Source: Oscillospiraceae bacterium (GTDB taxonomy: Bacteria > Bacillota > Clostridia > Oscillospirales > Ruminococcaceae). Taken from it: a stretch of DNA of 64,000 nucleotides. A program made the translations under genes and the position numbers. Position 1 is the stretch's first letter; each line of letters starts with the position of its first letter. Shown in pieces: positions 1-64,000 of this stretch. The stretch lies in assembly GCA_018110985.1 (NCBI GenBank), contig JAGAWT010000013.1:1-64000 (forward strand), written 5' to 3'. The notes under the pieces are model-generated. The model did not search any database. It saw only the letters and a list, made by a program, of their open reading frames with translations, and had not been told where the DNA came from.

Positions 1-13
1 GGGCTAGCCCCTC

Positions 14-42
14 TTGACAGAGAAACAGGATCATGCTACAAT
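14..42 (+). promoter_or_regulatory. sigma-A-like promoter at window edge
   Basis: TTGACA at 14-19 and TACAAT at 37-42 are separated by 17 bp. It points into the convergent gene at 162-800 and no plausible plus-strand gene follows, so it may drive a short RNA or be fortuitous. Confidence 0.3.
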
Positions 43-161
43 ATAGATTAGCACGACACTTGATTTTGTCGGTCTTATCATAATAATCTTTGTTTTCAAT
101 ATGCGCTGTTTTGAGTTTACACAAAATCCGGGATTGAGCCGAGTATCGATCGCTGCTTTTT

Positions 162-800
162 CTATCGGCACAGCAGCGCTTTTCCCATCTCAAAGGCTTT
201 TTTACATTCAAGGGGAAAGACTGTTTCATGGCGTTCCTTTTTGTGTTGGGGATCGAACATGGACCATTCCCAGTCTGTTTTGCTGTAATCCTTTATCTGG
301 AGCGTATCTCCGCTGACAAGTACATTTGTGGGTCCTACGAAACGGTCAAAGGTATTTCGGTAGTTTTCCGTAAGCCGGGTGTACATGGTATCGGGAGCGT
401 TGCTTGTCATGATAAGCAGGACCGGTATCACATTTTGGTTTACGCAGGGGGTTTCAAGATTGTAGGTAAGGCTTTGGAAAATGAGCCTTTCGTACAGAGC
501 ACGAAAAGAAGCAGTCAATTCCGAAAGGTAGTTCGGCGACCCTATGATGAGCCCGTCAGCTTCTCTTATGGCATCAAGAACGGGAGTAAGAGCGTCCCTG
601 CATATACAGTGCCCCTTGAACTTTTCTTTCTTGCAGCCAAAGCATGAGATACAGCCTGTGTATCTTTCAAGCCTGAAAAGGTCAAATCTGACTATCTCCG
701 CTCCTGCTTCTTCTGCTCCCCTTGCGGCTTCGGCAATAAGTGTGTCGGTATTGTGACCCTTTCTGGGTCCTGCGTTTACTGCTACTATCTTATTAGACAT
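162..800 (-). CDS. flavodoxin family protein / NADPH-dependent FMN reductase-like
   Basis: A 212-aa cytoplasmic protein with a flavodoxin-like fold. The N-terminal beta strand and phosphate loop (KIVAVNAGPRKGHNTDTL) bind FMN, and the segment IGSPNYLSELTASFRALYER matches the second flavin loop. A cysteine cluster, GCISCFGCKK (residues about 49-58), is typical of the iron-sulfur flavoprotein / NAD(P)H-dependent reductase branch common in clostridia. The start ATG has AAAGGAG about 8 nt upstream. It is a single gene, convergent with nothing visible at the window edge. The substrate cannot be told from sequence. Confidence 0.85.
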   Translation of the reverse strand: MSNKIVAVNAGPRKGHNTDTLIAEAARGAEEAGAEIVRFDLFRLERYTGCISCFGCKKEKFKGHCICRDALTPVLDAIREADGLIIGSPNYLSELTASFRALYERLIFQSLTYNLETPCVNQNVIPVLLIMTSNAPDTMYTRLTENYRNTFDRFVGPTNVLVSGDTLQIKDYSKTDWEWSMFDPQHKKERHETVFPLECKKAFEMGKALLCR

Positions 801-930
801 ACTCTTTTCTCCTTTATCAGGTATTATATGTAAAATGTTACTTTATTTGTGCTATGTTTATAGATCGGGTCAAGATTATCATACCATATACTTCGGGTCA
901 TGTCAATGAGAATGTCTGCATCTCTTTTTA

Positions 931-958
931 TAAAAAACAGGCTGTCCTCCGGACAGCC
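931..958 (-). terminator. intrinsic terminator downstream of XRE gene
   Basis: A perfect 8-bp stem (GGCTGTCC / GGACAGCC, loop TCC) is followed on the minus strand by TGTTTTTTAT. It lies about 130 bp past the stop of the XRE/zinc-ribbon gene. The sequence between 959 and 1088 shows nothing else I can support. Confidence 0.7.
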
Positions 959-1088
959 CGCAGAATATGTTTTTTATTTGTCAGTGCCTCAGTTCCTCCC
1001 CGCCGAGTACAGCGAAAATGTATCATGCCGTGATCGGAGAAGTGATCCCGAAACACTTTTAGTAAGTCAGAGCTTTCAACAGGGATCT

Positions 1089-1853
1089 TCAGCGCTTTTT
1101 ATAGACAAGAAGTTCGGGATCTCTTCCGTTTTCTTCATATGTACAAACTAAAATGAAATCCATGTTCGCAAGCACACCGAAGCAGCGGTTTCCGCCGAAA
1201 TCACATTCAAGCCGGCTGCCGAGGTATGTAGCGCTGTCGTCAAGGAATTTCACGGTGCTGCCGTTCGGGAGCCTGTATTCAAGATTGACATAGCTTCCCA
1301 CAAGTGCATTCAGCTTTTCCACCTTTGGCATCCCCTCTATTCCGAGGGCGTTTATCTCGGCTATCAGCTTCTGCTTGAACTCCTCAAACTCTCCGCCGTC
1401 GGACAGCTGCTCATACCTTTTCCAGTAGTCAAGTTTCGGCAAAGCAGCTTTAAGGTACTCCCTGACTTCATTTTCGGGATGTTCGCCGTTTGCCATGTTT
1501 TTAACGCAGACCTCGATCAGATCGTCCATATTGCTGTACATATACACGCCGTCGGAATAGCACCATTTGCAGTAGTCCTCATTGAGGGAACCATCTGCCT
1601 CACGGCTAATGATGCCGTCGGAAAGCGGCATCCCGCAGCACTGACATATCAGCTTTCTCGGAGCTCCGAGAAGAGTATTAATGGACACATTGAACAGCTT
1701 TGAAAGGAGCTTCAGTGTCTCCGTGTTCGGGACAGTTTCGCCTGTTTCCCATCGGCTCACAGCCTGCCTTGTAACAAAGACCTTTTCCGCAAGCTCCTCC
1801 TGTGACAGCCCGTGATCTGTACGCAGTTCCTGTATGATCTGTTTGGTTTCCAT
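1089..1853 (-). CDS. XRE-family regulator with zinc-ribbon domain
   Basis: 254 aa. Residues about 1-60 are a Cro/CI helix-turn-helix (LSQEELAEKVFVTRQAVSRWE). Residues about 70-120 form a putative zinc ribbon of the PF12674 type (CQCCGMPL ... YCKWCYSDG). The C-terminal 90 residues (about 165-254) are unrecognised and may be a sensory domain. The start is the ATG at 1853 because GGAGGTGA lies 5 nt upstream; a longer in-frame start would place the ribosome site inside the gene. It follows a second XRE gene on the same strand with its own promoter in the 61-bp gap. It is likely a metal- or stress-responsive regulator, but its target is unknown. Confidence 0.85.
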   Translation of the reverse strand: METKQIIQELRTDHGLSQEELAEKVFVTRQAVSRWETGETVPNTETLKLLSKLFNVSINTLLGAPRKLICQCCGMPLSDGIISREADGSLNEDYCKWCYSDGVYMYSNMDDLIEVCVKNMANGEHPENEVREYLKAALPKLDYWKRYEQLSDGGEFEEFKQKLIAEINALGIEGMPKVEKLNALVGSYVNLEYRLPNGSTVKFLDDSATYLGSRLECDFGGNRCFGVLANMDFILVCTYEENGRDPELLVYKKR

Positions 1854-1870
1854 GATATCACCTCCCCTAT

Positions 1871-1899
1871 ATGATACCATGTTTCTCGTAAATTTGCAA
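1871..1899 (-). promoter_or_regulatory. promoter of XRE/zinc-ribbon gene
   Basis: Minus-strand TTGCAA (1894-1899) and TATCAT (1871-1876) with a 17-bp spacer, 18 bp before the start codon. It directly precedes the GGAGGTGA ribosome site. Confidence 0.55.
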
Positions 1900-1916
1900 G
1901 CAACTGTCAGTTGCTT
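1898..1916. promoter_or_regulatory. perfect palindrome, possible XRE operator
   Basis: AAGCAACTG-T-CAGTTGCTT is a perfect 9+1+9 palindrome. It overlaps the -35 of the downstream XRE promoter and the stop codon of the upstream XRE gene. Its position suggests an autoregulatory operator; a short hairpin in the transcript is the alternative. Confidence 0.45.
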
Positions 1917-2505
1917 ACGGTCGTATGTCCTGATACAGGAGCCCGCATTCGGTGCAGTACCACACCAGCCTGCCCAAGCGGTACTTTGGCAGATGGATGC
2001 TTATGCCCCATTCCGGGTACTGTTTGAAGATCATTGCGATGCTGTCGCTACTGTAGGCTACAAACGAGATATGATGCTCCTTGGTCATCTCGTGATCCGA
2101 AGTTATATACCATTCACTGCCTATGTCCTCAACTTTGAGCTTTTCGTTATCACCTGCCCGTCTCGGCTCAAGAGCTGTCAGCTTATTCCCGCAGCAGGAA
2201 ACAGCCGCTTTGCCTGTCGAAGTAATGATATTCCCGCAGTCTCTGCATACATAGTACCTAAGCTTGTTCATATCGCCTTTTTCTTTTTCATTCCTTTCTG
2301 CATTACCTGAAAGCAAAACCTCCAGTTCAGTTCCGAAGACTTCCGATAATGCGGTAAGAAGTGACAGATCGGGACATCCGCCTCCACATTCCCATTTTGA
2401 AACTGTTTTATCGCTGACGTACAGTTTTTCGGCAAGATGCTTTTGAGTAAGTCCCCTGTCCGTCCGCAGTTTTTTGATCAGCTTACCTGTCTTTACCCGG
2501 TCCAT
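1915..2505 (-). CDS. XRE regulator fused to desulfoferrodoxin-like domain
   Basis: 196 aa. Residues 1-65 are a Cro/CI helix-turn-helix (LTQKHLAEKLYVSDKTVSKWE). After a charged linker, YVCRDCGNIITS...SCCGNKL resembles the desulforedoxin metal knot (CxxC ... CC) of desulfoferrodoxins. The following segment with DHEMTKEHHISFVAY resembles the superoxide-reductase-like domain, and the C-terminus carries another CxxC (WYCTECG). The start is the ATG at 2505; an upstream GTG lies inside GGAGGTGAT, the ribosome site. This suggests an iron- or redox-sensing repressor. The reductase-like domain assignment is from hand alignment and should be treated as probable. Confidence 0.75.
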   Translation of the reverse strand: MDRVKTGKLIKKLRTDRGLTQKHLAEKLYVSDKTVSKWECGGGCPDLSLLTALSEVFGTELEVLLSGNAERNEKEKGDMNKLRYYVCRDCGNIITSTGKAAVSCCGNKLTALEPRRAGDNEKLKVEDIGSEWYITSDHEMTKEHHISFVAYSSDSIAMIFKQYPEWGISIHLPKYRLGRLVWYCTECGLLYQDIRP

Positions 2506-2537
2506 CAGGATCACCTCCTTTTTGTCGGTATAGTTTA

Positions 2538-2566
2538 ATTATAATGAAGTCTGAGATATCTGTCAA
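2538..2566 (-). promoter_or_regulatory. promoter of XRE/desulfoferrodoxin gene
   Basis: Consensus minus-strand TTGACA (2561-2566), 17-bp spacer, TATAAT (2538-2543), 32 bp upstream of the ATG. Confidence 0.8.
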
Positions 2567-2597
2567 TCCACGCTCCGCAGACCTGTATCCGCAGGAA

Positions 2598-2646
2598 CAA
2601 AACACCCGACCGGCAACGGGTATTGACCCTGCAGCCGATCGGGTGT
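2598..2646 (-). terminator. intrinsic terminator after NRPS
   Basis: A long stem with outer arms ACACCCGA / TCGGGTGT and extra inner pairing is followed by TTTTG on the minus strand, 34 bp past the NRPS stop codon. It ends the NRPS operon and isolates the XRE gene downstream. Confidence 0.75.
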
Positions 2647-2679
2647 GATACTATTGCTTTTTGTGTGTACTGCTGCGCA

Positions 2680-5600
2680 TCACTGCTGCCCTGCTTTGTC
2701 CTCAAAGAAGCCGAGACCGCTGAGTGCGGAAACGAATCTCCCTATGTAGTCCCATGTGGTGACAGGCCAGCTGAAACCGAGGCGGTAGAGGACCTGCATG
2801 GTGTACTCGCATTTTCTGGGAAGCCTTATGTGCTTTTTTCCGCCGGATGCCGGGATGTATGCCATTATGCTGGTGAGCACCGATGCCTTTTCGGGGTCGT
2901 TCTGTGACTTTGCAAATGCCTTTTCAAACTCCCCGCTCTCTACATACTTAATGGGATACCCAAGTTTTGTCAGCTCCCTGAAAACATTTTCCATCATTAT
3001 GTTCTGGTTGTTGAACGCATGGAAAACCGTGCAATCATCGGGGGTGCCTGCCAGAAGGACTATCGCTCTTGCCACGGCATCAATGGGAGAGAACTCCATT
3101 GTATTGTCAAGCCTGTCGTAGGATGCACATCCCAGCATGGCAAATGCTTTGAGCCTTCCCATGGAGGAGTTTGTCCCGGAATTTATCTGGAATTCTCCGT
3201 CCGAATAACGGGCGGCAAGGTTTCCGAGACGAACTATCTTTCCTCGGAGCCCCTTGTTTGCAACTGCGTCAAGCACCGCTCTTTCAGCAAGGAATTTGGA
3301 GCGGATATACTTGTTGGACATGAGCTGTCCGACATACAGCATCTTTTCTTCTGCCATCAGACCTTCGGGGATATCATCTTCATAGGCTTCGTTGAGCACG
3401 CTCATGGTGGAAGTCTGCACAAGAGCTGCCTTTGTTTTTAGGCAGAAGCCGATAAGATTCAGTGCACCTCCTACATTTACATCCTCGATCGCTGTTCCCG
3501 CAGAGAAGTGCTTTACCACTGCGGCACAGTTGATAACTGTGTCTATCTGCTTGTCTTCAAGGCTTTCAAGAACGGCAGGGTCTGTAACATCACCGTCGAT
3601 TATAAAGAGCCTTTCTCCTATTATATCGGAGATATGCTTATCAAAATAGTAATAATACATACCGGGCAGGCGGACATATGCGGGAGCATCCTTACGGGAG
3701 CGCAGCAGACAGTATATCCTGCTTTCCCTGTCCCCGTTCTCTATGAGTTCATGAAGGATATGTATACCCAGGTACCCTACGGCACCTGTCAGTAGGATGT
3801 TGCCCAGAGGATGCACTTCACCCTTTTTAAAGCTGTCAAGGGTGTTCCTTGAAAGCAGTTGGTTGACGGCAGTATAGTCAAAGCCTGTGATCTCCGGGTC
3901 TTCGTTCTGTGCGGGGTCAATGGCAGCGTTTTCACCGGTAAGAGCTGCAAGTGCCCTTGGGGTGGGGTTGTCGAACACATCGCTGAACGTGATCTTCAAG
4001 CCCTTTTTCCCTGCCTCGATGACGATATTTGTCACAAGGAGGGATGTGCCGCCCAGATCGAAGAAGTTTTCGTTTGCAGCCACATCATCAACATGGAGAA
4101 GCTCCGAGAAAATGTCACAGAATATCTTCTCAGCCCCGGTGGCAGCACCCTCGCCCTTATCCGCACGGTAAAGCTCCGGCAGCGGAAGCGCTTTCAGGTC
4201 AAGCTTGCCGTTGGGAGTAAAGGGCATCTCATCAAGCTGCATATATGCGGTAGGCACCATGTAGTTTGTAAGAGTTTTGCCCAGTTCCTTTTTCAGCTCA
4301 CCTATGTCTACCCTGCGGTCAGCGGTGAACCATGCGCAAAGGTGTTCTATACCGTTCAGCTTTTCGATCTTCACAGCCGTGCGCTTAATGCCTTCCACAG
4401 CTCCCAGGACCGCATCCACCTCATCCAGCTCTATGCGCAGGCCTCTGAGCTTTATCTGGTTATCCTTTCTGCCCAGTACCTCTATATAGCCTTCGGCAGT
4501 CCAGCGTGCGTAGTCACCTGACTTGTAGACACGCTCTCCCTTGTAGGAGATGAATCTTTCTGCAGTCATTTCGGGAAGACCGTTATAGCCCGCTGCAACG
4601 CCTGCGCCGCCGATGTAGAGCTCACCTACTATCCCTGCGGGGAGTTCGTTCCCGTCTGTATCAACTATATATTCAGTTACTCCCGGCAGAGGACGGCCTA
4701 CATTTACAGAATCCTGCTCCGACAGCTCTGCAGTGTTGCAGGAAACGGTCGTCTCGGTAGGACCGTAGGTATTGAAGATCATTCTGTCATCGTGCCCGTG
4801 TTTCAGTGCGGCCAACAGCTGCTCCGGGTATTTTTCGCCTCCGCAGATAACTATTCTCACATTTTCAAATGCACTTGAAAATTCGGGAGAAGCCAGAAGC
4901 GTCATGAGCCTTGAGGGGGTAGAGCCGAACATATCTGTATCTGTGCCCGTTATCCTTGCTGCGAGCTTCTGAGCATCATTTATCTCATCATCGGCGGCAA
5001 CGGAAACAGTCAGGCCGTTGAACAAGGGCATAGCCCATTCCTTTACGGAGAAGTCAAAAGAGAAAGTGGTTATGGCGGTCAGTACATGGCCTTTTTCTCT
5101 CATGGCATTCACAAGTATGTTGCCTGCAGTATCTGATACATAGTTCACCGCTCCGCCGTGCCTTATCATAACGCCCTTGGGCTTGCCTGTGGAGCCTGAT
5201 GTGTAGATAAGGTAGCAAAGATCGTCCTGTGTTATCTCCACATCTGGTCTTGATGTGTTCTCCTGTGCAAGGAGGGCTTCCACATCCTCCGCAGGCCTGT
5301 CTGTGAACCTTGAGAGCCTGTCCCCGGTGGTTATGACAAGAGCCGCATGGGAATCATCTATGATATGCTTAATCCTCTCCGAAGGATAGTTGGGGTCGCA
5401 GGGGATATATGCCGCTCCGCTCTTGAGCACGCCGAAAACGGAGAAGAACATCCTTGATGTGCGGGGCAGGAGAAGTACGACCCTGTCGCCCTTCTTTACT
5501 CCCCTGCTTATGAGGGCATTTGCCACTCTGTTGGCATTCTCATCCAGCTGCCTGTATGTATAGGTGCCGTCTGCAGCAATGAGTGCCGTGCGGTCGGGAG

Positions 5601-8600
5601 CTTCTGCTGCAAAGCGTTCAACTCCCGAATGGAAAAGTGTGTTTTCGGATATATCCGGAGCAACGGGTCTTTTGTGGAATCGGGCGAGCAGCTCCTCTCT
5701 GTCGGGATCGAGGAGAGTCACGCTTCTCAGCTTTTCATCCCCTCTGCGGCTGAACTTTTCAATGGCAATGGCATAGGATCTTATAAAATCGTTTATATAG
5801 CTTTCGGAATATGTACCGTCATTGTATTCGACTTCTATTGCAGCCTTGCCGTTTTTGTCGATGATCCTTACGGCAAGTCCGAATTTTGTCTCTTCGGCCG
5901 CAAGACCGTTTATGCTTACCAAATGCGGGATATCAGGCTTTTCAAGTATCCCTCTCTGGTATTCATACATTATATTGACTGTAAATCCCCATTTCGCAGC
6001 AACATTTGCAAAGGGATAATTCTCATGGGAAAGAGCATCGTCAAGGCCTTCCGATACTTCTTTTACAAAATCATCCGTTGTACCGTGGGAGAGCTTGGCT
6101 GCAAGCGGTACAGTATTGACGAACATACCGACAGTATCGGCAAAACGAGTGTCGGATCTGCCGCTGGAAATGGTGGAGATGAACACCTTGTCGGAGGCAG
6201 TCATCCTTGCAATGGTGAAGTCAAGTGCCGCAAGGAGCAGCGCAGGCTCTGAAACGCCTGTACGGACACAGGCACGCTTTACACGCTCTTCATCGTATCC
6301 GCCGTAGGTGAGGCACCTCTTTCCGTTTCCATTGCCGCTTACATCGGATGTAAGCTCCGAAGAGGAGTCAAGATCGGCAAAAAGGTTTCCGAAATACTGT
6401 TCATAAGCCTCTCCTGCCTTACCTGCAAGCATGGCCTTCTGCTCTCTCACATAGGTGAAGTAGGATGCGCTTTCGCTCTCCGGAGCGGAATCAGTCTTTA
6501 GTGCAGTCTCCAGATCTCTTAAAAACAGGCTCATGGAAAAACCGTCAAAGATAAGGTGGTGCAGGTCGCACAGGAGCCTTACTGCCTTTTCTGTTTTTAT
6601 GACCGCAAACCTGAACAGCGGGAACACGTTCAGCTTAAAAGGAACAACTGATCTTTCCCTGTAAATGCTGTATTTTTCCTCTGTAAGCTCCGTTATGTTT
6701 ATTTCGGGGACTTTAAGCTCATCCCTTACTGCCATGACCTTGTCGTCAACTATCTCAAAGTGAACGAACATGGAGGGATGGGCTTTCAGAACACGCTTGG
6801 CTGCAGCAGCAAGCCTTTCTGTATCCATATCCCTGTCAAATGTAAGCTCATAGGGGATGTTGTACATGGTGCTGTCGGGAGATCTCATGCAGTCGATGTA
6901 AATGCCTGTCTGAGCGGCACTGAGCTCCATGGAGGCTGTTTCTTCTGCCGATGTATCTGCTTCCTTCCTGCTGCCATTCATCCATTCGCCTATGATGATG
7001 TCCTCTATACCTGCTATGGTGAGATCTTTCAGACCCTTTACGGGGATGTTCACACCAAAGCGCTTTTCAAGCCTTGTGGAAAGGCGTATCATGCCGAGGC
7101 TGTTGAGCCCAAGGTATTCAAGAGGCACGGAAAGAGGCGGTCTTTCTGTGTTTACAGCTTCCCCGACTATCTTCCTGAGCTCCGCTTCAAGAATGTTGTC
7201 ACTATGCTCCGTCTCTTCCGCAGGAGCAGCGATGACAGGTTCCGGAAGAGCCTTCTTGTTGACTTTGCCGTTCTGATTGAGGGGTATGCTGTCTATCTGC
7301 ATAATGGATGCGGGCACCATATAGGGCGGCTTTCTGCTCCTTATATGATTGGCTATTGCCTTGGGGTCAATCTTTTCATCGCTCACGAAGTATGCTGCAA
7401 CGGCTTTGCCGTCAGCTCCAAGATCCCTTGCGACCACAGCAGCATTTTTCACACCGCTGTATTCTCTTATGACAGCCTCTATCTCACTGAGTTCTATGCG
7501 GAAGCCGTGTATCTTCACCTGTCCGTCACGCCTGCCAATGAATTCTATCTTTCCGTCTGTCCTGAAACGTACTATGTCTCCTGTTTTGTATGCGGATGAG
7601 AATTCCCCGCTGTCAAAGGGATTTTTTATAAACACCTCTGCTGTCTTTTCGGGACGGTCAAGATAGCCGCTGCATACCTGCGGACCTGCAAGTATAAGCT
7701 CTCCAAGGGCTCCGGGAGGAACCTGATGACCGAAAGGATCCACCACATAGACCTTCATGTTGTCAAGGGGTCTGCCTATGGGGATATTATCCTCTTTCTT
7801 TGTCACCTGTTCTATTGTGGAAAAAATGGTACATTCCGTGGGACCGTATGCGTTATACAGTTTGAAGCCCTTGGGAGGATCCATTGATGCCAGCTTTTCA
7901 CCGCCCACGGAGACCGCACGGATATATGGATTCTGCATCTCTGCGGCAAACTGTCTGCCCACCTGGGTGGTCATAAAGCTGAGTGTCACCCTGTTCTTTA
8001 TGTAGTATTCATTCAGCCTGTTCAGATCGAGCCTCATGTCCTCTTCCACTATGACCACGGCAGCACCCGAACAGAGGGCAGGGTACATATCCATCATGCA
8101 GGCATCAAATCCGTAGGATGCGTACTGACTTATCCTGTCGCTCTCGGTCACTTCATAGAATTTTCTGTACCATTCGATAAAGCAGACAAGGTTTGCGTGG
8201 CTGAGCTTTACTCCCTTGGGCACACCTGTGCTTCCGGATGTGTAGAGCAGGATAAATGTATCCTCCGGTGAGCATACGGCAGAAGGCTTTTTATCGGGGA
8301 GCTTTTCGGTTTCTGCGGTAGTGAGCCGATCGCCGTCAAACCCGGATATCAGGTCTGACAGCTCCGGAACTGTGATAAGGAGCTTGGCAGATGAATCCTT
8401 TATCATGAAGTTAAGGCGTTCGGGGGGATAAGTAGGGTCAAGGGGCTGATAAGCACAGCCTGCCTTCAAAGCGCCCAAAGAAGCGATAACCTGGTATATT
8501 CCCTTGGGGATGAGTATGGACACCACATCGCCGTGACCCAGCCCCTTGCTCTGTATATATGCGGCTATACTGTCGGAACGCCTTTCTGTCTCGGCGTAGG

Positions 8601-11600
8601 TGAGAGAGGTATCTCCGAAGATGACAGCGGTATTATCCGGGTATGCGGCAGCAGCCCTGCTGAACATGTATACTACTGTCTGTGTACGGTCATACTCCGC
8701 CTCGGTCATATTTATTCTTCTGAGAGTTTCAAGCTCCTTATGGCTCGTAAGAGTGATGTCGCTTATTTTCTCCGCAGAGAGCATAGCTGCAAGAACATTT
8801 TCAAAGCTGCGGACAAATATCTTTACAAATTCGGGTGAATACAGATCGCTCCTGTACTCGGTACGAAGTGTGTATGAGCCGTCCTTTTTGTACATCTGGA
8901 CAGCAAACTGTTCGCCTGTTGCGTTGTCCATGAGAGGTATACGCTTTACCGGTTCGCCGCAAAGACCGCCCACATCAAGAAGATCTCCTTGGAACACGAA
9001 CAGCAGATCGCTCGTTATGCCTGTCTTTGCCACAAGGTCTGCAAACGGGTATATGTCGTTGTTCATGCAGCCAAGCATCTGTTCCTTCTGCTCGAGGAGA
9101 TAGTCTCTTACATAGGTATCCCTGTCAAAGTGTGAATACACAGGCAGTGTCTTTACCAGCATCGCTACGGTCCCTGCGGTGCGCAGAGAATCCCTGCCGT
9201 TGTATATGGTAGTAAAGAGAGCCTCGTTCGTTCCCGAATACAGAGCCATGCAGATACCGAACGCTGCTGTGGCGTAGGTATTTTCGGTAACACCGTACCT
9301 GCGGCAGAGATCTTCTGCGGCACTTACCTCGACAGCAAGGGGACTCTCGACCAGACCGAAAGCTCTGACTCCCTCATTCCTGTCGGGAACGGGAAGACTG
9401 TCCGCTTCAATGCCGCCAAAGGTATCAAGATACCATTTTTCGGCTGTGGCATACTCTGTCTTTCTGCGCTCATACTCATCCTCTGCTGCTTCAAATCCGC
9501 TGTATGTCTCCTTTTCGGGGGCTTCCCCGTTATATGCCTTTTCTAAATCCTTCATGATTATGAGCATGGAGGAACCGTCAAAGATGATGTGGTGCAGATC
9601 CATGAAGAGATACTTTCCCTCACCGGTCTCAAAAATGCGTATGCGGAAAAGCCTGTCACTGAGCAGTCTGAAAGGCTGCATAAGTGTGGGGATGAGGGCT
9701 CTGAACCTGTCTTCGCTCATTCTTTCCACTGTCTGGGAATAGCTCTCCGAATCGTTTCTGAGCTGTACGGCATCCCCGTTTTCATCTGTGGAAATTCTTG
9801 TTTTGATGAAAGGATGTGCCTCCACCACAGCCTCACACGCACGGCAAAGACGCTCGGTGTCTATACTGTCACCAAGCTTCAGAAGGATCGGGTTATTATA
9901 GGCTGCTTCGCCGTCCCTGCTCATGGATTCTGCATATATGCCCTGCTGAGAGGATGAGAGCGGATATCTTTCCTTTTTGACACGCTCCCTGACGCTGCCC
10001 CTTTTTATGCACTCTCCTGCAATGGCTCTCGGGGTCTTTGCAGAATATATCAGCTTGCTTGTAAGGTCAAGCCCGGGGCACAGGGTAAGGAGCTTCATCA
10101 CCCTGATACTGTCTCCGCCCATAGCAAAGAAATCATCATCTATGCCTGCCTTTTCTGCTCCGAGTGCGGACTCAAAAGCACGGCAAAGAATGGCCTCGGT
10201 CTCATTTGTGGGCGGGGCATACTCTGCTCTTCTGCTCATGATATCGGGTTCGGGGAGATTTTTTCTGTCCACTTTGCCGTTACGGTTGAGCGGCATTTTT
10301 TCCAGATGGGTATAAAAAGAGGGTATCATATACGTAGCCAGTTTCTTTGAGAGCTCCTCACGGATATGATCTTCTTCAAGCTTGTCACCTGTATAGTAGG
10401 CGCAGAGAACGACCCTGTCTCCCCTGCCCTTTACAGCTTTTACTACTGCTGTTTCAACGCCATCCACGGCACGGAGGACATTCTCTATCTCACCGGGTTC
10501 GACTCTCTGACCGTTTATCTTTACCATCCAGTCCTTCCGGTTGATATACACAAGGTTGCCGTCGGGGAGCTTTTTCATTATGTCCCCTGTGTGGAGCCAT
10601 CCGTCTCTGAACAGCTTTTCGGTAGCCTGCGGGTCTTTATGATAGCCCACAGTGAAGCAGCCCTTTACGCAAAGCTCTCCTTCTTCTCCATCCGCTACAG
10701 CTTTCCCGTTTTCATCAAGGAGCACATACGGGGTACTGTCATTGGGTATTCCTACGGGTGTGGTGTCATATGGCTTATCCACAAGGAAGGAGCATATCCT
10801 GCCCATAGTTTCGCTCATGCCGTAGTTGTTGAAGAGCTTGTAGCCGTCACGGCTACACTGCCCCGTAAGGCGCTCACTGCCGGTCATTACCACCCTGAGC
10901 GTCTTTGCCCTATTATGGAAATTTGAAAGCACAGAGGGACTTATAAAGCCGATGGTAATTCCGTTTGCTTCATAATAGTCCTCCAATCCCCTTACATCAC
11001 GCATAAGGTCGGGGCTCAGAAGATGTGCGCATCCGCCATATGTAAGTACCTTATAGGCAACAACAGATGCCACAAAATACATAGGTGCCCCAAGTGCCCA
11101 CTGACTTCCGGCAGAGTATTCCTCCGGCTTTCCGAGAGCTCTGTTTGCAAGAAGACCGGCAAATGTATGCAGTATGCCCTTGGGCATACCTGTGGAGCCG
11201 GAAGTATAGATAAGCAGCGCCGCATCATCATCGGATGAGTCGGGAAAAAGGGAAATATCCGCATATTCAGCGGCTTTTATCTCTTCTACGGCTTTTTCGT
11301 CTATGATAAATGGTGCATCACAGTTGACGGAAATGTATCTTACTCTTTCATTTGGAAAAGAAGTGCCCATAGGCACTGCTGCATGACCCGAAAGCCATAT
11401 CCCGAACACAACAGCGGTATATTCTGCGGAGGAATCGAGGTTTACGGGGATAAAGGAGCGTTCATCAAGTTTTTTTGAGTATATCCATGATGCAGTCTTA
11501 AGTACAAGGTCACGCAGTGTCCTGTAATCTGTCTTTCTTGCACCGTCACGGTCTGTAACAGCCGTTTCATCTGCGTGCTTTTCCGCTGTTTCAAGGAACA

Positions 11601-11619
11601 GCTTTACATAATCGTTCAT
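2680..11619 (-). CDS. three-module NRPS with terminal reductase (A-T-C-A-T-C-A-T-R)
   Basis: 2979 aa, complete. Domains by motif (approximate residues): A1 1-465 (YTSGSTGMPKG, NGKVDRK); T1 around S504 (GGDS); C1 555-985 (HHIIFDG); A2 990-1460 (YTSGSTGVPKG); T2 around S1507 (LGLNS); C2 1565-1995 (HHLIFDG); A3 2000-2475 (YTSGSTGKPKG); T3 around S2526 (LGGTS); thioester reductase 2600-2979 (NADP loop TGAVGYLG, catalytic YxxxK in YIRSK). Both C domains keep HHxxxDG. A1 has no preceding C domain, so it loads the starter. A2 and A3 keep the core Asp that holds the alpha-amine (FDAC, FDFS), whereas A1 has Val there (FVAS), arguing for a starter without an alpha-amino group. By family knowledge the R domain releases an aldehyde or alcohol. 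The ATG at 11619 is chosen for AAGGAG upstream. It lies 21 bp after the MATE gene. No phosphopantetheinyl transferase is in the window. Confidence 0.95.
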   Translation of the reverse strand: MNDYVKLFLETAEKHADETAVTDRDGARKTDYRTLRDLVLKTASWIYSKKLDERSFIPVNLDSSAEYTAVVFGIWLSGHAAVPMGTSFPNERVRYISVNCDAPFIIDEKAVEEIKAAEYADISLFPDSSDDDAALLIYTSGSTGMPKGILHTFAGLLANRALGKPEEYSAGSQWALGAPMYFVASVVAYKVLTYGGCAHLLSPDLMRDVRGLEDYYEANGITIGFISPSVLSNFHNRAKTLRVVMTGSERLTGQCSRDGYKLFNNYGMSETMGRICSFLVDKPYDTTPVGIPNDSTPYVLLDENGKAVADGEEGELCVKGCFTVGYHKDPQATEKLFRDGWLHTGDIMKKLPDGNLVYINRKDWMVKINGQRVEPGEIENVLRAVDGVETAVVKAVKGRGDRVVLCAYYTGDKLEEDHIREELSKKLATYMIPSFYTHLEKMPLNRNGKVDRKNLPEPDIMSRRAEYAPPTNETEAILCRAFESALGAEKAGIDDDFFAMGGDSIRVMKLLTLCPGLDLTSKLIYSAKTPRAIAGECIKRGSVRERVKKERYPLSSSQQGIYAESMSRDGEAAYNNPILLKLGDSIDTERLCRACEAVVEAHPFIKTRISTDENGDAVQLRNDSESYSQTVERMSEDRFRALIPTLMQPFRLLSDRLFRIRIFETGEGKYLFMDLHHIIFDGSSMLIIMKDLEKAYNGEAPEKETYSGFEAAEDEYERRKTEYATAEKWYLDTFGGIEADSLPVPDRNEGVRAFGLVESPLAVEVSAAEDLCRRYGVTENTYATAAFGICMALYSGTNEALFTTIYNGRDSLRTAGTVAMLVKTLPVYSHFDRDTYVRDYLLEQKEQMLGCMNNDIYPFADLVAKTGITSDLLFVFQGDLLDVGGLCGEPVKRIPLMDNATGEQFAVQMYKKDGSYTLRTEYRSDLYSPEFVKIFVRSFENVLAAMLSAEKISDITLTSHKELETLRRINMTEAEYDRTQTVVYMFSRAAAAYPDNTAVIFGDTSLTYAETERRSDSIAAYIQSKGLGHGDVVSILIPKGIYQVIASLGALKAGCAYQPLDPTYPPERLNFMIKDSSAKLLITVPELSDLISGFDGDRLTTAETEKLPDKKPSAVCSPEDTFILLYTSGSTGVPKGVKLSHANLVCFIEWYRKFYEVTESDRISQYASYGFDACMMDMYPALCSGAAVVIVEEDMRLDLNRLNEYYIKNRVTLSFMTTQVGRQFAAEMQNPYIRAVSVGGEKLASMDPPKGFKLYNAYGPTECTIFSTIEQVTKKEDNIPIGRPLDNMKVYVVDPFGHQVPPGALGELILAGPQVCSGYLDRPEKTAEVFIKNPFDSGEFSSAYKTGDIVRFRTDGKIEFIGRRDGQVKIHGFRIELSEIEAVIREYSGVKNAAVVARDLGADGKAVAAYFVSDEKIDPKAIANHIRSRKPPYMVPASIMQIDSIPLNQNGKVNKKALPEPVIAAPAEETEHSDNILEAELRKIVGEAVNTERPPLSVPLEYLGLNSLGMIRLSTRLEKRFGVNIPVKGLKDLTIAGIEDIIIGEWMNGSRKEADTSAEETASMELSAAQTGIYIDCMRSPDSTMYNIPYELTFDRDMDTERLAAAAKRVLKAHPSMFVHFEIVDDKVMAVRDELKVPEINITELTEEKYSIYRERSVVPFKLNVFPLFRFAVIKTEKAVRLLCDLHHLIFDGFSMSLFLRDLETALKTDSAPESESASYFTYVREQKAMLAGKAGEAYEQYFGNLFADLDSSSELTSDVSGNGNGKRCLTYGGYDEERVKRACVRTGVSEPALLLAALDFTIARMTASDKVFISTISSGRSDTRFADTVGMFVNTVPLAAKLSHGTTDDFVKEVSEGLDDALSHENYPFANVAAKWGFTVNIMYEYQRGILEKPDIPHLVSINGLAAEETKFGLAVRIIDKNGKAAIEVEYNDGTYSESYINDFIRSYAIAIEKFSRRGDEKLRSVTLLDPDREELLARFHKRPVAPDISENTLFHSGVERFAAEAPDRTALIAADGTYTYRQLDENANRVANALISRGVKKGDRVVLLLPRTSRMFFSVFGVLKSGAAYIPCDPNYPSERIKHIIDDSHAALVITTGDRLSRFTDRPAEDVEALLAQENTSRPDVEITQDDLCYLIYTSGSTGKPKGVMIRHGGAVNYVSDTAGNILVNAMREKGHVLTAITTFSFDFSVKEWAMPLFNGLTVSVAADDEINDAQKLAARITGTDTDMFGSTPSRLMTLLASPEFSSAFENVRIVICGGEKYPEQLLAALKHGHDDRMIFNTYGPTETTVSCNTAELSEQDSVNVGRPLPGVTEYIVDTDGNELPAGIVGELYIGGAGVAAGYNGLPEMTAERFISYKGERVYKSGDYARWTAEGYIEVLGRKDNQIKLRGLRIELDEVDAVLGAVEGIKRTAVKIEKLNGIEHLCAWFTADRRVDIGELKKELGKTLTNYMVPTAYMQLDEMPFTPNGKLDLKALPLPELYRADKGEGAATGAEKIFCDIFSELLHVDDVAANENFFDLGGTSLLVTNIVIEAGKKGLKITFSDVFDNPTPRALAALTGENAAIDPAQNEDPEITGFDYTAVNQLLSRNTLDSFKKGEVHPLGNILLTGAVGYLGIHILHELIENGDRESRIYCLLRSRKDAPAYVRLPGMYYYYFDKHISDIIGERLFIIDGDVTDPAVLESLEDKQIDTVINCAAVVKHFSAGTAIEDVNVGGALNLIGFCLKTKAALVQTSTMSVLNEAYEDDIPEGLMAEEKMLYVGQLMSNKYIRSKFLAERAVLDAVANKGLRGKIVRLGNLAARYSDGEFQINSGTNSSMGRLKAFAMLGCASYDRLDNTMEFSPIDAVARAIVLLAGTPDDCTVFHAFNNQNIMMENVFRELTKLGYPIKYVESGEFEKAFAKSQNDPEKASVLTSIMAYIPASGGKKHIRLPRKCEYTMQVLYRLGFSWPVTTWDYIGRFVSALSGLGFFEDKAGQQ

Positions 11620-11640
11620 AACTGCCAAACTCCTTTTCTT

Positions 11641-13386
11641 TCAGATGTCAATGACTGTATTGTTAAGCCCCAGCACTCTCATATAGCTTATTTTAACGGG
11701 CATTTTCTTCAGGATCCCCAGTCCTCCGGGGTATCCGCCGCTGTCTTCGGGATCATAGGCAACAGGATCGAAAGCAGCACCGTTATCCCTGAACCGCAGT
11801 GAGATATTGTCTCCCACCTTTGAAAGACATATGTCTATATGATCCTTCCCTGTTCTGTCATAGCCGTGCTTTCCGATGTTTGCCGCTATTTCTTCGACCG
11901 CAAATCTTACAGCCATAGCCTTTTCATCCGGGACATTCTCTTTCCTGCAAAATTCCATTATTTCCCTTGCTGCATCCGCTGCATCCTCATCTTTACCCGA
12001 AATGGTCATGTCAAGGCTGCTCCCGCTGCCTTCGGGTATTGCCATAAAGCCTTTATAGCTTATCCTGCCGGTTTTCTGCATGACCGCCCTTATAATATTG
12101 AGGGCAATGAATGTAAGGAGCTCACTGAATATTATCGCCCCGAAAAGACCGTTGAAGCCGTACATCTTCATTCCGCATATCATCAAGGGCACCTTTATGA
12201 TAAGAAGCTCCATAGCACAGTCTGCTGTGGAAAGGAAGGTCTGTCCTATTGTACGGTAGTAATCCTGTGAAAGAGTGTTAAGTATGAAAAAGCCGAAGCT
12301 GAGAGAGAATATACGGAGCCCGGACAAAAGCTCCGGCATCACTTCCGGGACATCAAAGCCGTACATCCCTGCGATGAACTGCGGTACAGCGATGAATACC
12401 GCCATTATGATGCCTCCTGAAACAAAGGCTGCCTTCATAACTCTTCCAAAGACAGCTCTTACACCGAAGTAGTCATTCTCCCCGTAAAGCACTCCGGCCA
12501 CTGTGGCTATGACGGAGGAGATGCCGTTTATGAACATCTGCACTATATGAAGCGTGTTGTTTGCCACGGAATAAGCCGAAAAGTAACTGCTTCCCAGTGT
12601 ATGGAGCACAGCAGCGTTCATTACCGCCATGCCTATTACTGTTGCGATAAGGTTGGTAAGGTTAGGTATACCGCATCTGAGAGAACTTACTATCATGGGA
12701 CCTGCCTCTTTAAACTCTTTGAACACGGGTTTCAGCACCCTGTCGGAGCTTTTTGCGTAATGCGGTATGAACACCGCACCTGCAATGGCATAGCCCATGA
12801 CCGTAGAAAGAGCCGCTCCCTTTATGCCTAGCGGAGTAAACTTTACCAGCACGAGATCAAAGCCAAGGTTCACAACATTTGCGGCTATGTTTATTTTGGC
12901 GGACAATGCGGGGTGGTTATCCACATTCATAAAGTATGCCATTTCTATTACAAAGCATATGATGGGCATTCCGAAGGAATAGATATAGGCTATGTCCGAG
13001 ATCATTTCCTTTAGCTGCCCTTCCGCTCCCGTAAGCCTTACAAAGAAAGGGACAACTGCGGGAGAGAGCACCAGAAACAACAGTGTATAGGCAAAGCCCG
13101 CAAGAAGACAAAAGCCCATTACCTTATCGGCGCTTCCGGGATCCCTTCTTCCGAGCAGCACAGCCACAGTCACGGCTCCTCCGGTCGCAAGAAGTATAGC
13201 CGCAGCCTGAAGTATGTATACATAGGGCAAAGCCGCACTTACGGCAGAATTGCCTATGCTTCCTATCAGGTTGCCCACGATCATGGCATCCACTACATTC
13301 CCGAGCTGGAGCGCCATGGTGGTCATGATGCCCGTGAGCATATATTTATATACCTTTTCCTTTATCAGGCTGTCATTTCTTTTCAT
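11641..13386 (-). CDS. MATE-family exporter fused to RsbW-like ATPase/kinase domain
   Basis: 581 aa against about 450 for ordinary MATE exporters. Residues about 1-440 are a multi-span MATE transporter (VDAMIVGNLIG, two pseudo-repeats). Residues about 455-580 are a GHKL ATPase of the anti-sigma-kinase type, with N box EEIAANIGKHGY, G1-like FRDNGAAFDP and G2-like GGLGILKKM. The ATG at 13386 is preferred; an upstream GTG has no ribosome site. It sits 15 bp after the STAS gene and 21 bp before the NRPS, so the three are almost certainly one transcript. It probably exports the NRPS product, with activity or signalling set by binding or phosphorylating the STAS protein. That coupling is inference. 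Confidence 0.85.
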   Translation of the reverse strand: MKRNDSLIKEKVYKYMLTGIMTTMALQLGNVVDAMIVGNLIGSIGNSAVSAALPYVYILQAAAILLATGGAVTVAVLLGRRDPGSADKVMGFCLLAGFAYTLLFLVLSPAVVPFFVRLTGAEGQLKEMISDIAYIYSFGMPIICFVIEMAYFMNVDNHPALSAKINIAANVVNLGFDLVLVKFTPLGIKGAALSTVMGYAIAGAVFIPHYAKSSDRVLKPVFKEFKEAGPMIVSSLRCGIPNLTNLIATVIGMAVMNAAVLHTLGSSYFSAYSVANNTLHIVQMFINGISSVIATVAGVLYGENDYFGVRAVFGRVMKAAFVSGGIIMAVFIAVPQFIAGMYGFDVPEVMPELLSGLRIFSLSFGFFILNTLSQDYYRTIGQTFLSTADCAMELLIIKVPLMICGMKMYGFNGLFGAIIFSELLTFIALNIIRAVMQKTGRISYKGFMAIPEGSGSSLDMTISGKDEDAADAAREIMEFCRKENVPDEKAMAVRFAVEEIAANIGKHGYDRTGKDHIDICLSKVGDNISLRFRDNGAAFDPVAYDPEDSGGYPGGLGILKKMPVKISYMRVLGLNNTVIDI

Positions 13387-13401
13387 ACCTGTCACCGTGA
13401 A

Positions 13402-13716
13402 CTAAGTCACATTCTTCTCCAGACCTGTAAGAAAGCCTGCAAGTCCGCTCAGATCAAGTATCTCCTTTACGGCGCCCCTGATGTTTATTATTCTCATAGT
13501 GCCCTGCTTGTCCATCAGCTTGCGAAACTTCACAAAAGCACGGAGCCCTGCTGAGGAGATGTACTCCAGCTTGTCCAGATCTATCATCAGGTCAGTGATA
13601 CCGTCAAGGTCTGTTATGACAGCCGTCTCAAGGTCGAGTGCAGTCGTCCTGTCGAGGTCGCCTTCAAGCAGTATGGCAAGTGTGGTCCCCTCTTTGTTCT
13701 TTGTGATGTTCAGCAT
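13402..13716 (-). CDS. STAS-domain anti-sigma factor antagonist
   Basis: 104 aa, a single STAS domain of the SpoIIAA/RsbV type. The phosphorylatable serine lies in EYISSAGLRAF (residues 51-61, S54/S55). In the family the unphosphorylated form binds the kinase partner, and the kinase switches it off by phosphorylation. Likely partners here are the ATPase domain fused to the MATE protein just downstream, and the phosphatase encoded upstream. The ATG at 13716 has AAAGGAG 7 nt ahead; a longer frame from 13743 lacks a site. It is first in the STAS-MATE-NRPS transcript. Confidence 0.9.
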   Translation of the reverse strand: MLNITKNKEGTTLAILLEGDLDRTTALDLETAVITDLDGITDLMIDLDKLEYISSAGLRAFVKFRKLMDKQGTMRIINIRGAVKEILDLSGLAGFLTGLEKNVT

Positions 13717-13764
13717 AGTTATGCTCCTTTCGTTATGACTCAAACGGATCCTTAGCTTATAATG

Positions 13765-13793
13765 ATATTATCACAGATCGCAGATGATTTCAA
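13765..13793 (-). promoter_or_regulatory. candidate promoter for STAS-MATE-NRPS operon
   Basis: Minus-strand TTGAAA (13788-13793), 17-bp spacer, TAATAT (13765-13770), about 48 bp upstream of the STAS start. The 170-bp gap after the phosphatase gene has no clear terminator, so read-through is also possible. Confidence 0.45.
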
Positions 13794-13913
13794 GACATTT
13801 TGGGAATACTATCCAGAATCAGGCGAGCAAACATTCATCATGTTGTTCCATACACTGTATCTTACCATACAAATGTTTGCAAGATATTTGCAAAACTCAG
13901 CACGGAAAGATAA

Positions 13914-15893
13914 TTATCCTTTTATTATGTTCACGGAAAGAGTGAGGATATTTGCATTGTCGTAGGTGTAGGAAATGCTGTCTGTGAGTTCTTTTGTAAA
14001 GTATATTCCCAGTCCGCCCACTTTCATATCTTTTGTGGTGCCGGGGATATCGGGAACAGCCTTCTGAGTAGGGTCGAAAGGCTTTCCGAAGTCCTTGAAG
14101 GTCATACTGAGGGTATTTAATTCCCTGTCGGTCCTTACCGTGATGATGACCTTCCCTTTCCCGTCGGGATAGGCGTAATCTATGATATTTCCGAAGATCT
14201 CCTCTGCTGCCAGACGGAGCGAAGATGTGCGTTTTGGCTCTATCCCCGCCCTTTTTGCCTTTTCTGTTACAAAGTTTGTCACAACATGAAGGTCTTCATT
14301 GTCCGCATTGACAGTAATGCTGTCTGTACCGTTGTACTTAAAGCATATCATACATATATCGTCGAACTGTTCTTCACCGCCTGAAAAATCCTTTATCGCT
14401 CTGTGCATTGATTCTATGATGCTGTCCGGATCGCTGCTGTCATTTTTTTCCATGGTGCGTATGATGCCCTCTTCACCAAATCTTTCTTTTCTTTGGTTTA
14501 CGGAATCTGTAACGCCGTCGGTATATACGAATATCATATCCCCGGGTTCAAGACGGTGCTCATGCTGGACAAAAACCGCATCAGGAGTGATGGCAGCAGG
14601 CATCATATGCGGGTATCTCAGTATCTCCCATTTACCGTCGCCATTCCTTACAAGCGGGTTTTCATGACCCGCATTCACTACGGTACACTTTCCCGTGATA
14701 AGATCTATGACCGCAAGCCATACGGTGACGAACATCCCTGCTTCGTTTCTGTCTGACAGCTGTTCGTTCACCTTTTTCATTACCGCTGCGGGCTCCTCGT
14801 TCTGCTTCATCTCACTTTTGATGAGAGACCTTGCAGCCATCATGAACATTGCCGCAGGTATGCCCTTGTCCGATACATCCGCAATTACAAGTCCGATACG
14901 GTGTTCATCTATCATGAAGCAGTCGTAAAAATCGCCGCCCACTCCCTTTGCAGGCTCTATGTAGGCGTTCAGGTCAAACCCTTCCCTGCCTGACAGTTCC
15001 TTTTGTATATCGGGGAGCTGGCTCAGCTGTATCTTGGTGCAGATATCTATCTCTGTCTTTTCCCTTTCCTGCCGGGATGTATTGCGGAGCTTTTCATTAT
15101 GATACCTGTAATACACAGCCATCACTACAAGAAATATCGTCAGCAGAAGAATGATATTTGCAAGACTTATACCTATGGAATCACGGGTGATCTCGTTTTC
15201 TATGTCCGAATAATTCCTTTCCCACACAAGTACAGCCTTTATCTCATCTTCATAGAAAATCGGTATGTAGTAGACAAGATAGGTCATACCGTCATCCGGG
15301 GAATAGTATTTGTCCATTATGCCTTCTTCGCTTTTGCTCTCCATGACCTTTTTCAGCATCTTGCGGTCGTCTGCATCAAGCTCAATGACCTTGGGCTGCA
15401 AATGATCGTTGTTTTCTATGTTATCATCTGCCTCGAATATCACATATGCAAGATCATCCCGAATGCTGACACAACGAAACTCCTCCGTATTGAATGCACT
15501 GTATATAAGGTCGAAACCATAGGCGATACGGGTGTAGCAGATATATGAAAAAGCCACCTGCTCCTCCTTTGTCATAGCTTTCACTTCTTCTTCGGTCACA
15601 AGAGGAAGATCCAGCAGGTTTATCCAGGAATTTTTCATATCCCGTGACTTGGGCGGCTCCGCAATATCGTTTGTTTCCATCCAGTGATCTATGAGCCATC
15701 CGTATGCCGAATAGGATGTGATACGGATCTTGGCATATTCGGAAAGATGCTGTGCTTCGGATTCCGCAACATTCAGGTGGAACCTGGTATATATATACCT
15801 TATATATAGTGTTGTGATGATACTTATGAGAAAAAACATTATAACTATGATGATACTCATCGGTATAAAACTTTTTCCATCGTATTTTTTCAT
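13914..15893 (-). CDS. membrane PP2C (SpoIIE-type) phosphatase with C-terminal ATPase domain
   Basis: 659 aa. A transmembrane helix at about 12-34, an extracytoplasmic sensor region at about 35-235, a second helix (ISLANIILLLTIFLVV, about 245-262), a PP2C/SpoIIE phosphatase domain at about 300-510 (GGDFYD, ADVSDKG and VYTDGVTD motifs), and a GHKL ATPase domain at about 530-655 (AAEEIFGNIIDYAY, DFGKPFDP, GGLGIYF). This is the RsbU/RsbP role: an external signal triggers dephosphorylation of a STAS antagonist, here most likely the one encoded 198 bp downstream. The ATPase domain on the same chain may be a second, opposing kinase. No sigma factor gene is nearby. The ATG has a GGGGTG-type site. 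Confidence 0.9.
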   Translation of the reverse strand: MKKYDGKSFIPMSIIIVIMFFLISIITTLYIRYIYTRFHLNVAESEAQHLSEYAKIRITSYSAYGWLIDHWMETNDIAEPPKSRDMKNSWINLLDLPLVTEEEVKAMTKEEQVAFSYICYTRIAYGFDLIYSAFNTEEFRCVSIRDDLAYVIFEADDNIENNDHLQPKVIELDADDRKMLKKVMESKSEEGIMDKYYSPDDGMTYLVYYIPIFYEDEIKAVLVWERNYSDIENEITRDSIGISLANIILLLTIFLVVMAVYYRYHNEKLRNTSRQEREKTEIDICTKIQLSQLPDIQKELSGREGFDLNAYIEPAKGVGGDFYDCFMIDEHRIGLVIADVSDKGIPAAMFMMAARSLIKSEMKQNEEPAAVMKKVNEQLSDRNEAGMFVTVWLAVIDLITGKCTVVNAGHENPLVRNGDGKWEILRYPHMMPAAITPDAVFVQHEHRLEPGDMIFVYTDGVTDSVNQRKERFGEEGIIRTMEKNDSSDPDSIIESMHRAIKDFSGGEEQFDDICMICFKYNGTDSITVNADNEDLHVVTNFVTEKAKRAGIEPKRTSSLRLAAEEIFGNIIDYAYPDGKGKVIITVRTDRELNTLSMTFKDFGKPFDPTQKAVPDIPGTTKDMKVGGLGIYFTKELTDSISYTYDNANILTLSVNIIKG

Positions 15894-15951
15894 TTTTTGA
15901 ACACCCCGTTATGAAGGAAAAGCACCGTGTCTTTAACACTGTATTTTTATC

Positions 15952-15980
15952 ATTATATCTCTTTTTTTATGATTTGTAAA
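15952..15980 (-). promoter_or_regulatory. promoter of PP2C phosphatase gene
   Basis: Minus-strand TTTACA (15975-15980), 17-bp spacer, TATAAT (15952-15957), 59 bp upstream of the start codon. It is divergent from the adhesin promoter in a very AT-rich 321-bp gap. Confidence 0.65.
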
Positions 15981-16121
15981 TAATAATTTATAGAAATGCA
16001 CTGCATTGATAAAATAGTTGTGATAATTCACTTTTTTTAAGAAAAATAGTGCAAAAATCTCGAACTGATTTGTGCATTCATACAAAGTTCAAATATTTTG
16101 GTAAAAATTTCATCTAAACTA

Positions 16122-16150
16122 TTGCTAAATATTAAATTTTATGGTAAAAT
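16122..16150 (+). promoter_or_regulatory. candidate promoter of giant adhesin
   Basis: TTGCTA (16122-16127), 17-bp spacer, TAAAAT (16145-16150), 65 bp ahead of the adhesin ATG. The region is AT-rich, so chance matches are likely. Confidence 0.4.
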
Positions 16151-16214
16151 ATACTATGTATAAGTGTATCTCATTCCAAATTACATAAATATCATTATAT
16201 AAGGACAATTGCCT

Positions 16215-19200
16215 ATGAGACTGAGACAGAGAATAATAAGCGGTATTACCGCAATATCCATATTGTCATCGGCGCTTTTTCCTGCTGTGACGGTCTTCTC
16301 CGAGGAGATGCCCACGGAAACGGCTGCTACTGCTGCGCCCGAGACTGCGACATCTGACGGGAACACTTCGGAAATGTCCGTGACCACCACAGGAGAAGTG
16401 CTGTCCGTGACAGGGAGCGAAACATCCTCTGCCGTTACTGCGGCGAACAGTGAGGAGACTTCTGCCCCCGAAAGCACTGCGCCCGCAGATGAGAGCGCAG
16501 CTTCAACTGCTGTTACAGAAGAGACAAAGGCTGCGGAGGAAGACGCAGACACTGATGCTCCGGATGCTTTTTCCTTTTCGGGAAGCGGTGCGGATATCTC
16601 CCTGACGGTGGAAAACGGTGTTTACGCCCTCCCCGGCGGTGCGGTCATGGCAAAGGACGATGTTTCCTTCTTTGCCTACGGGATAAGTGTGGATGATTAC
16701 ACCTATCCTATGGACATTGACCGCCGTGTGAAGGTGCTGCGTGGGTACAGTATCCTTTTCAACTGCGGTACGGAGCGTGTTACGGTAATTTCCGACAGCG
16801 TAAAGTTGAAGTACACCTTCACAGAGGAGCTGCCGGAAGAATACGCTGACAGCGTAGCAGTTTATACTGTGCAGAACGGTCAGTGGGTGCAGGCGGAAAC
16901 AGGATCGCCCGTAACGGAGAACGGTCTTGTAAAATCCGTATCTTTCGATGCGTCCCTGCCCTCCCTTGATATGTTCTGTGTTGTATGGACCGATCCCGCA
17001 AGCGTAAAGCCCGATGAATCCATACTCAGCAGCGACAGGGTCTACGGATGCGAAGCAGAAGGGATATCTGCGGAGGCTACTGCCTTTGCGGGTGCTGCCT
17101 GCACGGGCGGTGAGGATCCTGTTTACGGTGCACTGCCGGAAAACGCCAACAATATCAGCTTCACACTTGACAGGCTTTCGGAGGATGATGAAAGCTATGC
17201 CCTTTTCGGTATGCCCTCCGAAACAGAGAGGCTAAGTGTGTACCGTACACGCTTTTACAGCGAAAAATATGAGAATGTGAGCGTTTCGGACTACGAAACG
17301 GCGGTGGATTACGCCCTTTCAGAGCCTGTACCCGAAGAATTTGCCTTTACACTCAATGTGTATGCTCATAACGGCAGTGAAAAGACTGAGCTTGCATTTG
17401 AGACCGTAACGGAAAACGGTCTTGTTACGGCACTGGCATTTACGGCGGATGACGAGCTTTTTGCGGTGTCTGAGCCTGTAAAGACCGCAGCGGAAAGCAT
17501 AGCTGAGTATTCGGATGAGGTGCTGGACATTTCCCATATCATACCGGCAGGTGCTCTTGTGACCGCAGGCGGCAATACCGTAAAGCCTTCCGACATAAGC
17601 GTTTCGGGTCATATCATGAGCGAAGAGGAAATATCTCTTCTGCCTGTGATCGAGGGCTATGAGGATAAGGACTCAAGGTACATCTCACTGGACATAACGA
17701 GCGGCACCGAAAAAGCGCTTATTTCCGAGCACAGCTCCCATATTACTTACAAGCTCCCTGCAGATGAAAAGCTAATGGCGGAGGGGGCAGTGCTCCTGCG
17801 CCTTGATGAAGACGGCTGGACCGAAAACGGGATCAGCAGCACCTGTTCCGCCGAGGGCATTTTGCAGACCCTTTCCTTTACGGACAACGGCTCCGCTGCT
17901 TTTGTGCTGTTGGCGGATGGTCTCAAGGAGCCTGCCGAGCCTCGCTTCTTTGAATACAAGGATGAACAGCTCAGTGTAAATGTTGAGGTGGGAGCAGAGG
18001 CTGTTTTCACGGACGAGAACAGCGAAGAGGTATTCGCAGATGATGTGCGCCTCTATGCAAAAGAGATAACAGAGCCCGTGGATATAGAGATAGGTGCCGA
18101 CGAACGCATGAAGCTCTATGATATCGGCTTTGTCACAAGTGACGGAACTGCTGTTTCCGCCGATATACTCAGCTCTCACATTGATTTCACCGTACAGGGC
18201 GAAGCAGGCGAGACTATCAGCAATATCGAGATATTTGAGATCGGCGAGGAAAACTCAGCCGCTCCCGTAGAGATCCTGACCACAGAGGAGCCTGCGGATG
18301 TTATCTCCGAAAGCACCATTTCTCCCCTTTCCCTTTCATCCGAAGCAGCAGGACCGCAGGAGACAGTTTCCGTTGATGATGATAAGCTCAGCACTTATGC
18401 TGTAAAGTACACAGTAGATTTTAAGCTTGGCGATTTTGAATACAGCATGAACGGCGGTTCCGAGGTGCTTTTGTCGGAAATGCTCTCCTCTCTCGGCGTA
18501 GAGGAGGACATTAAGGGCAGCACGGTGGAATTTACAAATGAAGAACTCCTTTCCTTTGAAAAGATAGAGGAAGAGACTGCTGAGGGGCGTATAGTGACAG
18601 ACTGGCGCATACTCTCTCTCAGACCCTTTTCCACAGAGGAAAAGCTCACTGTCCGCCTTGCAAACGGTGCAAACATCGAGATAGCTGTTACGGATAACAT
18701 AGAGCAGGTGCTGGGCGTAGGCTGTCAGTACTATTTCAGAGATCTCCTCGACTGGATGGGTGTGACGGGCGTTCATGACATAAACATCGGCAGTATAGGT
18801 ATGCCCTCTTTCAGATATGAGGACGGCACACCTGTCGGCGAAGATGTGGTAAAGATCACACCTATAACCGGAACGGATAAGGACGGCAACGATTTCATAA
18901 GAGATTATAAGGTAGAGATAAAGAATACTATTGATACATCTTCACTGCAGGGGCTTACTATACATGACCAGAACGGCTATCAGTTAAAGGTCAAGGACGG
19001 AGTCCTTTTCACTGAAGCCGATGAAGGCTCGCCTGTGAAATATGATTTTGTTCAGCCTCACCAGAATGTAGACATGAACAGCCTTTTCTTTGAACTTATA
19101 AACGGCGTTAATGAAGACATGGACAGTGACGGCAAGAACGACACATGGAAGGCTGACACTTCCAAAAAGGGACACAGCTTTGAATATGAGCTTTATTACA

Positions 19201-22200
19201 ATGTTTCCGGCAACGAGTCCATAGCTCCCGGAAAAATGAATATAATCATCCCTCTGCACATACTCAAGGACAGCAGCGGAAAGTATGCGGACGAGATAGA
19301 GCTTTCCATTCCCGATCAGCAGACATATGATGATACCAAGAACATTTCGCTTGCAACATCGAAGATCTACTTTACATACACCATAGACAGCGCAAACAAT
19401 GTTGTCAGGATAACGAATGTAAAGCCCATAGAGGGCGGAAACAACCCCACCATAGTTTTTGCGTACAAGACCACCGACAGTTCCTACAACTATGACGATG
19501 AGGCATTCTCCGAACCTGCATTCGCAAATATCAGGATAGATACCACCTATGGACAGGAAGGCTCGGAAAAGGATGTAAAAGTATCCGACATCACAAAGGA
19601 GCTGCCTGTTGCCATAGATACGGATGTGGATCTTACCAAAACCGAAAAGTCCATTTCCTCTGCCGATATTTACCAGTCATGGAACAACTCATGGGGAACA
19701 GCCCCCGCAGACGCCGATGACTATGTTTACATGGTCTGGAAGGTAAGAAACGAGTTCAGGAGCTATGATGTAAAGGGTTCCCCCATCGAGGAGATAACCC
19801 AGAGATACTCCTTTGGCCTGACAAAGGACGAAATATCTGCGGTACGGACAAATGACAACGGGACCTCGACTCTTGTCGCTGGTGAAGTGATAAAGGCTTA
19901 CCTTTCGGGTATAAACGAATGGAAAGAGTGGGACGGCAGCGGAGAGATGAACCTTTCCGATACGGAACAGAAAAAGCTCAGCGGTCTGGTGGACAGAGGG
20001 CGCACGGATCATGTGCTTGTAAGGTACAAAAAGTCTGATGTAAACGTGTACATCATTGACCAGGTCACCGACAAAGTAACTGATTCACTAAAGGTGACAT
20101 TTTACAATACTGTAAAAGACAAAATGACACCTGAGGGGAAGAGCCCTGACGAGCCCGGTACCGCTTCCGGAAAGATAGATTACAAGGCTCCCATATACCA
20201 GCCGCCCAAGGACGAGCTTATCTTCAAGAAAGAGGGCATGTATGCGGGCAATCAGACTGTAAGCAACCAGAGCCATATTTCTTTCTACACTCTTCAGAAG
20301 CTGAAAGAGGACAAACAGGATATAAAAGGGCTGAAATACTATGTTTACGGCACTGCAAGTATGCTTCCGGAGACATTTAACGGAAGTGACCCGACCGATG
20401 AATCAGAAGTCGGGTATTATCAGAAAAAGAGTATAAAATATGAGCTGACTGATGACAGGAGCATTGAACCGCTTGTGCTTACAGACCTGAAAAGCGGAAC
20501 AAAGTACCAGCTCAGTGATGATGATTACTATTTTTCCAACATAGATTACGACCTTGCTATACATAAAGGTGAATACAGCAATAACGAAAAGGTATTTGTA
20601 AAAGCAGCATTTACACCGGAGGATACAGAACCTGCGGACATGGAGCTGTGGGTACGTGTAAAAGACAGCAGCGACTTTGTGCATATAGGCACATACGATG
20701 CGAAAACGCAGACAATGACCCCGACTGAAGCCGCTGACCCCTATGTAAAGAATATTTCCTCCTACGGTGTCGTTTTTAAAGAGGATGCCAATGTGGTGGG
20801 TTACAGATTCACCTCAGAAAACTGCTATTACATCACATCCGTGACTGCCTATCCTTATGTGACACTGAAAGCTACGGATGACGTTGTGAGCAAGATCTCC
20901 GATAAGGTCGAGGGCGACGACAGCTACCTGAAGATACAGCTCGACAACACGGCAGAATTCACGGTGAGAAGAGATGACACACAGCATACGAGCGCAAAAG
21001 CCACGGGAAAGACCTATGTGGCAGAAGAGATGCGAAGCTCATTTATCTCAAAGACCGTAAACACAAACACATCTTCCGATGAGAACCAGGTCATGAACCA
21101 CCTTTACAAGGTGCCGTGGAAGGTGGAGATGAGCGAAAAGATCAAGACCGAAGACAATATCGAACAGTATGTTTACCAGCAGAGCGGAAAGTTTTACGAT
21201 CTCCTGCCCATAACATCCACTGCAAGGGTGGAAGGGATAAAGGTGTACGCAGGCAATGAGGACGGTTCCATGACCCTTCTCAATGAGGGCGATTACATCT
21301 ATTCCGTAAATGAACGCAGGCATGACTCATCCAAGAACATGGACCGTGTACTGCTTACGGTAGACATAGACAAGGGCGCATATTTCTATGTGCTGGAAAT
21401 AATCACTGTACACACCTATGAGGATATACTCACCTACGGCAGGAGCCTTATCAATTCGGCGGCTTACGAGACCGGGAATGAGGATATTTACGGCGGTTTC
21501 CCCGACAACGGCGGGAACCTGACGGAAAAGAACCTGATGAGGGATCTGGATCCCGACACAGACGACAGAAAATTCCTCTATTCACAGGCTAAGTGGTATA
21601 TACAGGCACTTATATCGAACCTCATAGGTCTGCGCAAGCAGGTAAGCTCCAAGAGAGACCTTATCCCCACCAACAATGCCATAGTAGGTCCGGATGAGAT
21701 ATACACCTACACTTACAGGCAGAAAAACGGAAACACCGACCAGAAAAACATTGTCTTTATGGATGCGGTGGAAAACCTGACGGGCACATTCAACGATGCT
21801 TCCAGATACACCCTTGACCGTGAGTGGCGGGGAGAGCCTGTGGCATTCAGATTCGGAAACCTGATAGGCGGTCTGAAGATAAAGCCGGTGCTGTATGTAA
21901 ACGAAAACGATGTTGACTTTACATCAAGTAGCTATGCTCCCGCAAGAGACCCCGGTAACGGTTCAGTATTAAATACCCAAGAGGGCAAGACCTATGCGGA
22001 AGAATTCATAAGCCATGTAATGAATCAGGATCTCGGCTGGATAGAGCTCGACGGCGTAACGGATGACAACGGCGATACCACATGGTACACGAAAGACGGA
22101 AAGCCTTACGACCTGGCAAAGATGAAAGCATTTATGCTGGATCTTTCCAAAAAGCAGGACGATACCGAATTTATACTTCCTGCCAACGGCACCATGACCT

Positions 22201-25200
22201 TCTCTCTTGATATGCGCTCCCCTGCCAAGGGAATGATAGACAAGGAGAATTATGACTGTGAGGACATAAGGACCTACAACAACATTTTCATCAGCTATGA
22301 TTCCATGGCGACCGATGGCTCCGGAAATTTCCAGTCATCCTATATACACCAGGATTACACCACCGTCACCTACAGAGTAATAGGCGATGTGCGCCTGCGC
22401 AAGACCAATTCGGACACACAAAAGCCGATAGCCGGCATACTTTTCCACCTTTCCGGCACTTCTGACTACGGCGATGTGGTGGACAAGTACATGACCACCA
22501 ACTCCGCCGGTGAGATCACATTCAGCGGCGTGGAAAAGGGTACCTACACACTTGTCGAGGAAAACCAGTCTCCGGATTATCAGGTGGTAGGGGCTATGAC
22601 AGTTACGGTGGACGAAGACGGCACCGCAAGCATTTCCCCATCCGACGGCACATTAGTGTTCGACCTCTACCTTAATATGAGAAACGGCACCACCGTAAAG
22701 GGAACGGGCGACCTTGTGTTCCAGCTTTTTAAGGGCAGTGAGCTCATAAGCACACAGACCCAGCCTCTGCTGCCCGGAACAGGAACATTTGTGTTCAAGG
22801 ATATACCTATCCCCGAGGGGGAAGAGACATACACCCTCAGGGAATTCTACAAGTCCACATCCTCAACGAATGAGTATACTATCAAGTCCGTCGGAGACAA
22901 CAGCATTGTGTGGGAAAATAACAATGACGACACATACTCTCACAAGTATGGAGATCTGGAGCGCTACTACCGCATCACAAGAAAGGTATACAGCGTTCTC
23001 AACAAACCCAGGATACACGGTGATCTGGTGTTTGCAAAGAAAGACAGCACCAACCTCGACAAAAATGCAGACGGTGCCGTATTTGAGCTTACGACCGTAG
23101 GAAACGGTGACAACGACACCACAAAATACGGTCTGAAGATACCCGATGAAGAAAAGGGCATATCGCAGCTTACGGCCAAGAGCGTTGGCGGCAGGGTCAC
23201 ATTTGCAAACATAGAGCTTGGCCGCTATGTTATGAGGGAGATCACCTATCCCGACGGCTATGCGCCTGTGTCCAAGATATACTATGTTGAAGTGACAGCG
23301 GCGGCAGACAATTCGGCTATTATTAAGATGTATACGGATGATACCTATGAGACGGAGGTGACGGAAAAGTCCGGGGATCTTTATATTGTCAAGAATGATA
23401 AGACAGTTGATTTTACAGTTCTGAAAACCGATAATGTAAATACATCTGAATATCTTTATGGTGCAGTATTTACTCTTACTCCAACTGAGGAGACACTTGC
23501 AAAGCTTGATGCTGCAAAGCTCAATTCTAATGTGTGGGTCGGAGAAAATCATGTACAGACTGTAAAATCTCAGGTGACGGGATATGCTGAATTCAAGGAT
23601 CTTGCACCCGATGGTGAATATGTCCTTAAAGAAATAACCGCACCTGCAAATCATAACTTACAGGGTGCCAAGGATTATACCGTAAAGGTTTCAGATAATG
23701 GAGAACTTACCATAACCGACACATCAGGCAATGTACTTACGCCCATAGCAGAAGGCGATTATGCAGGGCTTTACAGAATAACGAATAATCGTGTTTATGA
23801 GCAGAATGTAACGGTAGTTAAAAAATGGGTGGGCAATCCGAACATGAATGGCGAAACACCTGTTTTTCCGGAGCTGATTTTGGATACTAAAGAACAAGCA
23901 CTAACAAGAAAAGTTGCGACTATCAGCTCAACATTTTCAAATTACTTTACATCAGGAGTTCAAAATTTTGTAAGGCTTGATTTAACTGGTTCGTATGGAT
24001 CAAAAGAAGAAGCTGAAAATACAGTTGGTGTAACACTCAATGATATTACCGATAAATCTTCTTCTGGGACATTTTTTGATGTTGATGGGAACACAGTTGA
24101 ATACAACTGTGCCAATGAAAAAGGTCATGTCTATATTGGCACTGATGGAAATACTGTATATTTTTGGTCAGATTCATCTGAAATATATCTTCCCTCAAAT
24201 AGTTCATCACTTTTTGAAAATGCAACATCGTTGACAAAAGTTGATCTCAACAGGATCCTTCCTGATCGTGTAACTACGATGGAGAATATGTTTATGGGTT
24301 GTGGTAACCTTTCTGAAATAGATTTTGGCAGTAACTTTGTTAATGGCATGAATGTACAGACTACTAAATCTATGTTTGAAGGGTGCACTTCTGTAGAATC
24401 TATTGATTTGAGTGATTTTTGCACGGGAACGTCTTTAAGCAATACGAACAGAATGTTTTACATGAGCAATAGAGATTTTCTCCAAAATAGCCAATTTGAA
24501 ATCACAACAATAAGTGGTGTCAAAAGATGCACGATAAAACCTGTGAGTAGTTTGAAGAATCTTAACTTGGATAATTTTCAAACAAGCAGTGTTAAAAATA
24601 TGGAGCAAATGTTTTATAATTGTGATGTGTTGGAAGTATTGAATATCGACCCGAATCATTTTAAAGCTAATTCTGCTCTTGAATCAGTAAAAGAAATGTT
24701 CTTTGGCTGTTGTGCATTGAAATATGCAGATCTAAGAGGATTTGAAAATTGTTGTAACCTGACCAGCGCAACTGATTGGTTCAATCATTGCTATTTTCTT
24801 GAATTTGTTGATTTGAGCAATTTTATACCAAATAATGCTCTCACTGCAGATGCGACCATGCGTATGTTTGCACATTGTGGTACAGGATATGATGGGGAAT
24901 CCCATACAATCAATTCAGAACAGGGTTACTATTATAATAATAGCCAGGTTGTAGGGTTGAGTGTTTTTGCAATTGAAAACTGGAATTTGAATTTTATAAC
25001 TCCCGCAAATACAAATAAATATGATTATTATTGGCGGAATGAGTTTTACGATGGTATAGTCATAAAGGAATATCAAAACTCAGGAGGTCATACATCCGGG
25101 GATTCATTTAGACTTAAGCAATTAGATTGGAAAAGTTATAAAAGCAAAAACAAGAATCCTCAGCCAGGATTTAAGCCTACGGGTGATACTGGTTATTTTC

Positions 25201-28154
25201 TATCAACAGAATGGACAGACGACAATGGTGTAAATTTCTATGAAAAGCTTGTAAAAGGAATTGCAGGCGATGACTATCTGACAAAGTATTCAGCATCGAA
25301 TACCAATGTAAATTCAAATATCAATAGATTAAATGCACTGTCTGTCCCGCAATTTCTAAGATCTGAAAGCGAAACATCACCTGCTTTGACCATTACTTAT
25401 ATGACAGAGAAAACAGGAACTCCAAAGGAAGGAACAGAAAATGTTTATGAGGTAAATGAAACTGTTACACTCAGCACTGGCGAAACTATGACACTCACGG
25501 CTACATGGGAGCTTGTAAGCACTAATCAATGGGTCTGCACACTTCAGGTCTATAATCCTCTTGACAAGTACTATGTTGTGGAAGACGATATTTACGGCTA
25601 TGTTTCCGATGCCTTTAAATCAAAGCTCAGTGATGAGTTCAAGGGCAAGGAAATGACCGCAGGCATCACCACCATAACAAACAGAAAAGAGGAGGAAGAA
25701 GAACCGAAATTCGGACATCTGAAAATTGAAAAACACCTTTTGGGTGTTTACGGCACTCATGTTGAAAAGTCAAAGCTGGACAGATTTACATTTAAGGTGA
25801 CCCTCAAAAAGAATGACGGCGGGAACTTTACAAATAACGAATATTTCAGCTTCAGCCGCCACTGGATAGATGAGAACACAAGAACGGCAACTGAATATCC
25901 GGGTGCAAGGCTTTTCAGAGTGAATGAAGATGATCCCACAGAGCTGATAGGTTACTGCTACCTTGTTGAGAACGGCTGGATAGAGTTTACGGACATTCCC
26001 GTGGACTGGACATATACGATCGAAGAAGTGGACAATAGTGACGGTGGTGCCACTCAGTACGATCTGTACGACCTCAACGATCCGAATACTCCGAAAGAAA
26101 GATCCGATGATCTAAAAATCATAGGATATCAAAGCCTTGGTGCATACTGTGGCTCAGGAGAGTTAAAAAATCCTGATAGATATGATTCTGCTTACGCTAC
26201 CGGTACAATAGTTGAGTACAAAAGTGAAGCGGAAACTCCCGCCGTACAGTATGTTCTTTGGGGAAACACGGTAGACAGAAAGTCACTTATACTGACAAAG
26301 GAGGCAACACATAAGGTAATAGACAGCACAGGAGTGAGCACAGAAACACCGCTTACCGAAAGCGAGCAGAACACTGAATTTATCTACGACATCCATCTTG
26401 AAAACCTGCTTATCTACGGTTCCACCATAAGCGAACACAATAACAAAGGCTATCCTTATCCCATAAAGGTATTTGATATAGGTCAGCCGATACAGCCGTG
26501 GAACGAGATCTATCTCAGCGGAACGATCAATGACGAAAACGAATTGGTAAAATACGAACTCGGAGAAGATGAGACAGCAGGCTACAGAGATTCCGGTGAA
26601 TTCAAAGACAAGGGCTATATCATAAGAGCAAAGCCCGACGGAACTGCCGATTTCAAGGTAAAGCTGAGACCCGGTCAGACCCTTCGTGTTTACAACCTTC
26701 CCTATGGAGTGGAATACACTGCAACAGAGGAGAAAAACGGGAACTGGAAGCTTGAAGGAGTTTCTGTAAAGGCTGTCAACCCGAATGATACCGATTACTT
26801 ACCTGTTCCACAGTCATTCACCGACGGACAGGGCTCATTCGATGGGACAGACACCTACAAAGGTATGATAACAGATGATCTTGCTGTTCCCCACCTTACA
26901 TTCAATAATCTCCTTGAAACGGAGAAGACAGTCCAACTGAAAGTCCGTAAGAGGTGGACATCCGGCACAGGCACAGAGGAAAAAGACATAACGGAGCTTA
27001 CACCGCCTCAGAACTATGATGATATGGAGGATATAAATGTAAACCTGGTAAGGGAATACTATATATCCGAGCTCAGTCAGGGCCGAACAACGCTGGCAGA
27101 TGTGACACTGGGCAAAGATAACGGCTGGAAGACCGAGTTTACCGACCTTCCCGCCCGCAGGTCAGACAACATACGGTACAGCTACTATGTTACCGAGACC
27201 CCCGACGACCAGAAAGAGACATATTACACCACTTCCGCAAAGTTCATGGATGATACGATGGAAAAGACCATAACATCCGTTTACAGAGACGGTAAGAATA
27301 CCATTACCATAGGAGATGATGTATACACGATCAGCAACACCGGGACAGCAACGCTTTACCTTGACCCGGATAATACCGGACAGGTGACTGTTGTAGATGG
27401 TTCCGGAAAACAGTTCCTTACAAGTCAACAAGGCGATAATGTAATCGAATATGCCGAATACCCCATAGGTTCGGGAAGATTTGTAAAGAACAACGATAAC
27501 GGCACTCCCCTCTTCACACTGTATTCTTCACAGTATGAGACGGGAGATGAAAAGGCTGTTTTCGTAGGCGATGCGGAGGGCAACACTGATTTTGTTGTTA
27601 CGAACCGTATCAAGCAGACCTATGATGTGTACCTGAAAAAAGAGGTAGAGGGTACCTTCGGAGATAAGTCACAGGCTTACGATTTCACCGTCAGTCTCTT
27701 AAAGGACGGCTCATACTGGCAGCCTACATCGGGACTGAAGGTAAAGATAGATGACGGGGAGCCTGAAGACCGACTTTTCACCTTCGGTGAAGAAGTCATC
27801 TCCCTTACCCACGGACAGACAGCGGTCATATGCGGGATACCGGAGGAAGACATAAAGGTAGTCATTGAGGAAAGGAAATACAGGGACTACACTACGGAGT
27901 CATCCCAGATGACCACAGGAAGCGTATTTAAAACAGATGAGCTTGAAGACAGCCGCACTCAGACGGTGGACAAGCTGGAAAGCGATGTTTACATCTATTA
28001 CAGGAACACCATGGATGTAACGGTGCCTACCGGGGCAAAGCTGCCGAAGGTATCCGCAGTATTTGCGGGGTTCCTGGCGCTGGGTGTCCTGCTCCTTGCA
28101 GGGCGTGAGAAAGCAAGGCTCACTGTGAAAAGAAAGGATGATGAGGAGGTTTAA
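16215..28154 (+). CDS. giant Cna-B/SpaA-type surface adhesin with inserted DUF285-like domain
   Basis: 3979 aa. Secretion signal at residues 1-31, then an Ala/Thr/Glu-rich stalk to about 110. A long region of beta-rich sequence without recognised domains runs to about 2050. SpaA/Cna-B isopeptide-type repeats follow from about 2055 (YTLVEE, YVMREI, YVLKEI ends, each offering the catalytic Glu). Residues about 2528-3159 hold a Cna-B domain (start VTVVKKWVG, end ITTITNRK) split by about 500 residues of BspA-like DUF285 repeats (TTMENMFMGCGNLSEIDF, VKNMEQMFYNCD). More Cna-B-like units reach about 3930. The C-terminus has VPTGAKLPK, a hydrophobic span and a basic tail, a sortase signal of the VPTG type. 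The ATG at 16215 is favoured by AAGGAC upstream over a TTG two codons earlier. It is likely the tip or ancillary adhesin of the pilus whose shaft is encoded next. Confidence 0.9.
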   Translation: MRLRQRIISGITAISILSSALFPAVTVFSEEMPTETAATAAPETATSDGNTSEMSVTTTGEVLSVTGSETSSAVTAANSEETSAPESTAPADESAASTAVTEETKAAEEDADTDAPDAFSFSGSGADISLTVENGVYALPGGAVMAKDDVSFFAYGISVDDYTYPMDIDRRVKVLRGYSILFNCGTERVTVISDSVKLKYTFTEELPEEYADSVAVYTVQNGQWVQAETGSPVTENGLVKSVSFDASLPSLDMFCVVWTDPASVKPDESILSSDRVYGCEAEGISAEATAFAGAACTGGEDPVYGALPENANNISFTLDRLSEDDESYALFGMPSETERLSVYRTRFYSEKYENVSVSDYETAVDYALSEPVPEEFAFTLNVYAHNGSEKTELAFETVTENGLVTALAFTADDELFAVSEPVKTAAESIAEYSDEVLDISHIIPAGALVTAGGNTVKPSDISVSGHIMSEEEISLLPVIEGYEDKDSRYISLDITSGTEKALISEHSSHITYKLPADEKLMAEGAVLLRLDEDGWTENGISSTCSAEGILQTLSFTDNGSAAFVLLADGLKEPAEPRFFEYKDEQLSVNVEVGAEAVFTDENSEEVFADDVRLYAKEITEPVDIEIGADERMKLYDIGFVTSDGTAVSADILSSHIDFTVQGEAGETISNIEIFEIGEENSAAPVEILTTEEPADVISESTISPLSLSSEAAGPQETVSVDDDKLSTYAVKYTVDFKLGDFEYSMNGGSEVLLSEMLSSLGVEEDIKGSTVEFTNEELLSFEKIEEETAEGRIVTDWRILSLRPFSTEEKLTVRLANGANIEIAVTDNIEQVLGVGCQYYFRDLLDWMGVTGVHDINIGSIGMPSFRYEDGTPVGEDVVKITPITGTDKDGNDFIRDYKVEIKNTIDTSSLQGLTIHDQNGYQLKVKDGVLFTEADEGSPVKYDFVQPHQNVDMNSLFFELINGVNEDMDSDGKNDTWKADTSKKGHSFEYELYYNVSGNESIAPGKMNIIIPLHILKDSSGKYADEIELSIPDQQTYDDTKNISLATSKIYFTYTIDSANNVVRITNVKPIEGGNNPTIVFAYKTTDSSYNYDDEAFSEPAFANIRIDTTYGQEGSEKDVKVSDITKELPVAIDTDVDLTKTEKSISSADIYQSWNNSWGTAPADADDYVYMVWKVRNEFRSYDVKGSPIEEITQRYSFGLTKDEISAVRTNDNGTSTLVAGEVIKAYLSGINEWKEWDGSGEMNLSDTEQKKLSGLVDRGRTDHVLVRYKKSDVNVYIIDQVTDKVTDSLKVTFYNTVKDKMTPEGKSPDEPGTASGKIDYKAPIYQPPKDELIFKKEGMYAGNQTVSNQSHISFYTLQKLKEDKQDIKGLKYYVYGTASMLPETFNGSDPTDESEVGYYQKKSIKYELTDDRSIEPLVLTDLKSGTKYQLSDDDYYFSNIDYDLAIHKGEYSNNEKVFVKAAFTPEDTEPADMELWVRVKDSSDFVHIGTYDAKTQTMTPTEAADPYVKNISSYGVVFKEDANVVGYRFTSENCYYITSVTAYPYVTLKATDDVVSKISDKVEGDDSYLKIQLDNTAEFTVRRDDTQHTSAKATGKTYVAEEMRSSFISKTVNTNTSSDENQVMNHLYKVPWKVEMSEKIKTEDNIEQYVYQQSGKFYDLLPITSTARVEGIKVYAGNEDGSMTLLNEGDYIYSVNERRHDSSKNMDRVLLTVDIDKGAYFYVLEIITVHTYEDILTYGRSLINSAAYETGNEDIYGGFPDNGGNLTEKNLMRDLDPDTDDRKFLYSQAKWYIQALISNLIGLRKQVSSKRDLIPTNNAIVGPDEIYTYTYRQKNGNTDQKNIVFMDAVENLTGTFNDASRYTLDREWRGEPVAFRFGNLIGGLKIKPVLYVNENDVDFTSSSYAPARDPGNGSVLNTQEGKTYAEEFISHVMNQDLGWIELDGVTDDNGDTTWYTKDGKPYDLAKMKAFMLDLSKKQDDTEFILPANGTMTFSLDMRSPAKGMIDKENYDCEDIRTYNNIFISYDSMATDGSGNFQSSYIHQDYTTVTYRVIGDVRLRKTNSDTQKPIAGILFHLSGTSDYGDVVDKYMTTNSAGEITFSGVEKGTYTLVEENQSPDYQVVGAMTVTVDEDGTASISPSDGTLVFDLYLNMRNGTTVKGTGDLVFQLFKGSELISTQTQPLLPGTGTFVFKDIPIPEGEETYTLREFYKSTSSTNEYTIKSVGDNSIVWENNNDDTYSHKYGDLERYYRITRKVYSVLNKPRIHGDLVFAKKDSTNLDKNADGAVFELTTVGNGDNDTTKYGLKIPDEEKGISQLTAKSVGGRVTFANIELGRYVMREITYPDGYAPVSKIYYVEVTAAADNSAIIKMYTDDTYETEVTEKSGDLYIVKNDKTVDFTVLKTDNVNTSEYLYGAVFTLTPTEETLAKLDAAKLNSNVWVGENHVQTVKSQVTGYAEFKDLAPDGEYVLKEITAPANHNLQGAKDYTVKVSDNGELTITDTSGNVLTPIAEGDYAGLYRITNNRVYEQNVTVVKKWVGNPNMNGETPVFPELILDTKEQALTRKVATISSTFSNYFTSGVQNFVRLDLTGSYGSKEEAENTVGVTLNDITDKSSSGTFFDVDGNTVEYNCANEKGHVYIGTDGNTVYFWSDSSEIYLPSNSSSLFENATSLTKVDLNRILPDRVTTMENMFMGCGNLSEIDFGSNFVNGMNVQTTKSMFEGCTSVESIDLSDFCTGTSLSNTNRMFYMSNRDFLQNSQFEITTISGVKRCTIKPVSSLKNLNLDNFQTSSVKNMEQMFYNCDVLEVLNIDPNHFKANSALESVKEMFFGCCALKYADLRGFENCCNLTSATDWFNHCYFLEFVDLSNFIPNNALTADATMRMFAHCGTGYDGESHTINSEQGYYYNNSQVVGLSVFAIENWNLNFITPANTNKYDYYWRNEFYDGIVIKEYQNSGGHTSGDSFRLKQLDWKSYKSKNKNPQPGFKPTGDTGYFLSTEWTDDNGVNFYEKLVKGIAGDDYLTKYSASNTNVNSNINRLNALSVPQFLRSESETSPALTITYMTEKTGTPKEGTENVYEVNETVTLSTGETMTLTATWELVSTNQWVCTLQVYNPLDKYYVVEDDIYGYVSDAFKSKLSDEFKGKEMTAGITTITNRKEEEEEPKFGHLKIEKHLLGVYGTHVEKSKLDRFTFKVTLKKNDGGNFTNNEYFSFSRHWIDENTRTATEYPGARLFRVNEDDPTELIGYCYLVENGWIEFTDIPVDWTYTIEEVDNSDGGATQYDLYDLNDPNTPKERSDDLKIIGYQSLGAYCGSGELKNPDRYDSAYATGTIVEYKSEAETPAVQYVLWGNTVDRKSLILTKEATHKVIDSTGVSTETPLTESEQNTEFIYDIHLENLLIYGSTISEHNNKGYPYPIKVFDIGQPIQPWNEIYLSGTINDENELVKYELGEDETAGYRDSGEFKDKGYIIRAKPDGTADFKVKLRPGQTLRVYNLPYGVEYTATEEKNGNWKLEGVSVKAVNPNDTDYLPVPQSFTDGQGSFDGTDTYKGMITDDLAVPHLTFNNLLETEKTVQLKVRKRWTSGTGTEEKDITELTPPQNYDDMEDINVNLVREYYISELSQGRTTLADVTLGKDNGWKTEFTDLPARRSDNIRYSYYVTETPDDQKETYYTTSAKFMDDTMEKTITSVYRDGKNTITIGDDVYTISNTGTATLYLDPDNTGQVTVVDGSGKQFLTSQQGDNVIEYAEYPIGSGRFVKNNDNGTPLFTLYSSQYETGDEKAVFVGDAEGNTDFVVTNRIKQTYDVYLKKEVEGTFGDKSQAYDFTVSLLKDGSYWQPTSGLKVKIDDGEPEDRLFTFGEEVISLTHGQTAVICGIPEEDIKVVIEERKYRDYTTESSQMTTGSVFKTDELEDSRTQTVDKLESDVYIYYRNTMDVTVPTGAKLPKVSAVFAGFLALGVLLLAGREKARLTVKRKDDEEV

Positions 28155-28179
28155 CGCTTCTTCATCCGGAAAAAAGAAC

Positions 28180-28206
28180 GGCGGCAGAGCTCTCTGCCCT
28201 GCCGCC
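28180..28206 (+). terminator. hairpin between adhesin and pilin genes
   Basis: GGCGGCAG / CTGCCGCC, an 8-bp perfect stem with 11-nt loop, 26 bp after the adhesin stop. The T-tract expected after it is interrupted by the palindromic repeat starting at 28210, so termination may be altered here. Confidence 0.6.
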
Positions 28207-28209
28207 TTA

Positions 28210-28312
28210 TACTAATTCTTCCTCGATGTATAGACGATCTCCAAGCCTCAAATCCCTTATATTCAAGCATTTGCGGCTTGTTTCTTGTCTATACATCGGT
28301 CAGAAATTAGTA
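28210..28312 (+). repeat. MITE-like palindromic repeat, copy 1
   Basis: 103 bp, ends TACTAATT/AATTAGTA, flanked on both sides by TTA. An imperfect whole-length palindrome with inner arms GATGTATAGAC / GTCTATACATC. It sits directly after a terminator stem and 25 bp ahead of the pilin start codon, so it forms part of the pilin 5' region. Confidence 0.85.
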
Positions 28313-28337
28313 TTAAACAAAGGAGGATCATTATAAA

Positions 28338-29690
28338 ATGAAACTGACATTATTGAAAAGACTTGGTGCCGCCATGGCTGCAGTCATGGTAATGGGCATG
28401 GTACCCGCTGCGAATGTAGGGGCGGATGAATTTACCTATACCCCTCTTACGTTAGATGGTTCCGATAACCCTTATTTTCTGAAAGCACTGACAATGAAAG
28501 AAAGTGCAACTGTTCCTAATGTGGAATTCAGTTACGAAATATCTCCTATAAGTGACGACATTACTTCTCCCGATGACGACGCAAAGCTTCCCGTAAGAAA
28601 GGGAAATACGACAGGAACCGGAACAGCGCAGAAACCGAGCGTTGGAACTGCTGATTTTAAAATTAGCGAGAATAAAACTAAATATGATCTGACAGATCAC
28701 AAGGCAACAACGCTCAATATAAAGAACACTAAAAAACAGACAGTAGAAGATTCTGTCACTTTTAGTGCTTCCAGTGTAACACTTGGCGGCAAAAAATACG
28801 CAAGGTGTGAGGTGCCCATAGATTTTACCGGTGTTAGTTTTTCAAGCCCCGGTATATATCGTTATGAGATCACCGAAAAAGCTTCATCCTACACAGGCAT
28901 TACAGATGATGCAGACAAAACAAGGATACTGGATGTTTATGTGACCGATCATAACAAAGCGCTGCAGCTTGGCGGTTTTGTACTTCATAATGGAGAACCT
29001 AATACAGCACCTGATGTAAATACTTCGGGTACGATTGCAGAACCCGCTAAAAAATCCGAAGGCTTTATAAATTCCTACAGTACGCAGGATCTGTATTTCG
29101 CTAAAGTGGTAGACGGCAATCAGGCTTCAAGAGACAAGTATTTTAAGTTTACTGTTACTATTGACAATGTAAATCAAAATGATGAATTTAAGGTTGATAT
29201 AACTCATTCCGTTGCTGAACCCTCAAAAACGGATTCTACTGTTTATTCCGCAGATGATATGGCAAGCACAACTAATGGAAACAGGAAAACAATAATCAAG
29301 GCTGATACTAAATCAGGGAATAAATACAAAGCCACCGGCGATTTCTACTTACAGCACGATCAGTACATAAAGATTTGCGGATTGCCTAAAGGTGCAACAT
29401 ATTCCGTAACTGAGGAAAAGGAAGACTATGTTCAGACAGCAGCTGACCAAATGCCAGGTGGTGGTGGTATAAAAACAATTGGAACTGCCCCAGATACAAT
29501 AATCTTTGATGATCCCCCCGTAACCCAAACAGTTGGCGAGACAGACATTTATACAGGTTATAAAAATACACTTAAAGGCGTTGTCCCCACGGGCATCCAC
29601 CTTACTTACACTCCCTACATCATTGTAGGAATTATAACGGCAGCAGCGATCATACTTCTTGTTGTTCGCCGCCGCAGAAGCGAAAGATAA
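28338..29690 (+). CDS. FctA/Spy0128-like major pilin with VPTG sorting signal
   Basis: 450 aa. Signal peptide 1-29 (cleavage near VGADEF). Two beta-sandwich pilin domains of the isopeptide-linkage type: the first contains DFTGVSFSSPGIYRYEITE, with the Glu expected to catalyse an intramolecular Lys-Asn bond; the second (YFAKVVDGNQ to YSVTEEK) is similar. The C-terminus KGVVPTGIHLTYTP, a hydrophobic helix and RRRRSER is a cell-wall sorting signal of the VPTG kind used by class-B-like pilus sortases (for example streptococcal T antigens). AGGAGG lies 11 nt before the ATG. It follows the adhesin on the same strand but is separated by a hairpin and a MITE-like repeat. No sortase gene is seen within reach. 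Confidence 0.88.
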   Translation: MKLTLLKRLGAAMAAVMVMGMVPAANVGADEFTYTPLTLDGSDNPYFLKALTMKESATVPNVEFSYEISPISDDITSPDDDAKLPVRKGNTTGTGTAQKPSVGTADFKISENKTKYDLTDHKATTLNIKNTKKQTVEDSVTFSASSVTLGGKKYARCEVPIDFTGVSFSSPGIYRYEITEKASSYTGITDDADKTRILDVYVTDHNKALQLGGFVLHNGEPNTAPDVNTSGTIAEPAKKSEGFINSYSTQDLYFAKVVDGNQASRDKYFKFTVTIDNVNQNDEFKVDITHSVAEPSKTDSTVYSADDMASTTNGNRKTIIKADTKSGNKYKATGDFYLQHDQYIKICGLPKGATYSVTEEKEDYVQTAADQMPGGGGIKTIGTAPDTIIFDDPPVTQTVGETDIYTGYKNTLKGVVPTGIHLTYTPYIIVGIITAAAIILLVVRRRRSER

Positions 29691-29692
29691 AT

Positions 29693-29734
29693 AAAAAGGT
29701 GCAAGTGCTTTATACAGGCATTTGCACCTTTTTT
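29693..29734 (+). terminator. intrinsic terminator after pilin
   Basis: AAAAAGGTGCAA / TTGCACCTTTTT, a 12-bp perfect stem ending in T6, immediately after the pilin stop. Confidence 0.9.
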
Positions 29735-29771
29735 CGATTTAGGGAAAAACACAGCGGAAATGGCTCTTTTA

Positions 29772-29874
29772 TACTGATTTCTGACCGATGTATAGACAAG
29801 AAACAAGCCGCAAATGCTTGAATATAAGGGATCTGAGGCTTGGAGATCTTCTATACATCGAGGAAGAATCAGTA
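29772..29874 (-). repeat. MITE-like palindromic repeat, copy 2 (inverted)
   Basis: 103 bp, ends TACTGATT/AATCAGTA, flanked by TTA on both sides. The right-hand TTA is the reverse complement of the TAA stop codon of the DUF998 gene, so the duplication keeps the stop intact. Confidence 0.85.
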
Positions 29875-30516
29875 TTATGCTTTGACGGTCTTAAAGCCGT
29901 TTAAAAGATATATACCGAGCACGGCGTTGAATCCTACTGCTGAAAACACGCTGAACCTTTCCGGGATGCCGAAATACTCTGTGGGGACAACAGCGTGACC
30001 TGCGGCACCCGCAAACATCATAGTCAGTGCGACAGCGGCACAGATACCCATACCTCTGCATCTTCCCTTTCTGAATCCGTATATTATCAGCATTACAAGG
30101 GAAATTATCGAGAGCAGCACCACAGCGGCGGTGATGGCCATGTGCATCTTTTCGCCAATGCCTGTGATATCCTTCCCGCTGTCTTTCAGCGGGAACATGG
30201 TGTATCCTACGGCGGAGATCCAGTTCATTACGGTAAAAAGATAAATGCCCAGACGAAACAGCTTTGTTCCTGTCTTGTTTTCTGATACAAAAACAGATAC
30301 ACAGGTGGGACATACCACGCTGCCTATGCTGTAAAAAGCAGAAAGCTGCTCCCACAGCGCCCTTGATGGTGCAGTATCTGCCGAAAGATCGCTTACCGCC
30401 TGCGCAAGAGGGTCATAACCCGGATAGGCAAGGGGCACAAATATGACCGCACAGGTGTAGGATATAAGCTGCAATATCCCTGTGATACCCAGTATGTTTA
30501 TCAGTTTTTTATTCAT
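29875..30516 (-). CDS. DUF998 family membrane protein
   Basis: 213 aa with about six hydrophobic helices and family hallmarks: YDPLAQAVSDLSA near residue 35, MFPL at about 109-112 and a conserved AAGHAVVP late in the chain. The molecular function of the family is unknown. The ATG at 30516 has GAGGTG 5 nt upstream and overlaps the end of the TetR gene by 8 bp, so the two are translationally coupled and the membrane protein is the likely regulated target. The stop codon coincides with the target duplication of a MITE-like repeat. Confidence 0.8.
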   Translation of the reverse strand: MNKKLINILGITGILQLISYTCAVIFVPLAYPGYDPLAQAVSDLSADTAPSRALWEQLSAFYSIGSVVCPTCVSVFVSENKTGTKLFRLGIYLFTVMNWISAVGYTMFPLKDSGKDITGIGEKMHMAITAAVVLLSIISLVMLIIYGFRKGRCRGMGICAAVALTMMFAGAAGHAVVPTEYFGIPERFSVFSAVGFNAVLGIYLLNGFKTVKA

Positions 30517-31108
30517 TGTCACACCTCATTTTCCTGCAAAACCAGCTTATGTACCTTCCGGCTTCCGCAAAGACATCCCCATCCATTCCTGCTGTAAGCA
30601 TATCCATCTGTCTGTCCACTATTGCGTGTATAGTCATGGCATAGGAAAAAGCTGCAGTGTCTATGTCTTCGTTTTTTATTTTTCCGTGTACCGCAAGTGC
30701 ATAGAAAAGGCTCCTGACATATTTTATCATGCGTTCGCTCTCCTCTGTCATTATCCTTGCGGCTGCGGGAGAGGTGCTTCTTTCGGAATACAGCACCCTG
30801 AAAAACTTCAACATATCCTTTTGGGTGACAAAGGCATAATAGCTTCTGAAGCTTTCAAGGAGTATCTCCTCTGTATCCGTATCACACAATAAGTCAATGT
30901 CGGGCATATCGGCGCTGTCCCCTGCCCCACGCTCCCTTATGAAGCTGTACATACTGTTTATCAGTTCTTCCTTTGAGGAAAAATGATTGTAGAGAGAGGG
31001 CTTTTTTATGCCCACTTTTTCCGCTATCTGCTGCATCGTAACAGCTTTCAGCCCGTATTCCGAAGCAAGCTCCAGCGCTGCGTAAAGTATCTCTTCTTTT
31101 CTTGTCAA
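30509..31108 (-). CDS. TetR/AcrR family regulator
   Basis: 199 aa. N-terminal helix-turn-helix (GLKAVTMQQIAEKVGIKKPSLYNHFSSKEELI, residues about 18-50) and an all-helical ligand domain. TTG at 31108 is taken as start because AAGGAG lies 7 nt upstream; a GTG nine bases earlier overlaps the ribosome site. It is co-transcribed with the DUF998 gene. A perfect operator-like repeat in its own promoter spacer suggests autorepression. The ligand is unknown. Confidence 0.85.
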   Translation of the reverse strand: MTRKEEILYAALELASEYGLKAVTMQQIAEKVGIKKPSLYNHFSSKEELINSMYSFIRERGAGDSADMPDIDLLCDTDTEEILLESFRSYYAFVTQKDMLKFFRVLYSERSTSPAAARIMTEESERMIKYVRSLFYALAVHGKIKNEDIDTAAFSYAMTIHAIVDRQMDMLTAGMDGDVFAEAGRYISWFCRKMRCDNE

Positions 31109-31140
31109 ACATATCACTCCTTACTTCCTGATAGTAGTAA

Positions 31141-31169
31141 TTATACTACCAAACGGTAGTTTTGTCAAT
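31141..31169 (-). promoter_or_regulatory. promoter with embedded operator for TetR-DUF998
   Basis: Minus-strand TTGACA (31164-31169), 17-bp spacer, TATAAT (31141-31146). The inverted repeat ACTACC-4-GGTAGT at 31146-31161 fills the spacer, an ideal position for a TetR repressor to block RNA polymerase. Confidence 0.85.
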
Positions 31170-31225
31170 CCCTCCCGGAATTTTTAATATAATTCTAATA
31201 AACCGACAGAAACCCTTATATAATG

Positions 31226-31252
31226 CGGCATACGACAAATCGGCGTATGCCG
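31226..31252 (+). terminator. isolated hairpin between divergent TetR genes
   Basis: CGGCATACG / CGTATGCCG, a perfect 9-bp stem with a 9-nt loop, followed by TTTCAGCTTTATTTT. No gene on either strand ends here; it could terminate a short RNA or be another regulator site. Confidence 0.4.
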
Positions 31253-31320
31253 TTTCAGCTTTATTTTCAGATATTATGCCTGATATACGCACTATCTGTA
31301 TACATTTTTCTTAAAGGCTA

Positions 31321-31349
31321 TTGACAAGCAGAAAGAAATGATATATAAT
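31321..31349 (+). promoter_or_regulatory. promoter of TetR-CPBP-MFS-EFR1 operon
   Basis: TTGACA (31321-31326), 17-bp spacer, TATAAT (31344-31349), 33 bp before the ATG. CCGACCGATAGTCG just after the -10 is a plausible operator half-palindrome. Confidence 0.85.
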
Positions 31350-31382
31350 ATAACCGACCGATAGTCGAAAAGGAGGAAATAA

Positions 31383-32003
31383 ATGAAAAAAGGTGAAAAG
31401 AGAAGGCTGGAGCTTCTGAAAATTGCTTATCGTATGTTCACCGAAAAGGGCTACGACAACACCAGCATAGATGAGATCATTGCGGAGGCGGGGATCGCAA
31501 AGGGCACCTACTACTATCATTTTCCCAGCAAGGAGGCCACTCTTGAAGCAGTCATAGACATGATGATAAACGAACAGGTGGAAAGGGCGAGGGATGCAGT
31601 AAAAATGCCCCTGCCCATACCGGAGAAAATAGTTTCGGTCATCTGTTCATTCCGCCCGGAAAAGCAGGAGGAAAGTATTGCCGACGCAGTAGAGACGGAG
31701 GAAAACATCATCCTTCACGAAAAGCTTAACACAAGGCTTATAAACGAGGCGGTGCCAATATTATCGGAAGTGGTGGAAGAGGGTATCGCACAGGGGGTAT
31801 TCTGCTGTGAGGATGTTCCCGAACGGGTGAGGATGATACTTATCGTAAGCACCCGTCTGTTCGATGACATGGAGTATACCGAAAAGGATGCAGCCGTATT
31901 TATAGATATGGCGGAAAAACTGCTCGGCGCAAAGCCCGGCACCATGGGCTTTGTGGCTGATCTTATATCGGGAGGTAAAAATCATGGGCAGAAAACAGGA
32001 TGA
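31383..32003 (+). CDS. TetR/AcrR family regulator
   Basis: 206 aa. Helix-turn-helix at residues about 25-55 (YDNTSIDEIIAEAGIAKGTYYYHF) and a helical ligand domain with a conserved KLNTRLINEAVPIL segment. AGGAGG lies 6 nt before the start. It is first in a four-gene operon with overlapping junctions (CPBP protease, MFS exporter, EFR1 flavo-ferredoxin), which it probably represses. Confidence 0.88.
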   Translation: MKKGEKRRLELLKIAYRMFTEKGYDNTSIDEIIAEAGIAKGTYYYHFPSKEATLEAVIDMMINEQVERARDAVKMPLPIPEKIVSVICSFRPEKQEESIADAVETEENIILHEKLNTRLINEAVPILSEVVEEGIAQGVFCCEDVPERVRMILIVSTRLFDDMEYTEKDAAVFIDMAEKLLGAKPGTMGFVADLISGGKNHGQKTG

Positions 32004-32835
32004 ATACAGATACAGACCTGTGCTGTTTTTTGTATGCGCTTATTTCTTCACTTGGGTATTCTGGATACCCGCCATTTACGCAACAAAGGACATTGCAGCA
32101 GTGCTGATGCTTCTGGGGCTCATCGCACCTGCCGCAGTTTCAACGGTGTTTGTGCTTGCGTCGGGCTGCGACCGTCTGAAACAGGATCTGAAAAGCAAGA
32201 TAACAGGCATATACAAAGTAAAATGGCTGAATGTTTTAGCAGCGGTACTTGTGTTTGCCCTTATCATAGTATGCTCAATACTTCTGTCACTGCTGTTCGG
32301 ACAGTCTCTTTCACAGTTTTCCTTTACAGAGGATTTTTCATTTACGGGAGTGGGCATAGGCACAGCATTTGTCACCATAACACTTGCATCTGTCATAGAA
32401 GAAGTGGGGTGGAAGGGTTATTGTGAGGATTCTGTGGGACAGTATATGAACTGGTTCATGGAATCGCTCATATTCGGTGTACTATGGTCATTGTGGCATC
32501 TTCCGCTTATCTTTATAGAGGGAACATATCAGGCGGGGCTCATGACCTCTCCCCTTTATGTGATAAATTTCTTTATAAGCGGGATCCCGATGGGGTACAT
32601 AATCACATGGGTCTACCTTGTAAGTGACAGATCTATACTGGCTTGTATGATATTTCATCTGTTTGTGAACTTCATGCAGGAGAAGATCGCCATGACCCCC
32701 GAAACAAAGTGTGTGGAAACTATCGTAGTATTGGCAGCCACCGTGATAATAGTGCTGTGCAACAGAAAAATGTTCTTTGAGACAGACCATGTGGGAAGGC
32801 TTCTTGAAACACGGTTCGGAGAGGATGAGCAATGA
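31984..32835 (+). CDS. CPBP family intramembrane metalloprotease
   Basis: 283 aa with about eight membrane helices. It carries the three family motifs in order: EEVGWKG (glutamate pair), SLWHLPL (first His) and HLFVNF (second His and Asn), which line the active site of the Abi/CAAX-type protease family. Substrates of such stand-alone members are usually unknown; some act in self-immunity. The ATG at 31984 has GGAGGT upstream and overlaps the TetR gene by 20 bp. Confidence 0.88.
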   Translation: MGRKQDEYRYRPVLFFVCAYFFTWVFWIPAIYATKDIAAVLMLLGLIAPAAVSTVFVLASGCDRLKQDLKSKITGIYKVKWLNVLAAVLVFALIIVCSILLSLLFGQSLSQFSFTEDFSFTGVGIGTAFVTITLASVIEEVGWKGYCEDSVGQYMNWFMESLIFGVLWSLWHLPLIFIEGTYQAGLMTSPLYVINFFISGIPMGYIITWVYLVSDRSILACMIFHLFVNFMQEKIAMTPETKCVETIVVLAATVIIVLCNRKMFFETDHVGRLLETRFGEDEQ

Positions 32836-34085
32836 GCCGGGGGTTTAAAAAATTCCTGCTGCTGTGGGCAGGAGAGCTTATATCATCCATAGGCGGAGGT
32901 CTTACAAGCTTCGGTCTCGGTGTATATGTATTCACCAGTACCGGCAGTGCAGCGGGAATGGCATTGGTAACGCTTCTTGGATTTCTGCCGACTCTGCTTC
33001 TCAGCGTTCCCGCAGGCGTACTGGCAGACCGTTGCGACAGAAGGCTCCTTATGATGATAGGTGACGGCTTTTCGGGGCTCGGGATATTATATATACTCAT
33101 ATGTATGATGAACGGCGGTGCAAGCCTTGTACAGATCTGCATCGGAGTGTTTGTCAGTGCTGTGTTCTCCTCCCTGCTTGAGCCTTCTTACAGAGCTACG
33201 ATAACAGATCTGCTTTCAAAAGAGGAGTTTTCAAAGGCAAGCGGACTTGTGTCCCTGGCAGGAAGCGCAAGATACCTGTTTTCTCCTGTGATAGCAGGCG
33301 TACTGCTGGCAGTAAGCGACATAACCCTGCTGCTTATCATTGATATATGCACCTTTTTGGTCACTGTCACCGCAACAGCCATAGTGAGAAAGGGCATAGA
33401 GAAAAAGCAGGAAATGACACACACTTCCTTCACCAAAAGCATAAAGGACGGGTGGCAGGTCATCCATGGCAGACGCGGCGTGTTCATGCTTGTACTTGTC
33501 TCTTCTGCGATCACTATGTTCATGGGGATCCTTCAGATACTTGTGGAACCAATGGTGCTTTCATTTTCTGATGCTAAGGTGCTCGGTATCACAGAGACCG
33601 TCTGTGCCTGCGGAATGTTGGCATCAGGACTGATACTGGGTATCAAAGGAATAAAAAAGGACTATGCAAGGGTATTGAGAGCAGCTATATTTTTGGCGGG
33701 CATTTTTATGATAGGTATGTCCCTGTTTGAAAATGTTATCCCCATATGTATATTCGGATCACTGTTCTTTTCTGTGCTGCCATTTGCAAACAACTGCATG
33801 GATTACCTTGCAAGAACAAACATTCCCGATGAACTCCAGGGCAGAGCATGGGGATTTATCGGAACTCTTTCGCAGCTCGGATATATAGCGGCATACACTG
33901 TGTCCGGTGTGGGCGCAGATGTTCTGGGTGAGATGACCGGGAAAGGCGTTGGCAGAGGTGCGGCTCTGATGACCTTTGTTTCGGGGATCCTTCTTTCGGT
34001 CACAGCCTTGACATTGTTAAGGCTGCCGGATATCCGGGATCTTGAAAATCATGATATACTCTCCTGCAAGGAGGCAGCAAAATGA
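32832..34085 (+). CDS. MFS transporter (macrolide-efflux-like)
   Basis: 417 aa, 12 predicted helices. The N-terminal sequence LLWAGELISSIGGGLTSFGL and the loop motif GVLADRCDRR match the MFS_3 / enterobactin-macrolide exporter branch. The start overlaps the CPBP stop by ATGA, so translation is coupled. Together with the TetR regulator this looks like an inducible drug or metabolite exporter; the substrate is not deducible. Confidence 0.88.
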   Translation: MSRGFKKFLLLWAGELISSIGGGLTSFGLGVYVFTSTGSAAGMALVTLLGFLPTLLLSVPAGVLADRCDRRLLMMIGDGFSGLGILYILICMMNGGASLVQICIGVFVSAVFSSLLEPSYRATITDLLSKEEFSKASGLVSLAGSARYLFSPVIAGVLLAVSDITLLLIIDICTFLVTVTATAIVRKGIEKKQEMTHTSFTKSIKDGWQVIHGRRGVFMLVLVSSAITMFMGILQILVEPMVLSFSDAKVLGITETVCACGMLASGLILGIKGIKKDYARVLRAAIFLAGIFMIGMSLFENVIPICIFGSLFFSVLPFANNCMDYLARTNIPDELQGRAWGFIGTLSQLGYIAAYTVSGVGADVLGEMTGKGVGRGAALMTFVSGILLSVTALTLLRLPDIRDLENHDILSCKEAAK

Positions 34086-34843
34086 CAGGAATATATATGA
34101 GCGGTACCGGAAATACGGAGCACTGCATAAAAAAGCTGATGGGGATCATCGCTCCCCATGACGAAGCCATCCCTATCGAGTCTGAGGATGCGGCGGACAA
34201 AATAGCTGTACATGACACGGTAATACTTGCATACCCTACGCAGTTTTCCAATATGCCTTATATGGTGAGGGACTTTATCCGGAACTGTCACCTGCTGTGG
34301 GCGGGCAAAAAGGTGTTTTGCATGACGACCATGGGAGCATTTTCGGGAGACGGCGCAGGATGCAGCGCAAGGCTTCTGAAAAAATACGGTGCCATAATTA
34401 TTGGCGGGGCACAGATCAAAATGCCGGATTCTGTATGCGACAGTAAACTGCTGAAAAAATCACTTGAAGATAACATGAGGATCGTAAAAGAGGCAGATGA
34501 GAAAATAGAGAATATAGGCAGAGGGATAGTTCGTGAGGGGAAATACCCGCAGGAGGGACTGTCTTTTGTATCGCACCTTGCGGGACTTTTCGGACAGAGG
34601 CTGTGGTTTTACGGGAAGACCGCAGGCTATTCGGACAAGCTGAAAATAGGAAGCAGCTGCACAGGCTGCGGTATATGCAGCAGAAGCTGCCCCATGGGCA
34701 ATATCACTGTCACAGCGGGTAAAGCTGAGGCAGGAGACCGATGTGCCATGTGCTACCGCTGTATAAGCCGCTGTCCGCAAAAGGCTGTCACACTTCTTGG
34801 AAAAGAAGTTGTTGAACAGTGCCGTTTTGAAAGATACTGTTAA
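34082..34843 (+). CDS. EFR1 family flavodoxin-ferredoxin
   Basis: 253 aa. Residues about 1-165 form a flavodoxin fold (IYMSGTGNTEHC as phosphate loop). Residues about 190-245 hold two 4Fe-4S sites: CTGCGICSRSCP and CAMCYRCISRCP. EFR1 (EFhand-less flavo-ferredoxin) proteins shuttle electrons in anaerobes. It is last in the TetR-led operon, overlapping the MFS gene by ATGA. Its pairing with an exporter and a protease is common in clostridia but functionally unexplained. Confidence 0.9.
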   Translation: MTGIYMSGTGNTEHCIKKLMGIIAPHDEAIPIESEDAADKIAVHDTVILAYPTQFSNMPYMVRDFIRNCHLLWAGKKVFCMTTMGAFSGDGAGCSARLLKKYGAIIIGGAQIKMPDSVCDSKLLKKSLEDNMRIVKEADEKIENIGRGIVREGKYPQEGLSFVSHLAGLFGQRLWFYGKTAGYSDKLKIGSSCTGCGICSRSCPMGNITVTAGKAEAGDRCAMCYRCISRCPQKAVTLLGKEVVEQCRFERYC

Positions 34844-34976
34844 AATATCTGTGCCTGTACCGATCACCTCCCTGCATGGATAATGACATCGGAAGTGAGA
34901 GCGGCGAAAAAGATTATCAGGAATGTACCCTATAAAACTGTTATTATGCCGCCAAAGTACATTTGCAGCAGACAGA

Positions 34977-35014
34977 AAAGGCTCCCTCACCGTTTTTTTC
35001 GGCAGGGAGCCTTT
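34977..35014. terminator. bidirectional terminator
   Basis: AAAGGCTCCCT / AGGGAGCCTTT, an 11-bp perfect stem with T-rich sequence on both sides, between the convergent EFR1 and acidic-protein genes. Confidence 0.85.
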
Positions 35015-35055
35015 ATTACAGCCAAAGCAGGATATTTTGTGTCGGAAACAGGATA

Positions 35056-35331
35056 TCATTCCATATAGTCTTCAAGATCAAAGCCTGCGTCCTCCGCAAG
35101 GTCAAACAGTTCTTCATCGGAAGCGGTCTCTATGTCTATATCTGCAGTATCATCGGAATAAAGACCCACATAAGCTCCGAAATGGTCTCTCAGGTCATCC
35201 CTGAGCGTTTCCATATCCACATCATCTTCATCAAGATCATCTTCATCAAGATCATCTTCATCAAAATCAAGTTCAGGATCGTCCTCGTCTTCATCGTCAA
35301 ATAATATATCAGGATCAATGTCAAAAAACAT
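35056..35331 (-). CDS. small highly acidic protein
   Basis: 91 aa, extremely Asp/Glu-rich in the first half (runs such as DEDDLDEDDLDEDD coded by a 15-bp tandem repeat), then a more ordinary segment (LRDDLRDHFGAYVGLYSDD) resembling small cytosolic proteins of unknown function in clostridia. AAAGGAGGG lies ahead of the ATG at 35331. It has its own promoter and terminator, so it is likely a real gene. Possible roles include metal binding or nucleic-acid mimicry; neither can be shown here. Confidence 0.7.
   Translation of the reverse strand: MFFDIDPDILFDDEDEDDPELDFDEDDLDEDDLDEDDVDMETLRDDLRDHFGAYVGLYSDDTADIDIETASDEELFDLAEDAGFDLEDYME
35220..35264 (-). repeat. 15-bp in-frame tandem repeat
   Basis: Three near-identical units of GATCATCTTCATCAA (plus-strand reading) encode the repeating LDEDD of the acidic protein. 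A multiple of three, so copy-number change would lengthen the protein without a frameshift. Confidence 0.8.
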
Positions 35332-35363
35332 AAAGAGCCCTCCTTTGTCAAGTATATATGTAG

Positions 35364-35392
35364 ATACTATCACATTTTATACAAGATTTCAA
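35364..35392 (-). promoter_or_regulatory. promoter of acidic-protein gene
   Basis: Minus-strand TTGAAA (35387-35392), 17-bp spacer, TAGTAT (35364-35369), 33 bp upstream of the start. Confidence 0.55.
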
Positions 35393-35410
35393 GAGCTTTT
35401 CCTTAACTCA

Positions 35411-35455
35411 TTGTACAAATTTGCCCTTAATATTTGTACAATTTTGCTGTATAAT
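35411..35455 (+). promoter_or_regulatory. promoter and paired palindromes upstream of MBL hydrolase
   Basis: TATAAT at 35450-35455 with a weak TTAATA -35 at 35427-35432 (17-bp spacer). The palindrome TTGTACAA occurs twice, at 35411-35418 and 35434-35441, flanking the -35; this looks like a repressor site pair. Confidence 0.5.
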
Positions 35456-35512
35456 AGTAAAAAGTGTATCTTATCGTAACGCTATCCACGACAACCATGA
35501 AAGGACTTTTTT

Positions 35513-36247
35513 ATGATCGGCAAGATAATGGAAGATCTCTATCCTGTCACTACAAGCGCCGACTTTAGCATAGGTGATATAAACTACTATGCTCAGGGTG
35601 GTGTGAGCTGTTATGTCATAAAAGGAGAAAATGGCGATCTTCTGATAGACACGGGGCTTTTCAATATATGGAAAGGGCTGAGTGAGTGGCTGAAAGGCTT
35701 TGACATCAGATATATACTGCTGACCCATGCCCATGCCGACCATGACTGGAATGTTTCAAAGCTGCAAAGTAACGGGATAAAGGTCTTTCTTAGCATAAAA
35801 GACAGAGGGCTCCGCAGGAATTACCTTTCTCAGCCCGTGTGTCCCACAAGCTCAAAGTACATCCCAAGGAATATCGAGCAGTGGATAGTAGGCTCTGTTT
35901 TTAACAGTCCTCCCTATGATGCGGATATCTATTTTGATGTAAATGACCGTGACATTCTCAGCAGATACGGCTTCAAAGCGAAAGTCATAGCTCTTCCAGG
36001 ACATACCTACGGTTCTGTGGGAGTGTACCATAAAGGTACACTGTACTGCGGGGATGCCTTTACTGCCTTGTGGGGAAAGCCGGAGATAACTCCCCATGCA
36101 GTTGATATCAAAATGATGAAACACAGTCTGAAAAGGATGCTGAGGCTGTCCCCGGAGCGTCTTGCTTGCGGACATGGTCTGCCTTTTTCCTTTGATGAAG
36201 CTGTGCCTGTCATCGAAGAATATCTTTACAAGGAAAGCCGACGGTAG
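35513..36247 (+). CDS. MBL-fold metallo-hydrolase
   Basis: 244 aa. Metal-binding motif HAHADHDWN (HxHxDH) at about residues 73-81, a later His in LPGHTYGSVGVY, the bridging Asp in GDAFTALWG, and a final His in ACGHGLPF complete the dinuclear metallo-beta-lactamase site. It resembles glyoxalase II-like hydrolases of broad substrate range. AAAGGAC lies about 7 nt before the start. Monocistronic; the next gene begins 35 bp later and may be co-transcribed. Confidence 0.88.
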   Translation: MIGKIMEDLYPVTTSADFSIGDINYYAQGGVSCYVIKGENGDLLIDTGLFNIWKGLSEWLKGFDIRYILLTHAHADHDWNVSKLQSNGIKVFLSIKDRGLRRNYLSQPVCPTSSKYIPRNIEQWIVGSVFNSPPYDADIYFDVNDRDILSRYGFKAKVIALPGHTYGSVGVYHKGTLYCGDAFTALWGKPEITPHAVDIKMMKHSLKRMLRLSPERLACGHGLPFSFDEAVPVIEEYLYKESRR

Positions 36248-36282
36248 ATACACTTATTTTTAGTACGAAAGAATGAGGTAAA

Positions 36283-37536
36283 ATGAGAAGAAAAGATCTT
36301 ATAACTGCCGCTCTTGCTGCGGCTGTCCTGCTGTCAACAGCTTGTTCATCAGGAACAGGCAGCAGCGTTGAAAGCACTGTCAGTACTACCGGGACAGCAG
36401 CAGAGACCACTTCTGTTACAGAAGAGACTGCGGCAGAGGAAAGTGTGACCGAAACGGAAGCAGTCACTGCGGAAGAAACATCGTCCGTCCCCGAAGAGAC
36501 GGAGGAAAGTGTGGCAGAGGCTACAAATGAAGCTGAAAAGACAGAGCTTTCGGCTATAACATGGGATACGGATCTCATGAAGTATACAAATGCGACAGCG
36601 TATAAAACAGAGGACGGAGACATCACTGTTGATCTGGACGGTGACGGTGTTGATGAGGTACTGAATTTCACCCACTTCAACGATTCCGATGAAGCAAAGG
36701 AGCACACAGACAACGCATCCACAGGTATACTTCCGGTCACTCCGTATATAAACGGTGAACCCGCACAGATACTTGCCAAGTCGGAAAATGATTTTGTTCT
36801 TTTCGATGAATACAGCTTTTCAATGCCTTCCGGCTATGTGTATATCTGTGATATCATGGAAGGAGACGGATTCAAGGAGATATGCTTCGTCCCCTTCTGC
36901 TATACGGATGATTATACCACCCTTTTTGTTCGCTATGACGGAGAAAAGCTGGTCTACCTGGGTGAGATAGGATACGATACCCCCGATCCTTCAAAGGAAG
37001 ATGTTGAAGAAAGCTACCGTATAGGTGATATGAATATCACATGGGGCCGCCCCATGGTGATAGACGGCAGCGGCGAGATCCTTGCTGCCACAAGGCTCTC
37101 ATACCAGACATGGTTTGGCTATACAAGGTATATCATTGGTGAGAGCGGTGAGATAGAAGAGCTTGCAAACACTGAAGTCTATCCCTACGGTATTGAAAAC
37201 AAGAATGATTACGATGCTGTATGGAACAAGGTAAAAAGCAACTGGTCAATGGCAGAAAGCGAGAGCGACTGTATGCTCACCAAGGAGCTGACAGTTTATG
37301 CGCAGCCTTCTTTTAATGCTGAATTCTTCCTTATGTCTCCGCAGCCTGCAATCCCCACAGGTGAGATCTTTGTAAGCGACGGTCACTATGTTACCTCCGT
37401 TTACGATGATTTTGAAGAAGCACGAAAGTCCACATGGGTATATGTGACCGCAAAGGACGGCACAAGCGGTTGGTTCAACGCTTATCCCTATGAAGAAACA
37501 TCCGGTCTGTTCAGTGTAATGACCGAATACGACTGA
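36283..37536 (+). CDS. secreted lipoprotein with Thr/Glu-rich stalk and SH3-like end
   Basis: 417 aa. Type II signal peptide with lipobox LSTAC (Cys about 21). A low-complexity Thr/Glu/Ala stalk follows to about residue 90, then a calcium-loop-like DLDGDGVDEVLNF repeat element and a beta-rich region. The last 80 residues (LTVYAQPSFNAEF to WVYVTAKDGTSGWFNAYPYE) look like a bacterial SH3 fold. GAGGTAAA precedes the ATG. No specific function is recognised; a surface-anchored sensing or binding protein is likely. Confidence 0.75.
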   Translation: MRRKDLITAALAAAVLLSTACSSGTGSSVESTVSTTGTAAETTSVTEETAAEESVTETEAVTAEETSSVPEETEESVAEATNEAEKTELSAITWDTDLMKYTNATAYKTEDGDITVDLDGDGVDEVLNFTHFNDSDEAKEHTDNASTGILPVTPYINGEPAQILAKSENDFVLFDEYSFSMPSGYVYICDIMEGDGFKEICFVPFCYTDDYTTLFVRYDGEKLVYLGEIGYDTPDPSKEDVEESYRIGDMNITWGRPMVIDGSGEILAATRLSYQTWFGYTRYIIGESGEIEELANTEVYPYGIENKNDYDAVWNKVKSNWSMAESESDCMLTKELTVYAQPSFNAEFFLMSPQPAIPTGEIFVSDGHYVTSVYDDFEEARKSTWVYVTAKDGTSGWFNAYPYEETSGLFSVMTEYD

Positions 37537-37555
37537 TAAAAACACACAAACAAAA

Positions 37556-37594
37556 ATGATACGGCAGAAAGCGTATGGCTTTTCTGCCGTATCA
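37556..37594 (+). terminator. intrinsic terminator after lipoprotein
   Basis: ATGATACGGCAGAAA pairs perfectly with TTTCTGCCGTATCAT. If the inserted repeat at 37595 and one TCA are removed, the stem extends to 17 bp and runs into TTTATT, so the repeat inserted at the base of a pre-existing terminator. Confidence 0.85.
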
Positions 37595-37696
37595 TACTAA
37601 TTCTTCCTCGATGTATAGACGATCTCCAAGCCTCAAATCCCTTTATTCAAGCATTTGAGGCTTGCTTCTTGTCTATACATCGGTCAGAAATTAGTA
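37595..37696 (+). repeat. MITE-like palindromic repeat, copy 3
   Basis: 102 bp, ends TACTAATT/AATTAGTA, flanked by TCA on both sides. It lies between a terminator stem and the stop codon of the convergent hydrolase gene. Confidence 0.85.
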
Positions 37697-37700
37697 TCAT

Positions 37701-38492
37701 TTATTTGCTGCAGTCCAGCATCATATAGGAACGAAGCATCTTTGAATAGCTTTCGGGCTTATTTATCATAAGTCCGCAGTGGGGATGTCCGTTTATTGAA
37801 GTGTATAACGCATCCGGATATGCTTTTTTGAGCCTTTTGCGTGATTTTCTTGCCGGTTCCTCACGGGAAAAGAAAAACATACATCTCTTTTGAGTTTCTC
37901 TATCAAGCACAGGGAGTTGGCAGTGATAACAGGTCTCCACCATTCCTTTGACAGAGCTTTGGGTATAATGCTGTTTTCCTTCTGCCACCTTTTCCATAAG
38001 CGGTCTGAAAGCATCTGCCTTTTTCCCGCCCACAAAGCGCACAAAGGGATGGGAGACAATGACCTCCGAATCGTGACTTTCTTCGATCCTGGATATAAGT
38101 GAGGTAAAGACTGCTTCCATAAACTTTCGGAACAGAGGATGGAAATCGAAAAAAGGTCCGCCGTCAAAAAAAGCTTTTTCAACTGTTATTCCGTTCCTTT
38201 CACATTCCTTCAGGACGGAAAGAGCGACCTCCGCACCCATAGAGCACCCCTGCAAAAGTGAAACACTGTTAATGTCCTTTTCTTTAAGATAAGCAACTAT
38301 CTTTACAGCCTCATCATGTGCAGATATCAGGTCATATTTATCTTCACCGTGCCCGTCAAGAGTGGGACATATAACAAAATGATCCTCCGCAAGGTATTTA
38401 CCGTAGCTGAGACTGTCCTCTGCTGTGCATAACATACCGTGTATCAGCAGCACCGCAGGAGAACCTTCATTTCCGGCTTCCCTGAATATCAT
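37701..38492 (-). CDS. alpha/beta hydrolase
   Basis: 263 aa with the alpha/beta hydrolase fold: oxyanion loop LLIHGML near residue 15, nucleophile elbow GCSMGAE (Ser at about 84) and a catalytic His in NGHPHCG near residue 240. No signal peptide; cytoplasmic esterase or lipase-like. It overlaps the MarR gene by ATGA, so it is the likely target of that regulator. The substrate is unknown. Confidence 0.85.
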   Translation of the reverse strand: MIFREAGNEGSPAVLLIHGMLCTAEDSLSYGKYLAEDHFVICPTLDGHGEDKYDLISAHDEAVKIVAYLKEKDINSVSLLQGCSMGAEVALSVLKECERNGITVEKAFFDGGPFFDFHPLFRKFMEAVFTSLISRIEESHDSEVIVSHPFVRFVGGKKADAFRPLMEKVAEGKQHYTQSSVKGMVETCYHCQLPVLDRETQKRCMFFFSREEPARKSRKRLKKAYPDALYTSINGHPHCGLMINKPESYSKMLRSYMMLDCSK

Positions 38493-38929
38493 AAAAGACC
38501 TCCTATCTCTTCTTCAACTATATCTAACATTTTTGTGACGGCAGTTCTTGTGTTCTCATCCAGGGACTGCCATACCTGACCGATCCTTTCTATCATAGCA
38601 CTGTGACGTTTACGGTGCTCCTTTATCACCTCCAGACCCTTTTCACTGAGATAGAGCCCCTGTGCCCCTCCCTTTCCGGCAGGGTCGTCCCTTGTTATCA
38701 GTTCCTTTTTCTGCAGCAGCTCCGCTGTCTGTGATGCTGCAGAACGGGTCATATACATTTCACGGGAAAGGGACGTAATAGTTTCACCCTCTCTTTGATA
38801 AAGACATTCAAGAAAATGCACCTGTGCCTGATAAAGAGTTTCACCGCAGGAATAGGTACAGGGCTTTCTCCCTGTGCTGTTGTAAAGATTTATCAGCCTG
38901 TATGTCCTTGAAAGAAGATCCTCCAACAA
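38489..38929 (-). CDS. MarR family regulator
   Basis: 146 aa winged-helix protein: ITSLSREMYMTRSAASQTAELLQKKELITRDDP is the DNA-binding core with the wing. A cysteine at about residue 24 (CTYSCGETLY) could allow redox sensing. Start taken as TTG at 38929 with GGTGG upstream; the adjacent TTG at 38926 is equally possible. It heads a two-gene operon with the hydrolase. Confidence 0.85.
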   Translation of the reverse strand: MLEDLLSRTYRLINLYNSTGRKPCTYSCGETLYQAQVHFLECLYQREGETITSLSREMYMTRSAASQTAELLQKKELITRDDPAGKGGAQGLYLSEKGLEVIKEHRKRHSAMIERIGQVWQSLDENTRTAVTKMLDIVEEEIGGLL

Positions 38930-38951
38930 TCAAACACCACCTTTCTATAAA

Positions 38952-38980
38952 AGGATAACACAATTTCTCTTTTTTGTCAA
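38952..38980 (-). promoter_or_regulatory. promoter of MarR-hydrolase operon
   Basis: Minus-strand TTGACA (38975-38980), 17-bp spacer, TATCCT (38952-38957). An imperfect inverted repeat, GTCAAG-TAA-CTTAAC (plus reading), overlaps the -35 and is a possible MarR operator. Confidence 0.65.
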
Positions 38981-39128
38981 GTAACTTAACAAAGTAAAAG
39001 CATACATAAATCAGACAAAATGTTGACAGTATATTTGTTGAATATGCAGTATTGATTTATCTCCGATATATTGTTACAATTATTGTATGTATAAAAAAGC
39101 AAGCCTTGGGAAATTTGGAGGAGATACT

Positions 39129-39332
39129 ATGATTTCAGCAGCTCATAAGCGCAACAATGTAAAATGGGACAGGGAGAATATGCGTTCGCTTTCTTGCCGT
39201 GTACGCAAGGAACAGTCCGATGCTTTCAAGGCATGGTGTTCGGCAAACAACACTACTCCCGGCAAGATACTCAAGGAATTTGTTCTTGAGATCATAAACG
39301 AAGAGGCAGAGGAACAGGAAGGCAAGGAATAG
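39129..39332 (+). CDS. small ribbon-helix-helix-like protein
   Basis: 67 aa, charged. MRSLSCRVRKEQSDAFKAWC followed by TPGKILKEFVLEII has the strand-helix-helix spacing of Arc/CopG-type DNA-binding proteins. GGAGGA lies 7 nt before the ATG at 39129. An imperfect palindrome TTACAATTATTGTA stands about 40 bp upstream and could be its site. No antitoxin partner is visible, so a free-standing regulator is the best guess. Confidence 0.65.
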   Translation: MISAAHKRNNVKWDRENMRSLSCRVRKEQSDAFKAWCSANNTTPGKILKEFVLEIINEEAEEQEGKE

Positions 39333-39347
39333 TTGAAAATGCAGTAA

Positions 39348-39450
39348 TACTGATTTCTGACCGATGTATTGACGAGAAACAAGCCGCAAATGCTTGAATA
39401 TAAAGGATTTGCGGCTTGGAGATCGTCTATACATCGAGGAAGGATCAGTA
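39348..39450 (-). repeat. MITE-like palindromic repeat, copy 4 (inverted)
   Basis: 103 bp, ends TACTGATT/GATCAGTA, flanked by TAA on both sides. Its right end abuts the stem of the terminator of the SRAP operon, in the same relative orientation as copies 1, 3 and 5. Confidence 0.85.
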
Positions 39451-39451
39451 T

Positions 39452-39487
39452 AAGACCGCTCGTGTACGATATACATCGGGCGGTCTT
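39452..39487 (-). terminator. terminator of SOS cassette
   Basis: AAGACCGC / GCGGTCTT stem with 20-nt loop, 19 bp beyond the SRAP stop on the minus strand. The expected T-tract is replaced by the inserted repeat. Confidence 0.65.
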
Positions 39488-39506
39488 TGATCCGTAAAAG
39501 GCAGGG

Positions 39507-40127
39507 CTATACCTGCCTTTCTGTTATCATATCCGTTAGTGCGCACGGCAGAAGTTCGGCGGGATTGGTGCGGGGGTCTATCCACAGGCTGCATTTTTCT
39601 TTCGGCAGGATAAGAGGCATCCTGTCGTGTATCTCCTTTACACTGCCTTCGGGTTCCCTTGTGAGTATGACAAAAACAGGGAATCCCTCCTCTATCCTGT
39701 AAAGACCGCAGAGCCATGTGCAGCTTGAGCTGCGGGGCTGTATGGCAAATTTATCCCCGGTCCTTTCCTTTCCTGACGGACTTTTGAAATGTTCCCACTC
39801 AAAATAGAAGGATGCGGGGATTATACATCGGTGAGATACCCACGCTTCACTGAATGAGGGCTTTTGTGCTGCGGTCTCGGAGCGTGCATTAAAAAATATC
39901 CTGCCGTGTTCCTTATCCGAAAAGCCCCATTTCATGGGATAGACCATTCGTTTTCCTGCGGGCGAGGGTGCTATCACCGGCACCACATTTGTGGGGCGTA
40001 TCTCCCCCTCCGTGTATATCCTGCTGCCTGCCGCAATGAATTTTTTGGCAAGCGGCGATCTCTTTGCAAGGTAAGTGATCGCCCTGAATTCTTCTGCGCT
40101 TTTATCTATAAAAAATCTCGTACACAT
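39507..40127 (-). CDS. yedK: SOS response-associated peptidase (SRAP/YedK/HMCES)
   Basis: 206 aa. Catalytic Cys2 directly after Met1 (MCTRFF), an Asn in RIFFNARSET, Glu in FYFEWE and His in EIHDRMP match the SRAP active site that forms a thiazolidine crosslink with abasic sites in single-stranded DNA. It is last in the operon with the S24 repressor, Y-family polymerase and YolD-like protein, fitting a damage-tolerance role. Confidence 0.92.
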   Translation of the reverse strand: MCTRFFIDKSAEEFRAITYLAKRSPLAKKFIAAGSRIYTEGEIRPTNVVPVIAPSPAGKRMVYPMKWGFSDKEHGRIFFNARSETAAQKPSFSEAWVSHRCIIPASFYFEWEHFKSPSGKERTGDKFAIQPRSSSCTWLCGLYRIEEGFPVFVILTREPEGSVKEIHDRMPLILPKEKCSLWIDPRTNPAELLPCALTDMITERQV

Positions 40128-40135
40128 AGTCTTTC

Positions 40136-40663
40136 TTAGTCCGAAAAGTGACAGGCTGCTTCATTATCCCCGTATTCTTCAAAAACCTTGCCGTCAACAG
40201 ATCTTATATCACCAAAATCTATCTTCATGCTGTCCACCTTCAATATCTTGAATATCGTATCCACTGCTATTACCCTGCCGCTCTTTTCCGTATACAGTCC
40301 TCCGGAGCCGTATGCCTCATTGGATATATCCGTACAGGGCTCAAAATATGTGACCGTAATGAAAATATCCCGATCCCGTGCATCATTGGAGTTTTGTATC
40401 AGCCGTGACAGCAGGTCAAGGCGGGAATCAAGCTTCAGAGAGTCATCTTCGGAAAGCTCCTCTTTTTTTACATATATCGTTTGCTTGGAAAGTATCATTT
40501 CATTGAACCCTGCAAGAGCATCAAAGGGGGCAAATATCTTTGCCCTTTTTCCCCTGTCCATGAAAGGATGACGGATATAGAAGTCATCGAACCTTCTGTG
40601 AACGGGTCTCCCTTTTCGCAGTGCATCCATATACCTGAAGCCGAGAGGCACATATACCATCAT
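40136..40663 (-). CDS. YolD-like protein linked to Y-family polymerase
   Basis: 175 aa. The segment FMDRGKRAKIFAPFDALAGFNEMI resembles the conserved core of YolD-like proteins, which are encoded beside UvrX-type polymerases in Firmicutes. The C-terminal half (ITVTYFEP ... VDTIFKILKVD) fits the small beta-rich domain of that family. AAGGGGTGG precedes the ATG. Its role in translesion synthesis is unproven. Confidence 0.75.
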   Translation of the reverse strand: MMVYVPLGFRYMDALRKGRPVHRRFDDFYIRHPFMDRGKRAKIFAPFDALAGFNEMILSKQTIYVKKEELSEDDSLKLDSRLDLLSRLIQNSNDARDRDIFITVTYFEPCTDISNEAYGSGGLYTEKSGRVIAVDTIFKILKVDSMKIDFGDIRSVDGKVFEEYGDNEAACHFSD

Positions 40664-40686
40664 CCATCCACCCCTTTCAGATAATA

Positions 40687-40857
40687 TCAGAGCTCTTCCC
40701 GTATATCTTTGGCCATTTCTGCTTTCAGCATACGCCGTGCCTTGCGGCGCACCATGTTCCTGTATTTGTGCCAGCCATGATGATTATTTGCCCAACAGGC
40801 AAATCTCCTGTCGAACTTATCTTCCTCCGTCATCTTTTTCATGCGGCTTTTCTGCAT
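40687..40857 (-). CDS. small basic protein between polymerase and YolD-like genes
   Basis: 56 aa, start MQKSRMKKMTEEDKFDRRFA, then WANNHHGWHKYRNMVRRKAR. Very basic with two Trp, likely nucleic-acid-binding. AGGGGA lies 8 nt before the ATG, and the gene fills the gap between the polymerase stop (5 bp away) and the YolD-like start (23 bp away) on the same strand. No family recognised. The tight packing in the operon is the main argument that it is real. Confidence 0.7.
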   Translation of the reverse strand: MQKSRMKKMTEEDKFDRRFACWANNHHGWHKYRNMVRRKARRMLKAEMAKDIREEL

Positions 40858-40862
40858 ACATA

Positions 40863-42221
40863 TCATCCCCTGTGGCCGCCTATCTGCATATTTCTTTCCA
40901 TTGCCGTCGCTCCTTCAAGAAGGTTTATCCCCTTGACCACCGCATTTTTCCCGAAACGGCTCCGCACGGAGAGCATGGCATTTTCCAGATCCTGCTCTTT
41001 TTTCTGTTCATCGTAATTTACAAAAAAGCTCATCTGATAGCTGTCTTCCCAGCACACATCTGCGGCGGAAATATTTAGCCTGCGAAACAGCAGTCTGTGG
41101 TCGGTCTTTTTGTCAAAGGAACGAAGAAGCTCATGCCTGACTGTCTTTGGCAGGTTCGTCATTTCCGTGAGCCTTACCGTACCGTTTGAATGTTTCGGGT
41201 GCAGTCTGCCGTAAAAATCCATGGCAAGCGGACCATTGTAATCGGGCACAGCTTCAAGGCTTTTGTGATCGTAGCCCGTGTACCACATATAGCACCTGCT
41301 GACAAGCTCCCTTTTGCGCAGCTCCCCGCAGATGTTTTCAGCCATTTCCTGAAATACCACTCTTGCCTCGCCGTACTTGTATGGACGGGGCAGCACCTGC
41401 CCGGAGGATATGCTGTGGCTGTCGGTGCGGTAGTTCTTTATGTCCGCCATGGTCACAGGCTCAATGCCCCAGGCGTGGTCTATGAGTATCTCCGCATCCA
41501 CGCCGAAATTCCTGTAAAACCACTCCTCATCCCTGAGAGAACGCTCTGCCACATCTCCCATGGTGAACATCCCTCCGTTTTCAAGCCTGCGTGCCTTTCC
41601 CCTGCCTATCTGCCAGAAATCCGTAAGGGGGCGGTGTTCCCACAAAAGCACCTTGTATGCGTATTCATCCAGCTCTGCTATGCGCACACCGTCCTTGTCG
41701 GGCGGTGCCTTCTTTGCCACTATATCCATTGCCACCTTTGCAAGATAAAGATTGGTGCCTATCCCCACCGTTGCGGTGATGCCCGTAGTGTCAAGTATCT
41801 CCCGTATCATGGTCATTGCCATTTCATGAGCGGAGGGATAGGTGCCCATATAGGGGGCGCAGTCTATAAAGCTCTCGTCGATACTGTAAACATGAACATC
41901 CTCGGGGGCTGCATAGTGAAGTATGACCGAATAGATCCTGGCGGAAACACGCTCATATTCCGCCATTCTGGGCACAGCAGTTATGTATTCGAGAGGCTTT
42001 CCGGTCTTGCGCTCATACTGTGCAATGGCTCTCTTTGCTTCAAAAAGTCGGGGACGTGAAGGCACCCCCTTTGCTTTCAGAGACGGAGAGACCGCAAGGC
42101 ATATAGTCTGGTCGGAGCGGCTCTCATCCGCCACAAGAAGGTCTGTTGCAAGAGGATCGAGCCCTCTTGCAACACACTCCACGGAAGCATAGAATGATTT
42201 CATATCAATGGCGATATACAT
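40863..42221 (-). CDS. Y-family DNA polymerase (UmuC/UvrX-like)
   Basis: 452 aa. Catalytic motifs IDMKSFYASVE (first metal-binding Asp, steric-gate region) and YSIDESFID (Asp-Glu pair), helix-hairpin-helix near FWQIGRGKARRL, and a little-finger domain to the C-terminus. It performs error-prone translesion synthesis. The start MYIAIDMKS at 42221 matches the family N-terminus; in-frame starts at 42230 and 42233 would overlap the repressor gene. Translation is probably coupled to the upstream S24 repressor. Confidence 0.93.
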   Translation of the reverse strand: MYIAIDMKSFYASVECVARGLDPLATDLLVADESRSDQTICLAVSPSLKAKGVPSRPRLFEAKRAIAQYERKTGKPLEYITAVPRMAEYERVSARIYSVILHYAAPEDVHVYSIDESFIDCAPYMGTYPSAHEMAMTMIREILDTTGITATVGIGTNLYLAKVAMDIVAKKAPPDKDGVRIAELDEYAYKVLLWEHRPLTDFWQIGRGKARRLENGGMFTMGDVAERSLRDEEWFYRNFGVDAEILIDHAWGIEPVTMADIKNYRTDSHSISSGQVLPRPYKYGEARVVFQEMAENICGELRKRELVSRCYMWYTGYDHKSLEAVPDYNGPLAMDFYGRLHPKHSNGTVRLTEMTNLPKTVRHELLRSFDKKTDHRLLFRRLNISAADVCWEDSYQMSFFVNYDEQKKEQDLENAMLSVRSRFGKNAVVKGINLLEGATAMERNMQIGGHRG

Positions 42222-42222
42222 A

Positions 42223-43056
42223 TCAGTCATCACCGCCGTGAAGAGACAGGAACTCCTTTATCTCATCCGCAAAAAGCTCATCAAGGGAAAGCTTTTCTCT
42301 CTCATCCGGCATATCCGCCTTATCCACTATGCCGAGCACTCTCCCCACAAGGCGGATATTGTCCCACTCCCCTCTTTCGCCGAAGGGGTAGTCGGGGTTC
42401 AGGGATTCCAGCTTATGCTCGCTGTTCATCCTCTTTATGATGCCGCCGCCCTCCATGGTACACACCACATCCTCGCCGGGAAAGGCGGTTTCCGTGTACT
42501 CCACATACACAAAGTCGCCGCTGCGGTACACCGGCAGCATACTGTCACCCGTCACCTCTATGACTGCATCTGCACGGCTGTTGCGGTGGTTCCTGCGCAG
42601 GAAAACATAGCCCGGAGGCGCTTCAAGGAGATCGCTGCCGTAGCCTGCGGATGCCATGGATGCAGGCACCTCGAAGATGGCAAAATTTTCTTTCAGATAC
42701 TTGTCCTGAGCGGCTATCTCTTCATCAAGGACATCGTTCACCACCTTGCCGATAAGGTTTTTGCCGTTCTCGGTAAGAAAGCGGAAATTGCCTATTATGC
42801 GCCTTTCTGCGGGGCTGAGGCTCTGCTTGTCATCTACGGAATACAGGTCTCCCAGAGTTATGTCCAGTTCCCTGCACAAAGCAGGGATATAGTCGTGATC
42901 GGGCTTATAGTTGTCCGCCTCCCAGTTGTTCACTGCGACCCTTGATACCCCGAGCCTGTCAGCCAGCCCCTGCTGTGAGAGACCCTTTGCCTTTCGTGCA
43001 GACTGTATCACGGCACCGAAAAATATCTTTGGCACGGGATTTTCCTTTTTTGCCAT
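42223..43056 (-). CDS. XRE-type LexA-like repressor with S24 peptidase domain
   Basis: 277 aa. Residues 10-70 are a Cro/CI helix-turn-helix (LSQQGLADRLGVSRVAVNNWE). Residues about 130-270 are an S24 self-cleaving domain: cleavage site Ala-Gly at 137-138 (SAGYGS), nucleophile Ser172 in GDSM and general-base Lys208 in GGGIIKRM. The ATG at 43056 has GGGGG upstream; longer frames lack a site. It resembles phage CI/HdiR more than LexA. It heads the polymerase operon and is expected to cleave itself on RecA activation, inducing mutagenesis genes. Confidence 0.92.
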   Translation of the reverse strand: MAKKENPVPKIFFGAVIQSARKAKGLSQQGLADRLGVSRVAVNNWEADNYKPDHDYIPALCRELDITLGDLYSVDDKQSLSPAERRIIGNFRFLTENGKNLIGKVVNDVLDEEIAAQDKYLKENFAIFEVPASMASAGYGSDLLEAPPGYVFLRRNHRNSRADAVIEVTGDSMLPVYRSGDFVYVEYTETAFPGEDVVCTMEGGGIIKRMNSEHKLESLNPDYPFGERGEWDNIRLVGRVLGIVDKADMPDEREKLSLDELFADEIKEFLSLHGGDD

Positions 43057-43091
43057 AATTTCCCCCTTTCTGTAAAATGCCCTTTTATACC

Positions 43092-43120
43092 AATATACCA
43101 CATTCACTTTACTTTGTCAA
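43092..43120 (-). promoter_or_regulatory. promoter of SOS cassette
   Basis: Minus-strand TTGACA (43115-43120), 17-bp spacer, TATATT (43092-43097), 36 bp before the repressor start. No canonical Gram-positive LexA box (CGAAC...GTTCG) is seen, consistent with the XRE-type repressor having its own operator. Confidence 0.8.
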
Positions 43121-43159
43121 TAGCTTTTATAATATTTACTTGATATTATATGAGAATAA

Positions 43160-43192
43160 AAGACCATACCGGATATTTTCCGATATGGTCTT
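43160..43192. terminator. hairpin abutting MITE copy 5
   Basis: AAGACCATA / TATGGTCTT, a perfect 9-bp stem with further inner pairing (CGGA/TCCG). Minus-strand read-out follows the lipoprotein gene and the repeat; plus-strand read-out has no gene upstream. Confidence 0.6.
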
Positions 43193-43193
43193 A

Positions 43194-43296
43194 TACTGAT
43201 ACTTCCTCGATGTATAGACGATCTCCAATCCTCAAATTCCTTATATTCAAGCATTTGCGGCTTGTTTCTTGTCTATACATCGGTCAGAAATCAGTA
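43194..43296 (+). repeat. MITE-like palindromic repeat, copy 5
   Basis: 103 bp, ends TACTGATA/AATCAGTA. Left flank TTA, right flank TTG: the only copy whose TNA duplication is imperfect, perhaps by later mutation. Confidence 0.83.
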
Positions 43297-43335
43297 TTGC
43301 AAGTCAGGCAAAGTTTAACAAAAACTCTGCGTGTA

Positions 43336-43926
43336 TCATTTCTCCCCGTCAATATGACTTGCAAAGGTAGTAAGTTCACACTTGACAGGCTTGGGAGGAT
43401 CCGAGTCGTAAGTCTGTATGGGCCAGCCCGACACAGGATCCTTGTTGAGCTTCATATAATCGCTCTTCGGCTCCTTTTGACCGGGATATTCCCAGTCATT
43501 GCGGATCACATCTCCCTCGCACAGATAGATGTAATATCCTTCGCCGGCGGCATGAAAGCTGTTGACCACATGATCTTTCAGATCGGGGTGGTAGATATAG
43601 ATATCGGTAAACTTCGTGTCACCGCCGTCGTCAAAGCCTACGAGCAGCTCCTTCGTACCGTCATTGTTGAGGTCTGTAAGGTAGTAGCCTGCGTGGTTAT
43701 CCGGGTCTTTCAGTTCGGCACACACGTCCCCGTAAAGATCATTATCCTTCCAATTGGTATGTACACCGTAGGCGTAGTACTTTATTGTTTCCATGTACCA
43801 ATCTTTTGGCGGAGGAGTAAGATGCTCGATAACATTTTCCGCTGCACGCCTGTTTACATAGCATCCGCTGAAAAGAACTGCCGAAGCAGCCAGAGCAGCC
43901 ATTGCGATGATCTTAAACTTTTTCAT
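43336..43926 (-). CDS. lipoprotein with calcium-loop-like motif
   Basis: 196 aa. Type II signal peptide with lipobox LFSGC (Cys about 22). The mature part contains YYLTDLNNDGTKELLVGF, an EF-hand/VCBS-like DxNxDGxxE loop often found in surface proteins of ruminococci. GGAGGG precedes the ATG at 43926. No enzymatic motif. It shares the loop type with the lipoprotein at 36.3-37.5 kb, though the two are otherwise different. Confidence 0.75.
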   Translation of the reverse strand: MKKFKIIAMAALAASAVLFSGCYVNRRAAENVIEHLTPPPKDWYMETIKYYAYGVHTNWKDNDLYGDVCAELKDPDNHAGYYLTDLNNDGTKELLVGFDDGGDTKFTDIYIYHPDLKDHVVNSFHAAGEGYYIYLCEGDVIRNDWEYPGQKEPKSDYMKLNKDPVSGWPIQTYDSDPPKPVKCELTTFASHIDGEK

Positions 43927-43955
43927 ATATACCCTCCATATATGCGTTTTATGAT

Positions 43956-43984
43956 ATGATACCACTTTATTCACACAAAATCAA
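43956..43984 (-). promoter_or_regulatory. promoter of lipoprotein gene
   Basis: Minus-strand TTGATT (43979-43984), 17-bp spacer, TATCAT (43956-43961), 30 bp before the start. Confidence 0.6.
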
Positions 43985-44102
43985 GAGTATTTTCATTTGG
44001 AACAGATTAAAATTGGATTAGAATTGCTTCATATGGCATATCCGAAAGTGCAGATGAACGAGAACGGCAGCATTTCGGAGATCTGACCCCGGGCAATATG
44101 TG

Positions 44103-44597
44103 TCATCTGCCCGCTCTACGCATTATGCTGTGGGCAAATCTCAGGTTGAGCATGAGCATGGGCAGCGTGACAGCGGCAGAGATAAGTGTGGGCATATCAA
44201 AAGTCATAAGGCTGACAGCTCTCGTAAGCATGACTGCGGCAAACGGCAGACAAATAAGGCTGGTGATGAGAGAAGGCACATACCTCCTGATATATATACA
44301 AACAGATATATGGATCACAAAATGCGCTGTCAGCCCCAGCAGCATGGCAAACCACACACCGTAAAGCATTCTGCACGGAAAATAGTATGCAAGAAGGCTC
44401 AGTCCGAAAAAGGGTATGAACTCCTCATAGACCGCAGCAGCAAATCCCTCGGTGGAAACATCTCTGTACACCGCAGCTATCTTCGGATACTTTGCAAAAA
44501 CATCCCAGTTCCGCCGAAAGAACCATCTGAATCCGACTATCTCTTCCATATCATGAAAGATAAACATTATGGGCAGCAGAAGGATATATTCTTTCAT
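44103..44597 (-). CDS. HXXEE domain membrane protein
   Basis: 164 aa with about five hydrophobic helices. The N-terminal motif HDMEE (residues about 15-19) after IMFIFH defines the HXXEE family, and a later FEx/His pattern (HFVIHI) follows. Function is unknown; the conserved acid/His residues suggest metal binding in the membrane. Its ATG overlaps the GNAT stop codon, so it is translationally coupled. Confidence 0.8.
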   Translation of the reverse strand: MKEYILLLPIMFIFHDMEEIVGFRWFFRRNWDVFAKYPKIAAVYRDVSTEGFAAAVYEEFIPFFGLSLLAYYFPCRMLYGVWFAMLLGLTAHFVIHISVCIYIRRYVPSLITSLICLPFAAVMLTRAVSLMTFDMPTLISAAVTLPMLMLNLRFAHSIMRRAGR

Positions 44598-45094
44598 AAC
44601 ACGGTACTCATCTCTATGCAGAGCCATTCTTCCTCGAAAATGCGGTAGTATTCCTGCTTGTCTGTCTTTACCTCACGAAAGCCTGCGGAAAGGTAGCAGC
44701 GGAGGGCAGGTACGTTATCTGCAAATACTCCAAGCGTTGCAAAGCGTGCTCCGAACCTTTCTGCGGCTTCTTTTTTGGCAAGCTCCATCATCTGTCTGCC
44801 GATACCCTGTCCCCGCCTTACGGGATCTACTATTACAAAGCCGAAACGGGCAGTGCTCCTGTCTTTCGGAAATCTGATTATAAGATGTCCTACCATGTCC
44901 TCATCCTCAACGGCAGTATAGGGGAAGAACATCCCGCCTCTTGCAGCAGTCTCGTAAAAGCCGATCATATCCGCTCCGGTTATGGGATAGCTTTTGTAGA
45001 TATCCGCACTCCATCTGCGAAAAGCAGTCTCATCTCCCGACCATGAAATGATCCTGTCTGCATCGACTGCGGAAAAAGGTCTTAGTCTCAACAT
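44594..45094 (-). CDS. GNAT family N-acetyltransferase
   Basis: 166 aa. The acetyl-CoA loop RRGQGIGRQMM (Q/RxxGxG/A) and the following helix, plus NVPALRCYLSAGFREV near the C-terminus, are classic GNAT motifs. The start is the ATG at 45094, preceded by GAAGGAGG; a much longer frame upstream is antisense to the TetR gene. It could acetylate small amines or proteins; the substrate is not evident. First in an operon with the HXXEE gene and divergent from a TetR regulator. Confidence 0.88.
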   Translation of the reverse strand: MLRLRPFSAVDADRIISWSGDETAFRRWSADIYKSYPITGADMIGFYETAARGGMFFPYTAVEDEDMVGHLIIRFPKDRSTARFGFVIVDPVRRGQGIGRQMMELAKKEAAERFGARFATLGVFADNVPALRCYLSAGFREVKTDKQEYYRIFEEEWLCIEMSTVL

Positions 45095-45111
45095 ATATAT
45101 CCTCCTTCTTA

Positions 45112-45168
45112 TTGACACACTTGTATCTTTTATGGTACTATGATATAACAGAAAAGACCGTAAGTCAA
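45112..45168. promoter_or_regulatory. overlapping divergent promoters, GNAT and TetR
   Basis: Plus strand: TTGACA (45112-45117), 18-bp spacer, TACTAT (45136-45141). Minus strand: TTGACT (45163-45168), 17-bp spacer, TATCAT (45140-45145). The -10 boxes overlap. TGACACA...TGTATCTTTT near 45113-45130 recurs inverted near 45180-45210, suggesting TetR binding on both sides. Confidence 0.65.
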
Positions 45169-45224
45169 TACATCCCGAAAAAGATACATGATCTTGCAAA
45201 AATGTGTCACTTTGGAGGAAAAAC

Positions 45225-45776
45225 ATGACCGAATCAAATAATCCCTCAGCACTGCGTTCCCAAAAGGAGATCACCGAAGCACTGCTGTCTCTTATGAAAG
45301 AATATCCGTACAACGAGATAAGCGTGAAGCAGATAATACTTGAAGCAAAGCTCGCACGCAAGACCTTCTACCGCAATTTCACATCAAAGGATGATGTCCT
45401 GCTTTCACTTATGCACAACATTCTGAAAGACTATTTCAGTATAGTTGACAGTAACCGAAAGGATGTGCTGTCGGCAGTGTTTGATGTGGCAGAGGAAAAC
45501 AGGGAGTTTCTTCTACTTCTGGACAAAAACCATATGCTGCACCTTACCCTGAAATGTATGAATGAATATCTTCCCCTGCTGCGCCGTGAAAAGCTCACTG
45601 CTCTCAATCCGTTCATCAGATACTTTGATGGCGCCGACCCTGAATACCTTATGGCGCTGAATATAGGTGCTGTATGGAATGTGATCTCCCTGTGGATACA
45701 CCGAGGTATGACGGATGACCCGCAAAAAGTCAGAGAAACTGTTGAACGGTATCTTTTCCGTCTTGCGGGAAAATGA
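45225..45776 (+). CDS. TetR/AcrR family regulator
   Basis: 183 aa. The helix-turn-helix lies at residues about 28-55 (YNEISVKQIILEAKLARKTFYRNFTSKDDVL), followed by a helical domain of the DhaS-like/TetR_C type. GGAGG precedes the ATG at 45225. Divergent from the GNAT-HXXEE operon with overlapping promoters, so it most likely controls both. Confidence 0.85.
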   Translation: MTESNNPSALRSQKEITEALLSLMKEYPYNEISVKQIILEAKLARKTFYRNFTSKDDVLLSLMHNILKDYFSIVDSNRKDVLSAVFDVAEENREFLLLLDKNHMLHLTLKCMNEYLPLLRREKLTALNPFIRYFDGADPEYLMALNIGAVWNVISLWIHRGMTDDPQKVRETVERYLFRLAGK

Positions 45777-45861
45777 GGCAATACCGAGTTTATAGTTTTT
45801 TGCAGGCGACAGAACTGAATTATCCGAAACACGTATTTTTCTGAAATTTGTACATTTTGTA

Positions 45862-45890
45862 TTGAAATATCCGTCAGAATGTGATAGAAT
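45862..45890 (+). promoter_or_regulatory. promoter of GAF-GGDEF/clostripain operon
   Basis: TTGAAA (45862-45867), 17-bp spacer, TAGAAT (45885-45890), 63 bp ahead of the start codon. Confidence 0.6.
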
Positions 45891-45953
45891 ATCATGGAGG
45901 GCCTGTGTCGATACAGCGCCGTACCACTTTTTCAAAAAGGAGCTTGATCACCC

Positions 45954-46901
45954 ATGAACGAAGAAATGATGATACTTTCACCCCTGTTTGATGTTACATC
46001 CGCACTGTATGCCGAGATGAGCGATACTATGCCCGACAAGGGTCACGTCCTTGTATTTGAAAAGCTGTGCAAACTGGGCTGCACGCTTGTAAATGCGGAA
46101 AAAGCCCGTTTCTGGTACCGTGACAAATACAACAAGGTGCTGCGCACCGTTTCCGATGAAAAAAACATACTTGTACTGCCCGAAAATGACAGCGGCATTG
46201 TAGGAAAGGCAATAAATGAAGGAAAAGTGATCGTTGTAAACGGTATGAGCGCCCTGTCCGACACTGACGGCAACGCTATCGTTATGCCTATTTCGGACAC
46301 AAAGGGTCAGTATATAGGTGCTTTTCAGGTGACAGGCAAAAAAGACGGTGACTTTGACGAAAAGGAAGATGTTCGCAGGCTCTCTGTATGCGCTGTTGTA
46401 TGCGGTCTTTCACTCGAATCAGATATATTTGCTGACAGGGCAAATTTCTGTGAGGTTACCGGATGCCGCAATAGAAAGGGATTCTTTTCCGACTATGACT
46501 GGAAATGGGCTCCTGTTCTGAAAAGCACTCCCCTTTCCTGCGTGCTTACGGAAATAAATGATTTCGGTGATATTTCATATAACTACGGTTCCCGACTTGC
46601 AGATGAGGTATTGACCTGCACTGCAAAGACCATTGGCGAATTTGGCGGCGAGAACAGCGGAGTATACAGGTGGTCTGCTGACAGCTTTTTGCTTATGCTC
46701 CCCGGTGCTGACAGGCAGGCTGCTTTACAGAAAGGCAAGGACATAGCAGAATGCCTTGGAAGCAAAGTCTTTTCCGATGGAGAAAACTCCTTCTCTGTTA
46801 CCGTGGATATGGGAACGAGCGAATTCAGTGCCGAAAAGAGCACTGCCGAGAACCTGAGGACAGCAGAAACAGAGCTTAGCATGGACTCGGGTGAACTGTG
46901 A
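45954..46901 (+). CDS. GAF domain protein with degenerate GGDEF domain
   Basis: 315 aa, no membrane helix. Residues about 15-150 are a GAF-like sensor (VLPENDSGIVGKAINEGKVI, IVMPISDTKGQYIGAFQV). Residues about 160-310 resemble a diguanylate cyclase fold (NFCEVTGCRNRKGFFSDYD, then TEINDFGDISYNYG), but the catalytic GGDEF loop reads WSADSF, so cyclase activity is unlikely. It may bind GTP or cyclic di-GMP, or act as a scaffold. The stop overlaps the start of the clostripain gene by one base. Confidence 0.75.
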   Translation: MNEEMMILSPLFDVTSALYAEMSDTMPDKGHVLVFEKLCKLGCTLVNAEKARFWYRDKYNKVLRTVSDEKNILVLPENDSGIVGKAINEGKVIVVNGMSALSDTDGNAIVMPISDTKGQYIGAFQVTGKKDGDFDEKEDVRRLSVCAVVCGLSLESDIFADRANFCEVTGCRNRKGFFSDYDWKWAPVLKSTPLSCVLTEINDFGDISYNYGSRLADEVLTCTAKTIGEFGGENSGVYRWSADSFLLMLPGADRQAALQKGKDIAECLGSKVFSDGENSFSVTVDMGTSEFSAEKSTAENLRTAETELSMDSGEL

Positions 46902-49054
46902 TGCGCAGGCGAACGATAGCGCTCCTGAGCATCCTGCTGGCGCTGGGTGCTTCCGCCTGTTTTGACGATACAGACGAGAGCACCGTGACGGAAACGCTTG
47001 ATAGAGAGACTGTCGCCGAGAACAGAACGGCGGACAGTGCTGCCGGCACAACACAGGATACGGCTGATGCTGCCGCCGGCGGAGCTTTTATCCGCCGCAG
47101 CCGCAGGAGCGAAGCCATACCCATGGGCGATAAAGATACATGGACAATATTTGTTTACCTCTGCGGAGCCGATCTTGAATCCGAAAATGCCATGGGCTCC
47201 ATTGATATAGAGGAAATGATAGACTCCTCCGCAAATGATAATGTCAGGTTTGTGGTGCAGACCGGCGGTGCATCGGAGTGGTATCTGGACATTGATCCCG
47301 ATTCCTGTGAGCGCCTTCTTATCTGCAGCGGCGAAGCGGTAATAGTTGACAGCTGCGAAGATATGAGCATGGGAAAAGGCAGTACTCTGAGGAACTTTCT
47401 TGAATGGGGCGTAAGTGAGTATCCCGCCGAAAAAATGGGGCTTGTCCTGTGGGATCACGGAAGCGGCTCTATAAACGGTGTCTGCTTTGATGAGCGGCAC
47501 GACAACGAATCCCTGCTCCTTGGCGATATAGATGCAGCCCTTTACTCGGTGAGGGACAAAATGACCGATGACTTCGAGTTTATCGGCTTTGATGCCTGCC
47601 TTATGGCAACGGCAGAGGCTGCGGGCATACTGGCAAGCCACGCAAGGTATATGGTGGCTTCACAGGAAAGTGAACCGGGCTATGGCTGGGACTACACCGC
47701 AATAGGGAATTATCTCAGCGAGGAGCCCTCCGCAGACGGTGCCGAGCTTGGGCGTGTTATATGCGACAGCTTCTATTCCTCATGTGAGGAGGAAGGTTGT
47801 GAGAACAGCGTTACACTTTCGGTAGTGGATCTCGGAAAAATAGATGCCTTTCTTGAAGAATTTGACAGGTATTCAAAGGAACTGTATGAACTGACGGACA
47901 GATCCCATGATTTTGCGAGCTTTGCAAGATCGGTGTCCAATGCGGATAATTTCGGCGGTAACAGCCGTTTGTCCGGCTTTACCAATATGGTGGATGCAGG
48001 CGGCATAATGGATGCGGGTGCAAGCTGTGCCTCTGCACCGGGAGCACGAAAGGCTCTTGAAAGTGCGGTCATTTACCGCAAAAACGGCTCGGACCACAGA
48101 GATGCCTGCGGTCTTTCCATGTATTATCCCCTTTGTGTAAGCGGCTCCCGTGAGCTTTCCATATACAAGGACATAGCTCTCAGTCCCTACTATCTGGGTC
48201 TTGTGGACAAGATAGCATACGGTACCGCAGGCGGCACAGACATTTCAGGATATGACAATTCATCTTTACTGGACATATTCTTCAATGACTGGAGCGGTTC
48301 ATCCTATGAATATGATGAAGACGGGTCATATTACTACGAATACGAAAACGAAGATGTCTGGGGATATGCAGATGACATAGAAATGGGCTCGATGGAGATA
48401 GGCTATGAGACAGAGCCCGGATTTGACGAGAACGGCAGCTATTATTTCATTCCCGATGAGAACAGCCTGAATATCATCGACTATGTGGAAGCTGCGGTGT
48501 ACCTTGCGGACTATGAAAGCATGGGAATGCTGGAGCTGGGCTTTACAGGCGAGGTATATATGGATCCGGAGAGCGGAGCCTTCTTTGATGCCTTTGACGG
48601 ATACTGGTTCTCACTTCCCGACGATCAGCTTATAGCTGCCTACCTCTACGAACCCTGTGATGGGTATGATATATACATCTCACCCATAAAGCTGAACGGA
48701 GAAAGCACTTATCTTAGATTTGTCTACGATTACGAAAACACCACTGTTGAAATGATCGACACATGGGACGGCGTGAGCGAAAACGGAGCGGTGGGACGCA
48801 CGGGTACGCAGCTGAAGGATGGGGACGTGATAGTTCCCGTTTACACTGCCTATGATCTCGAATCAGACGACACAGCGGACATAGACGGTGACGAATATGT
48901 ATACAGCGGTGATCCTGAGCTTTGTTTCTCTTTCCTGCCGGACAGTGACTATATGTACAGCTTCTGTATAAATGATATATACGGCAATTACTGCATGACG
49001 GATCCCGTAACTTTTACCGTTGAGGGTGACCGCATATATTTTGAACAGTTTTGA
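46901..49054 (+). CDS. clostripain-related (C11) cysteine peptidase, probable lipoprotein
   Basis: 717 aa. A signal sequence ends in ASAC at about residue 21, a plausible lipobox. The C11 peptidase core has the catalytic His in LVLWDHGSGS and Cys in GFDACLMA, with the usual clostripain spacing. A long Tyr/Asp/Glu-rich C-terminal region (GSSYEYDEDGSYYYEY and following) is probably beta-structured. In the family the enzyme cuts after Arg/Lys and is activated by calcium and self-processing. It overlaps the GAF gene, so it is co-translated. Confidence 0.9.
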   Translation: MRRRTIALLSILLALGASACFDDTDESTVTETLDRETVAENRTADSAAGTTQDTADAAAGGAFIRRSRRSEAIPMGDKDTWTIFVYLCGADLESENAMGSIDIEEMIDSSANDNVRFVVQTGGASEWYLDIDPDSCERLLICSGEAVIVDSCEDMSMGKGSTLRNFLEWGVSEYPAEKMGLVLWDHGSGSINGVCFDERHDNESLLLGDIDAALYSVRDKMTDDFEFIGFDACLMATAEAAGILASHARYMVASQESEPGYGWDYTAIGNYLSEEPSADGAELGRVICDSFYSSCEEEGCENSVTLSVVDLGKIDAFLEEFDRYSKELYELTDRSHDFASFARSVSNADNFGGNSRLSGFTNMVDAGGIMDAGASCASAPGARKALESAVIYRKNGSDHRDACGLSMYYPLCVSGSRELSIYKDIALSPYYLGLVDKIAYGTAGGTDISGYDNSSLLDIFFNDWSGSSYEYDEDGSYYYEYENEDVWGYADDIEMGSMEIGYETEPGFDENGSYYFIPDENSLNIIDYVEAAVYLADYESMGMLELGFTGEVYMDPESGAFFDAFDGYWFSLPDDQLIAAYLYEPCDGYDIYISPIKLNGESTYLRFVYDYENTTVEMIDTWDGVSENGAVGRTGTQLKDGDVIVPVYTAYDLESDDTADIDGDEYVYSGDPELCFSFLPDSDYMYSFCINDIYGNYCMTDPVTFTVEGDRIYFEQF

Positions 49055-49108
49055 CCGAAGAATGATTCGTCGGAAAGCTCAAAAAGCATTGATCGAATAA
49101 TATGGATA

Positions 49109-49143
49109 AGCCGCCGCACAGGGAAGAGACCTGTACGGCGGCT
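49109..49143 (+). terminator. intrinsic terminator after clostripain
   Basis: AGCCGCCG(c)ACAGG / CCTGT(a)CGGCGGCT, a long stem with 7-nt loop followed by GTTCTGT. Confidence 0.75.
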
Positions 49144-49199
49144 GTTCTGTGTCATATCAGGGAAGTTGATGCGGTGTGTCACTCTGAAAAGAGGACTTA

Positions 49200-49302
49200 T
49201 ACTGATCCTTCCCCGATGCATAGACGATCTCCAAGCCCCGGATCCCTTATATTCAAGCATTTGCGGCTTGTTTCTTGTCTATACATCGGTCAGAGGTCAG
49301 TA
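49200..49302 (+). repeat. MITE-like palindromic repeat, copy 6
   Basis: 103 bp, ends TACTGATC/GGTCAGTA, flanked by TTA on both sides. The right TTA is the reverse complement of the TAA stop codon of the nucleotidyltransferase gene. The most diverged copy (CCCCGATGCATAGAC in one arm). Confidence 0.83.
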
Positions 49303-50406
49303 TTACCTCTTTGCTTCCCTTAGCACCTTTGCTTCTTTTTTGAACCGTCCCGACCTGACAGCTCGGAATATGCGGTAGAACGGGAGAAGAGGCAGGAGTA
49401 TCTTATGCTTGTAGAAAAGCGGGTACATAGCTGCAAAGGAAATGTACCTCGGATCCTTGCGGCTTACCGGCACAGAGAAGCGATCCAGCATATAACCGAG
49501 CTTGCTGTATTTGTTACGGTGGATCTTGTTTTCCACGCTGTGCTGTATCGTACCGTAGGTGCCTGACGAAAGAATGTAATCAAGCATTTCACGATCGTCC
49601 GGTGTAAGCGTTTCTCCCGAAAAAAGGTGCAGAGAAAGGGAACGGTTTTTCTCTTCAAAATCCCTTATGCCGATCTTTTCCGATTCGGCTGCTGTATATT
49701 CTGTATCAAGGGGCTGAGCTTTCAGGTACACATAGGTGTCAAGCAGAGAGCGAAGCCCCGTTCCCGCTACGGTATAGTGCTTGTATTCATGGGCGGTCAT
49801 GTACAGGTAGAAGTCTTCCGGTGTAAAGTATTGGGCATATCCCCTGTCTTTTTTCAGCCTGCTTTCCACATGGTCATAATACTCGTAAAGCGCCCTGTCA
49901 TGACTCATACCGAACAGTGCCCTGTGCATCTCAAAGTTCAGTGAGGGCTTTTTGAAGTACACATCATGAACGCCTGCTCCGAATTTATTCGCTGTAAAGC
50001 CCATGTCTTCCATGACAGCTTTCACATCATCGGCACGGGAAGCATCAAACAGGATATCATGATCGGCAAATTCCCTCATCCCGTATTTGGGATAAAGGTT
50101 TTTCAGAACTGCGCCTTTCAGCGGCATATACCAGATACCCGCCCCCTCAAGACTGCTCCTTATCCTGCTCCATGCCTTGTCAAAAAGAGCCGTTTTGCGT
50201 ATGGCAGCAGCGATGGCACTGTCCGATATCTTATCCTTATATCCTGCCGATACCAGTGCGTAGGATACGGCGGCATTTATCAGATGACGTGAGGCAAGCC
50301 TGTGGACCGCTTCAAGATCCATGCTCTCCACCCGCTTCTTTTCCGGAGCCCTGTCATTTACCGCACAGGCTGCCAGATAGATCACGTCCTCCGCTGTTTT
50401 GTTCAT
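49303..50406 (-). CDS. nucleotidyltransferase family protein (NTP_transf_5-like)
   Basis: 367 aa. The motif MPLKGAVLKNLYPKYGMREF, followed by ADHDILFD (Asp115, Asp117, Asp121), matches the uncharacterised nucleotidyltransferase family (PF14907) found beside PqqD, HPr-kinase-like and ABC genes in peptide-modification clusters. By fold it would transfer a nucleotidyl group to a peptide or small molecule. Last gene of the RiPP operon; its ATG overlaps the ABC stop, and its own stop is the target duplication of a MITE-like repeat. Confidence 0.85.
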   Translation of the reverse strand: MNKTAEDVIYLAACAVNDRAPEKKRVESMDLEAVHRLASRHLINAAVSYALVSAGYKDKISDSAIAAAIRKTALFDKAWSRIRSSLEGAGIWYMPLKGAVLKNLYPKYGMREFADHDILFDASRADDVKAVMEDMGFTANKFGAGVHDVYFKKPSLNFEMHRALFGMSHDRALYEYYDHVESRLKKDRGYAQYFTPEDFYLYMTAHEYKHYTVAGTGLRSLLDTYVYLKAQPLDTEYTAAESEKIGIRDFEEKNRSLSLHLFSGETLTPDDREMLDYILSSGTYGTIQHSVENKIHRNKYSKLGYMLDRFSVPVSRKDPRYISFAAMYPLFYKHKILLPLLPFYRIFRAVRSGRFKKEAKVLREAKR

Positions 50407-52043
50407 AAGCACCTGACCCCGCTCTCCGAAAATTCAAGCACCCTGTCGCAAACAGACAGTGCTGCCTTTCTGTGTGTCACGATGATGACCGTTTTGTCTG
50501 TCAATGTTTTCAGGTTTTCCAGCAGCTTTCGCTCTGTGCTCTCATCCAGCGCACTTGTGGATTCATCAAGGAGCAGGATGGGAGCATCCGCATATATGGC
50601 ACGGGCAACTGCGATGCGCTGCATCTGACCCTCCGACAGACCTGAACCGTGTTCACCCAGCTTTGTGTCAAAATTATCCACAAACTCATCCGCACACGCC
50701 AGAGTCAGGGCATTTTTCAGCTTCTGCTCGTCGTATTCTTCCGCAAAGCAGACTACTTCCCGTATCGTGCCGTTCATCAGAGCATTTCCCTGTGGGACAT
50801 ATGCAAAGAGACTGCGGTGGAAAGCCGTAAGCTCCTGCCCGTCTATGAACCTCTCCCCGCTGTCCGGTGTGTACATACACATCAGGAGCTTCAGCACAGT
50901 GGATTTTCCGCAGCCGCTGTGCCCCACAAATGCCACTGTCTCTCCTCTGTATATCTCAAGATCAGCATTTTTCAGGACTGTGGGTGCTTCATCTTTCTTA
51001 TAGCCGAATGATACATTCCTGAGCCCCAAGGACTTAAATTTGCTGCCGTAGTAGCTTTGCATCGTCTTTTTATCCGCAGCAGGCAAGTCGTCGCCATATG
51101 CTTCAACTTCTTTCAGTCTTTCCGCCGATGCGGTCATTGCATAGAAACGGGGAAGGTAACCCGAAATACCTGCAAAGGGCCCCTGAACCTGACCGATAAG
51201 CTGCATAACGGCTGTCAGTGTGCCGTAGGTGACACGACCGGTCATTATGCCGTGGGCACAGTACACCCCGCCTATAAGATACATCCCCTGCATGGCTGCA
51301 CCGAACCCTATATTCGCAAAATTTGAAAAGCGGTTTCTTCTCAGCCGAGCCCTTTTATGCTCCTCCATTGCCGACTCTGCGCCTTCATCGGTCATCTTTT
51401 CGGCAGAAAAGGCTTTTATGACCATCAGGGATGATATGCGTTCCTGCAAGAATACCCGCAGCTGTCCGTCGCTCTCCTGTATGTTCTTATGCAGGCGTTT
51501 GAGCACACCTCGAAAAGCATAGGTAAGTATCACCATGCCTATCCCGCCCGGCACAAGGATATATGCAAACCAGCTGTCAAGTGCGATTATCATAACAAGA
51601 GCCGAGATCAGGCGGACGACAGTTCCCGCAAGTCCCGGCAGTATCTCCACCGCTCCGCCCGCAACGACGGTAGTATCGTTTGTCAGGCGGTTTATCCATT
51701 CGGCGGTATGGGTAGAGCTGACAGCATCGTATTCCTTGTGCAGTATATTGTCAAGCAGCCTGCGTTTGAGGGTGTTCTCCAGATCCGCCTTGGCAAGTTC
51801 GTGCAGCCAGCGTATAACAGCATTTACTGTAAGCTGTATAAGAACGAGCCCTATGATAAGAACTACATTGTGGACGAAAGACACACTGTCCTTTCCCACT
51901 GCGCTGTCTACTATGGCACGAAAAATAAGGGCATAGACTACTCCTATTATCCCTGCTGCACCCTGTATCAGAGTAAGAGCAAGGATATATCCCTTCTTTC
52001 GCCCGGTCACCTGCCAAAGCCAGGAGATCGTCTTGTTCTTCAT
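50403..52043 (-). CDS. ABC transporter, fused membrane and ATPase domains (peptide exporter)
   Basis: 546 aa. Residues about 15-300 form a six-helix exporter domain. Residues about 330-546 are the ATPase with Walker A GHSGCGKST, signature LSEGQ and Walker B ILLLDE. There is no N-terminal C39 peptidase domain, so leader removal must be done by another enzyme, plausibly the S26 protein encoded just upstream. The ATG at 52043 overlaps that gene's stop (ATGA). It likely exports the modified peptide of this operon. Confidence 0.9.
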   Translation of the reverse strand: MKNKTISWLWQVTGRKKGYILALTLIQGAAGIIGVVYALIFRAIVDSAVGKDSVSFVHNVVLIIGLVLIQLTVNAVIRWLHELAKADLENTLKRRLLDNILHKEYDAVSSTHTAEWINRLTNDTTVVAGGAVEILPGLAGTVVRLISALVMIIALDSWFAYILVPGGIGMVILTYAFRGVLKRLHKNIQESDGQLRVFLQERISSLMVIKAFSAEKMTDEGAESAMEEHKRARLRRNRFSNFANIGFGAAMQGMYLIGGVYCAHGIMTGRVTYGTLTAVMQLIGQVQGPFAGISGYLPRFYAMTASAERLKEVEAYGDDLPAADKKTMQSYYGSKFKSLGLRNVSFGYKKDEAPTVLKNADLEIYRGETVAFVGHSGCGKSTVLKLLMCMYTPDSGERFIDGQELTAFHRSLFAYVPQGNALMNGTIREVVCFAEEYDEQKLKNALTLACADEFVDNFDTKLGEHGSGLSEGQMQRIAVARAIYADAPILLLDESTSALDESTERKLLENLKTLTDKTVIIVTHRKAALSVCDRVLEFSESGVRCL

Positions 52044-52504
52044 GTTTCTCCCTTCCCAAGCAGCCGCTTGAGAAGCGGCAGTATCCCCATTCTGCGGGCA
52101 GCGGAAACTGCAATGCGCCTTGAGCGGGAGCAAAAGCGCCTCAGCGGATAAATGATATCCCAGAAGCGGACATACAGCAGGTATGGCCAATCCGAAACAT
52201 CGTACTGTCTGCCTTTCCTCCGAAAGCCTGTCAGCACACCGATAACGGCACTGTCGGGGACCTTTTCAAGAGAAAAGGTGTTATCCCCTCGGATAAGGTA
52301 ATGGTCGCCCTTGTCTTCCATCACACGGTGGAGAACATAGTTTTCGCCCCGCCTGTACAGTGCCACATCATATTTTTTAAGACGGCATACAGGGACACGG
52401 ATAGTCACTGTGTCCCTGTTCTGCCGCAGCATTGGCTCCATGCTCACGCCACGGGTCTTGTAGACCAGACAGCCGTCACGAGCGAGGAGTTCTTCAAACT
52501 TCAT
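52040..52504 (-). CDS. S24/S26-family peptidase, ER/SipW-like Ser-His type
   Basis: 154 aa. Nucleophile Ser21 in RGVSMEPML and His59 in YVLHRV replace the Ser-Lys dyad of ordinary bacterial signal peptidases, as in SipW and archaeal/ER enzymes. RGDNTFS is the following conserved box. There is no N-terminal membrane anchor; the C-terminal WPYLLYVRFWDIIYPL may associate with the membrane. In this operon it could remove the leader of the precursor peptides. That role is inference from context. Confidence 0.8.
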   Translation of the reverse strand: MKFEELLARDGCLVYKTRGVSMEPMLRQNRDTVTIRVPVCRLKKYDVALYRRGENYVLHRVMEDKGDHYLIRGDNTFSLEKVPDSAVIGVLTGFRRKGRQYDVSDWPYLLYVRFWDIIYPLRRFCSRSRRIAVSAARRMGILPLLKRLLGKGET

Positions 52505-52516
52505 TTTAACACCACA

Positions 52517-52651
52517 TTACCAATCGGGTTCATTATTGTCCTGATGATCACAGGTACAAGTATCGGGAGTACAGCTTGTGATTATGATGTCATCGCTGTT
52601 TAACTTGATGACTTCGATCTCGGGTCTCAGGTACTTCTCAGTGCCCCCCAT
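52517..52651 (-). CDS. candidate RiPP precursor peptide 2
   Basis: 44 aa. Leader includes KYLRPEIEVIKLNSDDIIIT; C-terminal core has three Cys in SCTPDTCTCDHQ, then an acidic tail DNNEPDW. The leader closely matches that of precursor 1 (Y-x-x-PEIE, a run of acids, then TS). The ATG at 52651 has a weak GTGAG site; a GTG three codons earlier (52660) is possible. It lies between the PqqD and S26 peptidase genes on the same strand, where leader-binding and processing factors are encoded. Confidence 0.75.
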   Translation of the reverse strand: MGGTEKYLRPEIEVIKLNSDDIIITSCTPDTCTCDHQDNNEPDW

Positions 52652-52683
52652 TTTGCTCACGGAAATTTAACATTCTGTCCATA

Positions 52684-52947
52684 TCATTTATCCTCCAGTG
52701 CATTGATACCCCTAAGGGTCTTTATTACCTCCGCCACATCGGCGGTGATGGTATTGCGGTCTGCGTCATACTTTGCGCACATCTTGTCTACGATAGCTTC
52801 CTCTGTGGTCTCCTCTTTAAGGCAGTCCACGATGAAAGCAGCAGTCTTGTTGCTGCGCACTATGCCGCTGAATGCTTCGGCACCCACGGGCACGAGAAAT
52901 TGTGTGTCATCTATGTCCTGAGTAATAAAATCCGATCTAAGTTTCAT
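52684..52947 (-). CDS. PqqD-like RiPP recognition element
   Basis: 87 aa, a stand-alone PqqD fold: a three-strand start (FITQDIDDTQFLVPVG), the SNKTAAFIVDCL helix and an EAIVDKMCAKYDAD helix. In known pathways this domain binds the precursor leader and delivers it to the modifying enzyme. AAAAGGAG precedes the ATG. Flanked on both sides by the two candidate precursors, which strongly supports their assignment. Confidence 0.9.
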   Translation of the reverse strand: MKLRSDFITQDIDDTQFLVPVGAEAFSGIVRSNKTAAFIVDCLKEETTEEAIVDKMCAKYDADRNTITADVAEVIKTLRGINALEDK

Positions 52948-52990
52948 GCTGTTCTCCTTTTATTTTGATCCCGAAAAGTCACAAAAAACA

Positions 52991-53095
52991 CTATTCGTAT
53001 GTCCATCCATCACAGTTTTGACAGTTGCTTGTAAGGATGGTATCCTCCTTTTCAAGCTCAACGATCTCTATTTCAGGCTTGGTATACTGTTCCAT
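52991..53095 (-). CDS. candidate RiPP precursor peptide 1
   Basis: 34 aa. Leader YTKPEIEIVELEKEDTILTS, core NCQNCDGWTYE with a CxxC pair and two aromatic residues. AAAGGAG lies 8 nt before the ATG, and the gene starts 5 bp after the glycosyltransferase stop. Residues PEIE(I/V), the acidic stretch and the terminal TS are shared with precursor 2, while the cores differ. Candidate modifications are Cys-linked thioethers made by the radical SAM enzyme. Confidence 0.8.
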   Translation of the reverse strand: MEQYTKPEIEIVELEKEDTILTSNCQNCDGWTYE

Positions 53096-53100
53096 AACAT

Positions 53101-54066
53101 TCACTCCTTTTCTTTGGTTTCATCATTCACAGTCATGTTACCGGCAGAGTCTGCTCTCCATCCCCTTTGTATGCAATAGCTATGAAAAAATCGTTTATCG
53201 AACCGCAGTACCCTGAAAGCATTTCTCTCATGTACTTCCAGCCCTTCGGTGCTGCCTTCCCAGGAAGATACTTGATCATACGCCCTGCGGTAGAGCGGGT
53301 CATCCGACGGTGAGATGTGCATCAAAAACCGCAGGGATTCCCGCAGCATCCTCTGCTGAAGCTTTTCTTCGGGAAAGCCGAAAGACCGCAGATCATCTGT
53401 TTTTTGAAGATTTGCTTTATAAAGATCCCTGTACAGCACCTCATCCTTCGTTTCCGAAATGCTGCCTTTGCGCTTTTGATAATAATACAGTTTGTCATCC
53501 AGACAAACTATCTTCCCGGCTTTATACACCAGCTTATGGGTAGTAGCAGTGTCTTCGGCTATCTGCCCCACAGGATAACGTATGCCGCTGAACAGTGTTT
53601 TGTGATACAGCTTGTTCCATACGGCGGAGTATCCGTGCTCCACTGCGGCCTCCGCAGATATAATGCCTTTTGGCAGCGGTTCTCTTATCACGGCATTTCC
53701 GTGGATATCTATGATAGTCATATCAAAGACTGCAAGATCCGCATTCTCTTTTTCGGCATTCTCCAGAGGCAGTCTGCAAAAATCCGGAGACACACGGTCA
53801 TCGGAATCCACAAACATTATCCATTCTCCGGCAGCCATTTCTATACCAAGGTTGCGGGCAGCACTGAGCCCATGGTTTTCGGTATGGATCACCCTGATGC
53901 GGCCGTCCTTTTTGCAGTAGTCATCACAGATCTCCGAGCTGCCGTCTGTTGAGCCGTCGTCCACAAGTATTATCTCCAGATCCCTGAAGGTCTGGGACAA
54001 TATACTGTCCAGACACCGGACTAAATAGGGTCTTACATTGTAGACCGGAACTATGACACTTATCAT
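53101..54066 (-). CDS. family 2 glycosyltransferase
   Basis: 321 aa. GT-A fold: VSVIVPVYN-like start, LVDDGSTDGS (residues 35-44), and the metal-binding MFVDSDD (residues 84-90). The C-terminal half is typical of bacterial polysaccharide GT2 enzymes. Cytoplasmic, using a nucleotide sugar. Placed between the radical SAM gene and precursor 1, it could glycosylate the peptide; involvement in an unrelated glycan is the alternative. Confidence 0.88.
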   Translation of the reverse strand: MISVIVPVYNVRPYLVRCLDSILSQTFRDLEIILVDDGSTDGSSEICDDYCKKDGRIRVIHTENHGLSAARNLGIEMAAGEWIMFVDSDDRVSPDFCRLPLENAEKENADLAVFDMTIIDIHGNAVIREPLPKGIISAEAAVEHGYSAVWNKLYHKTLFSGIRYPVGQIAEDTATTHKLVYKAGKIVCLDDKLYYYQKRKGSISETKDEVLYRDLYKANLQKTDDLRSFGFPEEKLQQRMLRESLRFLMHISPSDDPLYRRAYDQVSSWEGSTEGLEVHERNAFRVLRFDKRFFHSYCIQRGWRADSAGNMTVNDETKEKE

Positions 54067-54087
54067 ATCACGCCCCCCTGACGACCG

Positions 54088-55407
54088 TCAGCAAACAGCC
54101 TCTTCCTCGTCGCTGCCGCCGCTTTCCTTCTCTTCTGCCAGGCGTTTGAGATCGGCTTTGACCATAAGTTCCCGCACTTCACGGCAATGAGTATCATAAA
54201 CCGGACAGGCGGAAAAGTTTGTGCAGTCGGGGAGGAAAGGACAATCCCTGCACTTCTCCCGTGTACGGTCCGTGCGGCAGAAGTCCTTTTTGGCTTTCTC
54301 ATCCGTTACGCCCTGTCGGATATTTCCGAACCTGCTCTCCTTCGGGCAGTGCTCGCAGGGGTACAGGCTGCCGTCGGGAGCGATGACCACACTGCCGCCG
54401 TCTGCCATGCAATGATTGATACGAAAAGAGCGTGTTAAACCCATGAAGCGTGAATTCCTGAACCCTGCATCAGTGATGAGCTCATAGGCATCCCTTATCT
54501 TAGTCCATATTTCGATATCATTTTCGCCCATGCGCACTTCATTAAGAGGTGCAAGGTACACGCTGACATTATCTTTGTTCTTTATCCTATCCCGCATATC
54601 CGAAAGGAACTCGGAAACAGTGTCAAAATTGCCTTCATCCACGTTGCAGCGGATGACCACCTTTATGCCGGCCTCGCTCATCATGCTGACCGATCCCATT
54701 ACCCTGTTATAATAGCCTTTGTCCTTGTAGTAGCACTTTCGGCGCAGATATTCACTCTCCGCACCGTCCATGGATATCTGTATGTGGCGAAGCCGCCAGT
54801 TTCCCCTCATTTTCCCGATGACCTTCGGGGTGATAAGGCTCCCGTTGGAGATCATGGAGCTTTTGTACTCGATACCCGCTTTTCTCAATCCGTCACAGAT
54901 ATAGTCGATGATCTTTGTGCCCATAAGGGGCTCACCGCCAAACCATCCCAGTTTCACCTTGTCCCCACGGTGAGTGTCCAAGATGTAACGGACGGCTTGC
55001 TCTGCGGTCTCTTCAGTCATGGATATGGGCTTCATGCCCTCTTCGTAGCAGTATGTACACCGTGCATTGCAGCCGAAGGTGGGCAGTATGGTATACCCAC
55101 TTATGCCCTTTTTCCCGGCATAAGCCCTCATGACAGCGGATATATGGCAGTAATAGGCGCACTCATCCTTTCCCTCGGGGACGAGGAACTGTGCCTTTAT
55201 CAGGTCGTCGAAGCCTTCTCCTGCCGCAGCAGACGCAGGGAGGGCTCCCTCGATACACTGCTTTGTCATATTCTGGAACAGGTATTGCTTCCCGCCCTGT
55301 TCAAAAGGAATGACATACATGGACGGCACATATCTTACACCCGCTTCAGGCCGTACAGGGGGCAGCAGCTTTGTCAAAGTCTTATCGGGACTGTGTATCT
55401 CAACCAT
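54088..55407 (-). CDS. radical SAM peptide maturase with SPASM domain
   Basis: 439 aa. An N-terminal leader-binding-like region (FEQGGKQYLFQNMTKQCIEG), then the radical SAM barrel with CNARCTYC (Cys113, 117, 120) binding the SAM cluster and WFGGEPLM downstream. The C-terminal SPASM part (CMADGG...LYPCEHCPKES...CRDCPFLPDCTNFSACP) holds Cys for auxiliary Fe-S clusters. Such enzymes install thioether or carbon-carbon crosslinks in ribosomal peptides. The ATG at 55407 is chosen for GAGGTG; a longer frame would overlap the HPr-kinase gene. Confidence 0.92.
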   Translation of the reverse strand: MVEIHSPDKTLTKLLPPVRPEAGVRYVPSMYVIPFEQGGKQYLFQNMTKQCIEGALPASAAAGEGFDDLIKAQFLVPEGKDECAYYCHISAVMRAYAGKKGISGYTILPTFGCNARCTYCYEEGMKPISMTEETAEQAVRYILDTHRGDKVKLGWFGGEPLMGTKIIDYICDGLRKAGIEYKSSMISNGSLITPKVIGKMRGNWRLRHIQISMDGAESEYLRRKCYYKDKGYYNRVMGSVSMMSEAGIKVVIRCNVDEGNFDTVSEFLSDMRDRIKNKDNVSVYLAPLNEVRMGENDIEIWTKIRDAYELITDAGFRNSRFMGLTRSFRINHCMADGGSVVIAPDGSLYPCEHCPKESRFGNIRQGVTDEKAKKDFCRTDRTREKCRDCPFLPDCTNFSACPVYDTHCREVRELMVKADLKRLAEEKESGGSDEEEAVC

Positions 55408-55415
55408 AAAGCACC

Positions 55416-56189
55416 TCAGAAAGTATTTCCGCCACAATGATGATCTGCCCCGTAAGAGCCGACTAAGCCCTCATAGGCTGTCACAGCCGCAGACGGCTCC
55501 GTGTTGCAGCCCAGCCTGTATAAGCCGACTGTGTCCAGCAGCCTTTTCTCCATGTTCATGATCCTCATCATGATGACGGGGTCTTTTGAGCTGAAACACT
55601 GCTTCATCAGCACGGGAAAGGCATCCGCTCCGCACATCGGAGAAACACGGTTTATTTCGCTGCGCTCCAGACTGACAACGGCTTTCAAGGGAGCGGAGGT
55701 GTTGGAGCTGAGGCGGTGCTTTCCATCCCATGGGGTGCCGCAGACTCTGACACCCTCCTCCGTGAACCTCAGCATGGGCTTGTCATCGTTTATCATCTGC
55801 ACTCTCTCACCGAAAACCTCTCTCCAGAGCCTTGAATGAGTGCTTTTGCCCGTTCCGCTCTTAGCGGTGAAGATAAATGCCTCTCCGTCCATACACAGGG
55901 CGGAGCCGTGCATCAGGAGCACATCGTATTCCGTCAGCTTTTCCGCCAGCAGACTGTGGATGGCATTATTCTCCAGATATCCGTCCGGACGGCGGCGCTT
56001 AGGATGCCCTTCCGCTTCGTCTGTCCTGTCAAAGTCTGCCTGTATGCGGGAAAGATCCTCTTCACCGGGTTCGACGGTAAACAGGGGTTCAAGGTCGGTT
56101 ATGTAATCCGCAAGGAATTCCCTGTTCTCCTCAAACCTGCACCGTATCCGCAGCGGAACTCCCGCAAGGCTGATATTAAATTCCTCCAC
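55416..56189 (-). CDS. HPr kinase-like (HprK-related) protein
   Basis: 257 aa. P-loop AKSGTGKST (residues 109-117) preceded by LLMHGSALCMDG, as in the HPr kinase/phosphorylase C-domain branch that occurs in lasso and other RiPP clusters, where homologues phosphorylate the peptide or a carrier. The N-terminal HPrK regulatory domain is absent. The GTG start has GAGGA 7 nt upstream and directly abuts the stop codon of a small leader frame. First full-size gene of the operon. Confidence 0.85.
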   Translation of the reverse strand: MEEFNISLAGVPLRIRCRFEENREFLADYITDLEPLFTVEPGEEDLSRIQADFDRTDEAEGHPKRRRPDGYLENNAIHSLLAEKLTEYDVLLMHGSALCMDGEAFIFTAKSGTGKSTHSRLWREVFGERVQMINDDKPMLRFTEEGVRVCGTPWDGKHRLSSNTSAPLKAVVSLERSEINRVSPMCGADAFPVLMKQCFSSKDPVIMMRIMNMEKRLLDTVGLYRLGCNTEPSAAVTAYEGLVGSYGADHHCGGNTF

Positions 56190-56330
56190 TTATAACTTCC
56201 TCAAACACAAAAACGCCCCCCGACAAGAGAGATACTTCTCCCATGTCGGATGGCTTTCGCATATGTAAGATGATAAAAAGGGTGCAGCTATGGTATTTGC
56301 AGACAAATCAGATCCAAGCATTTCTGTCAT
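56190..56330 (-). CDS. small leader reading frame, uncertain
   Basis: 46 aa from ATG 56330, or 43 aa from ATG 56321, which has the better spacing to AAAAGGGG. It contains SSYICESHPTWEKYLS and three Cys in all, ends in LCLRKL, and its TAA touches the GTG of the HPr-kinase-like gene. It lacks the PEIE leader of the two precursors. It may be a leader peptide for attenuation, an unrelated small protein, or chance. Confidence 0.35.
   Translation of the reverse strand: MTEMLGSDLSANTIAAPFLSSYICESHPTWEKYLSCRGAFLCLRKL
56209..56249 (-). promoter_or_regulatory. attenuator-like hairpin in RiPP operon leader
   Basis: CCGACA / TGTCGG stem with inner GAGA/TCTC pairing, then GGGGCG and T5 on the minus strand, just before the first gene of the operon. 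A second hairpin (GCCGC/GCGGC) lies at 56378-56393. The 255-nt leader is long enough for conditional termination. Confidence 0.4.
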
Positions 56331-56453
56331 CCCCTTTTATGTTTTTATGTGAAAAATAAACGACTTGTCTTTTAACTGCCGCTTGCCTGCGGCTGATATC
56401 ACAATAGTGTCTTCAGAGCGCATATCGTCCTGTTTGTGAGCTTATTCTTAGTC

Positions 56454-56482
56454 ATTATACTATTTTTTACACTGCATGTCAA
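56454..56482 (-). promoter_or_regulatory. promoter of RiPP operon
   Basis: Consensus minus-strand TTGACA (56477-56482), 17-bp spacer, TATAAT (56454-56459). It gives a transcript leader of about 255 nt before the HPr-kinase-like gene. Confidence 0.8.
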
Positions 56483-56585
56483 TGAATATTATTTTTCTGT
56501 TTTGTTAATATAAATATATTTATTTATATTATATTGACTTCACTGTTATGATGTGTTATTGTGACAAACTTATATAAGGAACAGT

Positions 56586-56628
56586 CGAAAATCCCCCACC
56601 CTGCAAGGCATTCTCAGCAGGGTGAGGG
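56586..56628. terminator. terminator after Fn3 protein (bidirectional)
   Basis: CCCCCACCCTGC / GCAGGGTGAGGG stem with 12-nt loop; ATTTTCG follows on the minus strand and CTGTTTTTG on the plus strand. Confidence 0.8.
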
Positions 56629-56650
56629 CTGTTTTTGCTGTAAAATATGC

Positions 56651-57610
56651 TTACTTTTCCTTTGCGGACACGATATCGGCTCTTGTGACCTTTGTCCACT
56701 TACCGTTTACATATGCCTTAACTGCGTAGCCGGTGTCGCCTTCCTTTTGCTTTATCTTCACAGCCGTTTTAGATGTGACAGATACCTTTTTCAGCTTTCC
56801 GTTCATGCGGTACACGGCATATTTTTCGGCACCTGGCACAGCTTTCCACCTGAGGGTTACCTTTCCGTCCTTAGCGGCGGCTGTGACAACAGGTTTATAA
56901 TAGACCTTCACATCCGCACTTCCGGAGGAAGATAGCTGTTCGGTACCGTTGACCACACAGCGCACAAGGAACGAATGTTCCCTGCCGTTTGCAGCTTTCT
57001 TTACGGTGTATGAGGCAGATGAAGTGGTCTTCAGCCTTTCATAGGCGCCATCGGTGTAATAATACACGATATAACTGTCTGCACCCTCCACACTGTTCCA
57101 GCTGAGAGTTATATTTCCATTGCTGTCGGCAGAAGCAGAGACAGTCAGCTCTCCGGATAATGAAGGCTTGTACACTTCGGACTTATCCTCTATGTTTTCG
57201 GTCTCCTTGGCAGTATCGGTATTCTGCACGATCTCATAAGAGGGTTTATATGTAGTTGAGGGAGCAGTCGTCACACTTCCTCCTGTGTAGCTTGTCGAAG
57301 GGTAGGAAGGAGTCGTCTGTACCGGCACGGGAACAGGAACGGGCGTGGGAGTCGGTACAGGTACCGGAGTAGGATCCGGGGTCGGTGTTGGGGTCGGTGT
57401 AGGTGTAGGTGCAGGGGCAGGTGTAGGTGCAGGTTCGGGATCGGGTGCGGGGACGGGAGCTGTTCCCTGCTGTCCGCCGCTTTCACTGCTTCCCCCCTTA
57501 TCGTCATCTATAAAGATGATAGGAAGATCAACAGCAGATACATTTACAGGAATGGTGCTTATGGTGAGCAATGTAAGTATAAAGGCGGCAGACCTTATTA
57601 TTCTTTTCAT
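56651..57610 (-). CDS. secreted protein with Pro/Thr stalk and two Fn3-like domains
   Basis: 319 aa. Signal peptide 1-26, short acidic stretch, then a 65-residue Pro-rich stalk (PAPTPTPTPTP pattern). Residues about 150-235 and 236-315 are fibronectin type III-like domains (TLSWNSVEGADSYIVYYY; VTLRWKAVPGAEKYAVYRM). No anchor or catalytic domain; likely a secreted or wall-associated binding protein. GGAGG precedes the ATG. It lies upstream of the RiPP operon but has its own promoter and terminator. Confidence 0.8.
   Translation of the reverse strand: MKRIIRSAAFILTLLTISTIPVNVSAVDLPIIFIDDDKGGSSESGGQQGTAPVPAPDPEPAPTPAPAPTPTPTPTPTPDPTPVPVPTPTPVPVPVPVQTTPSYPSTSYTGGSVTTAPSTTYKPSYEIVQNTDTAKETENIEDKSEVYKPSLSGELTVSASADSNGNITLSWNSVEGADSYIVYYYTDGAYERLKTTSSASYTVKKAANGREHSFLVRCVVNGTEQLSSSGSADVKVYYKPVVTAAAKDGKVTLRWKAVPGAEKYAVYRMNGKLKKVSVTSKTAVKIKQKEGDTGYAVKAYVNGKWTKVTRADIVSAKEK
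57319..57465 (-). repeat. hexanucleotide-rich tandem repeat coding the Pro stalk
   Basis: Variations of GTxGGx (plus reading) repeat about 24 times, encoding alternating Pro with Thr, Val, Ala or Asp. In-frame length variation is expected. Confidence 0.75.
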
Positions 57611-57716
57611 TGGGATTACCTCCGTTGCAAAAAGTCATATTTCTCAGAGTCATTCGGTCAGTTGCTTTCAATTTTTCCGTATAGTCTCATAAATTTGCGG
57701 TTTAGCTGACTTTTCC

Positions 57717-57745
57717 ATTATAACATATCATTACGACATAATCAA
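57717..57745 (-). promoter_or_regulatory. promoter of Fn3 protein gene
   Basis: Minus-strand TTGATT (57740-57745), 17-bp spacer, TATAAT (57717-57722), 107 bp ahead of the start codon. The rest of 57746-57985 shows no gene. Confidence 0.65.
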
Positions 57746-57985
57746 GCAGAAAATGCTTTTCGGCAAAATTAGACAGAATGACTGTTTTTCATTATCATCG
57801 CACGCCGATCATGTGCATATCATACAAAGGTCAACATACTTGTTTGCTCCGTTCCCTGCTCTCTTTTACGGGTATATATGCCATTTCCTCTTACAGGTCA
57901 CAGGTACCGATCTTTATTCAGAAAGGATCATCCGGTATAAATGACGTTAACAGGAAAGAAGCGGACAATCACAAATTGATATAAT

Positions 57986-58035
57986 CCCCTTAGAGTAGAC
58001 ACACGAAAAAACAAAAGCGTGTGAACTCTAAGGGG
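57986..58035 (+). promoter_or_regulatory. hairpin sequestering the transposase ribosome site
   Basis: CCCCTTAGAGT (57986-57996) pairs perfectly with ACTCTAAGGGG (58025-58035), and CACACG with CGTGTG inside. The 3' arm contains the Shine-Dalgarno AAGGGGG of orfA, so RNA entering from outside would hide it. Confidence 0.6.
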
Positions 58036-58043
58036 GTATTATT

Positions 58044-58784
58044 ATGTCAAGAAGACGTATATTATCGGATGAAGAGAGAATAGAAGCAGTACGGAAGTAT
58101 CTGGAAGGAAAAGTGAGCTGCAGAGGGATCGCCAAGGAATACGGTGTAAGCAAAAGTGCTTTTCAAAGCATGGTAAGACGATACAAAGCAGAGGGGATAG
58201 AATCACTCAGGCGAACAGCTCACAATAAGAAATATTCTTGTGAAACCAAGGTGAATGCGGTAAAAGACTATCTTTCCGGAAAATACAGTTTGGATGAATT
58301 ATGTACAAAGTATAAAATCACAAGTCATAGTATTCTCAGTCAATGGATCTTGTGCTATAATAGCGGTAAAGACTTTAAGGAGCGCACACGCTCGGAAAGA
58401 GGACTTACCATGAACAAAGGCAGAAAAACGACACGGGAAGAACGTGCAGAGATAGTAGCGTTCTGCATTGAGAATGGCAAGGATTACGGGCTTGCAATGG
58501 AGAAATACAAAGTATCCTATCAGCAGATCTATTCATGGGTACGCAAATATGAAGCAAAAGGTGTGGATGGACTCACCGATCGCAGAGGTAAGGCAAAGCC
58601 CGAAGAAGAGCTAACCGAAGCGGACAGACTGCGAATGGAAAACAAGATCCTGCAAGCCAAACTGAAAGACATGGAAATGGAGAATAAGCTGTTAAAAAAA
58701 TTCAGGGAGCTGCAGGGGGTGGTCATTGAGCGGAGTGCGAAACGAAGACAAATACAATGCCATTCAATACATGAACAAGGCTGA
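58044..58784 (+). CDS. IS3-family transposase OrfA
   Basis: 246 aa. Three helix-turn-helix segments (CRGIAKEYGVSKSAFQSMVR; SLDELCTKYKITSHSILSQW; DYGLAMEKYKVSYQQIYSWV) bind the IS ends, followed by a leucine-zipper-like coil (RMENKILQAKLKDMEMENK) that mediates dimerisation. AAGGGGG lies 8 nt before the ATG inside the left-end hairpin. It overlaps orfB by 59 bp; an A7 run at 58694-58700 sits exactly where the orfB frame opens. Confidence 0.92.
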   Translation: MSRRRILSDEERIEAVRKYLEGKVSCRGIAKEYGVSKSAFQSMVRRYKAEGIESLRRTAHNKKYSCETKVNAVKDYLSGKYSLDELCTKYKITSHSILSQWILCYNSGKDFKERTRSERGLTMNKGRKTTREERAEIVAFCIENGKDYGLAMEKYKVSYQQIYSWVRKYEAKGVDGLTDRRGKAKPEEELTEADRLRMENKILQAKLKDMEMENKLLKKFRELQGVVIERSAKRRQIQCHSIHEQG

Positions 58785-59619
58785 GCATTACCCGATACAA
58801 AAACTCTGTGCCATCGTTCATGTAGCACGTTCTTCTTATTACAAGTGGCTGAAAAGAACACCAAGTCACAGCCAGCAGGTCAACGAACAGCTTGTAGAAT
58901 GGATCAAACAGCACTATGAAGAGCGAAATGGAGTCTTAGGTTATCGGCAGATGACAGTCGTGATAAATCGTGAGCACGATGTGCATTACAACAAGAAGCG
59001 TATTTACAGGCTGATGCAGATACTTCACTTGAAGTCAGTCACCCATATCAGGAAGAAGACATATATCCCATCGACAGCACAGATCACAGCAGAGAACATA
59101 CTTAATCGAGATTTCCACGCTGACAAGCCGAATGAGAAGTGGCTTACTGATGTTACTGAGTTCAAATACTATATCGGCTCGAACATCAAAAAAATTTACC
59201 TGAGCGCCATCCTTGATCTTTATGACAGGCGTATCGTAGCTTATAAAATTGGTGACAGCAATAACAATGATCTTGTGTTTTCCACATTTGACGAAGCTGT
59301 CAGACTAAATCCTGATGCACATCCAATCTTCCACAGCGACAGAGGATTTCAGTACACCAATAAAAATTTCCATCAAAAGCTTGTTGATGCCGGAATGATA
59401 CAGAGTATGTCCCGTGTCGGAAGGTGCATTGATAACGGACCTATGGAGGGCTGGTGGCGCATTCTTAAATCCGAGATGTACTATCTCCGAAAGTTTACGG
59501 GTAAGTCCGAACTGATCTCGGCGATAGAGGACTACATCACCTATTACAACTCAAGGCGATATCAGATCAGACTTAGCTGCATGACACCAATGGAGTATCA
59601 TGATGCCTATGCTGCATGA
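58726..59619 (+). CDS. IS3-family transposase OrfB (DDE integrase core)
   Basis: 297 aa. HTH_21 region (RQMTVVINREHDVHYNKKRIYRLM), then the rve core: first Asp in WLTDVTEF, second in FHSDRGFQYT, Glu in PMEGWWRILKSEMYY, giving an intact DDE triad. TTG at 58726 is the first usable start; the frame is open back to 58696. It lies in the +1 frame relative to orfA, so a fused product would need a +1 (or -2) shift or RNA-polymerase slippage on the A7 run rather than the usual -1 shift. Confidence 0.92.
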   Translation: MSGVRNEDKYNAIQYMNKAEHYPIQKLCAIVHVARSSYYKWLKRTPSHSQQVNEQLVEWIKQHYEERNGVLGYRQMTVVINREHDVHYNKKRIYRLMQILHLKSVTHIRKKTYIPSTAQITAENILNRDFHADKPNEKWLTDVTEFKYYIGSNIKKIYLSAILDLYDRRIVAYKIGDSNNNDLVFSTFDEAVRLNPDAHPIFHSDRGFQYTNKNFHQKLVDAGMIQSMSRVGRCIDNGPMEGWWRILKSEMYYLRKFTGKSELISAIEDYITYYNSRRYQIRLSCMTPMEYHDAYAA

Positions 59620-59803
59620 CTGAGCGAGTGCCGTGGCAAGCCCCTTTTCGTTCATCGCTCCGCTCCTCACTTCAAAGGGGCTTGCTAGTGCGCTGTCAAT
59701 GACAAAGCAGCCTGCACAATTTGCACAGACTGCTTTTGGTCATTATATAGATTATTTTTGTTATTTGCGCTGTCTACTTGACAGGGGTCGGGTCAAATAT
59801 GTT

Positions 59804-59832
59804 TTGACAAACCCGACAAATAGTGCTATAAT
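59804..59832 (+). promoter_or_regulatory. promoter of yhaM-like gene
   Basis: TTGACA (59804-59809), 17-bp spacer, TATAAT (59827-59832), starting 17 bp outside the IS right end. The predicted transcription start near 59839 rules out an ATG at 59835. Confidence 0.85.
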
Positions 59833-59897
59833 AGATGGGTAAAGCCCGGTATAGTTATAACGGGAGAGCTTTTTATACAGAACATGGGAGTAAAGCT

Positions 59898-60887
59898 ATG
59901 AGTAATAATTACACGAAATTTCTTGAAATGAATGTAGGCGACACTGTTAAACGCCCTGTGCTCATTTCTTCCATAAACGAGAACAAGGACAAAAACGGAA
60001 AGCCATTTCTTAAAATAGGCATAAAGGACGGCTTTTCCGACCAGACTGCCATGATGTTCGATACATCTGCGGAGGATCTTGAAAAGAACGGCATAAAGAA
60101 GGATATGGTCGTGGATGTGACCATTGCGGTAAGCGAATATATGGGCGGCAAGAGCTTTCGCATCACGCAGATAACCCACACATCGGACACAGGTCTGAGT
60201 ATGAGTGACTTCATAAGGCTCCCTCCCATTGATCTGGATCTAATGTACGATGAGATAATATCTCTTATAAACAGCTCCGCAAATGACGGAGGCGGAAAAC
60301 ACGAGCCCTTGTCCGACCTTGCGGTAAGAGTTCTCACCGACAACAAAAAGCAGTATATGTTCTCCTCTGCTGCCGTGTCTATGCACCACAACATGAGAGG
60401 CGGTCTGTTGTATCACTCCTATCGCATGGTAAAGGCAGCAGATGCCCTCTGCGGTGTGTATACCGAGCTGGACAGGGAGCTTATGCTCTGCGGTACGGCG
60501 CTCCACGATATCGGCAAGATATGGGAGTACAAGACATCCGGTCAGGGCGATGCAGAGGTCACTGCCAGCGGTGTGCTTTTCGGTCATCTCTATCTGGGTG
60601 CGTCACTGATACGAGGGTATGCCGCAGATCACAATTACGATATGGAAAAAGTCCAGCTCCTTGTCCATATGATACTATCACATCACGGTACGCATGAATT
60701 CGGTGCCGTCACCTGCCCTGCCACCGCTGAGGCATTTATGCTCCATTACATAGATAATATAGATGCGAAGCTATATATGTGTGAAGACCTGTCAAAAGGC
60801 CTTGCTCCCGGCGGCATCACCGATAAAAAGCCTTTCGGTCTTGACAACAGGATATACAGGCCGAAAAATACGGATACCGAAGAATAG
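59898..60887 (+). CDS. yhaM: 3'-5' exoribonuclease YhaM-like (OB fold plus HD domain)
   Basis: 329 aa. Residues 10-95 form an OB-fold nucleic-acid-binding domain (VLISSINENKDKNGKPFLKI). Residues about 160-300 form an HD phosphohydrolase domain with His163, His173 (GGLLYHSYRM) and the HD pair His203-Asp204 (ALHDIGKIWE), then HMILSHHG. YhaM trims RNA or single-stranded DNA 3' ends using manganese or cobalt. The start at 59898 has GGGAG upstream. Insertion of the IS just upstream did not disrupt its promoter. Confidence 0.92.
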   Translation: MSNNYTKFLEMNVGDTVKRPVLISSINENKDKNGKPFLKIGIKDGFSDQTAMMFDTSAEDLEKNGIKKDMVVDVTIAVSEYMGGKSFRITQITHTSDTGLSMSDFIRLPPIDLDLMYDEIISLINSSANDGGGKHEPLSDLAVRVLTDNKKQYMFSSAAVSMHHNMRGGLLYHSYRMVKAADALCGVYTELDRELMLCGTALHDIGKIWEYKTSGQGDAEVTASGVLFGHLYLGASLIRGYAADHNYDMEKVQLLVHMILSHHGTHEFGAVTCPATAEAFMLHYIDNIDAKLYMCEDLSKGLAPGGITDKKPFGLDNRIYRPKNTDTEE

Positions 60888-60989
60888 CTGTCTCACGTGA
60901 CCGTAAAAGAAAGATCAAAAGACCATATAAGCATCGGGAGGATATGCAGGTCTCAAAGGACTGACAGCATACAAAAAAATATGTTCACA

Positions 60990-61020
60990 GGCGGCGGGAG
61001 TCATTGACCCCGCCGCCGTT
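60990..61020 (+). terminator. terminator after yhaM-like gene
   Basis: GGCGGCGGG / CCCGCCGCC, a perfect 9-bp stem followed by GTTTGT. It overlaps the stop codon of the convergent transglutaminase-like gene. The 100 bp before it hold nothing recognisable. Confidence 0.7.
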
Positions 61021-61741
61021 TGTATGCCCCGATGTGCTGTGCCGTTCTGTTACGGATCCTTTTCACATTCCTGTTCATCAGGTGCCTTGCAAGATGGCTG
61101 AATATAAACTTCTTCAAAGGTGAAAGCGGCTGGCTGTGTGCCGCAAAAAACATATCGGGATCGTCAAACACTCCGAGATCATTGTTTATCCCTTCACTTT
61201 GTATGTATGTGTTGTTCCTGTCAAAATCCGTCTGAACTCTGCTCATGTCACTCACTGCCACACCATATCCGCAAAATGCTCCTTCACATATACCTGTGTA
61301 TCTTTTCAGACTGTCAAGATAAGCCTTATCTATGATAAAGGCTTCAAGCTCATACCATACGCCTTCAAGACAGACCTCCACCCAGCTGTGAACTATATCA
61401 TTCGGAGCAAGAGCGTAGATAAGTCCTGTCACTGCTCCTTTTTGCAGCGCCTTGTCTATTGTAAATCCGTGCATCCTGCAGGGTATGCCGCACGCCCTGA
61501 GCAGTGCCATAAACAGTATGCCTTTGGTGTTGCACTGACCGTAGCCGTCACGCAGCACCCTTGATGCGGGTATGGCATCATCTGTATTATAGCCGAATAG
61601 TATCTCATCCCTTACAAAAGTGTATATGATGCGTATACATTCATAAGGCGGCAGCTTGTCCCATTTCTTTTCAAGTATCAGGTGCTGTATATTCTCATTG
61701 TCGTAATCAAGCAGTCCTGTACGGTTTAAGTGATCGTTCAT
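61001..61741 (-). CDS. transglutaminase-like domain protein
   Basis: 246 aa. The transglutaminase-like core has the catalytic Cys in DGYGQCNTKGILFMALLRACG (about residue 76), His in NDIVHSWVEV and an acidic residue in WYELEAF. No signal peptide. Such bacterial proteins are usually thiol proteases or amidases rather than crosslinkers. GGGAGC precedes the ATG at 61741. Monocistronic. Confidence 0.85.
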   Translation of the reverse strand: MNDHLNRTGLLDYDNENIQHLILEKKWDKLPPYECIRIIYTFVRDEILFGYNTDDAIPASRVLRDGYGQCNTKGILFMALLRACGIPCRMHGFTIDKALQKGAVTGLIYALAPNDIVHSWVEVCLEGVWYELEAFIIDKAYLDSLKRYTGICEGAFCGYGVAVSDMSRVQTDFDRNNTYIQSEGINNDLGVFDDPDMFFAAHSQPLSPLKKFIFSHLARHLMNRNVKRIRNRTAQHIGAYKRRRGQ

Positions 61742-61814
61742 AATAAAGTGCTCCCTTCGTTTGATGATACTATTGTACCACATTTACGAAAAGAACACTT
61801 TCAAAAAACTGCTG

Positions 61815-62480
61815 TTATTTTATCACGTTGCTGATGGAGATACCCATCATTTTTTTGCAGGATGCGGCAAGATGTGCCGAGCTTGAAAAGCCTGATTCAA
61901 GTGCGGCTGTTGTGATGCTGCTTCCATTTCTGATAAGCTCATATGCATATTGTATCTGCTTTAGTCCGAGATAGCCTTTCAGTGATATTCCCATACTCTC
62001 CCTGAACATATGTGAAAGCCTGCTTTCCGACAAATAAAGGGATCTTGCTATATCTGGCACGCTTTTTTCAAGATACCTGTATTCCCCTATTCTCGTCACA
62101 AGCTGTGCTATCCGCTCATCGCAGCTTTTTTTGACGCACGGGAATACCGAATCCATCCACAGACGAACTCGTGTGCGTACCTCATTATCGCTCATACTGT
62201 CACTGTATGCAAGCGGAGGGTCACATTGTACGGTCTCGGTTTTTTCGTATTTCATCAGTTGTTCTGCCGCAGCCGCAGTTGGGTCTATCATCAGGAAAAG
62301 CCTGCATTCCCTCAGCGGCGGCATAGTATGCAGCACATTGCTGCCAACTGCACGCAGATGCTTGCAGCTGTCGCCTTCAAAAAGGAAAAACACATGACAG
62401 AAGCTGTGCTTGTGTTCGGACACATCCTCAAAGGTAGGCGACACTATAACATAATTATCTTCAAATATTATCCTGCTCAT
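61815..62480 (-). CDS. AraC family regulator
   Basis: 221 aa. Residues about 1-110 form a small cupin-like sensor (SEHKHSFCHVFFLFEG, then MIDPTAAAAEQL). Residues about 120-221 are the double helix-turn-helix (SVPDIARSLYLSESRLSHMFRE; TTAALESGFSSSAHLAASCKKMMG). It may act on the divergent genes across the MITE copy at 62.7 kb or on an unlinked target. GGGAAA precedes the ATG. Confidence 0.88.
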   Translation of the reverse strand: MSRIIFEDNYVIVSPTFEDVSEHKHSFCHVFFLFEGDSCKHLRAVGSNVLHTMPPLRECRLFLMIDPTAAAAEQLMKYEKTETVQCDPPLAYSDSMSDNEVRTRVRLWMDSVFPCVKKSCDERIAQLVTRIGEYRYLEKSVPDIARSLYLSESRLSHMFRESMGISLKGYLGLKQIQYAYELIRNGSSITTAALESGFSSSAHLAASCKKMMGISISNVIK

Positions 62481-62658
62481 TGCTTTTCCCTCAAGATCGT
62501 TTTACTGATAAGGCATCGGATATCTTCCTTGTCGCTCAACTGCCGTGTAATCGGTTTATCTGTTGATAAATACCGTATGCCGCACTCAGGATATGTTCCT
62601 TTCCTGCCGGGGCTCAAATGACATTATATATCCAAAAGCAAAGAAAGTCAACGAATAA

Positions 62659-62761
62659 TACTAATTCTTTCTCGATGTATAGACGATCTCCAAGCCTCAA
62701 ATCCCTTATATTCAAGCATTTGCGGCTTGTTTCTTGTCTATACATCGGTCAGAAATTAGTA
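62659..62761 (+). repeat. MITE-like palindromic repeat, copy 7
   Basis: 103 bp, ends TACTAATT/AATTAGTA, flanked by TAA on both sides. The only copy in a divergent intergenic region (between AraC and TetR genes) and without a terminator stem beside it. Confidence 0.86.
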
Positions 62762-62900
62762 TAAATCGTTTTGCATAGCAGGATCTATCGTGGATCACAG
62801 CATCAGAAGAAGGACGGCAGTGCGTTCTTGTTTTTTTGTATATATATGATAAGTGAAACATATGTATGTTTGTTCATATATACAAAACCTAAAAAAGCAC

Positions 62901-62957
62901 TTGACAAACTGAAATTTATGCTGTAAGATAACATTGTTACGTAACGATGTTATCTTA
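62901..62957 (+). promoter_or_regulatory. promoter with 34-bp operator for TetR gene
   Basis: TTGACA (62901-62906), 17-bp spacer, TAAGAT (62924-62929). From 62924 to 62957 runs a palindrome of 17+17 bp with one mismatched pair, centred on GTTACGTAAC, covering the -10 and start point. It is the obvious autoregulatory TetR site. Confidence 0.85.
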
Positions 62958-62969
62958 CGGAGGTACCTT

Positions 62970-63587
62970 ATGAGCGACAATGAAAGCAAGGCAAAGCTGA
63001 TAGAATGTGCCAAAAAGGAATTTCTGGAAAAGGGCTTTGCAAAAGCATCGCTGAGAAAAATAACCTCAGATGCGGGGCTCACCACGGGAGCTGTTTATTT
63101 CTTTTTCAGGGATAAGAACGGGCTTTTCGGCGCAGTGGTGGAAGAGGCGATAGAGGGTCTGAAAAAACTGCTGACAGAACATTATGCAGATGACATGGAG
63201 GAAGATTTTTCGGAATATGTCCACGTAACAGGCGACCATGACGAACTGGCAAAGAAGCTTGTGGATCTTATCTACGATAACTACGATGTGATGATGATAC
63301 TCTTTGACAAGGCTCACGGTTCGGAATACGAGAATGTAGTAGATTCGGTCATAGCACTGCTGGAATCGGAAAACCTGAAGACGGCGGAAAAATATGCGAA
63401 AGCCTTTCCCGGAAAAAGAGTAAACAAATATATGCTCCATTACCTTTCCCATGTACAGGTGGATGCCTTTGAGCATCTTCTGAGCCATGAAAGTAACAGG
63501 GAAAGGGCGCTGGAGCATATAAAACCGGTAATGGATATGTTCATCACGACCTTTATGAATTATATACTGGAGGATGATGAGGTATAA
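62970..63587 (+). CDS. TetR/AcrR family regulator
   Basis: 205 aa. Helix-turn-helix at residues about 22-50 (FAKASLRKITSDAGLTTGAVYFFFRDKNGLFG). The ligand domain is helical and acidic. GGAGGT precedes the ATG at 62970. A large palindrome overlaps its promoter. It lies upstream of an ABC transporter operon on the same strand and likely controls it. Its TAA stop is the left duplication of a MITE-like repeat. Confidence 0.88.
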   Translation: MSDNESKAKLIECAKKEFLEKGFAKASLRKITSDAGLTTGAVYFFFRDKNGLFGAVVEEAIEGLKKLLTEHYADDMEEDFSEYVHVTGDHDELAKKLVDLIYDNYDVMMILFDKAHGSEYENVVDSVIALLESENLKTAEKYAKAFPGKRVNKYMLHYLSHVQVDAFEHLLSHESNRERALEHIKPVMDMFITTFMNYILEDDEV

Positions 63588-63690
63588 TACTAATTCTTCC
63601 TCGATGTATAGACGATCTCCAAGCCTCAGATCCCTTATATTCAAGCATTTGCGGCTTTTTTCTTGTCTGTACATCGGTCAGAAATCAGTA
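63588..63690 (+). repeat. MITE-like palindromic repeat, copy 8
   Basis: 103 bp, ends TACTAATT/AATCAGTA, flanked by TAA on both sides. The left TAA is the stop codon of the TetR gene. It separates the regulator from the ABC transporter genes downstream. Confidence 0.86.
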
Positions 63691-63773
63691 TAAGATCGGT
63701 CGGAACAAAAAGGGCTCAATAATTGACGATACTGCTCCCTACAACTGTTTTGATATTGGAAAGGTTAAGAAAA

Positions 63774-64000
63774 ATGTATCTTGAGATAAAAGATGTTAAG
63801 AAAAGCTACGGAAAGGACACCAGCTACATCCAGGTCTTAAAAGGCGTAAGCGCTTCGGTGGAGCGTGGGCAGATGTGCGTCATACAGGGTACATCCGGCT
63901 CGGGGAAATCCACCCTTCTGAATTGCATAGGCGGTCTTGACACCATGGATTCCGGCTCGGTGAAGGTGGACGGCAGAGAGATATTCGGGCTGAAGCCTGC
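63774..64000 (+). CDS. ABC transporter ATP-binding protein (MacB/LolD-like), partial
   Basis: The first 75 residues only; the gene runs off the window. It begins MYLEIKDVKKSYGKDTSYIQ, with Walker A GTSGSGKST and GGLDTMDSGSV as in MacB/LolD/FtsE-type ATPases that pair with FtsX-like permeases. GGAAAGG precedes the ATG. Most likely the permease follows beyond the window, forming a TetR-controlled export system. Confidence 0.85.
   Translation, partial: MYLEIKDVKKSYGKDTSYIQVLKGVSASVERGQMCVIQGTSGSGKSTLLNCIGGLDTMDSGSVKVDGREIFGLKP

Follow-up and report, generated by a model that had tools for sequence, protein, structure and literature searches.

A predicted RiPP cluster pairing an LPP-type core with a radical SAM/SPASM maturase in an Oscillospiraceae bacterium

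The 64,000-nucleotide stretch of DNA analysed here (contig JAGAWT010000013.1, in the following called the window) encodes on its minus strand two short peptides, A and B, which we regard with a probability of about 0.8 as the precursors of a RiPP pathway that joins a biosynthetic core of the linear polyphosphorylated peptide (LPP) type to a radical SAM/SPASM maturase. That two short ORFs with a shared leader and different Cys-containing cores surround a PqqD gene was the original prediction, and it is borne out. Its reading of the ORFs as precursors is right in kind, since short ORFs with the same leader recur next to homologues of both the PqqD and the radical SAM gene; the prediction had named a lack of such leaders as evidence against itself, and the opposite was found in nearly all related loci. 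Features beyond that prediction are five more conserved genes, the LPP-type character of the cluster, an association of Cys residues with the radical SAM gene, and a frame-shifting G tract in front of B.

The precursor peptides and their gene cluster

Peptide A (52991-53095, minus strand) comprises 34 aa, and its start codon is an ATG preceded by a strong Shine-Dalgarno sequence; a GTG listed as its start overlaps the ribosome site and was dismissed. The full translation (53095-52991) is MEQYTKPEIEIVELEKEDTILTSNCQNCDGWTYE, with the leader MEQYTKPEIEIVELEKEDTILT(S) and the core NCQNCDGWTYE. The leader and core frame of peptide B lies at 52517-52651 on the same strand. Read from 52660 or 52651 to 52517 it translates as MSKMGGTEKYLRPEIEVIKLNSDDIIITSCTPDTCTCDHQDNNEPDW, with the leader TEKYLRPEIEVIKLNSDDIIIT(S) and the core CTPDTCTCDHQDNNEPDW. 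Both peptides share a leader of the form Y-x-x-PEIE...TS, and each contains Cys in its own, differing core. From the Tyr to the TS 10 of 20 positions are identical, and the cores behind the TS are unlike each other.

The proposed check by a leader HMM was carried out with a model trained on 23 leaders, exclusively from other genomes, and with all 752 ORFs of the window as target. The sole matches at E<10 were A (6.5e-9) and B (2.3e-4); the best E in a reversed-sequence control was 0.061. Because this external model picks A and B alone out of 752 ORFs, the likeness of their leaders exceeds chance.

All genes of the cluster are located on the minus strand. In the direction of transcription they encode an HprK-like Ser kinase (55416-56189), a radical SAM/SPASM peptide maturase (54088-55407), a GT2 glycosyltransferase (53101-54066; PF00535, E 3.3e-41), peptide A, a discrete RRE of the PqqD type with 87 aa (52684-52947; PF05402, E 3.8e-14), which thus sits between A and B, peptide B, a SEC11/SipW-like (S26) signal peptidase homologue of 154 aa (52040-52504), which is the candidate leader peptidase, an MsbA-like ABC exporter (50403-52043) with membrane (PF00664) and ATPase (PF00005) domains, in which a peptidase domain was not found, and an NTase of the LppN/PsmN type (49303-50412; PF14907, E 3.2e-36). 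The kinase contains the Walker A motif SGTGKSTH, which is invariant in the alignment, and shows an HprK/PEPCK fold in its structural model. Residues N33 and D70 of the PqqD protein are invariant across 17 homologues, as are S21, H59 and D74 of the SpI-like peptidase across 11; the match of the latter protein to TIGR02228 (E 1.9e-4) is below the cut-off of that model. The glycosyltransferase has no counterpart in the related loci and is a peculiarity of the window. Immediately upstream of the cluster a secreted-looking proline-rich protein is encoded (56651-57610, minus strand). A short sequence with the ORF reading MYRRSPSLKSLIFKHLRLVSCLYIGQ is present between genes in at least three copies (49215-49290, 62640-62760 and 63580-63690) and has the appearance of a dispersed repeat.

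When 84,980 species genomes were scanned with the radical SAM protein as query, 20 loci emerged, most of them from metagenome-assembled genomes of rumen Clostridia. Related loci repeat, completely or in part, the arrangement HprK - peptide - radical SAM - PqqD - (peptide) - S26 - ABC - NTase, and in nearly all of them short ORFs with the same leader lie between the cluster genes. Two loci (L025:3585-9176 and L028:10-6441) each carry two adjoining tandem modules of HprK - peptide - radical SAM - PqqD, the cores of which have diverged. The radical SAM protein is rare elsewhere: within the genus and about 300 family, 394 order and 391 class genomes, no close radical SAM homologue was detected beyond the window's own genome; three weaker homologues from the family (L008-L010) share 36-39% identity. 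These three and L029 were excluded from all statistics, as their leaders lack the Pro or no leader is present. The S26 protein is frequent in the window's family (45 of 298 genomes), mostly in the same cluster minus this radical SAM gene. As an add-on to this cluster, the radical SAM gene occurs mostly in rumen Clostridia. A plasmid search returned only distant radical SAM proteins, with less than 30% identity among the matches listed, and a search of PHROGs gave no match.

Peptides with the same leader are also found away from the cluster, a point against reading A and B as precursors of this pathway. A third one in the window's genome, MGKQEYISPEMEIIELDSEDVIVTSCTGYDTSIICPMNEENQG (G000:C31:72637-72768, equivalent to L004:8638-8769, minus strand), lies at a contig edge, 8.6 kb outside the window, and closely follows another gene. 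The cluster enzymes are absent from the 8.9 kb examined around it, and it may be served in trans. Further peptides of this kind lie away from any RRE gene (L086:8271-8420, L088:3716-3838, L089:2918-3016, L090:9536-9736 and L079:8519-8647), often directly downstream of large proteins of 730 to more than 1,900 aa, several of which have signal peptides and some of which carry InlB-like B repeats. The arrangement would fit a modified peptide that acts together with a surface protein. In one case (L128:5454-5996) a leader of the same type is fused in one ORF to a lipoprotein-like N-terminus, and this ORF adjoins the PqqD gene of a cluster that lacks the radical SAM gene.

Relation to LPPs and lasso peptides

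The LPP family was described by Popov et al. in 2026 and is defined by the SpI-like peptidase LppS, the discrete RRE LppB, the HprK kinase LppK, the NTP transferase LppN, an MsbA-like exporter and YxxP leaders (PMC13381572). In the test case of that study the leader is cleaved after a Thr and Ser3 is polyphosphorylated; the function of the family was unknown in the description, and radical SAM enzymes are not mentioned in its main text (PMC13381572). All five LPP gene types are present in the window, so that by its gene content the cluster minus the radical SAM gene is the LPP core set. The likeness extends to the Ser/His/Asp of the SpI-like peptidase, and to N33 and D70 of the discrete RRE, which are the counterparts of those LppB residues by which the YxxP motif is held, a match made by residue numbers and context in the paper (PMC13381572). 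The HprK-like kinase, the NTP transferase and the MsbA-like exporter agree as well, and so do the precursors, with a YxxP leader ending near a T-S and a variable core. A PDB sequence search for relatives of LppB and LppS found TbiB1 alone for the RRE and none for the peptidase.

There are also differences. The LPP product is linear and no ring-forming enzyme takes part in its synthesis, whereas the cluster described here has an added radical SAM/SPASM gene. The cores are short and contain Cys, and some precursors start behind a G tract. From the LPP leader motif YxxPxVLxHQxIxFETxxS the part YxxPx[I/M/L] and the final T-S are kept, but HQxIxFE is replaced by an acidic stretch. Since the maturase belongs to the conserved cluster, we file it as a variant of the LPP type and not as a plain member, that is, as a newly recognised kind of LPP-type pathway with a predicted radical SAM step.

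The pairing of HprK with a PF14907 NTase also resembles PsmK and PsmN from the pathway of the lasso peptide pseudomycoidin; these enzymes phosphorylate a Ser and attach hexoses to it (PMC9266682). Phosphorylated lasso peptides such as paeninodin and pseudomycoidin share with the window the HprK-like kinase, the NTase and a discrete PqqD-like B1 protein, and rumen lasso clusters are known to be accompanied by genes for HPr kinase, NTase and PqqD (PMC7533575). One could therefore suppose that the cluster makes a lasso peptide and that these are its tailoring genes, all the more as the YxxP leaders are shared. However, neither a transglutaminase-like B2 peptidase nor an asparagine-synthetase-like cyclase is among the ten cluster proteins searched, and in the window as well as in the related loci their place is occupied by the SpI-like peptidase. 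We consider a lasso product highly improbable.

For the LPP-type cluster with its radical SAM enzyme the following course of events is proposed. The PqqD protein would bind the YxxPxI part of the leader, and the radical SAM enzyme would crosslink Cys with an Asp at +3 or +4 relative to it, through a thioether bond at a non-alpha carbon. The HprK-like kinase would phosphorylate a Ser, most likely that of the TS, which is not invariant across the precursors. The SpI-like peptidase is expected to cut near the TS, and the phosphate may be decorated by the NTase; export of the product would fall to the ABC protein. In some precursor genes of the window's clade, B included, slippage at a G tract behind an ATG with a ribosome site would bring leader and core into frame or out of it, and therefore different cells would make different peptides.

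Cys-containing cores and the predicted crosslink

Precursors of clusters without the radical SAM gene were collected from the window's family with the same leader HMM. All 30 precursors beside a radical SAM gene have Cys in the core compared to 2 of 13 beside clusters lacking it (Fisher p 1.4e-8, an optimistic value, as the test ignores relatedness; the core boundaries were set by hand).

The maturase comprises the domains PF04055 and PF13186 with an invariant Cx3Cx2C motif and C-terminal Cys. Its nearest solved relative, by sequence and by fold of the model, is the ranthipeptide maturase CteB. The best NCBIfam match, TIGR04463, reaches 143 bits where 525 are needed, and the cut-offs of the PapB family (111 of 340 bits) and of the SCIFF maturase (58 of 425 bits) are missed too. 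Family membership therefore does not reveal its chemistry. Shuffling of the cores with their composition kept, which like the Fisher test ignores relatedness and uses the hand-set core boundaries, indicates that among all precursors Cys-x2-Asp (Asp at +3) is the only enriched spacing, with 25 cases seen and 7.5 expected. Within the window's clade Asp is enriched at +3 (10 versus 4.6, p 0.01) and at +4, i.e. Cys-x3-Asp (9 versus 4.3, p 0.02). Both window cores contain Cys-x3-Asp; in A it is found as CQNCD, and Cys-x2-Asp is absent there. The link made by PapB connects the Cys and the Asp of Cys-x3-Asp, and in vitro the enzyme tolerates other spacings as well (PMC9413430).

The ranthipeptides freyrasin (PapB) and thermocellin (CteB) thus resemble the window system in the SPASM radical SAM maturase with Cx3Cx2C and auxiliary Cys residues, and in the Cys-Asp spacings. 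They differ in that the window enzyme scores far under the PapB and SCIFF maturase cut-offs, that kinase, NTase and SpI-like peptidase are also encoded in the window cluster, and that its Cys-Asp bond is predicted from spacing. The Asp spacing, the precedent of PapB and the relationship to CteB point to Cys-Asp thioethers of the ranthipeptide type as the favoured product, with sactionines or other acceptors as possible alternatives. The same precursors and enzymes might indeed carry a sactionine S-Calpha bond, a thioether from Cys to Thr or Ser, or a carbon-carbon link, the Asp spacing then being due to acidic cores. An enzyme below the TIGR04463 and PapB cut-offs would fit such a modification; furthermore Thr, Ser and Gly are abundant in the cores, and several cores, among them L021b, L025b and L030b beside a radical SAM gene, have no Asp at +3 or +4. 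The composition-keeping shuffles argue against acidity as the cause, as +3 alone overall, and +3 and +4 in the window's clade, stand out, and we regard another modification as unlikely.

Poly-G tracts at the precursor starts

Peptide B was listed with a GTG or an ATG as start; at neither of them is there a Shine-Dalgarno sequence, and no in-frame start with such a sequence that reaches the leader could be identified. The only well-placed ATG with a Shine-Dalgarno sequence lies upstream (GGAGG 52692-52696, ATG 52680-52682, minus strand) and adjoins the PqqD stop. Between this ATG and the leader there is a tract of six G (52644-52649, minus strand; C6 on the plus strand), a candidate slippage site. 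Read through G6 the ATG is out of frame and yields MDRMLNFREQNGGH*, which stops after 14 aa; G5 or G8 would put it in frame with the leader. Because the sole well-placed ATG with a Shine-Dalgarno sequence reads out of frame, B is probably switched off in the DNA as sequenced.

Seven genes have a G tract just before the leader: B (G6), L011 (G8), L012 (G9), L013 (G13), L014 (G7), L027 (G6) and L087 (G8); in an eighth, in L014, the tract is interrupted. L027 and L087 are from one genome, and their ends overlap exactly over 55 nt within the radical SAM gene; they are therefore probably a single cluster split between two contigs. All seven genes have a clear Shine-Dalgarno ATG 37-50 nt upstream of the leader Tyr, which shares the leader's frame in L011 and L027 but in none of the remaining five, among them B. 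In precursor genes lacking a tract, an ordinary start immediately precedes the leader. Runs of at least eight G or C occur four times in 301 kb of radical SAM loci, each time at a precursor start, and not at all in 466 kb of loci without the radical SAM gene. A search of 20 genomes for the pattern of G6 followed by the leader found six precursor genes and one unrelated site; the reversed pattern gave no match in the same genomes. Apart from the precursors, one of the only three G8 runs found in the window's genome (G000:C17:3118-3125, equivalent to L170:1501-1508) lies about ten codons inside the ORF of an MFS-like transporter, which may be a further switching gene.

This pattern resembles that of phase-variable genes and suggests phase-variable precursors, for which nothing relevant was found in the searchable literature. 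On the other hand the tract might be no switch at all: B could be translated from the ATG at the tract edge (52651), or the tract could act as a signal at the RNA or DNA level, or have arisen through misassembly of several metagenome-assembled genomes. Most of the genomes are metagenome assemblies, and B and L012 do have an edge ATG that shares the leader's frame. With six G, the tract of B is rather short for a switch, and runs of six G or C are not rare in the window (six in 64 kb). However, the edge ATGs of B and L012 lack the Shine-Dalgarno sequence that the upstream ATG has in all seven genes, and L013b, L014b and L087 are without any leader-frame start behind the last stop. The ordinary starts of the tract-less paralogues and the position of all four long runs at precursor starts also speak for a switch, so that a tract without switching function appears somewhat doubtful.

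We tentatively suggest, at not quite even odds, the combined picture in which Cys-Asp crosslinking by the radical SAM enzyme and polyphosphorylation by HprK act on one precursor, and some of the precursor genes are poly-G contingency loci, so that one set of enzymes would produce a peptide mixture varying across the population.

The radical SAM branch suggests that the core of kinase, SpI-like peptidase and NTase is a platform able to take on crosslinking chemistry, and its short cores with a single Cys (SCTPVDVP...) would make uncomplicated substrates for testing. Should the G tracts prove to be switches, phase variation would, to judge from the literature searched, be described here for the first time in RiPP precursors, and gene callers and genome miners would miss silent precursors or assign them wrong starts.
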